Shown here piece by piece: positions 1 to 33,553 of a stretch of DNA of 33,553 bases. The stretch lies in the IMG/VR virus record IMGVR_UViG_3300034198_015384, positions 1 through 33,553 of that record; one strand, written 5' to 3'. This DNA comes from a virus. Positions within the stretch are counted from its first letter, which is position 1. Every line of letters begins with the position of its first letter. A model generated the notes under the pieces. The model ran no database searches, was not told the DNA's origin, and was given only the letters and a program-made list of their open reading frames with translations. A program made the translations under genes and the position numbers.

Positions 1-1
1 T

Positions 2-1510
2 TATACATTTACAGTAAAAGCTAACGCATCTCAAGGCTCAAGTGCAGCATCCTCTGCCTCTAGCTCTATTACAGCAACTACAGTTCCAAACGCTCCAGCA
101 GCACCTACTGCAACTGATTCTCCCTCAGGGCGTGCTTATAACAACGGCTCTGCATCTATTGCATTTACAGCCTCCGCAACTGGTGGTTCTGCAATCTCTT
201 CTTATACAGTTATTTCTTCTCCTGGTTCTTTCACAGGAACTGGTTCTTCTTCTCCTATTGTTGTAACAGGACAGCAATCTGCAACTGGTTACACATACAC
301 AGTTACAGCAACAAACGCCAATGGAACATCAAGTGCTTCTACTGCCTCTGCTTCTGTGACCGCTACTACTGTTCCTGCTGCTCCTACTATTGGAACCGCT
401 ACAGTTACCAACTCAACAACTGTTTCAATTCCGTTTACTGCAGGTGCTACTGGTGGTTCAGCAATAACCAGTTACACCGCAACATCAAGCCCATCAGTTT
501 CTCTTTCGGTATCAGGAACTTCAACTCCATTAACAGTTACAGGGACTTTTGCATCAGGTCAAGCCTATACTTTTACAATTTCAGCGGTAAATGCTAATGG
601 AACATCTGTTGCATCTTCAGCATCTAACTCAATTACTCCATATTCTCTTCCTACTGTTTCTGGTGGAACACTTACTTCAGATGCTACCTATTACTACCGT
701 ACGTTTACTTCAACCAACACGTTATCGGTTTCTAACGCAAGCATTACAGCTGATATTTTGACCATCGCTGGAGGTGCTGGCGGTTACGATGGTTGGTATT
801 TTAACAGTAAGGGCACAGTAACTTATATTAGAGGAAGTGGAGGAGGGGCGGGCGGCGTTGTGTACCAGGCTTCACAAACACTATCTACAGGAAGTTACAC
901 AGCCACAGTAGGTGGCGGAGGTGGGCGTAATAATCCTGGTAATAGTTCAACATTTGGCGCACTAACAACAGCACTACCAGGGGGTGGGCCTGGCAATTTT
1001 TCTAGTGGAACAAGCGGTACTTACGGTTCTGGTGGGGGCGGAATTCAGTTCTACCAAAATGGCACTTTTCTCCGCATGCCTACTAAAGGAACAAGCCCAC
1101 AAGGAAACGATGGCGGTTCGGCAGGGTCAGCAAGCGGCACTACTGGTGCAGGCGGCGGTGGTGCGGGAGCCGTAGGAGGAGATTCAAGCGGAGCATCTTC
1201 GGGTGGCGCAGGTGGCGTTGGTACATCTGCGTACTCCTCATGGGGTAGCGCAACAAGTACAGGTCACAATGTTAGTGGAACATATTATTACGCTGGTGGT
1301 GGTGGTGGGGCAAACAGTGCAAGTGGGGGTAACGGCGGCGGTGGTAGTGGTGGTTCACAGAACGTAGGAGGAACTGCTGCAGCCAATAACACAGGCGGTG
1401 GTGGTGGTGGTGGGGGACAACCTACCGCTGCTAATACTACAATGGCTGGAGGCGCTGGAGGTAATGGTGTTATTATTGTTCGTTATACTCGTTCTCAGGT
1501 AGGTGGATAA
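2..1510 (+). CDS. Tail fibre/adhesin with fibronectin-III repeats and glycine-rich C-terminus (5' end missing)
   Basis: The frame is open from the first bases, so the true start lies upstream of the window; the GTG at 356 is internal. About 502 residues are visible. The first ~210 are Ser/Thr/Ala-rich fibronectin-III repeats, with the recurring 'SGGSAI(S/T)SYT' strand, 'YTFTISAVNANGTS' and 'T(A)TTVP' linkers. From residue ~255 the protein becomes a glycine-rich segment with many GGGG runs, ending in 'NGVIIVRY', the hallmark of glycine-rich tips of phage tail fibres. Such proteins act outside the cell as receptor-binding or surface-attachment components of the virion. Its stop overlaps the next ATG (TAATG), so the two genes are probably co-translated. 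The repeats are divergent copies rather than exact DNA repeats. A non-fibre surface protein of the virion is the main alternative. Confidence 0.85.
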   Translation, partial: YTFTVKANASQGSSAASSASSSITATTVPNAPAAPTATDSPSGRAYNNGSASIAFTASATGGSAISSYTVISSPGSFTGTGSSSPIVVTGQQSATGYTYTVTATNANGTSSASTASASVTATTVPAAPTIGTATVTNSTTVSIPFTAGATGGSAITSYTATSSPSVSLSVSGTSTPLTVTGTFASGQAYTFTISAVNANGTSVASSASNSITPYSLPTVSGGTLTSDATYYYRTFTSTNTLSVSNASITADILTIAGGAGGYDGWYFNSKGTVTYIRGSGGGAGGVVYQASQTLSTGSYTATVGGGGGRNNPGNSSTFGALTTALPGGGPGNFSSGTSGTYGSGGGGIQFYQNGTFLRMPTKGTSPQGNDGGSAGSASGTTGAGGGGAGAVGGDSSGASSGGAGGVGTSAYSSWGSATSTGHNVSGTYYYAGGGGGANSASGGNGGGGSGGSQNVGGTAAANNTGGGGGGGGQPTAANTTMAGGAGGNGVIIVRYTRSQVGG

Positions 1511-1887
1511 TGTCACATTGGGCAGAAATTGATAATGATGGAATTGTTTTACGTGTAATTGTGGGCGACAATAGTGAGCCTGACGAAGGTTATCGCATTA
1601 TTACAGAAAATCTTGGTGGTACTTGGATTAAAACAAGTTACAATACTATAAAAGGAGTTCACACTTTAGGTGGTACGCCTTTTAGAGGAAACTATGCAAG
1701 CCCAGGCTATGTCTATGTTTCTGATATAGATATGTTTTTACCACAAAAACCTTTTCCTTCATGGGTTCCTGATTCTAAAAATTTTATTTGGAAAGCGCCT
1801 GTTGAAAAACCAGATTCTGGAATGTGGATGTGGGATGAGTCTGTAAGGAATTGGGTAGAGGGTGAATCGGGACCAATCGTTCAATAA
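1510..1887 (+). CDS. Small tail-fibre-associated phage protein
   Basis: A 125-residue protein starting 'MSHWAEIDNDGIVLRVIVGD', with a central 'GGTWIKTSYN' and a C-terminal half rich in Pro and Trp (KPFPSWVPDS, WKAPVEKPDSGMWMWDE). This layout resembles a conserved family of small proteins encoded beside tail fibres in marine and freshwater phages; I know the pattern but not an assigned biochemical role. The position directly after the fibre gene, with a one-base overlap, suggests a fibre tip, fibre chaperone or decoration protein. No membrane segment or signal peptide is seen. Confidence 0.7.
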   Translation: MSHWAEIDNDGIVLRVIVGDNSEPDEGYRIITENLGGTWIKTSYNTIKGVHTLGGTPFRGNYASPGYVYVSDIDMFLPQKPFPSWVPDSKNFIWKAPVEKPDSGMWMWDESVRNWVEGESGPIVQ

Positions 1888-2431
1888 AAACCGCTTAATT
1901 ACTTCGGGGTTTCCCAGAAGTGGTAATGTTTTTTTAAATTACTCTTTTAAATGCTTGTATTACCCAGATAAAGAAGTGTCGCCTCAAACTCATGTTACAA
2001 ACACATTTAAAGAAAATACTCATGTAATAACACCTATTAGGAATCCATTAGACTGTATTTCTTCTTGGAACCTATATCAAGAAAACTTTAACTATCCAAG
2101 AGACTTAAATAAAGACATTACTTATTATTTAAGGTTTTATTCTTATGTTTTAAATAACTTAACTAATATACTTTTACTTGACTTTAATGTTTTTAAAACA
2201 GACTTAGATTACATTACAAACAAAGTATTTAACTTTGTCAATATAAACCCTGTAAAAAAAGTTTCTTTAGAAGTAGTAAAGGATACAATGATAAAAGATA
2301 ATAAAGTAGATAATTTGCCTAGAAATAACCAATTATTTTTGACTGAAATAAAAAATACACTTCAAGAAATTCCTCAGATTACGGAGTGTTTAAACCTGTA
2401 CCTTGAATTAAAAGAAATGGAAAAAAAATGA
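1862..2431 (+). CDS. Sulfotransferase-like protein
   Basis: A 189-residue protein. Residues 16-22 read GFPRSGN, matching the 5'-phosphosulfate-binding loop of PAPS-dependent sulfotransferases (G-x-P-R-S-G-T/N). Residues 56-69 (ITPIRNPLDCISSW) match the 3'-phosphate-binding motif, with Arg60 and Ser67/Ser68. It would transfer sulfate from PAPS to a hydroxyl or amine on an unknown acceptor, possibly a surface glycan or a virion protein. The best start is GTG 1862, inside the end of the previous gene, with AAGGA about 11 bases upstream; there is no ATG before the P-loop. It is shorter than typical sulfotransferases (about 250-300 residues) and visibly more AT-rich than its neighbours, which suggests separate acquisition. 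It overlaps the APS-kinase gene by ATGA. The motifs support the fold well; the acceptor is unknown. Confidence 0.75.
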   Translation: MNRDQSFNKNRLITSGFPRSGNVFLNYSFKCLYYPDKEVSPQTHVTNTFKENTHVITPIRNPLDCISSWNLYQENFNYPRDLNKDITYYLRFYSYVLNNLTNILLLDFNVFKTDLDYITNKVFNFVNINPVKKVSLEVVKDTMIKDNKVDNLPRNNQLFLTEIKNTLQEIPQITECLNLYLELKEMEKK

Positions 2432-3180
2432 TTATTCAAATAATTGGTTTACCAGGCTCAGGAAAAACTACGTTAGCAAAAGTACTTGTTGACCGTATTA
2501 ATGCTGTCCATTTAAATGCTGATTATGTGCGCTCTACTATTAACTCTGATTTAGGCTTTAGCCCAGAAGACCGCATTGAGCATGCCCGTCGTATGGGTGA
2601 GATGGCTCGTATGCTTTCAGGTCAAGGACTTACAGTTGTAGTGGACTTTATCTGCCCAACACAAACTACACGCACCGTTTTTGGTAAGCCAGATATTTGT
2701 ATTTGGATGGACACTATTCAACAGGGGCGCTTTGAAGATACCAACAAGTTGTGGGAAGAACCTACAGAGTTTAACCACCGCTTTACCAGCTATGACAGTG
2801 AAACTCAAGCAAACCTTGTTATCGCTGTTAACGGTCTGCATGATTGGAAAACTCCAACTACTTTAATGCTAGGGCGCTATCAACCTTGGCATGAGGGGCA
2901 CCACGCCCTTTATGATGAGGCGCAAAAGCGCACTGGTCAGGTAATGCTAGGAGTAAGAAACACCCAAGGCACAAGTGAGAAAGACCCACTGTCTTTTGAT
3001 GAGGTCAAGCACTACATTAGTCAAGACCCACACATGAAAAACGCTATGGTGGTTAAGATGCCTAACATTACGAATATCGTCTACGGTAGAGACGTTGGAT
3101 ACAAGATTGAACAGGTGAAATTAGGTGATGAGATTGAAGCTATTAGCGCTACTCAAAAGCGTAAGGAGATGGGTATATGA
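2428..3180 (+). CDS. Bifunctional adenylylsulfate kinase / HxGH nucleotidyltransferase
   Basis: A 250-residue two-domain protein. Residues 1-~130 form an APS-kinase-like (CysC) domain: Walker A GLPGSGKTT at 7-15, then LNADYVR, DLGFSPEDRIEHARR and the 'VVVDFICPTQTTR' strand, all close to the CysC consensus. This domain would phosphorylate adenylylsulfate to PAPS. Residues ~143-250 form a nucleotidyltransferase: GRYQPWHEGHH (HEGH at 155-158) and C-terminal ISATQKRKEMG. That domain resembles NMN or cytidylyl transferases more than a classical ATP sulfurylase, so its substrate is uncertain; making APS from ATP and sulfate is an attractive but unproven possibility. It starts within the end of the sulfotransferase gene (ATGA), and a good AAGGAG lies at its own 3' end, serving the next frame. 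Confidence 0.85.
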   Translation: MIIQIIGLPGSGKTTLAKVLVDRINAVHLNADYVRSTINSDLGFSPEDRIEHARRMGEMARMLSGQGLTVVVDFICPTQTTRTVFGKPDICIWMDTIQQGRFEDTNKLWEEPTEFNHRFTSYDSETQANLVIAVNGLHDWKTPTTLMLGRYQPWHEGHHALYDEAQKRTGQVMLGVRNTQGTSEKDPLSFDEVKHYISQDPHMKNAMVVKMPNITNIVYGRDVGYKIEQVKLGDEIEAISATQKRKEMGI

Positions 3181-3233
3181 AGCAGGAAAAGGTATTGGAG
3201 ATGCTGAAGAAAGAATGTGGGCAACTCCTGTGA
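3177..3233 (+). CDS. Possible 18-residue coupling/leader peptide
   Basis: ATG 3177 overlaps the kinase stop (ATGA) and has a strong AAGGAG at 3163-3168 with 8-base spacing. It opens an 18-codon reading frame, MKQEKVLEMLKKECGQLL, ending at TGA 3231-3233. That stop overlaps a GTG (3230) in the frame of the DUF2061-like gene, so ribosomes finishing here could restart into it. Either this is a real translational-coupling mini-ORF or the strong ribosome site serves a differently placed start of the downstream gene. Too short to recognise. Confidence 0.3.
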   Translation: MKQEKVLEMLKKECGQLL

Positions 3234-3451
3234 GTAGGGCGCCAATTATGTGGGTTTCCCACGGACGTTCTTTTGTTAAAGCGGTAACTTGGCGGTTAAC
3301 GGGCACCTTTGATACATTTGTTTTAACTTACATTATTACTAAAAAGATTAAATTTGCCCTTGCTATCTCGGCAACTGAGGTTTTTACTAAGATTTTTCTT
3401 TACTACGTCCATGAGCGCATTTGGAATAAAGTTAACTGGGGCAGGGAATAG
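3215..3451 (+). CDS. DUF2061-like small membrane protein
   Basis: The core 'RSFVKAVTWRLTGTFDTF' followed by a hydrophobic stretch, 'ATEVFTKIFLYYVHERIWN' and a basic end is the signature of the DUF2061 family, small predicted inner-membrane proteins with two hydrophobic helices. Function is unknown; from memory, relatives occur in bacterial gene neighbourhoods that include sulfate-activation genes, which would fit the cassette here. The start is uncertain: ATG 3215 (78 residues) is given. GTG 3230 (coupled to a mini-ORF stop) and ATG 3248 both keep the whole domain, while GTG 3125/ATG 3128 would overlap the kinase gene deeply. It is followed by a 50-base gap containing a weak TATAGAT-like -10 element near 3478 but no convincing -35. 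Confidence 0.75.
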   Translation: MWATPVSRAPIMWVSHGRSFVKAVTWRLTGTFDTFVLTYIITKKIKFALAISATEVFTKIFLYYVHERIWNKVNWGRE

Positions 3452-3501
3452 CGTCTAAGTAAATCCTTTATTTCTAGTATAGATAGGGGATAATCCTTAC
3501 C

Positions 3502-4035
3502 ATGCGTGGTTCAAAAGTACAAGGACGATTCAAAATTGACTTTGAAAATAAGTCAATGGAAGAAGGCGTTGTTGATGAACTCCGTGACCCAGTGGGTACG
3601 GAAGTTGATTGGTGGGCTTGGGACCCTGCAGCTTTAGCTGCTGATTACAACACCTGGGTAGACCCTATCTACGACGTCTCTAATCAAGAAGAGGGTCAAG
3701 GCCGTCGTTGGAATACCCCATTTAAAATGCCCGTAATTATGGCGCAACAACTTCGTGGTACCAATATTATGAACGAGCGCGGATTTTACGTTGTAGATAC
3801 CCTGCGGTTAGTTGTTGCTGTAAATGACGTTAATCGTCTTCTTCCTGGGATGCTTACTGACCCCAATGCTCACATCAAAGACCGTGCCGTATTTCAGGGT
3901 GAAGTGTTTGTTCCTACCCGTGTCCTTCCTCGTGGGCGCTATTCTAATTTTTATTCAGTAATAACTATTGACATGAACCTTGTAAACTCTGAAGAACTTG
4001 TGAACGACCCCCAGTTCCAGGCCTACGCAAACTAA
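3502..4035 (+). CDS. Probable virion structural protein, unknown family
   Basis: A 177-residue soluble protein with no membrane segment. Distinct features are 'EVDWWAWDP', 'RRWNTPFKMPVIMAQQLRGTN', and a C-terminal beta-rich half 'VFVPTRVLPRGRYSNFYSVITIDMNLV'. I do not recognise the family. It follows the first real intergenic gap after the sulfation cassette and has a GGGGA ribosome site 11 bases before ATG 3502, so it may begin a new transcription or translation unit. Its place upstream of neck and tail genes, and its beta-rich character, suggest a head-to-tail connector, head decoration or tail-completion role. This assignment rests on position only. Confidence 0.6.
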   Translation: MRGSKVQGRFKIDFENKSMEEGVVDELRDPVGTEVDWWAWDPAALAADYNTWVDPIYDVSNQEEGQGRRWNTPFKMPVIMAQQLRGTNIMNERGFYVVDTLRLVVAVNDVNRLLPGMLTDPNAHIKDRAVFQGEVFVPTRVLPRGRYSNFYSVITIDMNLVNSEELVNDPQFQAYAN

Positions 4036-4046
4036 GGAGATAAACC

Positions 4047-4205
4047 ATGACAGATGAAACCTTTGAACCAGAGCTTGATTTAGACCTTTTTGATGAAAAA
4101 CTTAAAGCTGAAGTTGAACTATCTGAAGACTATAATTTAGAGGAAGACGAACTGGAAGAGGATACCGATGAAGAAGACTACAGCGAAGAAGACGACGCCG
4201 AATAA
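4047..4205 (+). CDS. Small highly acidic protein
   Basis: A 52-residue ORF with a near-ideal AAGGAGA ribosome site 6 bases before ATG 4047. It is packed with Asp and Glu (LEEDELEEDTDEEDYSEEDD), with a Leu/Phe-containing amphipathic start (LDLDLFDEKLKAEVEL). The last 13 codons overlap, in another frame, the start of the very basic gene that follows. An acidic peptide of this type could act as a DNA mimic, a scaffold or chaperone for basic partners, or a capsid assembly helper; none of these can be proved from sequence. Its strong start site and exact fit between neighbours argue that it is a real gene. Confidence 0.7.
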   Translation: MTDETFEPELDLDLFDEKLKAEVELSEDYNLEEDELEEDTDEEDYSEEDDAE

Positions 4206-4356
4206 AGGCAAAGTTGAAAAAGTAATGTCAGAGTACAAGTCTGGCAAACTTCATTCAGGTAAACCTGGTCCTGGTAAAGGTCCAACAGTTAAATCTAAAA
4301 AACAAGCTGTAGCTATTGCATTAACCGAAGGCCGCAAGGCAGCAAAGAAAAAGTAA
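4168..4356 (+). CDS. Small basic protein, DUF6496-like
   Basis: A 62-residue, Lys-rich protein. The central 'KVEKVMSEYKSGKLHSG' and 'GPTVKSKKQAVAIALTEGRK' match the pattern of the DUF6496 family found in phages and bacteria (KVMxEfKxGKLxSG...VKsrkQAiAIAlsE). The role is unknown; the charge suggests nucleic-acid binding or interaction with an acidic partner. Its first 13 codons are the acidic tail of the preceding gene read in another frame. AGAGG lies about 6 bases before the ATG. Confidence 0.75.
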   Translation: MKKTTAKKTTPNKGKVEKVMSEYKSGKLHSGKPGPGKGPTVKSKKQAVAIALTEGRKAAKKK

Positions 4357-4357
4357 C

Positions 4358-4570
4358 GTGGAGCATCCATTTAAACTTGGTCAAGAACACTTACCTTTTC
4401 CTAATGGTGGAGGATTAAAACTTATGGCATCTAGAACTCCTGAGTCTCATAAATTAGAGATTGAAGCACTAGAGGCAAAGCATAAGGTTGAATTTGCTAA
4501 GCTTAAAGAAAAACATGCTGCTGCTAATAAACCAAAACCTATTTCTGTAAAGGCAAAGAAAAATGTCTAA
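4358..4570 (+). CDS. Small Lys/Glu-rich predicted coiled-coil protein
   Basis: As drawn from GTG 4358, one base after the previous stop, it has 70 residues. An alternative ATG at 4424 has a clear GGAGG 10 bases upstream and would give 48 residues. The C-terminal half (ESHKLEIEALEAKHKVEFAKLKEKH) has heptad-like spacing expected of a short coiled coil, then a basic KPKPISVKAKKN tail. I do not recognise a family. It belongs to the run of tiny charged proteins and overlaps the next gene by 8 bases. Confidence 0.6.
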   Translation: MEHPFKLGQEHLPFPNGGGLKLMASRTPESHKLEIEALEAKHKVEFAKLKEKHAAANKPKPISVKAKKNV

Positions 4571-4754
4571 GACTATTAAAGCCGCTGGTGAAAAACACGT
4601 TATTAAGAAGAACAAAAAAGGTGACATCATTGTTGACCATGAAGGCAACAAAGGTCCTTGGGATAAGATTAACCTCACTAAAAAAGCTGGTGCTAAAAAT
4701 ATTCAACAAGGCGTTAAAGCCGTAAAAAAATATCACAGAACGACAGGAAAGTAA
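4563..4754 (+). CDS. Small basic hypothetical protein
   Basis: A 63-residue, Lys-rich protein (MSKTIKAAGEKHVIKKNKKG, then KGPWDKINLTKKAGAKNIQQ). It overlaps the previous gene by 8 bases, and an AAAGG sits before its ATG within the previous coding end. No cysteines, membrane segment or known motif. The charge suggests nucleic-acid or acidic-protein binding, as for its neighbours. Family not recognised. Confidence 0.65.
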   Translation: MSKTIKAAGEKHVIKKNKKGDIIVDHEGNKGPWDKINLTKKAGAKNIQQGVKAVKKYHRTTGK

Positions 4755-4755
4755 T

Positions 4756-5025
4756 ATGCCAAAGACTGAAGCATGGACTCGTAAAGAAGGTAAGAACGCT
4801 AAAGGCGGGCTTAATGAAAAAGGACGTAAGTCTTACGAGAAAGCACACCCAGGCTCTGACCTAAAGCCTCCTGTAAAAAAAGAACAAGCAGCTAAATCTA
4901 AGAAGTCTGCTGCTCGTCGTAAAAGTTACTGTGCTCGTTCTGCTGGTCAAGCTAAAATGTTTCCTGCAGCAGCAAAAGACCCAAACAGTAGATTGAATAA
5001 AGCTAGAAGAGCGTGGGACTGCTAA
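4756..5025 (+). CDS. Small basic conserved phage protein (DUF6321-like)
   Basis: An 89-residue basic protein with the order 'EAWTRKEGKNAKGGLNEKGRKSYEK', 'GSDLKPPV', 'RRKSYCARSAGQ' and 'KDPNSRLNKARRAWDC'. This block order is one I associate with a widespread phage family (DUF6321-type: W-x-R-K-E-G-K-x-x-x-G-G-L-N, then R-x-S-x-C-A-R, then D-P-x-S-R-x-N-K-A-x-R-x-W-x-C). Function is not known; the two conserved cysteines and basic charge may indicate a DNA- or capsid-associated role. One base separates it from the previous gene, and it overlaps the next (TAATG). Confidence 0.75.
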   Translation: MPKTEAWTRKEGKNAKGGLNEKGRKSYEKAHPGSDLKPPVKKEQAAKSKKSAARRKSYCARSAGQAKMFPAAAKDPNSRLNKARRAWDC

Positions 5026-5168
5026 TGGCTAAAAAAACAGACCCTTGCTGGGATGGCTATACTCAAGTAGGTATGAAGATGAAGAACGGCAAGAAAGTAC
5101 CAAACTGCGTGCCAGACCGTTCTGGCAGAATTCCAAAATCAAAACCTAAAAAGAAAGTGAGCAAGTAA
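5025..5168 (+). CDS. 47-residue conserved phage peptide
   Basis: A very short ORF starting at the ATG that overlaps the previous stop. It reads 'DPCWDGYTQVGMKMKNGKKV', then 'PNCVPDRSGR' and a basic PKKKVSK tail. The 'PCWxGYxxVGMKxKxGKKVPNCVP' pattern recurs in many phages, often beside the preceding DUF6321-like family. The two cysteines, about 20 residues apart, could form a disulfide or bind metal. Function unknown; probably virion- or assembly-associated by position. Confidence 0.75.
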   Translation: MAKKTDPCWDGYTQVGMKMKNGKKVPNCVPDRSGRIPKSKPKKKVSK

Positions 5169-5169
5169 T

Positions 5170-5316
5170 ATGTGTGCTACATGTGGTTGCGGCAAGAAGG
5201 CTGCTAAGAAGTCACCTGCTAAAAAGATGACAGGTAAGCAAAGCAAGCTTGACATGGACAAAAATGGAAAGCTAGATAAAAAAGACTTTGCCATGCTTCG
5301 TGGAAAGAAGAAGTAA
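5170..5316 (+). CDS. 48-residue protein with Cys-rich N-terminus and a single EF-hand loop
   Basis: The start MCATCGCG gives three cysteines in the first seven residues. Residues 28-39 (DMDKNGKLDKKD) satisfy every position of the canonical EF-hand calcium loop: Asp1, Asp3, Asn5, Gly6, Leu8, Asp9, Asp12, followed by Phe. The remainder is Lys-rich. A single loop would probably work as a dimer or as a dockerin-like half. One base separates it from the gene before, and it overlaps the gene after (TAATG). The N-terminus is nearly the same as that of the next gene, suggesting duplication and a shared metal-binding head. Confidence 0.7.
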   Translation: MCATCGCGKKAAKKSPAKKMTGKQSKLDMDKNGKLDKKDFAMLRGKKK

Positions 5317-5573
5317 TGTGCGCTAAATGTGGTTGTGGCTGCAAGGCAGGAAAGCCAGCAGCAGGATGTAAGTGCACTTGTGCCACATGTGCTGGTGCTC
5401 GTGACAAACAGCAAGACGCTAAGGTCATGAAGAATATGACCCCAGCTCAAATGCTAGAGTTTAAGAAGAAAGATAAGAAGATGGATAAGAAGAAGCCATC
5501 TCCTTCAAAAGACAAAATGATGGACAAGGCACTAGCCAAAGACATCAAGTCTAAAGGTAAGAAAAAGAAGTAA
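5316..5573 (+). CDS. Cys-rich, metallothionein-like N-terminus with Lys-rich tail
   Basis: An 85-residue protein with eight cysteines in its first 25 residues (positions 2, 5, 7, 9, 18, 20, 22, 25), arranged CxxCxCxC and CxCxCxxC. This spacing suits a thiolate metal cluster. The rest is a Lys-rich, Cys-free tail (FKKKDKKMDKKK and a KSKGKKKK end). It is the last gene before a strong terminator, so it closes the small-protein run. A role in zinc or iron binding, redox protection or DNA compaction is possible; none is shown. Confidence 0.65.
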   Translation: MCAKCGCGCKAGKPAAGCKCTCATCAGARDKQQDAKVMKNMTPAQMLEFKKKDKKMDKKKPSPSKDKMMDKALAKDIKSKGKKKK

Positions 5574-5580
5574 GTAGTTA

Positions 5581-5606
5581 GGCCCCGAAAGGGGCCTTTC
5601 TTCTTT
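5581..5606 (+). terminator. Rho-independent terminator
   Basis: A perfect 6-bp GC stem (GGCCCC / GGGGCC, 5581-5586 and 5591-5596) with a GAAA tetraloop is followed by a T-rich run, TTTCTTCTTT. It lies 7 bases after the stop of the Cys-rich gene and separates the small-protein run from the neck/tail operon. Confidence 0.9.
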
Positions 5607-5681
5607 ATCATTGCAGTATCGGGAGTTCGTGCGAACCCTGTGTAGTTCCCAACTACTTGCGTTTGATAAGGGGATTTATTC
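5607..5681 (+). promoter_or_regulatory. Intergenic region after the terminator, with two inverted repeats; probable site of tail-operon initiation
   Basis: Since a strong terminator precedes it, transcription of the neck and tail genes should restart here. Two short palindromes are present: GTTCGTGCGAAC at 5625-5636 and TAGTTCCCAACTA at 5643-5655. No convincing sigma70 -35/-10 pair was found. A strong ribosome site (AAGGGGA, 5668-5674) follows, aimed at ATG 5682. The palindromes could be an operator or a leader-RNA structure. Confidence 0.35.
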
Positions 5682-5720
5682 ATGCTGCTTTCACCTACCC
5701 AGATGGTGGTTGAACTATGA
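5682..5720 (+). CDS. Possible 12-residue leader peptide coupled to the next gene
   Basis: ATG 5682 has the best ribosome site in the area (AAGGGGA, about 7 bases upstream) but opens only MLLSPTQMVVEL before a stop that overlaps the next ATG (ATGA at 5717-5720). Likely roles are translational coupling, or the true N-terminus of the next protein if a frameshift (natural or sequencing) exists. Confidence 0.35.
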   Translation: MLLSPTQMVVEL

Positions 5721-6034
5721 AAGAAATCCACGCTTTTCAAAACGCAATTCATCAAGCAAGTCATGAGACATCACAATTCATGACAGCACACCTACGTTCA
5801 GAAGCCCACGCTAGTGGTTGGCCTTCTCACGTTGTTGGCAATATGGGTGTTACCTATAGCGACAAAGGCTTTGAAGCCCATACGCACGATGCTCATAAAG
5901 AAGAAGCTAACGACCTTGAGTACGGCAATACAACTATGCGCCCAACAGCTGCAGTACGCCGTTTTGCCAACCGCACCAGCGAAGCGGATAAGTTCCTTGC
6001 TGGACGTATGCACAAGATACTAGGTGAGCTATGA
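5717..6034 (+). CDS. Probable neck/tail-completion protein (HK97 gp10-like by pattern)
   Basis: A 105-residue protein: an amphipathic helical N-terminus (QNAIHQASHETSQFMTAHLRSEA), a central beta segment, then 'LEYGNTTMRPTAAVRRFANR'. The last part resembles the E-(F/Y)-G-T-x-x-x-P-x-x-x-x-R element near the C-terminus of HK97-gp10-type tail-completion proteins. The gene sits just before a tail-terminator-like gene and the sheath, which is the normal place for neck proteins. Its own start lacks a good ribosome site and is probably reached by coupling from a 12-codon upstream frame. Family assignment is tentative. Confidence 0.55.
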   Translation: MKEIHAFQNAIHQASHETSQFMTAHLRSEAHASGWPSHVVGNMGVTYSDKGFEAHTHDAHKEEANDLEYGNTTMRPTAAVRRFANRTSEADKFLAGRMHKILGEL

Positions 6035-6717
6035 CATTCCTTCTTTCAGAAGACGCTGCTCTTCGTACTCTCCTAAAGGATATGGTTGTTACTGACCAGA
6101 AATCCGTTACAGGAGAAGGACCTCAACGTAAAGTTGGCGTTTGGTTTGGGCAACCTGACCAGGAGATTACAGCGCAGAGCTACCCTTACATCACTATTGA
6201 TATGATTGATATTGCTGAAGATTTTGTTCGTGCGCACCGTGGCCTTGTAAAGCCTGGATATATGGGTGACCCAACTAATATGGTGGAAGCAACTCAAAGC
6301 ACTCAAGCGGTTCAATATGATGATGCTGTTAACGATTGGATGATTCACTATCCAATTCCAGTAAACATTGATTACCAAATTACAACCTATGCCCGCCAAC
6401 CTCGTCATGACCGTGAGATTTTGGCGCAAATGCTATACAAAAAGATTCCATTGCGTTTTGCCGTACTGGAGACAGATGACAATACTGTTCGTCGTCTAGA
6501 TGTTTTGGATATCTCTAAACGAGATGTTACAGAGCAAGGCAAGCGTTTATTCGTAAACGCATTTACTGTGCGAGTCTCCTCTGAGATTGCGCCAGAAACA
6601 TACAGCAAAGTTTACAAAGCGTTACAAGTCATCGCTACGGGACCAACTACTACACAAAGCCAAATTATTGGTCGTGGAACGTTTACCCCAATTTCGTACA
6701 ACATAACGGCACCATAA
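6031..6717 (+). CDS. Probable tail terminator/neck protein
   Basis: A 228-residue protein overlapping the previous gene by ATGA. It is mixed alpha/beta, with 'SYPYITIDMIDIAEDFVRAHRG', 'YPIPVNIDYQITTYARQPRHDREI' and a C-terminal beta-rich part 'NAFTVRVSSEIAPE'. A protein of this kind immediately upstream of the sheath gene is often the tail terminator or head-tail joining protein of contractile-tailed phages, which caps the tail tube and links it to the head. I see no catalytic motif. The assignment rests on position and general character. Confidence 0.55.
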   Translation: MTFLLSEDAALRTLLKDMVVTDQKSVTGEGPQRKVGVWFGQPDQEITAQSYPYITIDMIDIAEDFVRAHRGLVKPGYMGDPTNMVEATQSTQAVQYDDAVNDWMIHYPIPVNIDYQITTYARQPRHDREILAQMLYKKIPLRFAVLETDDNTVRRLDVLDISKRDVTEQGKRLFVNAFTVRVSSEIAPETYSKVYKALQVIATGPTTTQSQIIGRGTFTPISYNITAP

Positions 6718-6747
6718 GGAACCTACCTACAACCCTAAGGAGAAACC

Positions 6748-8253
6748 ATGGCTTATAGCCGTCCTGGTGTTTACATTAGTGAACGCCTTCTACCAGCAAG
6801 CATTCCCGGTGGAGTGTCAGCTAACGCTGCTGGTGCCGTTGTTGCGCCCTTCGCACAAGGCCCAGAAAGCGTAACCCTCGTATCATCGTGGTATGAGTTC
6901 AATAAGTACTTTGGCGGATACAACGCTCAGTACCCAGCAACATTCGGCGTTGGAGCATTCTTCTCCAATGGCGGACGTGAGCTTTATGTAAAACGTGTTC
7001 TACATTCAGACGCTGTTAAAGCACATACAGATATTGTTACAGTAGGAAGCGCAACAGTTGCAACTGTTACTGCAAAAAATGCAGGAGCAGATGGAAACAA
7101 CCTTCGTGTTGTTATTTCAGCTGGTTCAGTTGCTGCTACTTACACATTGACTGTCTATCGTGAAGCTGGCGTTGCTAACGTTATCTCAGATGACATTCTC
7201 TTAGAGCGCTATGAGAACATTGTTTTTAATGACTCTACTTCAAGTGATTTTGCAGAGACAGTTGTAAATACTGTTTCTTCAGCAATTACAATTAGTGCAA
7301 GTGCTTCAGGAGTACCTGTACTAAACAAGTACCCACTTTCAGCAGGAGCTAATGGAACAGCAGTTGTTGCAGCAGATTACACAAACTACCACTCAACTGG
7401 TGATTCAGTGTTTGAGAGCTTCTCATCTCTTGACCGTCCTCTTGTTGTTTTTCTTCCAGAAATCCACAAAACACTTGCAGCTGATATTGACACAGTAATT
7501 GATTCAGCATCATCATGGGCTGAAGATAACAACTCATTTGTTGTTGTAGATACCGATGCTGACCAAACAGTTACAGAGGCGTTGACCTTTGCTAGCGGTT
7601 TGATGTCTTCAAGTGCTGCTGCTGTTTACTTCCCTAACCTTTACATTGCTGACCCAATTGGTCGTGGTTCAGGTTCACTTCGCAAGATTGGTCCAGCAGG
7701 TGCTGTTGCAGGACTTTACTTAGCAACTGACGCTGGTCGTGGCGTCTTCAAGGCACCTGCAGGTATCACAACTACTGTTCAAGGCGTTGTTGCTGTAGAG
7801 AAGTCATTTACATCAACAGAACTTGATTCACTTAACTCTGCTACTGCTCCAGTAAATGCTCTTCGCCAGATTCCTGGTGCAGGTCTTTCTGTAATGGGTG
7901 CTCGTACACTTAAGCAAGATGGAACAGCAAACAAATATGTAAACATGCGTCGTTCTTTGAACTATATCCGTAAGAACCTTAAGAACCTTACAGAGTTTGC
8001 AGTCTTTGAAAACAATGATGAGCGCCTATGGGCTCGCATCAATACCTCCCTTACAGTATTCTTAAATGAATACCGAAATCAGGGCGGGCTTCGTGGAGCT
8101 AACAACACACAAGCGTTCTTCATTAAGTGTGATGCACAAAACAACACAGCCCAAGCAATCGCTAATGGCGAAGTTCACATCCAGGTCGGTGTGGCACTGC
8201 AGTACCCTGCAGAATTCGTCGTCATTGACCTCAGCCAAAAGACCCTGGTCTAA
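6748..8253 (+). CDS. Tail sheath protein
   Basis: A 501-residue protein starting 'MAYSRPGVYISERLLPA', followed by 'VVAPFAQGPES...SWYEFNKYFGG' and 'GVGAFFSNGGRELYVKRV', the classical N-terminus of contractile sheath subunits. The C-terminal domain (RRSLNYIRKNLKNLTEFAVFE through 'VHIQVGVALQYPAEFVVI') matches the conserved sheath C-terminal fold. It polymerises around the tail tube and contracts during infection, which makes this phage a contractile-tailed type. A strong AAGGAGA precedes ATG 6748 by 7 bases, as expected of a highly expressed late gene. The middle (residues ~95-200) is variable and Ala/Ser/Thr-rich, a common place for a surface insertion domain. Confidence 0.95.
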   Translation: MAYSRPGVYISERLLPASIPGGVSANAAGAVVAPFAQGPESVTLVSSWYEFNKYFGGYNAQYPATFGVGAFFSNGGRELYVKRVLHSDAVKAHTDIVTVGSATVATVTAKNAGADGNNLRVVISAGSVAATYTLTVYREAGVANVISDDILLERYENIVFNDSTSSDFAETVVNTVSSAITISASASGVPVLNKYPLSAGANGTAVVAADYTNYHSTGDSVFESFSSLDRPLVVFLPEIHKTLAADIDTVIDSASSWAEDNNSFVVVDTDADQTVTEALTFASGLMSSSAAAVYFPNLYIADPIGRGSGSLRKIGPAGAVAGLYLATDAGRGVFKAPAGITTTVQGVVAVEKSFTSTELDSLNSATAPVNALRQIPGAGLSVMGARTLKQDGTANKYVNMRRSLNYIRKNLKNLTEFAVFENNDERLWARINTSLTVFLNEYRNQGGLRGANNTQAFFIKCDAQNNTAQAIANGEVHIQVGVALQYPAEFVVIDLSQKTLV

Positions 8254-8274
8254 GACCGAAGGAGATAGAAAACA

Positions 8275-8889
8275 ATGGCAACAATCAATAACCGTTCAAC
8301 ACTGTTGACCGACCCATTACGTAACTTTAGATTTTTAGTTACGTTTCAACCACAAGATAGCAACAACACTGCTCTCAAGGGTCTGAACAATGTGACACTT
8401 GGATTCACTTCGGTATCAGGATTGGCTGTTACAACAGACTCTATTCCTTACCGTGAAGGTGGATACAACACCACTGTTCACCAGATTCCTGGACAAACTT
8501 CTTTTACACCTCTCACACTTCAACGTGGCGTCATTCTGGGCACACGTCAGAATTGGGACTGGATGAAGAACTTATTTGCTACAGTGAACGCAACAGGCTC
8601 TACTCGTGCGGTTGACCAAAACTTCCGTTGCGATATAGAGATTGCAGTTCTTTCACACCCAATCCCAGGTTCACCTAACCAAAACGACACTGCAACAACG
8701 TCTACAGACCACGTTGCAATGCGCTTTAAGGTGTTCAATGCTTGGCCTACAACAGTTGCATACTCAGACCTCAATGCTGGTGACAACGCTCTTTACGTTG
8801 AGCAAATGACACTCGTACACGAAGGCTTTGATATCAACTGGGCAACAGACCTTTCAACTTCAGCATCATCAACTTACCCATCAGCATAA
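8275..8889 (+). CDS. Tail tube protein (T4 gp19-like)
   Basis: A 204-residue protein with 'DPLRNFRFLVTF', 'TSVSGLAVTTDSIPYREGGYNTTVHQIPGQTSFTPLTLQRG' spread over residues ~45-85, and 'WDWMKNLFATV'. This order (SGL, YREGG, PGxxxFxxLTLxRG) is the signature of contractile tail tube (gp19-type) proteins. It forms the inner tube through which DNA passes. It lies directly after the sheath, has a GAAGGAGATAG ribosome site, and is followed by the tail-assembly gene, the canonical order. Confidence 0.92.
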   Translation: MATINNRSTLLTDPLRNFRFLVTFQPQDSNNTALKGLNNVTLGFTSVSGLAVTTDSIPYREGGYNTTVHQIPGQTSFTPLTLQRGVILGTRQNWDWMKNLFATVNATGSTRAVDQNFRCDIEIAVLSHPIPGSPNQNDTATTSTDHVAMRFKVFNAWPTTVAYSDLNAGDNALYVEQMTLVHEGFDINWATDLSTSASSTYPSA

Positions 8890-8903
8890 TCTAAAGGACT
8901 AAC

Positions 8904-9710
8904 ATGACGAAAACAATTAGTGCAGCGGTCAATCCCGCATTGGCAAACAAACTATTAGAACAAGCTACAGTTGAAAAGCCAGAAGAAAAAGAAGTAAAAG
9001 TCCTACCTCCTTTGGACACACATGTGACACTCCCTGGCGGGTACCTAACGCCTGCCGGGGAGCTCATCACAACCGCAGAGGTTCGTGAGCTCACAGGCAA
9101 AGACGAAGAAGCTATCTCTCGTGCATCATCTACAGGAAAAGCGCTTATCACTATTCTCAATCGTGGAACAGTAAAGATTGGCGACCTACCTGCAGATGAA
9201 GCCTTGTTAGACCAGCTTTTATCTGGAGACAGAGATGCTCTCCTATTAGCAATCCTTAAAGTTACATTTGGAAATATCTCTACGCTTCCTTCTTATTGCG
9301 CTACTTGCGATGAAGTTAAAGAGGTAGATGTTGATTTAGATGAAGATATTAAAGTCAAGGTAATGCTTGACCATAATGAAAGAGTCTTTACAGTAGAAGG
9401 AAAGAACCAAGAATATACAGTTCAACTTCCTACAGGACGAGCTCAAAAAGAACTTATCAATAACGCAGATAAAACAATCTCAGAATTAAATACAATCCTA
9501 TTGGAAAATACAATTATTAAGATTGGTAATGCTCCAGTAGTTAGCAAACAACAAGTCCAGAACTTAGGTGTATTGGACCGCAAAAAGGTTATTGAAGAAA
9601 TCAATAAACGTTTTGTTGGGCCACAATTTGATGACCTAAGCGTTACTTGCCCTGAGTGTGAAGGCGAGGTACGTGTCCCTATTAATTTAGGCGCTATGTT
9701 TCGTTTCTAG
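8904..9710 (+). CDS. Tail assembly / T4 gp26-type baseplate hub-assembly protein with zinc knuckles
   Basis: A 268-residue protein. N-terminal ~45 residues are charged and probably flexible; then 'VTLPGGYLTPAGELITTAEVRELTGKDEEAISRA' resembles phage tail-assembly chaperone-like proteins. Two CxxC pairs (Cys132/135 in CATC, Cys249/252 in CPEC) can form one zinc site, as in gp26-like hub-assembly proteins. The position between tail tube and tape measure is where tail assembly chaperones lie in most tailed phages. The frame ends 'MFRF' at TAG 9708-9710, but conserved-looking coding continues in the +1 frame for 44 residues. I think this protein is partly made as a frameshifted longer form. Confidence 0.75.
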   Translation: MTKTISAAVNPALANKLLEQATVEKPEEKEVKVLPPLDTHVTLPGGYLTPAGELITTAEVRELTGKDEEAISRASSTGKALITILNRGTVKIGDLPADEALLDQLLSGDRDALLLAILKVTFGNISTLPSYCATCDEVKEVDVDLDEDIKVKVMLDHNERVFTVEGKNQEYTVQLPTGRAQKELINNADKTISELNTILLENTIIKIGNAPVVSKQQVQNLGVLDRKKVIEEINKRFVGPQFDDLSVTCPECEGEVRVPINLGAMFRF

Positions 9711-9837
9711 TATTAGCCCATTTGTGCAGTTACTTGCAGAATGGCGAGGCTTAGCAGAAACGTACACAGGCTGGAACTTAACAGAGATACAGAACCTTTC
9801 GTACAGAGAAAGACATAATTGGTTAGAGATAAGGTAA
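9703..9837 (+). CDS. Probable +1-frameshift extension of the tail assembly protein
   Basis: The 143 bases between the previous stop and the tape measure have no good independent start, but the +1 frame is open to TAA 9835-9837. It encodes 44 helical, Trp-rich residues including 'LLAEWRGLAETYTGWNLTEI' and 'NLSYRERHNWLEI', very like the second component of tail assembly chaperones (W-T/S-x-x-E-I-x-N-L-x-x-R-E-x-x-x-W-L). A UUU-C at 9699-9702 would allow tRNA-Phe to slip from UUU to UUC (+1) three codons before the UAG stop. A GTG at 9724 lacks a ribosome site. Coding status is well supported; the exact shift site is inferred. Confidence 0.65.
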   Translation, partial: VSSISPFVQLLAEWRGLAETYTGWNLTEIQNLSYRERHNWLEIR

Positions 9838-9853
9838 GTCAGAGAGGAATAGC

Positions 9854-12205
9854 ATGAGTGTTGTAACAAACATCAAAGCGATGTCCTCTGGCATTGGCGA
9901 CCTTAATAAGCAAGTAAAAGAACTTCTTGGCAATGTTAAATCCCTTGCTGGAGTAACCACCCAAAGCCTTGGCGGTGTTAAAGGCATGCTCATGGGCGGT
10001 GGAGCTCGTGGTATTGGCTTTGGACAACAAGGTAATGTCATGGGCGGTTCTCTTGCAAGTTTCTCAACTCCTCAAATAGCAGTAGCTTCTATGGCTGTTC
10101 AAGGCGCTGGAAACATGATTCAAGGCGCAGCACAGTTGGCTATGGCACCTGTTGCAATGGCGTATGGCGCAACCATGGATAGCAGTGGCATTGTTAACAG
10201 AGCAAGCACGTATAACAACGCAGCTCTTATGTCTGGTACCGGCAATAGAACAACAATTGCTAAAGCAACTTTTTCTGCTTTAAGAGGTGGTTTGACTGGG
10301 GTTGGTTCAGATGCTCAAGTTGCATCTATCCTTGCTGGCAGTGGCTACACAGCAGGCACAGCTAACTATCTTGGAGCTGCAGCTCAAGTAGGAGGAGCGG
10401 CTCGTTACTTAAACATGGGTAACCAACAAGCATCTGCAGCAATTGCTGGAATGCAATCCGGAGCTTTTGCAGCTAATGCATATCAGTATGGCATCACCAC
10501 TATGAATGCTGATGGAAGTTTTAAGAGTACTGGTGACATCTCTAAACAAATAATGAAAACCTTTATGCCAACAGATGCTAAAGGAGTAAGTTTAGTAACT
10601 GGTAAAAAAGTTACAGCAGAAACAATCAATACATCCTTTCTTAAAGGAAACCTTGGTCCAATTCTTGAAGGACTAGGACTTTCTGCAGACCAACAAAAAC
10701 TTGTTAGACAAGCAATGGTTGACACAGTTAGTGGTAAAAATCCTGATTTAGCAAGTAAAACCGCAAATGAAAACCCAGCATCAGCAGCATTGCGTATGAA
10801 CACTTCTCAAACAATGATTCAACAAGCTTCTGAAAAAAACACTATTAAGGGGCTTAATGCTGCAGCAACAACTGTTGAAATTTTTAATAACAATATGAAA
10901 GATGTTATTTCTTCCATGGCTTTATTTAAAGGCTACTTGGATGGAATGAGCGGAACTAATGCTGGTAAAGGAATTAAAGCCGGAGCTCACTCTGCTGTTA
11001 GTGGAATTAAAAACTTTCTTGGTGGAGCGTTAAAGGTTGCTGGAGCTGTTGCTCTTGGAGCACTTATGCTTGGTGGAGGTAACCCAGGTTATGGTGGTTC
11101 CTTTACTCGTAAAGGAGCACGTGGCGGAGGTACCCCTAACTCACCCGTAACAGGTTTACAAACAGCGGGGTATGGGGCAGTAGACCAATCAGGTATTTGG
11201 GCATCAACAGGAAATCAACATAAAGGAGTTGACTACGCAGCTCCACTAGGTACGCCTGTACATGCAACAATGCCTGGAATTGTTTCTGGAGATTCAATCA
11301 GCAGTGACTACGGTAATGCTGTGTTAATTGACCATCCAAATGGCTACTCAACTTTGTACGCACATTTAAAAAACAAAGAAGTAAGCCCAGGAAGTCAAGT
11401 TAGTGCTGGACAAGAAATTGGAAAAGTAGGTCAGTCAGGAAATACTACTGGACCAGGTTTGCACTACGAAGTCCGAAAAGGAAAAAACAACCCAGTAAAC
11501 CCAGCAGAACTTGGTGCTATGGGTGGCTCACCTTTGGGCATGGCAATAACTATGTCTAATAAAGGTTCTAAAAATGCTAAAACTTCTGGCGCGTCTTTAA
11601 AAATTGGTGGAGCACCTGCAGGAAGTAACCTTGCTGCAACAGATGCAAAGTTAATGGCGGTGCTTCAAAAAGCAGGGTTTACTGGTGACGCTTTAACTAA
11701 TGCGTACAACGTAGCAAAGGCAGAGTCTGGTGGACGTCCAGGTGCTTTAAACCCCAACGCTAGTAGCGGCGATTATTCTATGGGCCTATTCCAAATCAAT
11801 ATGATTGGAAGTCTCGGTACCGCAAGAAACGCTCAATATTTAAAACAATATAAAGACATTGGTTACACAGGTCCAGAAAGTTTGTATGACCCAGCTATCA
11901 ATGCAAAAATTGCCTACGACATATCTAAAGGCGGAACTAAGTGGAGCGATGCTTGGGTAAATACTTCTAGAAAACTTGGAATTGGTGGCGGAACTCCCGG
12001 CTATGGAGCAAGTGTTCACAGCCCTGTTGCCAATGACACGGTTCTTGGAGCTGCAACAGTAAACCAAGGAACTTCTAATTCAAAAAATGTTTATATCACA
12101 GTTAAAATTGACCAAGCAAATGAAGCAAGCGCAATAACATTTGCTAAAAAAGTACAAAGCATTCTTGATAACAAAAACAACAACCACTTGATTGGAAGCT
12201 CCTAA
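9854..12205 (+). CDS. Tail tape measure protein with M23 peptidase-like and lysozyme-like domains
   Basis: A 783-residue protein. The first ~440 residues are Ala/Gly-rich, helical and partly hydrophobic, as in tape measures, which set tail length and enter the host envelope. Residues ~445-555 are an M23/LytM-like domain: HKGVD (His456, Asp460), YAHL (His504) and GLHYEV (His537). The first His of the usual HxH is Gly535 here. Residues ~600-720 are a lysozyme/SLT-like domain: AESGG with likely catalytic Glu624, then 'SSGDYSMGLFQIN'. The hydrolases would open peptidoglycan locally during DNA entry. The C-terminus is beta-like (NVYITVKIDQANEASAITFA). AGAGAGGA precedes the ATG; the next gene overlaps by one base. 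Confidence 0.88.
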   Translation: MSVVTNIKAMSSGIGDLNKQVKELLGNVKSLAGVTTQSLGGVKGMLMGGGARGIGFGQQGNVMGGSLASFSTPQIAVASMAVQGAGNMIQGAAQLAMAPVAMAYGATMDSSGIVNRASTYNNAALMSGTGNRTTIAKATFSALRGGLTGVGSDAQVASILAGSGYTAGTANYLGAAAQVGGAARYLNMGNQQASAAIAGMQSGAFAANAYQYGITTMNADGSFKSTGDISKQIMKTFMPTDAKGVSLVTGKKVTAETINTSFLKGNLGPILEGLGLSADQQKLVRQAMVDTVSGKNPDLASKTANENPASAALRMNTSQTMIQQASEKNTIKGLNAAATTVEIFNNNMKDVISSMALFKGYLDGMSGTNAGKGIKAGAHSAVSGIKNFLGGALKVAGAVALGALMLGGGNPGYGGSFTRKGARGGGTPNSPVTGLQTAGYGAVDQSGIWASTGNQHKGVDYAAPLGTPVHATMPGIVSGDSISSDYGNAVLIDHPNGYSTLYAHLKNKEVSPGSQVSAGQEIGKVGQSGNTTGPGLHYEVRKGKNNPVNPAELGAMGGSPLGMAITMSNKGSKNAKTSGASLKIGGAPAGSNLAATDAKLMAVLQKAGFTGDALTNAYNVAKAESGGRPGALNPNASSGDYSMGLFQINMIGSLGTARNAQYLKQYKDIGYTGPESLYDPAINAKIAYDISKGGTKWSDAWVNTSRKLGIGGGTPGYGASVHSPVANDTVLGAATVNQGTSNSKNVYITVKIDQANEASAITFAKKVQSILDNKNNNHLIGSS

Positions 12206-13506
12206 TGGCTAATACACAACAAACCATTGAAGCACAAGTAAAACAATACGAGCAACGACAAAAAGATGCTGAGGTCAAGAGTGCTGCTCAAAAAGCAAAA
12301 GACAAAGTAAAAGCTCAAGTTGGGGCATTAAATAGGCAACTTAACGCTATTAAAGCAGACAATAAATCAATTCTTCAAGCTATGTCTGACCCACAATTTC
12401 AAGTTGCAATACTTCAAAAACAAGCAGTACAAGCCGCTATTGATTATGGCACACCGGGCCATCCAAACTACACTTCGTCACAGTATAAAACTATTATTCG
12501 TGACCTTAACTTTCAACAAAAACTTATTGATGGTTATAAAACTCGCCTTGCTAAAAACGATGCAACATCAAAAACAGTATTGCAACAAATAAAAAATATT
12601 CAACACCCAGTAAAACCACCAGCTACTGTTTTACCTAAAGGCAACTCAACTACTGTAGTTCATCAATCAACACCGGATACTTCTACAATTCATTTTAACG
12701 CTCCCATGGTTTCTCAAACATACTTTAGAGGAATTCAATCTGAAATATTACATGGCAATTATGTAAATGCAGGACCGTATACAGACGCAAAAAATACATG
12801 GTCTATAGGAACTAATGGCACACCAATAACGGGTCGTGGAGCATTCCAAGTTGATAAACAAACCGTAACAGCTGCAGCAGTTGCACAAGCTACTAAAGAC
12901 GCACTACGGTATGGAAACAAGGTTGACACAAATCTTTATGGGTTTAAATTTTTATACAACCCAGGGTCCGTATCAATGAACTGGGGTGCGGTACAGAAAA
13001 CTGACCCTACATATGAAAGCATGGGTGTTGACCCTTTTGTTCCTGGAACGCAAAACCTTATTCAAAGTTATCTAGAATTTTCAATTATCATTAATCGCAT
13101 TGAAGACTTCAATTACTTAGACCAAACTGGATTAAAAAAAGTTCAAGGAACTACTGGTTCTACAAACCCTTACCCAAAGAGCGTTCCTAACTCTGAGTTA
13201 ATTCAAATCTTTGAAAAAGGAACAATGTATGACATTGAGTACTTGTTCAAAACAATGCATGCATTAACTGGCAACACTGGATACAAAAGTCTTCTTATGA
13301 ATAGCGTAACCTCAGACCCAGGTTGGCTTCCGGTTCGTCCTGTGGAGCTGCACCTTGGAAACAAACTTCGTTACCGAGTTCGCATTCAAAACTTAACAGT
13401 AAACCACACAGTGTTTAATCCTAGAATGGTTCCTATTCTTTCAACTGTTACATTTACTTGTGCACGTTACTGGGATTCAGTAGATTTTTCGGCAGGTAAA
13501 AAATGA
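12205..13506 (+). CDS. Baseplate/tube-initiator protein (CIS-tube-adaptor-like)
   Basis: A 433-residue protein. Residues 1-~140 are Lys/Gln-rich and predicted coiled coil; a Pro/Thr linker follows. From ~235 the 'YGFKFLYNPGSVSMNWGA' strand, 'VPGTQNLIQSYLEFSIIINRI', 'MYDIEYLFKTMHALTG' and 'VRPVELHLGNKLRYRVRIQNLTVNHT' look like the domain that, in contractile injection systems, starts the tube on the baseplate. There it is often joined to a LysM domain; here the LysM-like gene is separate and next in line (overlap 4 bases). Role inferred from this order. No catalytic residues seen. Confidence 0.6.
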   Translation: MANTQQTIEAQVKQYEQRQKDAEVKSAAQKAKDKVKAQVGALNRQLNAIKADNKSILQAMSDPQFQVAILQKQAVQAAIDYGTPGHPNYTSSQYKTIIRDLNFQQKLIDGYKTRLAKNDATSKTVLQQIKNIQHPVKPPATVLPKGNSTTVVHQSTPDTSTIHFNAPMVSQTYFRGIQSEILHGNYVNAGPYTDAKNTWSIGTNGTPITGRGAFQVDKQTVTAAAVAQATKDALRYGNKVDTNLYGFKFLYNPGSVSMNWGAVQKTDPTYESMGVDPFVPGTQNLIQSYLEFSIIINRIEDFNYLDQTGLKKVQGTTGSTNPYPKSVPNSELIQIFEKGTMYDIEYLFKTMHALTGNTGYKSLLMNSVTSDPGWLPVRPVELHLGNKLRYRVRIQNLTVNHTVFNPRMVPILSTVTFTCARYWDSVDFSAGKK

Positions 13507-13781
13507 CTATTTATTTAGACAGTAGGTATGCCGATGGTGCTTTGTTTAAAGCAAAAGACACCCGTTCAAACAATAACATTGTAACTGTTTTTAGAACTTT
13601 TCCTGTTTACTCAGTTACTTTTTCTTTGTATGAAGTTACCGAGATAGACCGCATTGAAAATATTGCTGTAAAGTTTTTGGGAAACCCAGAACTTTGGTGG
13701 CAAATTATGGATATAAATCCAGAAATTTTAAATCCGTTTGAAATTCCTCCTGGAACATTGTTGAGAATACCTAATGAGTAA
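13503..13781 (+). CDS. LysM/gp53-like baseplate protein
   Basis: A 92-residue protein whose second half, 'NIAVKFLGNPELWWQIMDIN', followed by 'PFEIPPGTLLRIPN', is the typical LysM-like motif of small baseplate wedge proteins (T4 gp53 type: a Y/F-G-x-P-x-L-W-W-x-I-x-x-x-N core ending in P-x-G-x-x-L-x-I-P). It is structural, not a wall-binding enzyme. It overlaps both neighbours (ATGA before, 8 bases after), and sits between the tube-initiator-like gene and the hub gene, as expected. Confidence 0.8.
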   Translation: MTIYLDSRYADGALFKAKDTRSNNNIVTVFRTFPVYSVTFSLYEVTEIDRIENIAVKFLGNPELWWQIMDINPEILNPFEIPPGTLLRIPNE

Positions 13782-15027
13782 TGCTAATCAAAATCGTTAT
13801 GGGACAAGATTAGCAGTTGATTTTCCTGACTTTCCAATGTTCTCTATACAACCTAGAAATTTTACGTTAATACAAGAAACCGGGAAACACGACATTGCCG
13901 AAATTAACTTTCCAGCTTTTAGCGACTTTTATTACAAGGCTTTAAAAACTGGCGTTCCTGTACAAGTTACCTGGGTAAATGAAAAAGGCAAAGGGAACTT
14001 TATTGGGTATGTCCACTCTTCAAGCATGACTACTCAAGCTAGTGCTGTTCGTTTAATAACTATCAAATGCGTTGGTTCTTCTTTTGTACTTAAAGAAGGT
14101 GGAGCTAAAATTTGGCGTAATAAAACTGCTAGTGAAATTGTTACTGAATTAGCAAAGAGCGCTAAATTAAAACCTGTAATTACTCCAAGCCCAGTTAGAT
14201 TTGCTCAACAGTCTTTAATTGGACATACGTATTGGGAAAAAATTCAAGAACTTGCACATCGCATAGGGTATGTGGCTCAAGTTGTAGGAGTAGAACTGCA
14301 CTTTCATCCTATGGATAAAATGATTGATAGTTTTGTCTCGTCAATACCCATTTTGTCATATCAAGATGGAGACATTGATTCAGGGTATGTTTACGAAGCA
14401 CAAACTTTAGATAGGTTTAAGCCTCTTGTAGGTGACCTTGTAGAAATTGGTGGTCATTCTAGAAAAGATAAAACTGTATTTGGTGTTGACCCTTTAACAG
14501 CTAAAACTTATTCTTCAACTTCATCTCCAAACAAAGTTGGGGCAAATCTCCGTGCTAACGTTAAAGCTTCTCTTTTTAAAGAATATGTACCCACCCGTAT
14601 TACAGGTAGCGTTGCTGAAAGCAAGGCAATGTCAGAGGCGCAAGCACAGTTAGCTCGTTGGTCTCTACCTGCTGAGGGCTCTGCACAAGGCGACGCACGC
14701 ATTGCACCCTACAGAACCATTGAGATAAATGGTACGGGAGATACTTCTGATGGATTTTGGATAGTTACTCGCGCTGAACACTTTATGGCATTTGATGGTC
14801 GGTATACAGTAGATTTTAAATGCGTTTCTGATGGCACTGGAGGAAACAAACCTTCTGCTTTTAGACCTGCAAAAGCTGCCGTAGTTCCGACTAGAAACAT
14901 AGAATACGAATTAGCTACGGGAACCCAACCAACACCGACCTCCGCTAAACTACACTCTGTAGAACCTCTGTATAACCAAACACAAGCTGGATTTAAAATA
15001 ACCCCTAGACGATGGGCAGGAAGATAA
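13774..15027 (+). CDS. Baseplate hub protein (gpD/gp27-like)
   Basis: A 417-residue protein with the hub fold typical of phage P2 late control protein D and T4 gp27: an N-terminal beta domain ('DIAEINFPAFSDFYYKALKTGVPVQVTW' region), a cysteine-poor helical insert 'AQQSLIGHTYWEKIQELAHRIGYVA', then a second barrel ending 'YTVDFKCVSDG'. In virions it forms the trimeric hub that seats the spike and begins the tube. The region ~230-300 (SSTSSPNKVGANLRANVKASLF) is a likely surface loop. It overlaps the gp25-like gene by one base (TAATG). Confidence 0.75.
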   Translation: MSNANQNRYGTRLAVDFPDFPMFSIQPRNFTLIQETGKHDIAEINFPAFSDFYYKALKTGVPVQVTWVNEKGKGNFIGYVHSSSMTTQASAVRLITIKCVGSSFVLKEGGAKIWRNKTASEIVTELAKSAKLKPVITPSPVRFAQQSLIGHTYWEKIQELAHRIGYVAQVVGVELHFHPMDKMIDSFVSSIPILSYQDGDIDSGYVYEAQTLDRFKPLVGDLVEIGGHSRKDKTVFGVDPLTAKTYSSTSSPNKVGANLRANVKASLFKEYVPTRITGSVAESKAMSEAQAQLARWSLPAEGSAQGDARIAPYRTIEINGTGDTSDGFWIVTRAEHFMAFDGRYTVDFKCVSDGTGGNKPSAFRPAKAAVVPTRNIEYELATGTQPTPTSAKLHSVEPLYNQTQAGFKITPRRWAGR

Positions 15028-15428
15028 TGCAAGAAGTAGCAATATCTATCCCATTTTCTTTTGATGTTTTTGGCAAAGTAACAACATCAACTGACCAAAA
15101 AAAGATATGGGCAGATAGAGTTCGTTCTGTTATAGGTACAAACCTACGTGAAAGATTAATGCGCCCTGAATTTGGGTGTCTTGTACCTAGTTCTTTTATG
15201 GAGACTCAAGACATGGCTTCATCAATGGTTATTACTGAGGTAGGTAGAGCTTTTTCTTCTCAGTTACAACCTTTAACTCTTCAAACTGTAGATACGACAT
15301 TTGATGAACCTACGGGAGTAATGGAAGTTACGGTTCTGTATAGCTTGCCAAACAATGACCAAATTGATACTACCGTTTCCTTTGTTTATATTGACAACAA
15401 CCAACCAATTTATGAGGAGAACCTGTGA
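15027..15428 (+). CDS. gp25-like baseplate wedge protein
   Basis: About 133 residues when started at ATG 15027, which overlaps the hub stop and has CAGGA upstream; an in-frame ATG at 15012 would add five residues. 'DQKKIWADRVRSVIGTNLRERLMRPEFGCLVPSS' contains the conserved gp25/W core: helix, R-x-x-R-P-x-F-G-C. This small protein has a lysozyme-like fold without catalytic activity and starts sheath assembly. It overlaps the next GTG (GTGA). Confidence 0.88.
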   Translation: MQEVAISIPFSFDVFGKVTTSTDQKKIWADRVRSVIGTNLRERLMRPEFGCLVPSSFMETQDMASSMVITEVGRAFSSQLQPLTLQTVDTTFDEPTGVMEVTVLYSLPNNDQIDTTVSFVYIDNNQPIYEENL

Positions 15429-16990
15429 GCGTAACCCCAGCATCTGATATTCCTATTGCTATTAGCTATACGGGACGTGACTACTACGCTCTCCGTGAAC
15501 AGCTAATTGCACGTATTCAAGACCGAATTCTTGCGTGGACTGCATCTGACCCATCAGATTTTGGCGTTGCTCTTGTAGAGGCTTTTGCTTATCTTGGCGA
15601 CATCATGTCGTATTACATTGACAGAAATGTCAATGAATCATTTATTACAACAGCAACACAACGAGACAGTGTGTTGAACATTGCACAAACATATGGTTAT
15701 GTAGCTGCTGGATACAGACAAGCTTCGGTCACTCTTTCATTTTTTAATTCTGGAACTGATGTTATTACAATTCCTCAAGGAACAGTTGTTTACGGAGACG
15801 TCATAACTGGAGATGTTGTAGAACAAGTTTATTTTACAACCCTAGCTGATGCAACAAGTGACCCAGGATTAAATAACGGAGATGTGACCGTTCAAGCTCT
15901 TAGTGGTCGTTCTGTAACTCTTGTTTCTACTAATGCAAATGTTTATGGAGAACTGGTGGGTACTTCAACACAAGTAACAAATATGTCATTTGAACTTTTA
16001 GAGACACCTGTTGTTGATGGAACTGTTGTTGTTTACGTTGAAGAAGGCAGTAGCTATTCAAAATGGACTCAAGTAGAGCACATCGTAGATTACGGTCCAT
16101 ACGACCAAGTCTTTACTGTAAAAAGTGATGCTAACAATATTGCTTCTATTTATTTTGGCGATGGAATCTCAGGACAGATGCCTGTTAATGGGTCGCAAAT
16201 TCGTGCTCAATACACCATAGGTGGAGGAGAAATAAGCAATGTATTGCCTGGAACATTGGTTAACATTGATTACGTACCTGGCTTAACACCTAATGAGTTA
16301 ACTGCACTTCAATCAGTAATTACTGTGTCTAATCAAGAAACAGCATTGGGTGGTTCAGACCCTGAACCATTATCTCAAGTTCGTTATGCCGCACCTCTTG
16401 CATTGCGTTCCAACAACAGAGCTATTACTTTGCAAGATTTTGCAAACCTTGCAAGTCAAGTAAGCGGTGTAGGAAAAGCTAAAGCAAAAGCAGATGTGTG
16501 GACATCTGTTACTCTTTACATTGCTCCTACACGTGTAGCTACTGACACAGATATTGCCCCAGGCCTTGATGGAACGGGTATGACTCAAAATGGTAACCCA
16601 ACAATTGAGTTTACAACTATATCAACCAACACAGCTAATGCTTTATCAGAAAAAACTTTGATTGGAACATCGGTTACTATTCAGCCTCCAACTTATGTAG
16701 ACGCAATCATCACCGTTCAATATGTAAAATTTAGTCAATACACAACTACTGAAATAGAAACTGCATTAAAAACAACTATTGTTACTGATTTTGGTTATAC
16801 TAACAATGACTTTGGTCAAACAATTTATCCACAAGATATTGAATATTCTTTACAACAAGTTCCTGGAATTAAAACTTCCAAAGTAACCGCTCTTCACCGT
16901 CAAGGCGATAGTGGCTTAAATACTCTTGTTGGTGCGGCTAATGAAATTTTTAGATTTCAAGAAGCTAACATCAGCGTAGGTTCTGTTTAA
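15425..16990 (+). CDS. Baseplate J / gp6-like wedge protein
   Basis: A 521-residue protein. The start 'IPIAISYTGRDYYALREQLIARI' with 'DPSDFGVALVEAFAYLGDIMSYYIDRNVNESFI' is the classic J-family N-terminus. 'YFGDGISGQMPVNGSQIRAQYTIGGGEISNV' and the 'RYAAPLALRSNNRAITLQDFANLASQVSGV' helix-strand segment complete the conserved core. It builds the wedge ring of the baseplate and controls sheath contraction. Start is GTG 15425 with TGAGGAGA just upstream. Confidence 0.93.
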   Translation: MSVTPASDIPIAISYTGRDYYALREQLIARIQDRILAWTASDPSDFGVALVEAFAYLGDIMSYYIDRNVNESFITTATQRDSVLNIAQTYGYVAAGYRQASVTLSFFNSGTDVITIPQGTVVYGDVITGDVVEQVYFTTLADATSDPGLNNGDVTVQALSGRSVTLVSTNANVYGELVGTSTQVTNMSFELLETPVVDGTVVVYVEEGSSYSKWTQVEHIVDYGPYDQVFTVKSDANNIASIYFGDGISGQMPVNGSQIRAQYTIGGGEISNVLPGTLVNIDYVPGLTPNELTALQSVITVSNQETALGGSDPEPLSQVRYAAPLALRSNNRAITLQDFANLASQVSGVGKAKAKADVWTSVTLYIAPTRVATDTDIAPGLDGTGMTQNGNPTIEFTTISTNTANALSEKTLIGTSVTIQPPTYVDAIITVQYVKFSQYTTTEIETALKTTIVTDFGYTNNDFGQTIYPQDIEYSLQQVPGIKTSKVTALHRQGDSGLNTLVGAANEIFRFQEANISVGSV

Positions 16991-17493
16991 TGGATAATGT
17001 TAAAAAAATACATGGTCTTTTTAGAGCAACGGTTTCAGATAACAAAGACCCAGGTAATCTTCGTCGTTTACGTGTAATCTCCCAAGCAACTGGAGACCAA
17101 GTAACTGATTGGATTTGGCCTGTAGAAGTTACTGGAACGCACACCGCTATCCCAGAAATTGGACAAGGTGTTTGGGTTTTGTACATAGGTGGAGACCCAG
17201 AGTACCCAGCATGGTTAGGTGTTTTTGGAAAATCCCCAAGCAATTCTAAACCAATTAAAATATTGCCATTAAAAAACACTGTAGTGTTAACTGGATTAAC
17301 GCCATATCTAATAACTGTAAAAGATGCGGATGGAACTACAGTAGTAGATGTAACCGCAACTTTGGTAGCTATGGCTACAAAACTAAAAGACCATGAGACT
17401 CGTGTTGCCTCCATAGAGTCTCAATTAACTACTCTTCACAGCACTTTGGGCACACGAACCTCAATAAACCACACTCATGGAACCAATGGCTAG
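16990..17493 (+). CDS. Baseplate spike OB-fold protein (gp5/gpV-like)
   Basis: A 167-residue protein. Residues ~8-80 are a gp5/VgrG-type OB-fold: 'GLFRATVSDNKDPGNLRRLRV', 'DWIWPVEV', 'IPEIGQGVWVLYIGGDPEYP' and 'WLGVFG'. The remaining part (TLVAMATKLKDHETRVASIESQL) is a short coiled coil, ending in 'SINHTHGTNG', a His-rich tip. It is the tail spike hub piece that first meets the envelope. Compared with T4 gp5 there is no lysozyme domain; hydrolases lie in the tape measure instead. It begins at the ATG overlapping the gpJ-like stop, and 66 non-coding bases follow. Confidence 0.82.
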   Translation: MDNVKKIHGLFRATVSDNKDPGNLRRLRVISQATGDQVTDWIWPVEVTGTHTAIPEIGQGVWVLYIGGDPEYPAWLGVFGKSPSNSKPIKILPLKNTVVLTGLTPYLITVKDADGTTVVDVTATLVAMATKLKDHETRVASIESQLTTLHSTLGTRTSINHTHGTNG

Positions 17494-17559
17494 TAGTTAA
17501 GGCAGTAAATACGGGGTAAATTAGAGAAAATAAACCTACTAGTTGAAGGAAAGAGAACA

Positions 17560-18009
17560 GTGACTGCATATTACCCAACGATAGTCAAAACCTTTGTTAA
17601 CAAGGTTGACTTTACAGACACGATTCTTGCTGACCATGTTAATAGCCTTCAAGATGAAGTTAATGCTCTTGAAGTAAACATTGGAACATATATCCGCACT
17701 AGCTCTGGTTGGGTTGGAACTTTTGACCGAACAATATCTATATGGAATACGCTTAAAGACCGATTAGCAAATATTGAATATGGTTTAAGTACAGCTTTTG
17801 ATGCTGTGCCTCCTGGAGGAACAACAGGACAAGTTTTAATAAAAAACTCTGGCTCTGACTATGCAACGATTTGGGCAGACATAAACGCTTTACCATCTTT
17901 TACAGGTAATCAAGGAAAATACCTTACAAACGATGGAACTCAAGCGTCTTGGGCAATTGTAGAACAACAGGAACAACAGGTTAGTCCACTGCTACTTATC
18001 GGAGCTTAA
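17560..18009 (+). CDS. Short tail fibre / fibre-adaptor protein
   Basis: A 149-residue protein starting at GTG 17560 with GAAGGAAAGAG upstream. An N-terminal 'DFTDTILADHVNSLQDEVNALEVNIG' helix is followed by 'PPGGTTGQVLIKNSGSDYAT' and 'GNQGKYLTNDGTQASWAIV'. These G-x-x-G-x-x-L-x-x-x-x-x-x-x-x-x-W modules are typical of fibre heads and connectors in many phages. The last residues (VEQQEQQVSPLLLIGA) look unlike the family. In the +1 frame the same DNA reads RTTGTTG then stop, as in the collagen-like segments that usually follow such modules, so the gene may have lost a longer fibre end. Confidence 0.7.
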   Translation: MTAYYPTIVKTFVNKVDFTDTILADHVNSLQDEVNALEVNIGTYIRTSSGWVGTFDRTISIWNTLKDRLANIEYGLSTAFDAVPPGGTTGQVLIKNSGSDYATIWADINALPSFTGNQGKYLTNDGTQASWAIVEQQEQQVSPLLLIGA

Positions 18010-18015
18010 TACCCC

Positions 18016-19968
18016 ATGGCTAAATACGGCAACGTTGTATACCACGGAGCTACTTACGGTGAAACTCCTAAGATTGCTTATTCTGTTGCGCCAATGTCGG
18101 TGCAAGTTATTGACTTTCATGTGGCATATGTTTATTGGCAACCCCCTAATGGTAACTTTTCTAAGTTTCGCCTTATAAGAAATCAAAATGGATTTCCAGA
18201 AACAGCAGAAGATGGTTATGTTGTATTTGAGCAAAGTTCTGCAGACGGTTCTAACATTAGTGGTCAAGTAACAAGAAATTACTTTTTTGATGGAGAAGAA
18301 AACCTAGGACAAGTTGGTATTGAATCAGGACGTCAAGTTTATTACAGTGTTTTTTTATTTACTAATGCAAAAATTTGGGTTAAAGCTGGGTCTACAACAG
18401 GAGTTGTACCAAAAGATACTGGCGCTACAGAAAAACTTTTAAACCTTTTGCCACGAGTGTTAACCAGTGAACAGATTAGTCCATTAGGCACTGTTTCTCC
18501 AGACTCTGCTATCTACAAATTTTTAGATGGATTTGCATTTACTTATGAAGAATGGTTAACAGATTTAGAGTTAATTCGTCCAACTCATGGAGTAGACAAA
18601 GCAAGTTACTCAACAATACCTGGCGAAGATTTAAACGTTGGCTTATCTATTGAACCAAACATACCAGCTATAAATCAACGTCGTTTAATTCGTGAAGCTT
18701 TTTATATGTATAGCCATCGTGGATTAAAACTTGGCATTGAAGACTATGCAGAGTCGTTAACTGGTTACCCACCTGTTGCAACTGTTTCTCCCAACCTACT
18801 CTTGACCGTTCAAGATTCTACCTTTTATAACTCTGTTGGTAATTGGGTAGCAACAGGAGCAACAATTGAACCAGCTACAAATATAGTACCTGCTACAACT
18901 AGTAATCAAATTGACACTACTTATACCTGCAAAATTACAGCAGCTAGTTCTGGAAGTATGATTTTAGGTGCATCATCCCCAATAACAAAAGGAATACCAG
19001 TAAACGCAAGTACTCAATACACTTTTGGCTGTTACCTAAAGTCTCCTTCAAGTGCTGGAACAATTACAATATCTGTTCAATTCTTTGATAAAGATGGTAA
19101 CTCAACTTCTTCATACCATTCTGGAACCGCTACAGCAGCAAACAACACGTGGAAAACAACAAGTGTTACAGCAACTACTGATGCTACATCTAGTTACGCT
19201 ATTCTTAAAATTTCTTACAGTGCTGCTGGAACTTATTATGTTGACCAAGTAAGCGCTCAACTTGGAGACACAGTTACCTACGACGAAGCTCGTGCAATTA
19301 CATTGCTTCTTAATCCTAAAAAAGAAAATTACATTAAGAACCCTTCATTTGAAGTAGATGCTTCAACATGGACGGTAACTGGAGCAACGTTTAGCCAAGA
19401 AAGTGACGTTCCTACAGATGGTTATTCCGGAACATATAGTGGAAAGTTTGTAGCTGCTGGAGATTGGTCAATAAAAACTGTTGACAAAATTCCAGTTGAC
19501 CCAGGCTCTTACATCACTGCATCTATGTACTCTAAATCAACAGACATGACTTCTATGAATATGTCTCTTGATGTTTATGACTTAAACGACACTTTGTTAT
19601 TCTCTTTTACTGATACTCACAGCATCATGACAACGTGGATGAGGAACTCTATAAGTGGACTTATACCCTCTGACTCAACAGCAAGCTACGCAGAACTAAA
19701 GTTTTCTGGAACAGCAGGGACTCTGTACTTAGATTCGATTCAAGCAGAAGACACCTATGAAGCTACCGATTACTTTGACGGCTCAATGCCAGAACAGTTT
19801 GGCGCTGTCTGGGCGGGAACACCTCATGCTTCCTCTACTTTACTTTATCCAAGTAAACTAGTCAAGATTCCAAGGTTAGCTGGAACCCTTAATGATTGGG
19901 TACCTATGAATGCTTGGTGGCGAATCATCACCCCGGCTAAAGAGGAATATAACAATCTGACCGTGTAG
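18016..19968 (+). CDS. Tail protein I-like protein fused to carbohydrate-binding-type domains
   Basis: A 650-residue protein. The N-terminal ~130 residues are fibronectin-III-like (FHVAYVYWQPPNG...FRLIRNQNGFP). Residues ~140-255 ('LLNLLPRVLTSEQ', 'AIYKFLDGFAFTYEEWLTDLELI', 'RRLIREAFYMYSHRGLKLGIEDYAESLTGY') resemble phage tail protein I (gpI), which anchors fibres to the baseplate. Then come two jelly-roll modules resembling CBM4/9 domains, at ~262-415 and ~435-590 ('NYIKNPSFEVDASTWTVTGA', 'YLDSIQAEDTYEATDYFDGS'). The order suggests a baseplate-anchored sugar-binding receptor protein. The C-terminus (DWVPMNAWWRIITPA) is Trp-rich. Confidence 0.75.
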   Translation: MAKYGNVVYHGATYGETPKIAYSVAPMSVQVIDFHVAYVYWQPPNGNFSKFRLIRNQNGFPETAEDGYVVFEQSSADGSNISGQVTRNYFFDGEENLGQVGIESGRQVYYSVFLFTNAKIWVKAGSTTGVVPKDTGATEKLLNLLPRVLTSEQISPLGTVSPDSAIYKFLDGFAFTYEEWLTDLELIRPTHGVDKASYSTIPGEDLNVGLSIEPNIPAINQRRLIREAFYMYSHRGLKLGIEDYAESLTGYPPVATVSPNLLLTVQDSTFYNSVGNWVATGATIEPATNIVPATTSNQIDTTYTCKITAASSGSMILGASSPITKGIPVNASTQYTFGCYLKSPSSAGTITISVQFFDKDGNSTSSYHSGTATAANNTWKTTSVTATTDATSSYAILKISYSAAGTYYVDQVSAQLGDTVTYDEARAITLLLNPKKENYIKNPSFEVDASTWTVTGATFSQESDVPTDGYSGTYSGKFVAAGDWSIKTVDKIPVDPGSYITASMYSKSTDMTSMNMSLDVYDLNDTLLFSFTDTHSIMTTWMRNSISGLIPSDSTASYAELKFSGTAGTLYLDSIQAEDTYEATDYFDGSMPEQFGAVWAGTPHASSTLLYPSKLVKIPRLAGTLNDWVPMNAWWRIITPAKEEYNNLTV

Positions 19969-19977
19969 GATGCCCGC

Positions 19978-20256
19978 ATGGTTAACCTACTCATAGCTGT
20001 CTTTCTTTCAGGAATTGCTGTCACTTTTACCATTGAGTTAATCTCACTTGGTTTAGGATTGTTTTTTAATAAGGAACGCATCTATAGCGTTTTTTCGTTG
20101 CCGCTTAGTATTGGCGCATTGATGTGCTTTTACTCTTTGGATAAAAAATCTATAGTTGCTATACCTGCAATTGCTTTTGTTGTTTTAATGTTAAATAAAT
20201 TCATTAATAAACCAGTTGTTATCAATGCTTCCAGACGTAATACACCTAGGATTTAA
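19978..20256 (+). CDS. Small membrane protein, possible holin
   Basis: A 92-residue protein with about three hydrophobic segments: ~3-30 (LLIAVFLSGIAVTFTIELIS onward), ~38-53 and ~58-75 (SIVAIPAIAFVVLMLN), then a basic C-terminal tail KPVVINASRRNTPRI. The size, multiple membrane segments and charged end suit a holin, and its place right after the tail module is a common lysis-gene position. No endolysin gene is next to it, so the role is uncertain. It ends one base before the next ATG. Confidence 0.55.
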   Translation: MVNLLIAVFLSGIAVTFTIELISLGLGLFFNKERIYSVFSLPLSIGALMCFYSLDKKSIVAIPAIAFVVLMLNKFINKPVVINASRRNTPRI

Positions 20257-20850
20257 ATGAAGATTGCTATTTTTTCAGAAGACAATTTAGATGTTGCACG
20301 AGGCGTTGACCAACTAATCACTAAATACTCTGAACAATCTCCCGAGATTATTTTTCCTGTAAAGGCACGTCAAGATGATTTTTCTCAGTCAGTAATACGC
20401 AACTGCATTGAGAACAAGGTTAAGGTAACTGCTTACACTAAGGACATCAGCCACATGTCTTTCATCGGTTATCAAGCAACCAAGGTAGTCATTGCAGATG
20501 ACCCCATCCAAGAAGTTTTGCACCAACTTTCGCCAGGAGATGCAGTTGGCATTGTTTGGTTAGATACCATGGGTGACCACTTGGTCTTGCATACCTTGGA
20601 AGATTTGGCATTAGATGTTTGGGATATAACAGATGGGTTAGACCCCATTGAGATTGATGACGACCCCTTTACAAACATGGACCCAGACGACCTTCATGAC
20701 ACCATCCACAAAACAGTTGATGTTTTAGTAGATATGCTGGCAGCTTACGTAGCCACTACGGTTATGGAGTCACTAGGTGAGGCAGTCATGGAGCACATAC
20801 TCAACCAACAAAAGAAAAACATTTCACCTTTTGACGACTTGGACGATTAG
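20257..20850 (+). CDS. Unknown acidic protein at start of early region
   Basis: A 197-residue protein starting 'MKIAIFSEDNLDVARGVDQLI', an alternating beta-alpha beginning reminiscent of a Rossmann-like fold ('VKVTAYTKDISHM...ATKVVIADDPIQEVL'). The middle (DPIEIDDDPFTNMDPDDLHD) is strongly acidic, followed by a hydrophobic-amphipathic helix 'TVDVLVDMLAAYVATTVMESLGEAVMEHIL' split over residues ~152-182. I do not recognise the family. The position between the membrane protein and the replication initiator suggests an early accessory or regulatory role. Confidence 0.6.
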   Translation: MKIAIFSEDNLDVARGVDQLITKYSEQSPEIIFPVKARQDDFSQSVIRNCIENKVKVTAYTKDISHMSFIGYQATKVVIADDPIQEVLHQLSPGDAVGIVWLDTMGDHLVLHTLEDLALDVWDITDGLDPIEIDDDPFTNMDPDDLHDTIHKTVDVLVDMLAAYVATTVMESLGEAVMEHILNQQKKNISPFDDLDD

Positions 20851-20853
20851 CTT

Positions 20854-21828
20854 ATGATGCCACCTGAGGCTTTTACAGCCAACATCTCGGATTTCCAGTT
20901 CCGACTGCTGGCTATTTTATGCCGTTTAGCGGGGCCTGGAGGCCTCGTACAGGCCTCAGTAGCAGAGCTCTGTGCAGAGAGTGGCAAGTTAAGTGACAAG
21001 ACGGTCCGTAGCGCCCTCAAGGGTTTGGAGAAGGCAGAGCTCATAGCCACTCAATCCACCAAACGGGCTAACGGTTATCAAGGCAAGAAACTTATCTTGG
21101 TAAAAAATTACCGCACTGTGGATAACCAAACGGTAAAAAATTACCGCACCTCACATGACTATGTGGCTAATAGTTACATTAGCCATCCTAGCTATAAGCC
21201 ATTAGTACCTAATAGCCAAATAGCTAATAGTAATAAATTAAAAGAATCTGAAACCAAAGGTTTCACAAAGGAGATTAAGGTTCCTATGAGAAAATGGGAA
21301 GATGATGCAGACTCTCTGGCAGGCTTTGGTCTTGTTGAACCGAAGGATGCACCGCAGCCAACGATTAGAAAGTCCGACCCCAAAACCCGTGGTAAGAGAC
21401 CAGAGCATGAATGGACTGCCATGGACGTTGCTGCTGAGTTTAGTTACCAGGTCGGGCGCAAATATCCTCTTCTCCCGGGAACTGTTAGCGTCAAACAATT
21501 ATCGGGCGCCCTTAGAAAGTTCAGAACCCAGTACGCCACAACCCCGCTTATAGAGCTTGAGTTGTTACGCCTGTTCATGGGCGATGAGCGTAACTTCAAA
21601 GACATTGGCGACGAGGCACCTTTGCTTTACAAGAAGTACCTTGCGTCTTTTGGCACCAAGATGAACCAAGCACGAGAAAATTTAGGGCTTAACAAAGTAA
21701 CGGCTAAGATAGAAACTACTAAAGCTTCTGATAGGCTCTTGGCAAGTGATGGTCGTACCTTCCAGAACTCGCTTTCTGGTCGTGCACAACTAGAACGTCA
21801 TGAAAAGCGTTTGAAGGAGGTAAAGTGA
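20854..21828 (+). CDS. Winged-helix replication initiator-like protein
   Basis: A 324-residue protein. Residues ~8-85 form a winged helix ('SDFQFRLLAILCRLAGPGGL', 'VAELCAESGKLSDKTVRSALKGLEKAELI', wing 'KRANGYQGKKLILV'), as in phage replication initiators of the O/DnaD type. The middle (NYRTVDNQTVKNYRTS to ~residue 135) is low-complexity and coincides with iteron-like DNA repeats and an AT-rich tract. The C-terminal half, 'SVKQLSGALRKFRTQYATTP' and 'FKDIGDEAPLLYKKYLASFG', probably contacts a loader or helicase. The next genes encode exactly those. It would bind origin DNA and recruit the DnaC-like and DnaB-like proteins downstream. The stop overlaps the next GTG (GTGA). Confidence 0.72.
   Translation: MMPPEAFTANISDFQFRLLAILCRLAGPGGLVQASVAELCAESGKLSDKTVRSALKGLEKAELIATQSTKRANGYQGKKLILVKNYRTVDNQTVKNYRTSHDYVANSYISHPSYKPLVPNSQIANSNKLKESETKGFTKEIKVPMRKWEDDADSLAGFGLVEPKDAPQPTIRKSDPKTRGKRPEHEWTAMDVAAEFSYQVGRKYPLLPGTVSVKQLSGALRKFRTQYATTPLIELELLRLFMGDERNFKDIGDEAPLLYKKYLASFGTKMNQARENLGLNKVTAKIETTKASDRLLASDGRTFQNSLSGRAQLERHEKRLKEVK
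21099..21149 (+). repeat. Two exact 18-bp direct repeats (iterons) inside the initiator gene
   Basis: GGTAAAAAATTACCGCAC occurs at 21099-21116 and exactly again at 21132-21149, 33 bases apart start to start (about three helical turns, same face). Each repeat contains an inverted GGTAA/TTACC pair, as expected for a site bound by a dimeric winged-helix initiator. Confidence 0.8.
21099..21240 (+). other. Putative replication origin (lambda-like, within the initiator gene)
   Basis: The two 18-bp iterons are followed by an AT-rich tract (21151-21240) with a perfect TGGCTAA/TTAGCCA inverted repeat (21164-21170 and 21179-21185) and several related CTAATAG words, ending TAATAAATTAAAAGAA. Iterons then an AT-rich unwinding region, inside the coding sequence of the initiator, is the organisation of the lambda O gene. 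The protein here is low-complexity, which suits a linker that tolerates origin DNA. Inferred, not proven. Confidence 0.5.
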
Positions 21829-21920
21829 AGGAAGTACTTGGTTACTTACTTCTAATACTCAGCACACTTATTGGAACAAATCTAATCCTGGGAGGATTTA
21901 AAAAGTGGCAAAAAAGATAA
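21825..21920 (+). CDS. 31-residue single-span membrane peptide
   Basis: GTG 21825 overlaps the previous stop (GTGA) and has a near-perfect GGAGGTAAA ribosome site 5 bases upstream. The peptide is a short head, a ~18-residue hydrophobic span (GYLLLILSTLIGTNLILGG) and a basic tail KKWQKR, a clean single-span topology. Its end overlaps the start of the next gene by 16 bases. Role unknown; the strong ribosome site argues that it is translated. Confidence 0.6.
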   Translation: MKEVLGYLLLILSTLIGTNLILGGFKKWQKR

Positions 21921-22213
21921 CAAAGAAGTTCACAGCAACACTTACATTAAACACCGAACAAGGTGGCGCATGGTTGGCTAACGTCAGCCTTCTTACTCCA
22001 GCAATTGATAGTGATAATCCAAACTCAATGCAACCAGCAGATGCTGTAAGTGCAGAAGCAGCATGGAAAAATGCATCAGCAGGTAAGCGTTGGATTAAGT
22101 CTCAGGTACTAGCGATGACTCCTCGCAAGAGTGTCAAGATGGAACCGACTAAGATTGATAAGACAACAGAGAAACCAACAGCATTTGTTGGAGTATTGGA
22201 GTTCAAAGCATGA
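21905..22213 (+). CDS. Hypothetical protein in replication operon
   Basis: A 102-residue, basic, beta-rich protein (MAKKITKKFTATLTLNTEQG, 'WKNASAGKRWIKSQVLAMTP', 'KPTAFVGVLEFKA'). It starts at GTG 21905 with GGGAGGA 6 bases upstream, inside the end of the membrane peptide gene. The repeated-looking 'AEAAWKNASAGKRWIKSQVL' helix is the most distinctive element. No known motif; the position suggests a role in early DNA metabolism. It overlaps the next gene by ATGA. Confidence 0.65.
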   Translation: MAKKITKKFTATLTLNTEQGGAWLANVSLLTPAIDSDNPNSMQPADAVSAEAAWKNASAGKRWIKSQVLAMTPRKSVKMEPTKIDKTTEKPTAFVGVLEFKA

Positions 22214-22332
22214 GCACAGACAACTTAATGTTAGACGCTGATTTTCTAGAGTATTTAGAAGAAAACTCAGTACCAGAAGAAGAAACACAAATTGCATTTG
22301 CTTCATGGCTTAAGGAAAACGAAGCCAAGTAA
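22210..22332 (+). CDS. 40-residue acidic protein
   Basis: Opens at the ATG overlapping the previous stop (ATGA) and closes at TAA 22330-22332, next to the following GTG. Acidic and helical: 'DADFLEYLEENSVPEEETQI' then 'AFASWLKENEAK'. No recognised family. Supported by the tight operon spacing and its fit between two other genes. Confidence 0.55.
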   Translation: MSTDNLMLDADFLEYLEENSVPEEETQIAFASWLKENEAK

Positions 22333-22494
22333 GTGGAAGAAGAAGAACTTGAACAAGCCCTGATGCGTTTATACGAATTGGGGCTTGTTTCAGTTGAGTA
22401 CGATGAGAACTTAGAGGCAAGGTTTCGCATAACGGATACTGAAAAATTACAAGCATTAATTGAAACATTGGAAGAGGGCCAAAAAGATGTATGA
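22333..22494 (+). CDS. 53-residue acidic, winged-helix-like small protein
   Basis: Begins at GTG 22333 directly after the previous stop; no strong ribosome site, so coupling is likely. 'ELEQALMRLYELGLVSVEYDE' and 'FRITDTEKLQALIETLE' resemble the recognition-helix-plus-wing end of a small winged helix, seen in phage replication operons, but this is only an impression. The end overlaps the loader gene by 8 bases. Confidence 0.55.
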   Translation: MEEEELEQALMRLYELGLVSVEYDENLEARFRITDTEKLQALIETLEEGQKDV

Positions 22495-23209
22495 CATCAA
22501 CGGATTGTCACCACTAAAGAAACATTGGTTATTAAGAACGTCAAACATCCCACGCAGATTTATTGGGTTAGAACCTAGTGATATTACTGAAAAGATGGGT
22601 TTGTTTCCAGACGAAATTAAAAATTGGTTAGATGATGTTGCGTCAGGGCACGTAATTCAAAGCATTGGAAACATTGGGACAAACGGTGTGGGGCTTGTAT
22701 TTGATGGGGGTCCTGGTTTAGGTAAAACAACCCATGCTGTTGTTGCAGCTATGGAGGTTGTTCGTAATCTTCCAGAGGACGAGTTAAAAGCAGCAGCAAT
22801 TTTGCACGGTAAACAAACTGAGTACGGGCTTGGTTTTCGTCCCATTTACTACATGACTTACCCAGAATTTCTTGCCCGTAAAAAGTCAACTTTTGATATG
22901 GAAGGTGTTGACAAACGTGAAATGATGTATGAACTAGACGGGTTTCATGGTCGTTGCCGTTTTGACTGGTTAAACGTACGTATTCTTATCTTGGATGATT
23001 TAGGTAAAGAATATGGTTCTAAGTATGACGACACTTCTTTTGATGAAATATTGCGTTTGCGCTATGACAAAGGCCTTCCAACCATCGTTACTACCAATGT
23101 TCGTTTAGAAAACTGGGAAACACAGTACAGTGAAGCCATGGCGAGTTTCGCTAACGAAGCCTTCATAAGAGTTCCTATACTAGGCTCAGACTTACGAGGC
23201 GCACAGTGA
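22487..23209 (+). CDS. DnaC-like helicase loader (AAA+ ATPase)
   Basis: About 240 residues from ATG 22487, which has GAAGAGG upstream; an in-frame TTG at 22460 would add nine residues but lacks a site. Walker A GGPGLGKTT (Lys80), Walker B 'VRILILDDLGKEYGS', sensor 'LPTIVTTNVRLENW', and an arginine in the final 'ILGSDLRGA' fit the DnaC/IstB-type AAA+ family. It would load the DnaB-type helicase encoded ~0.9 kb downstream onto the origin. The gene order initiator, loader, helicase, primase supports this. Confidence 0.85.
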   Translation: MYDINGLSPLKKHWLLRTSNIPRRFIGLEPSDITEKMGLFPDEIKNWLDDVASGHVIQSIGNIGTNGVGLVFDGGPGLGKTTHAVVAAMEVVRNLPEDELKAAAILHGKQTEYGLGFRPIYYMTYPEFLARKKSTFDMEGVDKREMMYELDGFHGRCRFDWLNVRILILDDLGKEYGSKYDDTSFDEILRLRYDKGLPTIVTTNVRLENWETQYSEAMASFANEAFIRVPILGSDLRGAQ

Positions 23210-23511
23210 AAGGACCCCAAGTGGATTCTGAATGGATGACAATCCAACAGTTTATTTCTGCTCAGGGTGTTGGTATTTTTGAAGTAGAAATGAAAACCGA
23301 CACCAAGGCAACTCGCTGTAACTGTCCTGTGTTTAAAAAGAAACAGCTTTGCAAACACACGCATTTTGTAGATTCAAAAATTAAAAATACTGGGCATTAC
23401 TCTATCAATGTACCTGTTAGTGTTCCTGAAGAATGGGCTGCTGAAGCAAGTCAAGACCCAGCTAAGTTTCGTGAATTTGTAGTCAACTACGCAACGATAG
23501 AAGTTTTATGA
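23206..23511 (+). CDS. SWIM zinc-finger protein
   Basis: A 101-residue protein with Cys38-x-Cys40-x8-Cys49-x-His51 (RCNCPVFKKKQLCKHTHF), the SWIM signature. SWIM fingers bind DNA or protein and usually sit inside larger recombination or transposase-like proteins. Here one stands nearly alone with a short N-terminal helix and an acidic C-terminus. It starts at GTG 23206 (overlap GTGA) and ends overlapping the next ATG. Probably a DNA-binding or adaptor protein of the replisome. Confidence 0.72.
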   Translation: MKGPQVDSEWMTIQQFISAQGVGIFEVEMKTDTKATRCNCPVFKKKQLCKHTHFVDSKIKNTGHYSINVPVSVPEEWAAEASQDPAKFREFVVNYATIEVL

Positions 23512-23924
23512 TAGGCGGAGACATTTCAAACGTCTCCTCACCACAGGTCATCGTTACAGCCACACTTCTTTTAACTCTTGAGGTTGAAGAAGAAAAACGT
23601 CTTTTAACCAAAAAGAAGATTGCACGCATAGGTAACGTAGATTTACTTGTCGCTAACAAGCTGTGGACAATGGGAAACAACTATGGAATTTCTTTAGAGC
23701 TAGCAGGTTTTGAAGATGAGGGTTGGACAGAAGAACTGCTTGACAAAGCCTTTGAAAAGTTAGAGCGTCGTGCTGTAAACCCCTTTAACTACTGGCAACT
23801 TTACGAAAGCCCACACGAGATTGTGGGTGGACTGCCTTATCGTGCTAATCTAAGGGCAGTCATAGATGTACCAGGCCGAGTTGCTATGTACGGCTCAGCA
23901 GGAGTACAACTAGACAATATCTAG
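23508..23924 (+). CDS. Hypothetical protein in replication operon
   Basis: A 138-residue protein with 'VTATLLLTLEVEEEKRLLTKKKIARIGNVDLLVANKLWTMG' early, a helical middle 'GWTEELLDKAFEKLERRAVN' and a C-terminal 'VAMYGSAGVQLDNI'. No metal-binding or nucleotide motif is visible, and I cannot place it in a family. It overlaps the SWIM gene by ATGA, so probably part of the same translation unit. Confidence 0.6.
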   Translation: MIGGDISNVSSPQVIVTATLLLTLEVEEEKRLLTKKKIARIGNVDLLVANKLWTMGNNYGISLELAGFEDEGWTEELLDKAFEKLERRAVNPFNYWQLYESPHEIVGGLPYRANLRAVIDVPGRVAMYGSAGVQLDNI

Positions 23925-23942
23925 TCCTTGAGGGAGGGCGTT

Positions 23943-24059
23943 ATGTTCAGTGTTGCAAATACCAATTGTCCAATGTGTCATGCCCATGTTGTTGAAAGAA
24001 TTTATGTAAACGGAAACTCATATTTACAGTGTCAATCATGCGGAGAACGGTGGAAGTAA
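23943..24059 (+). CDS. 38-residue zinc-ribbon protein
   Basis: Starts at ATG 23943 with a GAGGGAGGG ribosome site. 'NCPMCHAHVVERIYVNGNSY' and 'QCQSCGERWK' form a complete two-knuckle zinc ribbon (CxxC, 18 residues, CxxC). It ends directly before the helicase GTG. Role unknown; it is one of several mini zinc proteins inserted between replication enzymes. Confidence 0.7.
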   Translation: MFSVANTNCPMCHAHVVERIYVNGNSYLQCQSCGERWK

Positions 24060-25313
24060 GTGGCAGCAGATAACGAACACAGATTAGTCAGTAAAGTAAT
24101 CAAAGAACGTGAGATTACTTCTGTACTACAACGGGGCATCACTGATGTTTGGTTTCTTGATGATGACAACCGTAAAGTGTGGGCGTTTGTAAGAAAGCAT
24201 TATAGCGAGTACAGCGAAGTACCTACTGCAACGACTGTTTTAGACCACTATCCAAATTATAAGGTTCTTAACGTTGAAGACAGCATGGATTATTTGTTGG
24301 ACACAATGGTTGATTTTCGTCGTCGTTTACTTACACGTCAAGGATTAGAAACTGCTGTTGAACAATTACAAGATAACGACCATGAATCAGCACTTCGTGC
24401 AATGGAACAAACAGTTTCCAAAGTTAATGAACAAGGTGTTCTTGGTACTCATGAAATTGACCTTACTAAAAATACTGAGGAACGTTACAAAGAATATCAA
24501 GCAATTCAAAATCAAGAGTTTCTTGGTTTGCCTACAGGGTTTAAAGACATTGATGAAGCAACTGCAGGATTACAAGGAGGTCAACTTGTAACTATTATTG
24601 CGCCACCTAAAACAGGTAAATCTCAGGTGGCATTGCAGATAGCAATTAATGTGCACAAACTAGGTAAGATACCTATGTTTCAATCTTTTGAGATGAATAA
24701 CCATGAGCAACAGCAACGTCACGACGCGATGCGGTCTCACATTGACCATGGAAGATTGCGCAGAGGAAAGCTATTACCAGAAGAAGAACGTCGTTATATA
24801 GACATGTTGAATCTTATGGAGAATGAGCATCCCTTTCATTTAGTTGACGCAGTTAATGGAATTACTGTCTCTGCTTTATCAGCAAAGATTGAACAACTTA
24901 AACCAGACATAGTTTTTGTAGATGGCGTTTATTTGATGCTGGATGATTTGACTGGTGAAATGAACACGCCACAAGCAATCACAAACATTACTCGTGCTTT
25001 AAAACGTCTTGCACAAAAAGTTAATTTACCAATTGTTATTACCACTCAAACCCTCCTGTGGAAAATGCGTGCGGGCAAAGTTACCGCTGATTCCATTGGT
25101 TATTCTTCGTCCTTCTTCCAGGACTCTGATGTAATCCTGGGACTTGAGCCTGTGGAGGAGGACGATTCTATTCGTTTACTAAAGGTAGTTGCTTCTCGTA
25201 ACTGCCCACCAAAAGAAACATCTCTTACATGGAAATGGGAAACAGGTTGTTTCCACGATGAATCAGAGATGATGAAGTGCCCATACTGTTCTAATTGGGG
25301 CGGCAATGGTTGA
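24060..25313 (+). CDS. DnaB-like replicative helicase
   Basis: A 417-residue RecA-fold helicase starting at GTG 24060. Residues ~1-120 resemble a shortened DnaB N-terminal domain; ~180-190 (IIAPPKTGKSQVALQ) is Walker A; 'PIVITTQTLLW' and 'SSFFQDSDVILGL' include the conserved C-terminal helicase motifs; the Walker B-like region is 'PDIVFVDGVYLM'. The last ~15 residues add a lone CPYC pair and a glycine end, overlapping the primase start by 8 bases. It unwinds the fork as a hexamer, 5' to 3'. Confidence 0.88.
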   Translation: MAADNEHRLVSKVIKEREITSVLQRGITDVWFLDDDNRKVWAFVRKHYSEYSEVPTATTVLDHYPNYKVLNVEDSMDYLLDTMVDFRRRLLTRQGLETAVEQLQDNDHESALRAMEQTVSKVNEQGVLGTHEIDLTKNTEERYKEYQAIQNQEFLGLPTGFKDIDEATAGLQGGQLVTIIAPPKTGKSQVALQIAINVHKLGKIPMFQSFEMNNHEQQQRHDAMRSHIDHGRLRRGKLLPEEERRYIDMLNLMENEHPFHLVDAVNGITVSALSAKIEQLKPDIVFVDGVYLMLDDLTGEMNTPQAITNITRALKRLAQKVNLPIVITTQTLLWKMRAGKVTADSIGYSSSFFQDSDVILGLEPVEEDDSIRLLKVVASRNCPPKETSLTWKWETGCFHDESEMMKCPYCSNWGGNG

Positions 25314-26244
25314 TGTTGAGAAAGTACTTCTTAATTTAGACATTCCTCTAGTTGCTCAAAGGGGAGATGAAGTGCAGGGACTTTGTCCTATGCATAAAGC
25401 TCGTACTGGTAAGGAAGACCACAATCCGTCATGGTGGATTAACTCTGTAACAGGAGCACACATCTGCTTTTCTTGTGGTTACAAGGGCAACGTATACACA
25501 TTGGTTGCTGATATTAAAGGGATTGATTACTTTGATGCCAAAGACTATGTGGATTCCAGTACTGAGTTAGATGTAGATATACTGTTAAAGCGTATCCGTG
25601 AATTGCCACAGTATGTCTCCATTGATGAAGTTCTTTCTATGTCTGAGGCTCGTCTTGCAGTTTTTACAGACCCACCAGAAAAAGAATTACGAAAAAGATT
25701 TATAAATGCAGAAGCTGCAAAACATCACAATGTTTTATGGGATATTAACAACAACGCTTGGATTGTCCCAATACGCGACCCTAACGATTACAGTCTTTGG
25801 GGATGGCAAGAAAAGGGAGCTCGTGGTCGGTTCTTTCGTAACCAGCCGCAGGGTGTTAAAAAATCTAAAACTGTTTTTGGTGTAGAAGTTATGTCTACTG
25901 AGACGTTGGTTGTTGTTGAGTCTCCGCTTGATGTCGCTCGTTTAACTACCGCTGGTGTTGTTGGAGCCATCTCTACATATGGCGCAATAATTAGCGAAGA
26001 CCAAGCAAAGATTATGCGCAGAGCTAAACGTGTTATTGCAGCTTTTGATAAAGATGATGCAGGAATGCATGCCAATGAGTTAATGCGTGGCTTTGCTAGG
26101 AAGTATGGAATTGAGCTGTCATACTTTAACTACACCGGCATTGATGTTAAGGACCCAGGAGACATGACACCTAACGAAATACAACAAGGAATTAACACTG
26201 CCCGTGACATGATTTATGGCAAGGCAGCCTATTCGTGGTTTTAG
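25306..26244 (+). CDS. DnaG-type primase
   Basis: A 312-residue protein. An N-terminal zinc domain of the CHC2 type: Cys27, His30 (CPMH), Cys54 and Cys57 (CFSCGYKGN). A Toprim domain follows: 'ETLVVVESPLDVARLTTAG' with Glu205 and 'AFDKDDAGMHAN' with Asp248/Asp250, the metal-binding carboxylates of primases. It is shorter than bacterial DnaG and lacks a separate helicase-binding domain. It makes RNA primers at the phage fork with the DnaB-like helicase, which overlaps its start. Confidence 0.87.
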   Translation: MVDVEKVLLNLDIPLVAQRGDEVQGLCPMHKARTGKEDHNPSWWINSVTGAHICFSCGYKGNVYTLVADIKGIDYFDAKDYVDSSTELDVDILLKRIRELPQYVSIDEVLSMSEARLAVFTDPPEKELRKRFINAEAAKHHNVLWDINNNAWIVPIRDPNDYSLWGWQEKGARGRFFRNQPQGVKKSKTVFGVEVMSTETLVVVESPLDVARLTTAGVVGAISTYGAIISEDQAKIMRRAKRVIAAFDKDDAGMHANELMRGFARKYGIELSYFNYTGIDVKDPGDMTPNEIQQGINTARDMIYGKAAYSWF

Positions 26245-26414
26245 ATGCTCGGGGTGTACCTACTCATGCATGCCCTAACTGTGGGCATTTAGTCTTTCAA
26301 ATTAAAGCAATGTTTGAAGATTATGATATTGCATTATGGTTTACTGACGCTGTTTGCGATGATTGTGGGGCGTTAGTAACCGTCGTTACTCCAGTGGATA
26401 ATCCTAATGTTTAA
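26235..26414 (+). CDS. 59-residue zinc-ribbon protein
   Basis: An ORF between primase and SNF2 helicase. From GTG 26235 (AAGG about 11 bases upstream) it has 'ACPNCGHLVFQIKAMFEDYD' and 'AVCDDCGALVTVVTPVD': two CxxC knuckles about 26 residues apart. It overlaps the primase end by 10 bases and the next ATG by 8. The clean overlap and zinc pattern support real coding. Function unknown. Confidence 0.65.
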   Translation: MVLDARGVPTHACPNCGHLVFQIKAMFEDYDIALWFTDAVCDDCGALVTVVTPVDNPNV

Positions 26415-28026
26415 AAAAACTTTAAAACCGTTTCAGGTTGAGGCAGTAGCCAAAATGGTAGAACGTAAAAAAATGTTAGTTGCATATGAGATGGGACTTG
26501 GAAAAACTTGCATGACTATTGCTGCAATTGAACAATTAAAAGAAGATGGGTTAATTAATAAACCTATTCTTGTTATTGCTCTTTCTAGTTTAAAGTACCA
26601 ATGGGAGAAAGAAATACATAAATTTTCAGACGCCACAACTGAAGTTATTGATGGTACCAAATCTACAAGAACAACACGTTGGATGCGGGCGTATGAATGG
26701 GATGGAGAAGCAAACTACATCATATGTAATTATGAGGCAGTAGTTAATGATTGGGATTTGATTAAAGACTATGAATGGGGAGCGGTAGTTTGCGACGAAG
26801 CTACAGCTATCAAAAGTTTTAAATCACAACGTTCAAAATATGTAAAGAAGTTAGCTAAAGACGTTAAGGTTAAATACGCTCTTACCGGTACCCCTATTGA
26901 AAATGGGCGCCCAGAAGAGTTGTATTCCATTATGCAATTTGTAGACCCAAATACTCTTGGACGGTTTGATTTGTTTGACCAAACTTTTATTGTGCGTAAT
27001 CATTTTGGGGGAGTTCAAAGGTATAGAAACCTCCCTATATTTCACGAAAAAATGAAACAAGTAGCGGTGCGCAAAACACAAAAAGACCCAGATGTAGCGC
27101 CTTATCTTCCAGAAACAATTCATTTAGAACCCATACTTGTAGAATTAGATAAACCAAGTAAAGAACTTTATAAAACCATTTCTTCAGATTTAATCCACGA
27201 GTTGTTAGAGGCACAAGAGCTTATGGGTGGGTCATTTTCTTTAGACGCTCATTACGGTCATGGATATCAACCAGGAAGTCCAGCTGATAAACTACGGGGT
27301 TCTATAATGTCAAAAATAACTTCTTTAAGGATGTTGTGTGACTCTCCACAACTTATAATTGAAAGTTCAACTAAGTTTCATAATGGATGGCAGGATATAA
27401 ATGGCGAAAAAGTCAATTTGGAAGGCTCTAGGGGTGGCAGTGCTTACGCTGCTCAGCTTGAGGACTCTGGGCTCTTGGCAAAAACAAAAAAATCTCAAAA
27501 ACTAAAAACAGTTATTGATTTTGTTGTTGAGCATTTAGAGGCTAACGAAGACCACAAAGTAGTTATTTTTACTTGTTATTTGGGTATGCTTCCCCTTATT
27601 CAAGACATACTTACTAAAAAGAAAATTCAAACCAGGTTGTATTCAGGCACGATGAATGCCAAAGAAAAAGAAGAATCTAAAACAGAATTTCAAACTTTAA
27701 ATGACGTTAGGGTACTTATTTCTTCAGATGCTGGTGGGTATGGGGTAGATTTGCCTCAAGCTAACTTACTAGTTAACTACGATTTGCCATGGTCATCCGG
27801 TACGGCTGTTCAACGTAATTCCCGTATACGGCGTGCTTCTAGCACGTGGAGCCATGTTGTGATTCAGGACTTTCTTGTGCTAGGCTCTATTGAAGAAAGA
27901 CAACACCAAATGTTAATGCAAAAAAACGCCATTGCAGATGCTGTAATGGATGGAGAAGGCATTAATGTTAAAGGCGGTGTAGACTTAACAGTAGGAAGTC
28001 TTCTTAACTTCTTAAAGGGGGAATAA
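26407..28026 (+). CDS. SNF2-family DEAD-like helicase
   Basis: A 539-residue superfamily 2 ATPase. Motif I at 'YEMGLGKTCMT' (Lys33), motif II 'VVCDEATAIK' (Asp130-Glu131), motif III 'YALTGTPIENG', and in the second RecA domain 'KVVIFTCYLGML', 'RVLISSDAGGYGVDLPQANL' and 'QRNSRIRRAS' (motif VI). The GLGKT and L-T-G-T-P combination is SNF2/SMARCAL1-like, often annealing or fork-remodelling helicases in phages. It may take part in recombination-dependent replication with the RecA-like protein. No nuclease domain is fused. Confidence 0.88.
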   Translation: MFKKTLKPFQVEAVAKMVERKKMLVAYEMGLGKTCMTIAAIEQLKEDGLINKPILVIALSSLKYQWEKEIHKFSDATTEVIDGTKSTRTTRWMRAYEWDGEANYIICNYEAVVNDWDLIKDYEWGAVVCDEATAIKSFKSQRSKYVKKLAKDVKVKYALTGTPIENGRPEELYSIMQFVDPNTLGRFDLFDQTFIVRNHFGGVQRYRNLPIFHEKMKQVAVRKTQKDPDVAPYLPETIHLEPILVELDKPSKELYKTISSDLIHELLEAQELMGGSFSLDAHYGHGYQPGSPADKLRGSIMSKITSLRMLCDSPQLIIESSTKFHNGWQDINGEKVNLEGSRGGSAYAAQLEDSGLLAKTKKSQKLKTVIDFVVEHLEANEDHKVVIFTCYLGMLPLIQDILTKKKIQTRLYSGTMNAKEKEESKTEFQTLNDVRVLISSDAGGYGVDLPQANLLVNYDLPWSSGTAVQRNSRIRRASSTWSHVVIQDFLVLGSIEERQHQMLMQKNAIADAVMDGEGINVKGGVDLTVGSLLNFLKGE

Positions 28027-28027
28027 C

Positions 28028-28465
28028 ATGGCAAAAGTAAAGCCAGAAGAATTACGTAACGTAGACGAGACAGACTTAATTGCTCGTGCAAAAAAATACT
28101 CATTTCTTAAATCACAGTTAGATTATTTAGAAAAAGAACAAAAAGCTCTTCGTGCTGAGTTGTTTGAGGTTCTTGACCTTGATGGTGAAGAGGACGACAA
28201 AGGCAATCTTATTATTGAACTTCCAGAAGAAGTAGATGGTTACACTGCTATTACCAAACAACGTCGTGTATCACGCAAGATTGATGAGATACGAGCAGAA
28301 GAAATTATTATTGAAAAAGGTATGGAAGATACTCTTTATAAAACCGTTCGTGTTGTTGATGAAGACGCATTAATGGCAGCGTTGTATAACGACGAACTTA
28401 CCGAAGCAGAAGTTGATGAGATGTACCCATCTTCAATTACTTGGGCGTTGGTACTAAAGAAGTAA
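28028..28465 (+). CDS. Hypothetical coiled-coil protein
   Basis: A 145-residue acidic protein. Residues ~10-50 (LIARAKKYSFLKSQLDYLEK, then ALRAELFEVLDL) are a likely coiled coil; an acidic turn 'DGEEDDKGN' follows; the C-terminal half contains 'RRVSRKIDEIRAEEII' and 'YPSSITWALVLKK'. The helical hairpin at the N-terminus is slightly like phage Gam-type nuclease inhibitors, which would fit the recombination genes, but there is no firm evidence. One base separates it from the SNF2 gene. Confidence 0.65.
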   Translation: MAKVKPEELRNVDETDLIARAKKYSFLKSQLDYLEKEQKALRAELFEVLDLDGEEDDKGNLIIELPEEVDGYTAITKQRRVSRKIDEIRAEEIIIEKGMEDTLYKTVRVVDEDALMAALYNDELTEAEVDEMYPSSITWALVLKK

Positions 28466-28467
28466 AT

Positions 28468-28593
28468 ATGAAATGTTATGTAGAAGGATGTTCTAATACA
28501 GTTGAGTGGTACATCTGGATAGATGGTTCCGTTTGCTGTGACAAACACGCAGAACCAATAGGAAGTTACGTAGATAAATTAGAGGATAAATAA
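28468..28593 (+). CDS. 41-residue Cys/His mini-protein
   Basis: ATG 28468 opens 'KCYVEGCSNTVEWYIWIDGS', followed by 'VCCDKHAEPIG': CxxxxC then CCxxH, a compact treble-clef/ribbon-like zinc site. It ends overlapping the next ATG (TAATG). The pattern fits a family of actinobacteriophage-like mini zinc proteins by impression only; function unknown. Confidence 0.62.
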   Translation: MKCYVEGCSNTVEWYIWIDGSVCCDKHAEPIGSYVDKLEDK

Positions 28594-29069
28594 TGGCTGG
28601 TCTACGAGGTCACGACGAAATTGAGAAGGCATTTGCAGATTTGGAATACGTTCCAGGCTCAAAGAAAAAACGACGTGAAGCAGACCCAAAGGTTTCTCGC
28701 CGTAAGGCGGGAGAAACAAATGGTTGGGATGCAAACCCAATCATTAAACGATTAGGCGGGCAAGACACGGAAGTTTTCACCATTGGTGCTTTAGCACAGG
28801 CGTTGGAAAAATCTATTGTTTCTGTTCGTTTATGGGAGCGCAAAGGTTACATACCAGGAGCACCATACAGACTTCGCGCTAAGACACTTGGCGGTAAGAA
28901 GACTGGTGGTAATCGGGTATACACCCGAGAACTCATTGAAGCCACGATTGACGAGTTCGTCAAAAGAGGGCTAATAGGCACCGCTCGTGTAGAGTGGGGT
29001 CAGCACGAAGACCTTACAGAGGCATTGATTAGCCGCTGGAAGGAAATCACATCCACAGAGAGCCGATAG
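28593..29069 (+). CDS. MerR-like helix-turn-helix protein
   Basis: A 158-residue basic protein. After a Lys/Arg-rich N-terminus (KKKRREADPKVSRRK), 'FTIGALAQALEKSIVSVRLWERKGYIPG' is a MerR-type helix-turn-helix (with the W-E-R-x-G wing start), followed by 'GGNRVYTRELIEATIDEFVK'. Such proteins act as transcription regulators or DNA-architectural factors. It lies just upstream of the probable single-strand binding protein gene, and could regulate the late or early operon. Confidence 0.78.
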   Translation: MAGLRGHDEIEKAFADLEYVPGSKKKRREADPKVSRRKAGETNGWDANPIIKRLGGQDTEVFTIGALAQALEKSIVSVRLWERKGYIPGAPYRLRAKTLGGKKTGGNRVYTRELIEATIDEFVKRGLIGTARVEWGQHEDLTEALISRWKEITSTESR

Positions 29070-29092
29070 GCCTCATTACCTAAAGGAAACAC

Positions 29093-29743
29093 ATGCCAAT
29101 CACACAGCCGTCAGTTGATGCTGACACATATCTCGCTGAAGATAGCGCAGATATTCAACCTAAAGTTGGAACAACCGTCCAAGAAGGATGGGATGCAGTC
29201 GTAGCATTGGAAGATGCTAAGAACTCTGAGTTCCCAACTGATTTCCGTTTTGCAGATGAGCCACAGCTCATTAAGTTCTTGCAAGACCGCCCATTTGCAA
29301 CCTACGAACAGCACTGGATTGAACGCCCTAAGGGTAAGAAGTCTTTTGTTTGTATCGGAGATGGTTGCCCACTCTGCGAAGTTCTTGGCGACAAGCCTCG
29401 TGGAAAGTTTGCATTCAACATTTTAGTACTTGTTGGCGACACTGTCGGTGTACAGGTTTTGACTGCACCGCCTTCACTCGCACGTCAGATTAAGAAAGCT
29501 CACGATGATGAGCGCAAAGGACCACTTGACCGTGAGTTCTGGGAAATTTCTCGCATGGGTACAGGACCAACAACGCAGTACACCCTCAACTACGTTCGTG
29601 GTCGTGACCTTGCAGAGGAATGGAAGTTGTCTTTGGACAACGTTACTGAACAGATTGCAGCTGCTGTGCCTTTTACAGCAGATGAAGTAGTACGAGAGAC
29701 CCCTCGCTCCGAACTCCTTGAAATTGCTCGTTCAATAGCGTAA
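29093..29743 (+). CDS. Probable single-stranded DNA-binding protein
   Basis: A 216-residue protein; 'KNSEFPTDFRFADEPQLIKF' then 'YEQHWIERPKGKKSFVCIGD', 'CPLCEVLGDKPRGKFAFNIL' and an OB-like beta region 'QVLTAPPSLARQI' to 'RGRDLAEEWKLS'. Three cysteines (CIGDGCPLC) could bind zinc as in T4 gp32-type SSBs. The polymerase gene follows and no other SSB is seen here, which supports the role by exclusion. AAAGGA precedes the ATG. The ending lacks the classical acidic SSB tail (it ends EIARSIA), so I keep this as probable. Confidence 0.6.
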   Translation: MPITQPSVDADTYLAEDSADIQPKVGTTVQEGWDAVVALEDAKNSEFPTDFRFADEPQLIKFLQDRPFATYEQHWIERPKGKKSFVCIGDGCPLCEVLGDKPRGKFAFNILVLVGDTVGVQVLTAPPSLARQIKKAHDDERKGPLDREFWEISRMGTGPTTQYTLNYVRGRDLAEEWKLSLDNVTEQIAAAVPFTADEVVRETPRSELLEIARSIA

Positions 29744-29759
29744 AAACTTCCACCGTAGT

Positions 29760-29790
29760 GGGGGGCCTGTCTTCCGTTTCCAGGTCCCCC
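29760..29790 (+). terminator. Strong hairpin between SSB-like and polymerase genes (attenuator/terminator-like)
   Basis: A 10-bp stem: GGGGGGCCTG (29760-29769) pairs with CAGGTCCCCC (29781-29790) with one G-U pair, loop of 11 bases. No T-run follows, so it is not a typical Rho-independent terminator; it may slow transcription, process or protect the RNA end, or tune polymerase gene expression. Confidence 0.5.
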
Positions 29791-29813
29791 TCTACACAAC
29801 CAGAGGGATTTAA

Positions 29814-31811
29814 ATGAATATCATTACAACAAAAGAACAGTTAGCAAACCTTGTTGAGTTTTACTCCAAGGTAGATGGTTTTGCATTTGACGTAGAAACT
29901 GTTGGAGAAAACCGTATCCAACCAGTTGTTAATGATGTACTTTGGATTTCATTAGCAACAGATAATCGCACAGACGTTATTCCTATGGGACATCCTAATG
30001 GAGAGTTTTTACGCTGGGATAAAGAGATGTTACTCAGTGGTCAAAAAAAACTTGCAGCAGGCAAAGAACTTAAAGACATTGATTACTCAAAGAACCAAGC
30101 AAAGTGGACACCGGTATTTGATGCTCCTCCAGAACAATTACTTCCAGGAGAAGTTTTTAAAGCTTTAAAACCTTTATTTTTTAGTGACCAACTCAAAGTA
30201 GGTCACAATGTTAAGTTTGATTTAAAGTCAATTGCTAAATACTACCGTGGTGTAGTTCCTAAGAAACCATTTTTTGACACACTTATGGCTGCGTTTATTC
30301 TAGACAACCGTAATCGCGGAAAGCTGGGGTTAAAAGATTGTGCTGAAAAATACTTAAAGATTAAAGTTGAAAAAGGTATAGGAGCAATGGTTGAGGTGCA
30401 TTCTTTTTCAGATGTGGCTCATTATTCAGGTTTTGACTCAGAAGTAACTTGGAAGTTGTATAAAGAACTTGCTCCAAAACTTACGGGAAGTCTTGCTCGT
30501 GTGTGGGGATTAGAGATGGATGTTGTTGGCGCATTGTGTGATATGGAATTAGCAGGAGCAACCGTTGATGTTACCGAGTTAGAAAACCTTAAAAAAAGAT
30601 TAGAGATTGATATTGATGACTCTAAAGCTCGCGCTTGGAAATTAGCAGGTAAAGCATTTTCTATGAACTCAGTTCAAGAAAAACAACAGATTTTGTTTTC
30701 TCCTAAGCCAGAAGGACGTGGTATCAAACCAAACTTAAAAGTAAAGATTGCATTGACCACCAAAGGTCAAGACATGTTGGCAGCAGGTCAATCACCTACT
30801 ATAAGTCAGTATTCAGTGTCATCAGATGCGCTTGAGTTTTATCGTTCTAAAGATGAGTTAGTTGATGCAATTTTGGATTATCAAGATTTAAATAAGTTAA
30901 TGACTACTTATGTTATGCCTTATTTAGGCGGAGATATTACTCGCACTACTGCAGGTAAATCACGCATTATTGAGAAAAAATCTCTTTTAGTTAATGGTAA
31001 AGTACACACAAGTTTTAAATCGCATGGAGCAGAAACAGGTCGTTTTTCTAGTAGTGACCCAAACTTACAAAACATTCCTTCATCAGGTCAATATGGCAAG
31101 TTAATTCGTAATCTGTTTGTCGCACCACCAGGATACAAGTTGGTTGTAGCAGATTACTCACAGATTGAACCACGCATTGTAGCGTCGTTTTCTAATGACC
31201 CAATTATGATGGATAATTACTTAACAGGTAAAGATATTTACACCACAATTGGTGACACTGTAGGACTAGACCGTAAAGCAGGTAAGGTATTAGTTCTTGC
31301 TATGACATACGGCGTAGGACCAGACAAGATTGCATCTTCTTTGGGAGTAACTATTGATGCCGCAAAAAAACTTCTTAATGATTTTACAGAACGGTTTCAT
31401 GATATTGCTAAGTACAAAGCCAAAGTACTTAGACTTTCCACACAGCGTTCTCCCGTTCCTTATGTAGAGACTGTTTTTGGTCGCCGTCGTTATATTCCTG
31501 ATTTAAAAAGCTCAGAACGTGGGTTAAAGAGCAGAGCAGACCGACAAGCATTCAACACTGTAATTCAGGGTTCTGCTGCAGATTTAATGAAATTAGCGAT
31601 TGTAAGGGCGCACTCGTGTTTTATAGACGAGCCGGATGTGAATGTCGTATTGACTGTGCACGACGAACTCGTTACAGTGGCACGTGAAGATTTAGCAGAA
31701 GAAACAGCGGAGGCAATTAGAGTGTCAATGGAAGGTATTAAACTGCCAGAGATTACAGTTCCTCTTATTGCCGATGTTAAAATTGTAGACAAGTGGGGAG
31801 AAGCAAAATGA
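29814..31811 (+). CDS. DNA polymerase I (family A) with 3'-5' exonuclease
   Basis: A 665-residue polymerase. The exonuclease domain carries the DEDDy motifs: FDVET (Asp26, Glu28), 'GHNVKFDLKSI' and 'YSGFDSEVTWKLY'. The polymerase domain has 'GRFSSSDPNLQNIPS', motif A 'VADYSQIEPRIVASF' (Asp447), motif B from Arg487 (RKAGKVLVLAMTYG: Lys491, Tyr499) and motif C VHDEL (His616-Asp617-Glu618). No 5'-3' exonuclease domain. The residue equivalent to E. coli Phe762 is Leu495. It would be the replicative enzyme for the phage fork. AGAGGGA precedes the ATG. Confidence 0.93.
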   Translation: MNIITTKEQLANLVEFYSKVDGFAFDVETVGENRIQPVVNDVLWISLATDNRTDVIPMGHPNGEFLRWDKEMLLSGQKKLAAGKELKDIDYSKNQAKWTPVFDAPPEQLLPGEVFKALKPLFFSDQLKVGHNVKFDLKSIAKYYRGVVPKKPFFDTLMAAFILDNRNRGKLGLKDCAEKYLKIKVEKGIGAMVEVHSFSDVAHYSGFDSEVTWKLYKELAPKLTGSLARVWGLEMDVVGALCDMELAGATVDVTELENLKKRLEIDIDDSKARAWKLAGKAFSMNSVQEKQQILFSPKPEGRGIKPNLKVKIALTTKGQDMLAAGQSPTISQYSVSSDALEFYRSKDELVDAILDYQDLNKLMTTYVMPYLGGDITRTTAGKSRIIEKKSLLVNGKVHTSFKSHGAETGRFSSSDPNLQNIPSSGQYGKLIRNLFVAPPGYKLVVADYSQIEPRIVASFSNDPIMMDNYLTGKDIYTTIGDTVGLDRKAGKVLVLAMTYGVGPDKIASSLGVTIDAAKKLLNDFTERFHDIAKYKAKVLRLSTQRSPVPYVETVFGRRRYIPDLKSSERGLKSRADRQAFNTVIQGSAADLMKLAIVRAHSCFIDEPDVNVVLTVHDELVTVAREDLAEETAEAIRVSMEGIKLPEITVPLIADVKIVDKWGEAK

Positions 31812-32188
31812 GTAATGCAGATTGGTGGTCTAAACAGTTAGGTGCACAACCTCAAGCACCGGTACAACGTTCCGCTAACAACCCTATGCCTCCAACGCAA
31901 CAGCCTATGACTCCATATGTTCCCCCACAACAACAACGCACTACTGCTCAAAGTGCAGCACAAACACAGAGTTGCCCAGAATGTGGTGGCAATAATTACA
32001 TGTCCCCTAGTCAAACTATTGCTCTTCGTTGCTATGACTGTGGATATCCAATTAGTCAATCAGGTTCTAGATACGGTGCATTGACTGGTGCAAAAGTAGA
32101 AGGCACTGCAAAAAGTGCAATAGGAAATACAACCGGTGGATTTAATCCAATGCCAGATGGTTACAACTCTCAAGGACAGAAAATATGA
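31808..32188 (+). CDS. Gln/Pro-rich zinc-ribbon protein
   Basis: About 126 residues from ATG 31808 (ATGA overlap with the polymerase stop; GGGGAG upstream); an in-frame GTG at 31793 is an unlikely longer start. A Gln/Pro/Thr-rich N-terminal ~50 residues is a disordered linker. 'SCPECGGNNYMSPSQTIALR', 'CYDCGYPI' forms one zinc ribbon, and the tail is Gly/Asn-rich. It probably tethers or regulates the polymerase or recombinase on either side. Family known to me only by pattern. Confidence 0.7.
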   Translation: MSNADWWSKQLGAQPQAPVQRSANNPMPPTQQPMTPYVPPQQQRTTAQSAAQTQSCPECGGNNYMSPSQTIALRCYDCGYPISQSGSRYGALTGAKVEGTAKSAIGNTTGGFNPMPDGYNSQGQKI

Positions 32189-33234
32189 TAAATGCTGAAG
32201 CTAGAAAACTTGTTGCACAACTTAACAAAAAGTTTAAATCTGATGTTGTTGTTTTTGCGTCTGATATTCGCAGCGATATTATTCCCCGTATTACTAGTGG
32301 TAGCACTACTCTTGACTATGTTCTCGGTGGTGGGTTTCCTGGTAACCAATGGAATGAGCTTATTGGTGAGCCGTCGCACGGCAAGACAGCTCTCGCTCTT
32401 AAAACTATTGCAGCAAATCAAGCGCTAAACCCTGATTACACAACAGTGTGGGTAGCTGCAGAACAATGGGTTCCAGAATATGCAGCGATGTGCGGCGTAG
32501 ATACTAGCCGTGTAATTGTTATTGAAACTTCTATTATGGAAGAGGCATATCAAGCAGTTATTGAATTTGCAGAATCTAAATCTGTAGATGCAATTGTTAT
32601 TGATTCACTTCCAGCTCTTTCTCCAATGCCAGAGATGGAAAATGACATGAATCAAATGACTGTTGGAAGAGGAGCGCTTCTTACTAACAAGTTTTTTCGT
32701 GTAGTTGGTACAGCAATGAAACGTAGTCTCACAGAAGATGAGCGACCTGTGTTAGGTCTTATTATTAATCAATACCGTATGAAAATTGGCGTTATGCACG
32801 GCGACCCACGCACAACCCCTGGCGGTGAAGGTAAGAATTATGCATTTTTTACTCGTTGTGAAGTTCGTCGTAAGGAATGGATTGAAATTGGTACTGGAAC
32901 AAATAAAGTACGAGTAGGTCAACAAATTGTTGTTCGTACTTTAAAAAATAAAACCGCACCACCACAACGTGTTGCGTATTTTGATTTCTACTTTGCAGAA
33001 GGTGGCAACTGTGCTCCAGGAGAGTTTGATTTCGCTAAAGAAATTGCATCTCTTGGTGTAATCATGGGAGTTGTTGAACGCAAAGGTGGTTGGTTTTATT
33101 ACGGCGAAAGAAAATGGCAGGGGATTGATTCTGTTATTGCTAGCATCCGTGAAGAAGTTGACCTTAAAGAAGAAATACAGAAAGCCGTACTGTCATCTGA
33201 CGCTGCACCAATATTGGCGGACGATGAAGACTGA
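32185..33234 (+). CDS. RecA/Sak4-like recombinase ATPase
   Basis: A 349-residue RecA-fold ATPase. 'SGSTTLDYVLGGGFPGNQWN' and Walker A GEPSHGKT (61-68) begin the core, followed by 'WVAAEQWVPEYAAMCGVDTSRV', Walker B 'VDAIVIDSLPALSP' and 'VLGLIINQYRMKIG' with the adjacent 'GDPRTTPGGEGKNYAFFTRCEVRRKEW'. The G-G-x-x-x-x-F-x-x-x-R part is typical of RecA. The acidic tail (ILADDED) resembles recombinase tails that bind SSB. It would form filaments on ssDNA for recombination and repair. It overlaps both neighbours. Confidence 0.85.
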   Translation: MINAEARKLVAQLNKKFKSDVVVFASDIRSDIIPRITSGSTTLDYVLGGGFPGNQWNELIGEPSHGKTALALKTIAANQALNPDYTTVWVAAEQWVPEYAAMCGVDTSRVIVIETSIMEEAYQAVIEFAESKSVDAIVIDSLPALSPMPEMENDMNQMTVGRGALLTNKFFRVVGTAMKRSLTEDERPVLGLIINQYRMKIGVMHGDPRTTPGGEGKNYAFFTRCEVRRKEWIEIGTGTNKVRVGQQIVVRTLKNKTAPPQRVAYFDFYFAEGGNCAPGEFDFAKEIASLGVIMGVVERKGGWFYYGERKWQGIDSVIASIREEVDLKEEIQKAVLSSDAAPILADDED

Positions 33235-33541
33235 AGGACAAAAACAATCACAGAAGCATGAAAAACGTCTTGCTAAAAAAATAGGTGGTAAGACAATGGC
33301 AGCTTCTGGAGCGTTTTGGTCTCACAAAGGAGATGTTCGGTCAAGCGACCTCTTGATTGAACACAAGTTTACTGGAAAAAAATCTTTTTCAGTAAAATCG
33401 GAGGTGTTGAAGAAAATCACTGGAGAGGCAATCATGGATGGACGTATGCCCGTTTTGGGTGTTCATCTAGACGGGGAGAATTATGTAATTCTTCTTGAAG
33501 ACGATTTCTTAGAGATGAGGGACCGACTTAAGGATGCCTAA
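33224..33541 (+). CDS. PD-(D/E)XK nuclease, Holliday-junction-resolvase-like
   Basis: About 105 residues from ATG 33224, inside the end of the recombinase gene. 'GAFWSHKGDVRSSDLLIEHKFTG' gives the core (D in GDVR, a second Asp, E-x-K in EHK), then 'SFSVKSEVLKKITGEAIMDGRMPVLGVHL' and 'NYVILLEDDFLEM'. This is the layout of small archaeal Hjc/phage resolvase-type and Vsr-like enzymes. It would cut recombination intermediates after the RecA-like protein. A general structure-specific endonuclease is the main alternative. Confidence 0.75.
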   Translation: MKTEGQKQSQKHEKRLAKKIGGKTMAASGAFWSHKGDVRSSDLLIEHKFTGKKSFSVKSEVLKKITGEAIMDGRMPVLGVHLDGENYVILLEDDFLEMRDRLKDA

Positions 33542-33544
33542 TAC

Positions 33545-33553
33545 ATGTATGAA
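33545..33553 (+). CDS. Start of next gene (truncated by the window edge)
   Basis: ATG 33545 followed by two codons (Tyr, Glu) and then the window ends. Four bases after the previous stop. Too short to name; included because operon spacing makes it a likely gene start. Confidence 0.4.

Follow-up and report, generated by a model that had tools for sequence, protein, structure and literature searches.

One of the closest described systems to the locus analysed here is the rhizobial nodH-nodPQ cluster for Nod-factor sulfation (sulfotransferase, CysD and CysN/CysC), in which, as in the phage cassette, a sulfotransferase adjoins sulfate-activation genes. In Mesorhizobium loci of this type DUF2061 lies between the sulfotransferase and CysD, and a Microvirga lotononidis locus holds the same fused kinase-nucleotidyltransferase (NT) protein as the phage, abbreviated here to KNT. 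The phage cassette differs in that it is without CysD and CysN, its kinase is KNT, fused to NT, and it lies beside a tail-fibre gene and not nod genes. Human PAPSS1 (APS kinase-ATP sulfurylase) shares with KNT the order of kinase followed by HxGH nucleotidyltransferase. Among phages, sulfotransferase domains are found, as here, in OM43 and Synechococcus phages, where their function has been called unclear (PMC10580990); unlike here, the portion of that source available to us mentions neither an activated-sulfate gene nor a tail fusion. KNT itself falls in the PHROGs 'kinase' family phrog_10255 (residues 1-249, E 4.5e-72), which includes Stenotrophomonas phage DLP6, Xanthomonas phage AhaSv, Clavibacter phage 33, Bhz60 and Suzuki, and in tblastn at least 97% of the KNT query aligned with these five at 37-41% identity. 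In contrast to our locus, the profiles used detected neither a sulfotransferase nor DUF2061 in the neighbourhood of KNT in the four of these phages that were examined; about 0.7 kb upstream of the Bhz60 KNT there is a Sulfotransfer_3 match that stays below threshold (E 0.0077), and in DLP6 KNT is separated by 90 kb from a Sulfotransfer_2 gene. In the literature available to us we found no description of a phage module combining sulfotransferase (ST), KNT and DUF2061.

The window, that is, the whole stretch of 33,553 nucleotides analysed (IMG/VR record IMGVR_UViG_3300034198_015384), encodes ST at 1862-2431 and KNT at 2428-3180, and all three genes that the initial annotation had placed at 1862-3451 are present, on the plus strand (Table 1). 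Their description as joined by overlapping starts was borne out for two of them, ST starting 26 bases inside the preceding gene and KNT overlapping the ST stop by 4 bases. It probably does not apply to DUF2061, whose ORF was listed from GTG 3125; ATG 3215, which gives 78 aa and leaves 34 bases after the kinase stop, agrees better with the relatives, among which a gap of about 34 bases is common. The upstream fibre protein matches Pfam fn3 (2.3e-8) and Gly_rich_2 (5e-7) and phrog_2295 (1.6e-26, PHROGs), and a longer copy of 592 aa is encoded in a sibling contig with 99.99% identity across the whole window. Since this sibling exists and KNT relatives are encoded on at least 586 IMG/VR stretches, the cassette is not a chance occurrence. 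The sibling contig also has a WhiB gene, from which we infer an actinobacterial host. Past its fibre genes it carries a methyltransferase and a weak GH130-like gene.

Table 1. Features of the fibre-proximal region of the window
Feature	Coordinates	Strand	Basis and remarks
Tail-fibre-type protein	2..1510	+	Open at left window end; fibronectin III repeats, C-terminal glycine-rich domain
p1510, small protein adjoining fibre	1510..1887	+	phrog_7759 (function unknown), 1.7e-31
ST, PAPS-type, 189 aa, GTG start	1862..2431	+	Pfam, motifs, predicted fold
KNT, APS-kinase-fold domain, residues 1-141	2428..2850	+	Pfam 1.3e-16, VIA, invariant residues
KNT, HxGH adenylyltransferase-like domain, residues 142-250	2851..3180	+	YGRxVGY, ISATxxR-type end
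DUF2061 small predicted membrane protein	3215..3451	+	PF09834 1.7e-18; alternative GTG start 3125

ST had been called sulfotransferase-like from its GFPRSGN and IRNPLDCISS motifs, a description with which our results agree. GFPRSGN and RNPLDCISS were both found, Pfam Sulfotransfer_1 matched at E 7e-5 (22.8 bits, cut-off 22), and in an alignment of 18 sequences, that of the window included, G16, F17, R19, G21, H44 and R60 were invariant and S68 was present in at least 90%. An Arg/Ser pair for the 3'-phosphate, 8 residues apart, is the pattern of PAPS sulfotransferases; both this pair and the 5'-phosphosulfate (5'-PSB) loop were recognised in ST from these 18 sequences. As no sequence relatives were found in the PDB up to E 10, a fold search was needed. 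An AF2 model (pLDDT 92.5) was compared by VIA, and 50 of 50 among the matches listed were sulfotransferases, with Z 9.6-11.6 over 155-186 aligned residues, placing the predicted structure of 1862-2431 inside the sulfotransferase fold, a point on which the initial annotation had wanted a check. Several phage sulfotransferases in BFVD, from OM43 and Synechococcus phages, match the model as well. A tblastn search up to E 1 found no ST homologues in named phages. By motif and predicted fold, ST is thus a compact PAPS-type sulfotransferase.

The kinase half of KNT matches Pfam APS_kinase (PF01583) over residues 2-83 (E 1.3e-16, 61.4 bits, cut-off 21.1), and no APS-kinase sequence similarity was detected past about residue 84-94. 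In VIA, APS kinase chains reached Z 15.7-18.4 and the other kinases listed at most 15.2, which places the domain among P-loop kinases of the APS-kinase fold. The quartet D32-R35-F44-R49, whose positions we take to contact APS, is the same in all 15 KNT members compared, phage and bacterial, and its spacing of 3/9/5 is that of aligned APS kinases. KNT was filed as APS-kinase-like and not as CysC, since it scored 62.5 bits against a cut-off of 138.7 on the NCBIfam equivalog TIGR00455 (CysC). The fusion of an APS kinase to an HxGH nucleotidyltransferase, as first proposed, was therefore recovered as an APS-kinase fold and an HxGH NT domain in one protein. A defence or anti-defence role was also considered and rejected, since the three matches that PADLOC gave, all to KNT, were weak (best 0.0013) and the other three proteins had none.

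The NT half is, judged by its profile matches, NMNAT-like and not recognisably an ATP sulfurylase. It matches Pfam CTP_transf_like from residue 147 at E 9.5e-4, below the family cut-off, and NMNAT models match 15 of 15 NT domains at E 0.05 or better; against the NMN adenylyltransferase equivalog TIGR01527 it scores 18.5 bits, well short of the cut-off of 181.2. ATP sulfurylase (PF01747) gave no row for the KNT of the window, with HMMER filters dropping most matches above about 0.1, and weakly matched 2 of the 15 members (best 8.4e-4), so that KNT, with its 250 aa, differs from PAPSS1 in this respect. Over 231 of these 250 residues KNT nevertheless aligned with PAPSS1 (1x6v) at Z 16.6 and rmsd 16; our guess is that this rmsd reflects a different domain orientation. 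The VIA/PDB rows for KNT were all taken by kinases, which makes the missing NT rows uninformative. In a survey of 369 gammaproteobacterial genomes the NT family was found at 1e-24 or better in 3, including the query's own genome; five further matches (5e-9 to 4e-12), in open frames of 358-416 aa, look like ordinary NMNATs. A viral scan with the KNT of a Pelagibacteraceae member gave no matches. KNT could conceivably be a one-chain miniature PAPS synthase, its NMNAT-like NT being a new kind of ATP sulfurylase, which would allow the phage to sulfate its own fibre where the host is without sulfate activation. This reading, which we nonetheless regard as doubtful, would fit the bacteria that encode KNT relatives: PF01747 had no match in 15 of 15 of their genomes and CysD none in 12 of 15, most of these genomes being MAGs or single-cell assemblies and one (L101) perhaps a phage contig.

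The third protein matches PF09834 at E 1.7e-18 (67.2 bits, cut-off 23.1), and its predicted membrane location likewise accords with its annotation as a DUF2061-like membrane protein. Among phage loci, KNT is followed by DUF2061 at a distance of no more than 600 bases in 49 of the 58 non-redundant near ones. DUF2061 was absent from the vicinity of Sat/CysC at 30 Sat/CysC loci. Of 143 gammaproteobacterial genomes, 11 have DUF2061, at 12 loci in all, and a single one of these adjoins a Sat/CysC gene; DUF2061 is therefore not tied to sulfate activation everywhere.

Of the 58 near loci, 27 have ST at most 3 kb from KNT, with Sulfotransfer_1, _2 and _3 types all represented. Sulfotransferase density fell from 0.201 per kb within 1 kb of KNT to 0.022 at 3-6 kb, in a profile where some detection seeds came from KNT neighbourhoods and so favoured near matches, and a control accessory family, the 2OG oxygenases, showed no peak. 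Counting Pfam matches only, which avoids this bias, 12 of 21 sulfotransferases lay within 3 kb of KNT against 3.55 expected (p ~1e-5). With full 3-kb flanks on both sides (31 of 58 near and 24 of 43 more distant phage loci), ST was present in 14 of 31 and 1 of 24, respectively. Searching from the ST side gave 8 contigs, 5 of them without an APS kinase in their short records; of the other 3, one (L092) is a copy of another locus (L046). Dispersal of homologues without the transferase, which the initial annotation had held to count against a cassette, was seen in part, since the profiles used detected no ST within 3 kb at 31 of 58 near KNT loci and at 41 of 43 distant ones, yet the survey supports a non-random pairing of ST and KNT. 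It could be argued that these are unrelated neighbours in a variable region by the fibre, as fibre regions gather accessory genes and the same slot can hold oxygenases or other genes. The ST distance profile with its control, the position of DUF2061, the fusions of ST to p1510 and a Rhizobium fusion of ST, kinase and NT (both below) all tell against this already disfavoured idea, which we consider extremely improbable.

A different picture emerged from the 43 distant loci, where ST and DUF2061 were each found in 2, and metK (24 of 43), apt (27 of 43) and MazG-like genes (14 of 43) lay within 3 kb of KNT, each being absent from the 58 near loci. Sulfotransfer_3 and Sulfotransfer_2, the two profiles applied, matched 0 and 2 of these 43 records, and the KNT neighbourhoods of the Casjensviridae contain MazG and cysteine dioxygenase genes and, in one phage, NADAR genes too. 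These counts argue against a single role for KNT. They, and the NMNAT matches of all 15 NT domains, are what would be expected if KNT made another 3'-phosphorylated or adenylylated compound, in NAD-like or other nucleotide metabolism, and served phages generally, with ST as independent cargo gathering there. Such an account seems unlikely to us in view of the specific ST-KNT proximity, the APS-kinase fold with its invariant quartet, and the bacterial fusion and operon described below. The metK neighbours could also point to sulfate assimilation, PAPS being reduced to sulfite and cysteine during infection through an auxiliary metabolic gene, and streamlined freshwater bacteria can be without assimilatory sulfate reduction (PMC11561045, in the part available). 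However, inspection by eye of the ORFs of the window and sibling contig revealed no PAPS reductase, and the partners of KNT here are transferases, so assimilation appears very improbable.

Operons and fusions in bacteria support the placing of KNT and DUF2061 in sulfation. Rhizobium sp. BK376 encodes Sulfotransfer_2, APS_kinase and CTP_transf_like in a single ORF, and Rhizobium sp. 007 has an annotated sulfotransferase about 1.5 kb from a relative of the KNT kinase; near a Methylosinus kinase relative, no sulfotransferase is annotated. In M. lotononidis a NodH-like ST, KNT, CysD and a CysN with a C-terminal DUF2061 and no APS_kinase match lie together; as CysD and CysN are present, only the kinase of KNT would be needed. 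The record is unannotated; its ST matches that of Mesorhizobium at 1.6e-136. All 5 Mesorhizobium records have ST-DUF2061-cysD-cysN downstream of nodI, which is annotated in 4 of them; being near-copies, they amount to about one event. CysN also ends in DUF2061 on two plasmids of Microvirga sp. VF16, yet KNT was not found there. CysD- and CysN-like genes lay within about 5 kb in 9 of 10 records of a plasmid DUF2061 set, a Bradyrhizobium record being without them; the set was gathered with the M. lotononidis domain as query and therefore leans to relatives of that domain and includes the query's own record. By eye, some bacterial KNT relatives (L105, L108, L112 and L114) adjoin surface-polysaccharide genes.

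The position of the transferase beside the fibre, to which the initial annotation had given weight, is upheld by the survey. Of the 27 ST-positive loci, 15 have a fibre or p1510-type gene no more than 4 kb away, against 1 of the 31 others, and the p1510-type small tail-gene domain is fused to ST in 8 aligned relatives, with phmmer similarity to p1510 in 6 of 8 and phrog_7759 in 2 of 2 scanned. The fibre is thus the likely sulfation target. The same chemistry might instead act elsewhere, ST sulfating a host-surface glycan or, for example, a nucleotide and so blocking other phages or altering the cell, with fibre adjacency reflecting coupled evolution of receptor use. This would be in keeping with the surface-polysaccharide neighbours of the four bacterial relatives, the genes past the fibre in the sibling contig, and the presence of DUF2061 and KNT in loci with NodH-like sulfotransferases, NodH being an enzyme whose sulfated product is a secreted glycolipid. 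Nucleotide sulfation systems have, moreover, been reported in phages (PMC10829341, in the part available). Against it, relatives carry ST as a fusion with a tail-gene domain, and ST accompanies fibre genes, although both could fit coupled evolution too, and we consider a target other than the fibre possible but not probable.

The grouping of ST, KNT and DUF2061 as a sulfation module is well supported. Taken as a whole, our preferred and reasonably probable explanation is that the phage carries such a module, KNT making PAPS from APS and ST acting on a tail-fibre component. KNT would phosphorylate APS to PAPS and might also make APS from ATP and sulfate via its NT domain, DUF2061 would help at the membrane, and ST would transfer the sulfuryl group to a fibre component, either protein or a glycan on it; this target is proposed because ST is encoded after the fibre and the small partner gene, with which it is fused in relatives.

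A phage transferase, an APS-kinase-like enzyme and DUF2061 thus recur as a testable unit in which the type of transferase varies. This gives phrog_10255 a working assignment as an activated-sulfate enzyme in this clade, and DUF2061 one as a partner of sulfate activation, where neither family had one before. Sulfation genes beside a tail-fibre gene suggest that the phage sulfates its own fibre or the host surface. Were KNT indeed a miniature synthase, virions would carry sulfate esters, and sulfated fibres, a virion modification that we have not found described, could tune adsorption.

The gene that the initial annotation had read as a sulfotransferase (ST) encodes a compact protein of 189 aa, its shortest relatives having 156 aa. 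Its score in Pfam was only just at the cut-off, and no sequence relatives were found in the PDB. An AF2 model (pLDDT 92.5) matched sulfotransferases in Foldseek, with SULT7A1 as the best (E 2e-4), while the 50 matches listed by VIA were headed by STF9 (Z 11.6) and included cytosolic SULTs together with tyrosylprotein and heparan sulfotransferases, and the proposed fold was thus borne out. G16, F17, R19, G21, H44, R60, P62 and F108 were invariant among 18 aligned sequences including that of the window, and S68, 8 residues past R60, was kept in at least 90% of them.

Coordinates of the window genes, in left-to-right order, and of related features in other loci
Locus	Feature	Coordinates	Strand
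Window	Fibre-type protein (FN3 and Gly-rich)		+
Window	p1510, phrog_7759 protein	1510-1887	+
Window	ST	1862-2431	+
Window	KNT, fused kinase and nucleotidyltransferase (NT)	2428-3180	+
Window	DUF2061, predicted membrane protein	3215-3451	+
L144, phage	Kinase half of KNT alone	4953-5417	
L102, Rhizobium sp. BK376	Three-domain ORF	5128-6795	
L251, Microvirga lotononidis plasmid	KNT and flanking genes	4001-7770	
L250, sibling contig	Methyltransf_24, TPR-like and GH130-like genes	4602-6689	Opposite to fibre genes

In VIA comparisons of the predicted structure, residues 1-141 of KNT took the APS-kinase fold, matching APS kinase chains at Z 15.7-18.4, gluconate kinase at Z 15.2 or below and the remaining kinases lower still. 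D32, R35, F44 and R49 did not vary among 15 members from phages and bacteria, and had the same spacing as in aligned APS kinases. Sequence similarity to APS kinases stopped at about residue 84-94, and the score against the NCBIfam CysC model fell under its cut-off. The HxGH and YGRxVGY motifs of the NT domain were also invariant; profiles identified this domain as an adenylyltransferase, NMNAT models matching 15/15 members and the ATP sulfurylase profile matching weakly in 2/15. The VIA matches that covered both domains were entries 1x6v, 1xjq and 1xnj of human PAPS synthetase 1, the domain order of which is identical to that of KNT. The kinase half also occurs alone (about 139-154 aa) in phage loci L144 and L194-L201, and as a gene adjoining a separate NT gene in phages L202 and L203.

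A scan of virus stretches returned at least 586 with a KNT relative, the best 80 of which were taken on and collapsed into 58 loci. Within this set, DUF2061 lay at most 600 bases downstream of KNT in 49 loci and an ST within 3 kb of KNT in 27; short loci were frequent, 31 of the 58 having 3 kb on each side, and 14 of those 31 carried an ST. Within 1 kb of KNT there were 0.201 STs per kb versus 0.022 at 3-6 kb, a ratio of 9, and 2OG oxygenases, another accessory family, showed no peak near KNT. Because some ST search seeds came from KNT neighbourhoods, the proximity test was redone with Pfam matches alone, and 12 of 21 STs fell within 3 kb of KNT where 3.55 would be expected if placed uniformly (p about 1e-5), in a sample with any ST match in 15 of 45 records and a near one in 10. 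The STs near KNT belonged to differing Pfam types, so that, judged from sequence, the transferase seems to have been exchanged whereas KNT and DUF2061 remained. When the scan was started from ST, 16 loci were obtained, eight of them in new contigs; KNT adjoined ST in three of these (one, L092, being a copy of L046) and was absent beside ST in five.

A second scan, with a KNT (from L099) 58% identical to that of the window, collapsed into 43 more distant loci, only two of which held an ST and two DUF2061. Of two sulfotransferase profiles run on these 43 records, Sulfotransfer_3 matched none and Sulfotransfer_2 two. Relatives of metK (24 loci) and apt (27) and a MazG-like gene (14), names assigned by eye, lay within 3 kb of KNT, and each was found within 3 kb in 0/58 of the loci from the best 80 of at least 586. 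L146-L192 form a second phage group with KNT near metK and apt. In phages AhaSv, 33 and Bhz60, genes for cysteine dioxygenase, MazG and topoisomerase lay in the neighbourhood of KNT, and NADAR is annotated in Bhz60. KNT is thus not invariably a sulfotransferase partner, and its role in the distant group may differ. Clavibacter phage 33 (L085) is classified in the Casjensviridae, other members of which seen here were recorded from Xanthomonas and Stenotrophomonas, and its host label may merit checking.

The strongest evidence on the function of KNT and DUF2061 came from bacterial loci, 15 of which were returned by a genome scan for KNT relatives. A single 555-aa ORF of Rhizobium sp. BK376 combined Sulfotransfer_2 (2.9e-7), APS_kinase (1.2e-14) and CTP_transf_like (1.7e-4). 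On a plasmid of Microvirga lotononidis, KNT was flanked by a NodH-like sulfotransferase (Sulfotransfer_3, 7e-15) on one side and by CysD (PAPS_reduct, 8e-56) on the other. The CysN that comes next ends in a DUF2061 domain (1e-19) in the place of APS_kinase, which gave no match. Four Mesorhizobium records are annotated in the order nodI, permease, sulfotransferase, DUF2061, cysD and cysN, and a fifth, unannotated, has the same order; the last domain of CysN there is APS-kinase-like, and a separate KNT did not appear in the region read. KNT thus occurs where that domain is missing, in M. lotononidis. However, two plasmids of Microvirga sp. VF16, which carry the CysN::DUF2061 fusion and on which KNT was not found, speak against taking this pattern as a rule.

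Kinase and NT were separate genes close by in SAR86 (L106, L112) and gammaproteobacterial (L110, L115) assemblies, with DUF2061 between them in L110, and surface-polysaccharide genes, assigned by eye, adjoined L105, L108, L112 and L114. A Gemmatirosa plasmid held a DUF2061 match and a kinase-like stretch (1.8e-7) within one ORF, adjoined by CysN- and CysD-like genes. A sulfotransferase is annotated about 1.5 kb from the KNT-kinase-like gene of Rhizobium sp. 007, and none near the Methylosinus relative. In the 15 bacterial genomes with KNT relatives, MAGs and single-cell assemblies included, PF01747 had no match in any and CysD none in 12. Retention of the NT domain alongside a CysD/CysN pair makes it less compelling that this domain must be the sulfurylase. 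L101, a Chitinophagaceae MAG contig with a KNT 70% identical to that of the window, is possibly a binned phage contig. In L246 (G198), DUF2061 follows a bifunctional Sat/CysC gene after a few bases; AroQ-like, sugar-kinase-like and deacetylase-like genes, named by eye, perhaps complete a natural-product cluster.

To the right of the sulfation genes in the window, tail-sheath-type and baseplate-type genes were recognised by eye. A sibling contig of 61,850 bases matched the full 33,553 bases at 99.99% and carries a WhiB gene (Pfam, 1.7e-13). WhiB is a hallmark of actinobacteria, and its sequence match points to an actinobacterial host. Also on the sibling are a gene matching Methyltransf_24 (3e-12), one that looks TPR-like by eye and one with a weak GH130-like match (0.0012); these may be further glycan-modifying genes.

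In the accessible parts of the literature searched, including that on DUF2061 and Microvirga nod genes, no such phage sulfation module was described; many subscription papers and all preprints lie outside that search, and the novelty is provisional. The function of phage sulfotransferases is called unclear (PMC10580990), viral sulfotransferases are mentioned and nucleotide sulfation systems stated as reported in phages (PMC10829341), and streamlined freshwater bacteria without sulfate reduction are described (PMC11561045).

From its modelled fold, residues and context, KNT probably acts as a kinase and would convert APS, perhaps supplied by the host or by its NT domain, to PAPS, from which ST would move sulfate onto an acceptor. 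DUF2061 might, speculatively, tether the enzymes to the membrane or influence the supply of sulfate. The main rival acceptor is a host glycan. In the 58 loci from the best 80 of at least 586, fibre or p1510-type genes lay within 4 kb in 15 of 27 ST-positive loci versus 1 of 31 others. ST was moreover fused to the small p1510-type tail-gene domain in eight aligned proteins, six from those loci; phmmer found p1510 similarity in six of the eight, and phrog_7759 matched both fusions scanned (1e-22, 8e-22). Over a host glycan, the fusion and the association with fibre genes favour a putative fibre component as the acceptor of ST.

What the first reader, a model, noticed from the sequence alone, without database searches (positions are those of the whole stretch)
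9691..9853. Likely +1 programmed frameshift in the tail assembly protein
Between the tail-assembly stop and the tape measure start, the +1 frame encodes 44 residues with the tail-assembly-chaperone extension pattern (LLAEWRGLAETYTGWNLTEI, YRERHNWL), lacks its own ribosome site, and overlaps the upstream gene end. UUU-C at 9699-9702 fits a +1 slip of tRNA-Phe shortly before UAG. Most tail chaperone shifts are -1; +1 (or -2) is rarer, and here it appends to a gp26-like zinc protein rather than a classical gpG.
Basis: partly seen in the sequence, partly recalled or inferred. Interest (0 to 1): 0.7.

Follow-up and report, generated by a model that had tools for sequence, protein, structure and literature searches.

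The report
Frameshift makes long tail-assembly chaperone
A virus of lake bacteria very probably makes a second, longer version of a tail-building helper protein by having ribosomes skip one base at a UUU-C site; the long-and-short pair is a known phage trick, but the forward skip and the folded RNA around it are an unusual variant for this protein family.

Summary
The 0-frame gene (8904-9710) ends TTT CGT TTC TAG. The +1 frame is open from 9691 to 9834, with its stop at 9835-9837. In 100 unique relatives the shift site is TTT-C at the same place, and the +1 frame evolves as coding sequence (dN/dS 0.17, no stops; the other frames are full of stops). TTT-C is also kept in Streptomyces phages and in 64-69% GC genomes whose Phe codon is otherwise nearly always TTC. 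No conserved start codon or ribosome site exists.

The gene is a tail assembly chaperone. It belongs to PF12322 (T4 gp26 and gp51), and its predicted fold is nearest to HK97 tail assembly chaperone. Its +1 extension matches the -1-frame extension after gp26 in cyanophages, KVP40 and others, which matches the C-terminus of T4 gp51. So gp26-like = short form and gp26+extension = long form. That T4 itself splits them into two genes is already published (Vladimirov 2022, known here only through citing papers).

New here, as far as I could find: a +1 shift at UUU_C instead of -1 in this chaperone family, and a covarying RNA hairpin whose 3' arm contains the shift site. Frameshifting itself was not measured. 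New variant of a known kind.

The parts
8904..9710 (+). short form (TAC-N, gpG-like; T4 gp26 family PF12322), 268 aa, two Cys pairs
   Evidence: PF12322 1.2e-10, phrog_150 9.3e-10; AF2 model pLDDT 87.7, best PDB matches HK97 tail assembly chaperone 2ob9 Z 7.6 and YqbN 3klu Z 7.4 over residues 24-129
9699..9702 (+). UUU_C +1 shift site: P-site tRNA-Phe moves from UUU to UUC
   Evidence: invariant in 95/95 freshwater regions, 4/4 Streptomyces phages, 5/5 loci from bacterial genomes, and in Bacillus phage SP-15; Phe266 TTT 54/54
9703..9837 (+). +1-frame extension (TAC-C, gpT-like), 44 aa plus TAA stop
   Evidence: dN/dS 0.17; matches the -1-frame extension after gp26 of cyanophages/KVP40 etc. (E 1.8e-5, 0/200 shuffles), which matches the C-terminus of T4 gp51 (E 4e-10)
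9657..9710 (+). conserved RNA hairpin across the end of the short form; 5' arm GAGGUA(A), 3' arm contains UUUC
   Evidence: covariation score 0.174 vs 0.106 in shuffles, 0/500; column pair 24-33 UA:20 CG:9 GC:5 AU:4; RNAalifold, consensus -16 to -19 kcal/mol; fold z about -2 here vs about -0.3 elsewhere in the gene
8275..8889 (+). tail tube protein (T4 gp19-like), upstream neighbour
   Evidence: PF06841 9e-27
9854..12205 (+). tape measure protein with M23 peptidase and lysozyme-like domains, downstream neighbour
   Evidence: phrog_167 5.7e-26, PF01551 9.2e-31, PF18896 8.6e-17

Best explanation
This is the G/GT-type tail assembly chaperone gene of a contractile-tailed phage. Most ribosomes stop at UAG 9708 and make the short chaperone (268 aa). 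A minority, when tRNA-Phe sits on UUU 9699-9701 in the P site, slip forward one base onto UUC and read on in the +1 frame, making a 310-aa long form with a helical C-terminal extension. By analogy with lambda gpG/gpGT, the short form coats the tape measure protein and the extension of the long form recruits tail tube subunits, so the ratio set by the slip matters. A conserved hairpin that holds the slip site in its 3' arm probably tunes the event. Shown here: homology, predicted fold, coding in +1, invariance of UUU-C, hairpin covariation. Inferred: that slippage occurs, its rate, the re-pairing step, the role of the hairpin, and the binding roles.
For: Open +1 frame and TTT-C in all relatives. 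dN/dS 0.17. TTT kept where TTC rules: in the TAC genes of three high-GC loci every other Phe codon is TTC (15 of 15 in L237-L239) and TTT appears only at the slip; pooled TTT 15 vs TTC 117 over five loci with 5/5 TTT at the slip; in the Streptomyces phages TTT is 11-28% of Phe codons but 4/4 at the slip. The next 0-frame residue alternates Arg/Gln (Leu in two genomes) while the first base C never changes. The second candidate (TTC before TAG) is variable and absent in the Streptomyces group. TAC fold. Extension homology chain to gp51 C-terminus. No conserved start. Gene order tube - TAC - tape measure.
Against: No expression data. The direct window-group extension vs gp51 comparison is weak alone (E 0.022), though in the right register and above 200/200 shuffles. 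PDB Z 7.6 is under the aligner's comfort line of 8, but both top hits are chaperones (YqbN as such from own knowledge) and the next is 4.2. The +1 frame could in principle be reached by -2 slippage or transcriptional slippage.
Confidence: 0.92

Rival explanations
1. The +1 frame is a separate small gene started at its own codon (e.g. GTG 9724) or by reinitiation after the UAG.
For: GenBank records of BRock, GiJojo, LuckySocke and of P-SSM2, KVP40, phiM12 annotate the extension as a stand-alone ORF; several -1-type phages have an ATG just after the stop.
Against: GTG 9724 is in one of 99 regions; 45 of 99 have no start codon in the first 20 codons, and SD-like matches are at noise level. A separate gene would not explain the invariant UUU-C. 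T4 gp51 carries the same extension fused to the core.
Confidence: 0.04
2. The frame is reached by a -2 ribosomal shift or by transcriptional slippage rather than a +1 slip.
For: The resulting protein frame is the same; Mu-like TACs are reported to use -2 (own knowledge).
Against: A -2 move from UUU or CRN has no matching codon; there is no long homopolymer for polymerase slippage (UUUC only); invariance of the base after UUU is predicted only by UUU to UUC re-pairing.
Confidence: 0.04
3. Sequencing or assembly indel that splits one long gene.
For: A single missing base would give the same picture in one genome.
Against: The identical layout in 100 unique regions from many metagenomes, isolate phages and bacterial isolate genomes.
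Confidence: 0.005

Closest known systems
T4-like phage tail assembly chaperones gp26 / gp51 (Vladimirov, Gautam & Davidson 2022, cited in PMC12846349 and PMC10885494)
   Same: Same protein family PF12322; short and long forms; the same C-terminal extension
   Different: T4 uses two separate genes; many relatives have a -1 layout on U_UUU_UUC; the window group uses +1 on UUU_C
lambda gpG/gpGT and HK97 gp13/14 tail assembly chaperones
   Same: Gene position before the tape measure gene; frameshift-made C-terminal extension; N-domain fold (2ob9 Z 7.6)
   Different: Those shift -1; no sequence similarity was found by the searches run; the window protein has two Cys pairs and a longer core
Halovirus HSTV-2 tail chaperone (likely +1; Atkins 2016, PMC5009743)
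   Same: Likely +1 shift in a myovirus tail chaperone gene
   Different: Archaeal virus; site and protein family not compared here
UUU_CGN +1 sites of influenza A PA-X and plant amalgaviruses (PMC5052127)
   Same: P-site tRNA-Phe UUU to UUC; in the window the A-site codon is CGU as in influenza
   Different: Eukaryotic ribosomes; here the A-site codon may also be CAR or CUC, and codon rarity is not consistent; a hairpin embeds the site

Membership tests
Tail assembly chaperone (G/GT type) | gene directly upstream of the tape measure gene, downstream of the tube gene | tested here: met
   tube PF06841 at 8275-8889, tape measure phrog_167 at 9854-12205
Tail assembly chaperone (G/GT type) | N-terminal domain with the TAC fold | tested here: met
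   2ob9 Z 7.6 and 3klu Z 7.4, next hit 4.2; Foldseek probability 0.96/0.92 for 2ob9 chains. Predicted model, Z below 8
Tail assembly chaperone (G/GT type) | conserved alternate-frame extension reached near the 3' end | tested here: met
Tail assembly chaperone (G/GT type) | both forms made in a fixed ratio; bind tape measure and tube; absent from virion | not testable with these tools
   needs proteomics and binding assays
T4 gp26/gp51 family (PF12322) | match above the curated cut-off | tested here: met
   41.9 bits vs 24.5
T4 gp26/gp51 family (PF12322) | extension homologous to the C-terminus of gp51 | tested here: met
   via -1-frame extensions: E 1.8e-5 then 4e-10; direct E 0.022; 0 of 200/200/100 shuffles
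T4 gp26/gp51 family (PF12322) | two separate genes, as in T4 | tested here: not met
   one gene with an extension frame in the window (a partial genome); isolate relatives BRock and GiJojo have one PF12322 gene, T4 has two
UUU_CGN type +1 shift site | UUU in P site followed by C | tested here: met
UUU_CGN type +1 shift site | A-site codon CGN | tested here: inconclusive
   window CGT; relatives CGN or CAR, two genomes CTC
prfB (RF2) type +1 site | CUU UGA with Shine-Dalgarno 3 nt upstream | tested here: not met
   the A-site is a sense codon, no stop; no SD next to the site

The most novel reading that the evidence does not exclude
Within one chaperone family the direction of frameshifting has switched: U_UUU_UUC read in one phase gives -1 (cyanophages, KVP40, rhizobial phages), UUU_C read in another gives +1 (actinobacterial and freshwater phages; Bacillus SP-15 has UUU_UUU_C), and T4 abandoned shifting by having two genes. 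The +1 branch has a hairpin that embeds the slip codon itself, a stimulator layout not described for +1 sites as far as I know.
Probability: 0.5. Interest if true: 0.62.

Novelty: new variant of a known kind. Interest (0 to 1): 0.5.

Why it matters
It corrects the annotation of a whole clade of phages and of tail clusters in actinobacterial genome records, where the extension is missed or called a separate hypothetical protein. It offers a compact natural series (no shift, -1, +1) in one protein family for asking how shift direction evolves, and a bacterial UUU_C +1 site comparable with the influenza PA-X and amalgavirus sites.

Tried and rejected
Independent initiation and coding in the other frames in the window group (stops everywhere) were rejected. 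A downstream pseudoknot or hairpin as stimulator: RNAalifold finds no conserved structure downstream of the site, only the hairpin around it, although single-sequence z-scores there are mildly low. A Shine-Dalgarno-like stimulator next to the site was not found. Direct profile comparison of the window core with single T4 gp26 or gp51 sequences was uninformative; Pfam was needed. Vladimirov 2022 could not be read. I first thought the gp26/gp51 split was unrecognised; citing papers show it is published.

Full report
What was checked. The tape measure gene starts at 9854 with its own ribosome site.

Relatives. Two scans of IMG/VR and searches of isolate phages gave 164 loci with 100 unique regions. 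In 99 of them, in-frame TTT followed by C lies three or four codons before the 0-frame stop codon, and the +1 frame from there encodes the same extension (core motif EW..L...Y.GW.L.EI..LS.RER.NWL). The remaining one (L053) has TTT-C too but has lost its stop. Streptomyces phages BRock, GiJojo, pSt2308 and LuckySocke, only about 35% identical in the core, keep CTG TTT CRN and the +1 extension; GenBank lists the extension as a separate hypothetical protein or not at all. Five loci in bacterial genome records (Actinomadura, Saccharothrix, Nonomuraea, Streptomyces, and a MAG labelled Bacillota) also have TTT-C and the extension, at 64-69% GC. There TTT is rare: in three of the TAC genes all 15 other Phe codons are TTC. 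This is the strongest single argument that UUU-C is under selection as a site.

Coding. Beyond the 0-frame stop, the +1 frame has dN/dS 0.17 and no stops in 84 unique sequences; the other two frames give 1.1 and 1.7 and are full of stops. Independent initiation is not supported.

Site. Phe266 is TTT in 54 of 54 sequences, while other conserved Phe columns contain some TTC; the next residue switches between Arg (CGN) and Gln (CAR), so the C is kept although the amino acid is not. The other candidate, the codon before the stop, varies and is different in the Streptomyces group. The natural reading is P-site tRNA-Phe moving from UUU to UUC, as proposed for influenza PA-X and amalgaviruses (PMC5052127).

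RNA. Single-sequence folding shows an island of stability around the site. Forty-seven aligned sequences show a hairpin: GAGGUA(A) pairs with UURUUUC and an upper stem closes an 8-nt loop. The pair between the third base of codon 259 (mostly Pro) and the third base of codon 262 occurs as UA, CG, GC and AU; eight further sequences have C-C there and may pair in a shifted register (my reading). The covariation score exceeds 500 of 500 shuffles and every slid register. The lower stem is invariant or varies on one side only, so it is supported by synonymous conservation (Glu255 always GAG) rather than covariation. Much of it is seen in the Streptomyces group but it is not obvious in the Nonomuraea locus, so it may tune rather than enable the shift. 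How a hairpin that must be unwound as the site enters the ribosome would act is not explained.

What the protein is. Pfam assigns it to T4_baseplate, PF12322, which holds both T4 gp26 and T4 gp51. An AlphaFold2 model of the 0-frame protein (pLDDT 87.7) matches BFVD 'baseplate hub assembly' proteins over its length. In PDB its residues 24-129 match the HK97 tail assembly chaperone (Z 7.6) and YqbN (Z 7.4), with the next hit at 4.2. So the gp26 family is a tail assembly chaperone family by fold. Searching complete phage genomes, T4, Aeromonas 31, an RB43-like phage and Campylobacter CP220 have two PF12322 genes. P-SSM2, S-PM2, HTVC008M, Cr30, Vi01, phiM12, phiM9, W-14, KVP40 and ACP17 have one, each followed in the -1 frame by an extension, mostly at T_TTT_TTY. 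That -1 extension matches the last 50 residues of gp51 (E 4e-10), and the window's +1 extension matches the -1 extension (E 1.8e-5). GenBank notes for KVP40, P-SSM2 and phiM12 already call the small ORF gp51-like. Bacillus phage SP-15 has UUU_UUU_C with a T-like frame in +1.

Prior knowledge. Atkins 2016 (PMC5009743) says G-T frameshifting is conserved except in T4. A 2025 paper (PMC12846349) and the PRFect paper (PMC10885494) cite Vladimirov et al. 2022 for T4-like TAC genes being two separate genes and for -1 poly-T sites in T4-like TAC genes. I could not read that paper. So the family assignment is not new. PRFect's training set also held 350 forward sites, so +1 shifts in actinophage chaperone genes of other families are not unheard of. 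The +1 UUU_C version in the T4-type family with its hairpin is the part I could not find described in the library searched.

Verdict. It is a new variant of a known kind of frameshifted chaperone gene, strongly supported by comparison, not yet measured.

Noticed in passing
L237:2902-3828, L238, L239, L240 (and neighbours): Actinobacterial genome records (Actinomadura, Saccharothrix, Nonomuraea, Streptomyces) hold this chaperone with the same TTT-C +1 layout; beside it lie sheath- and tube-like genes in L237 and L239. Prophage, tailocin or injection system not determined.
   Followed up: partly
L232 (Bacillus phage SP-15, KT624200.1 from 34990): T4-type chaperone ends GAA TTT TTT CAC ... TAA and a T-like extension lies in +1, so the U6C run is read in the other phase from the -1 phages.
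   Followed up: partly
L233, L234 (Campylobacter phage CP220, FN667788.1 from 11161 and from 2349): Two PF12322 genes far apart, one with a gp51-like C-terminal extension: a T4-style split outside the T4 group.
   Followed up: no
L053 around 3780-3830: A relative with TTT CGC TTT TAT: the 0-frame stop is lost by one base, so the short form would run about 10 codons further; variant or sequencing error.
   Followed up: no
window 9297-9308 and 9648-9659; L028: The chaperone has two Cys pairs (132/135 and 249/252); L028 in the protein alignment has lost them while keeping the frameshift site.
   Followed up: no
window 9854-12205: Tape measure protein carries both an M23 peptidase and a lysozyme-like (SLT_3) domain.
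   Followed up: no
window 1862-2431 and 2428-3180: By eye a sulfotransferase-like protein and a kinase/nucleotidyltransferase-like protein among tail genes; not tested.
   Followed up: no
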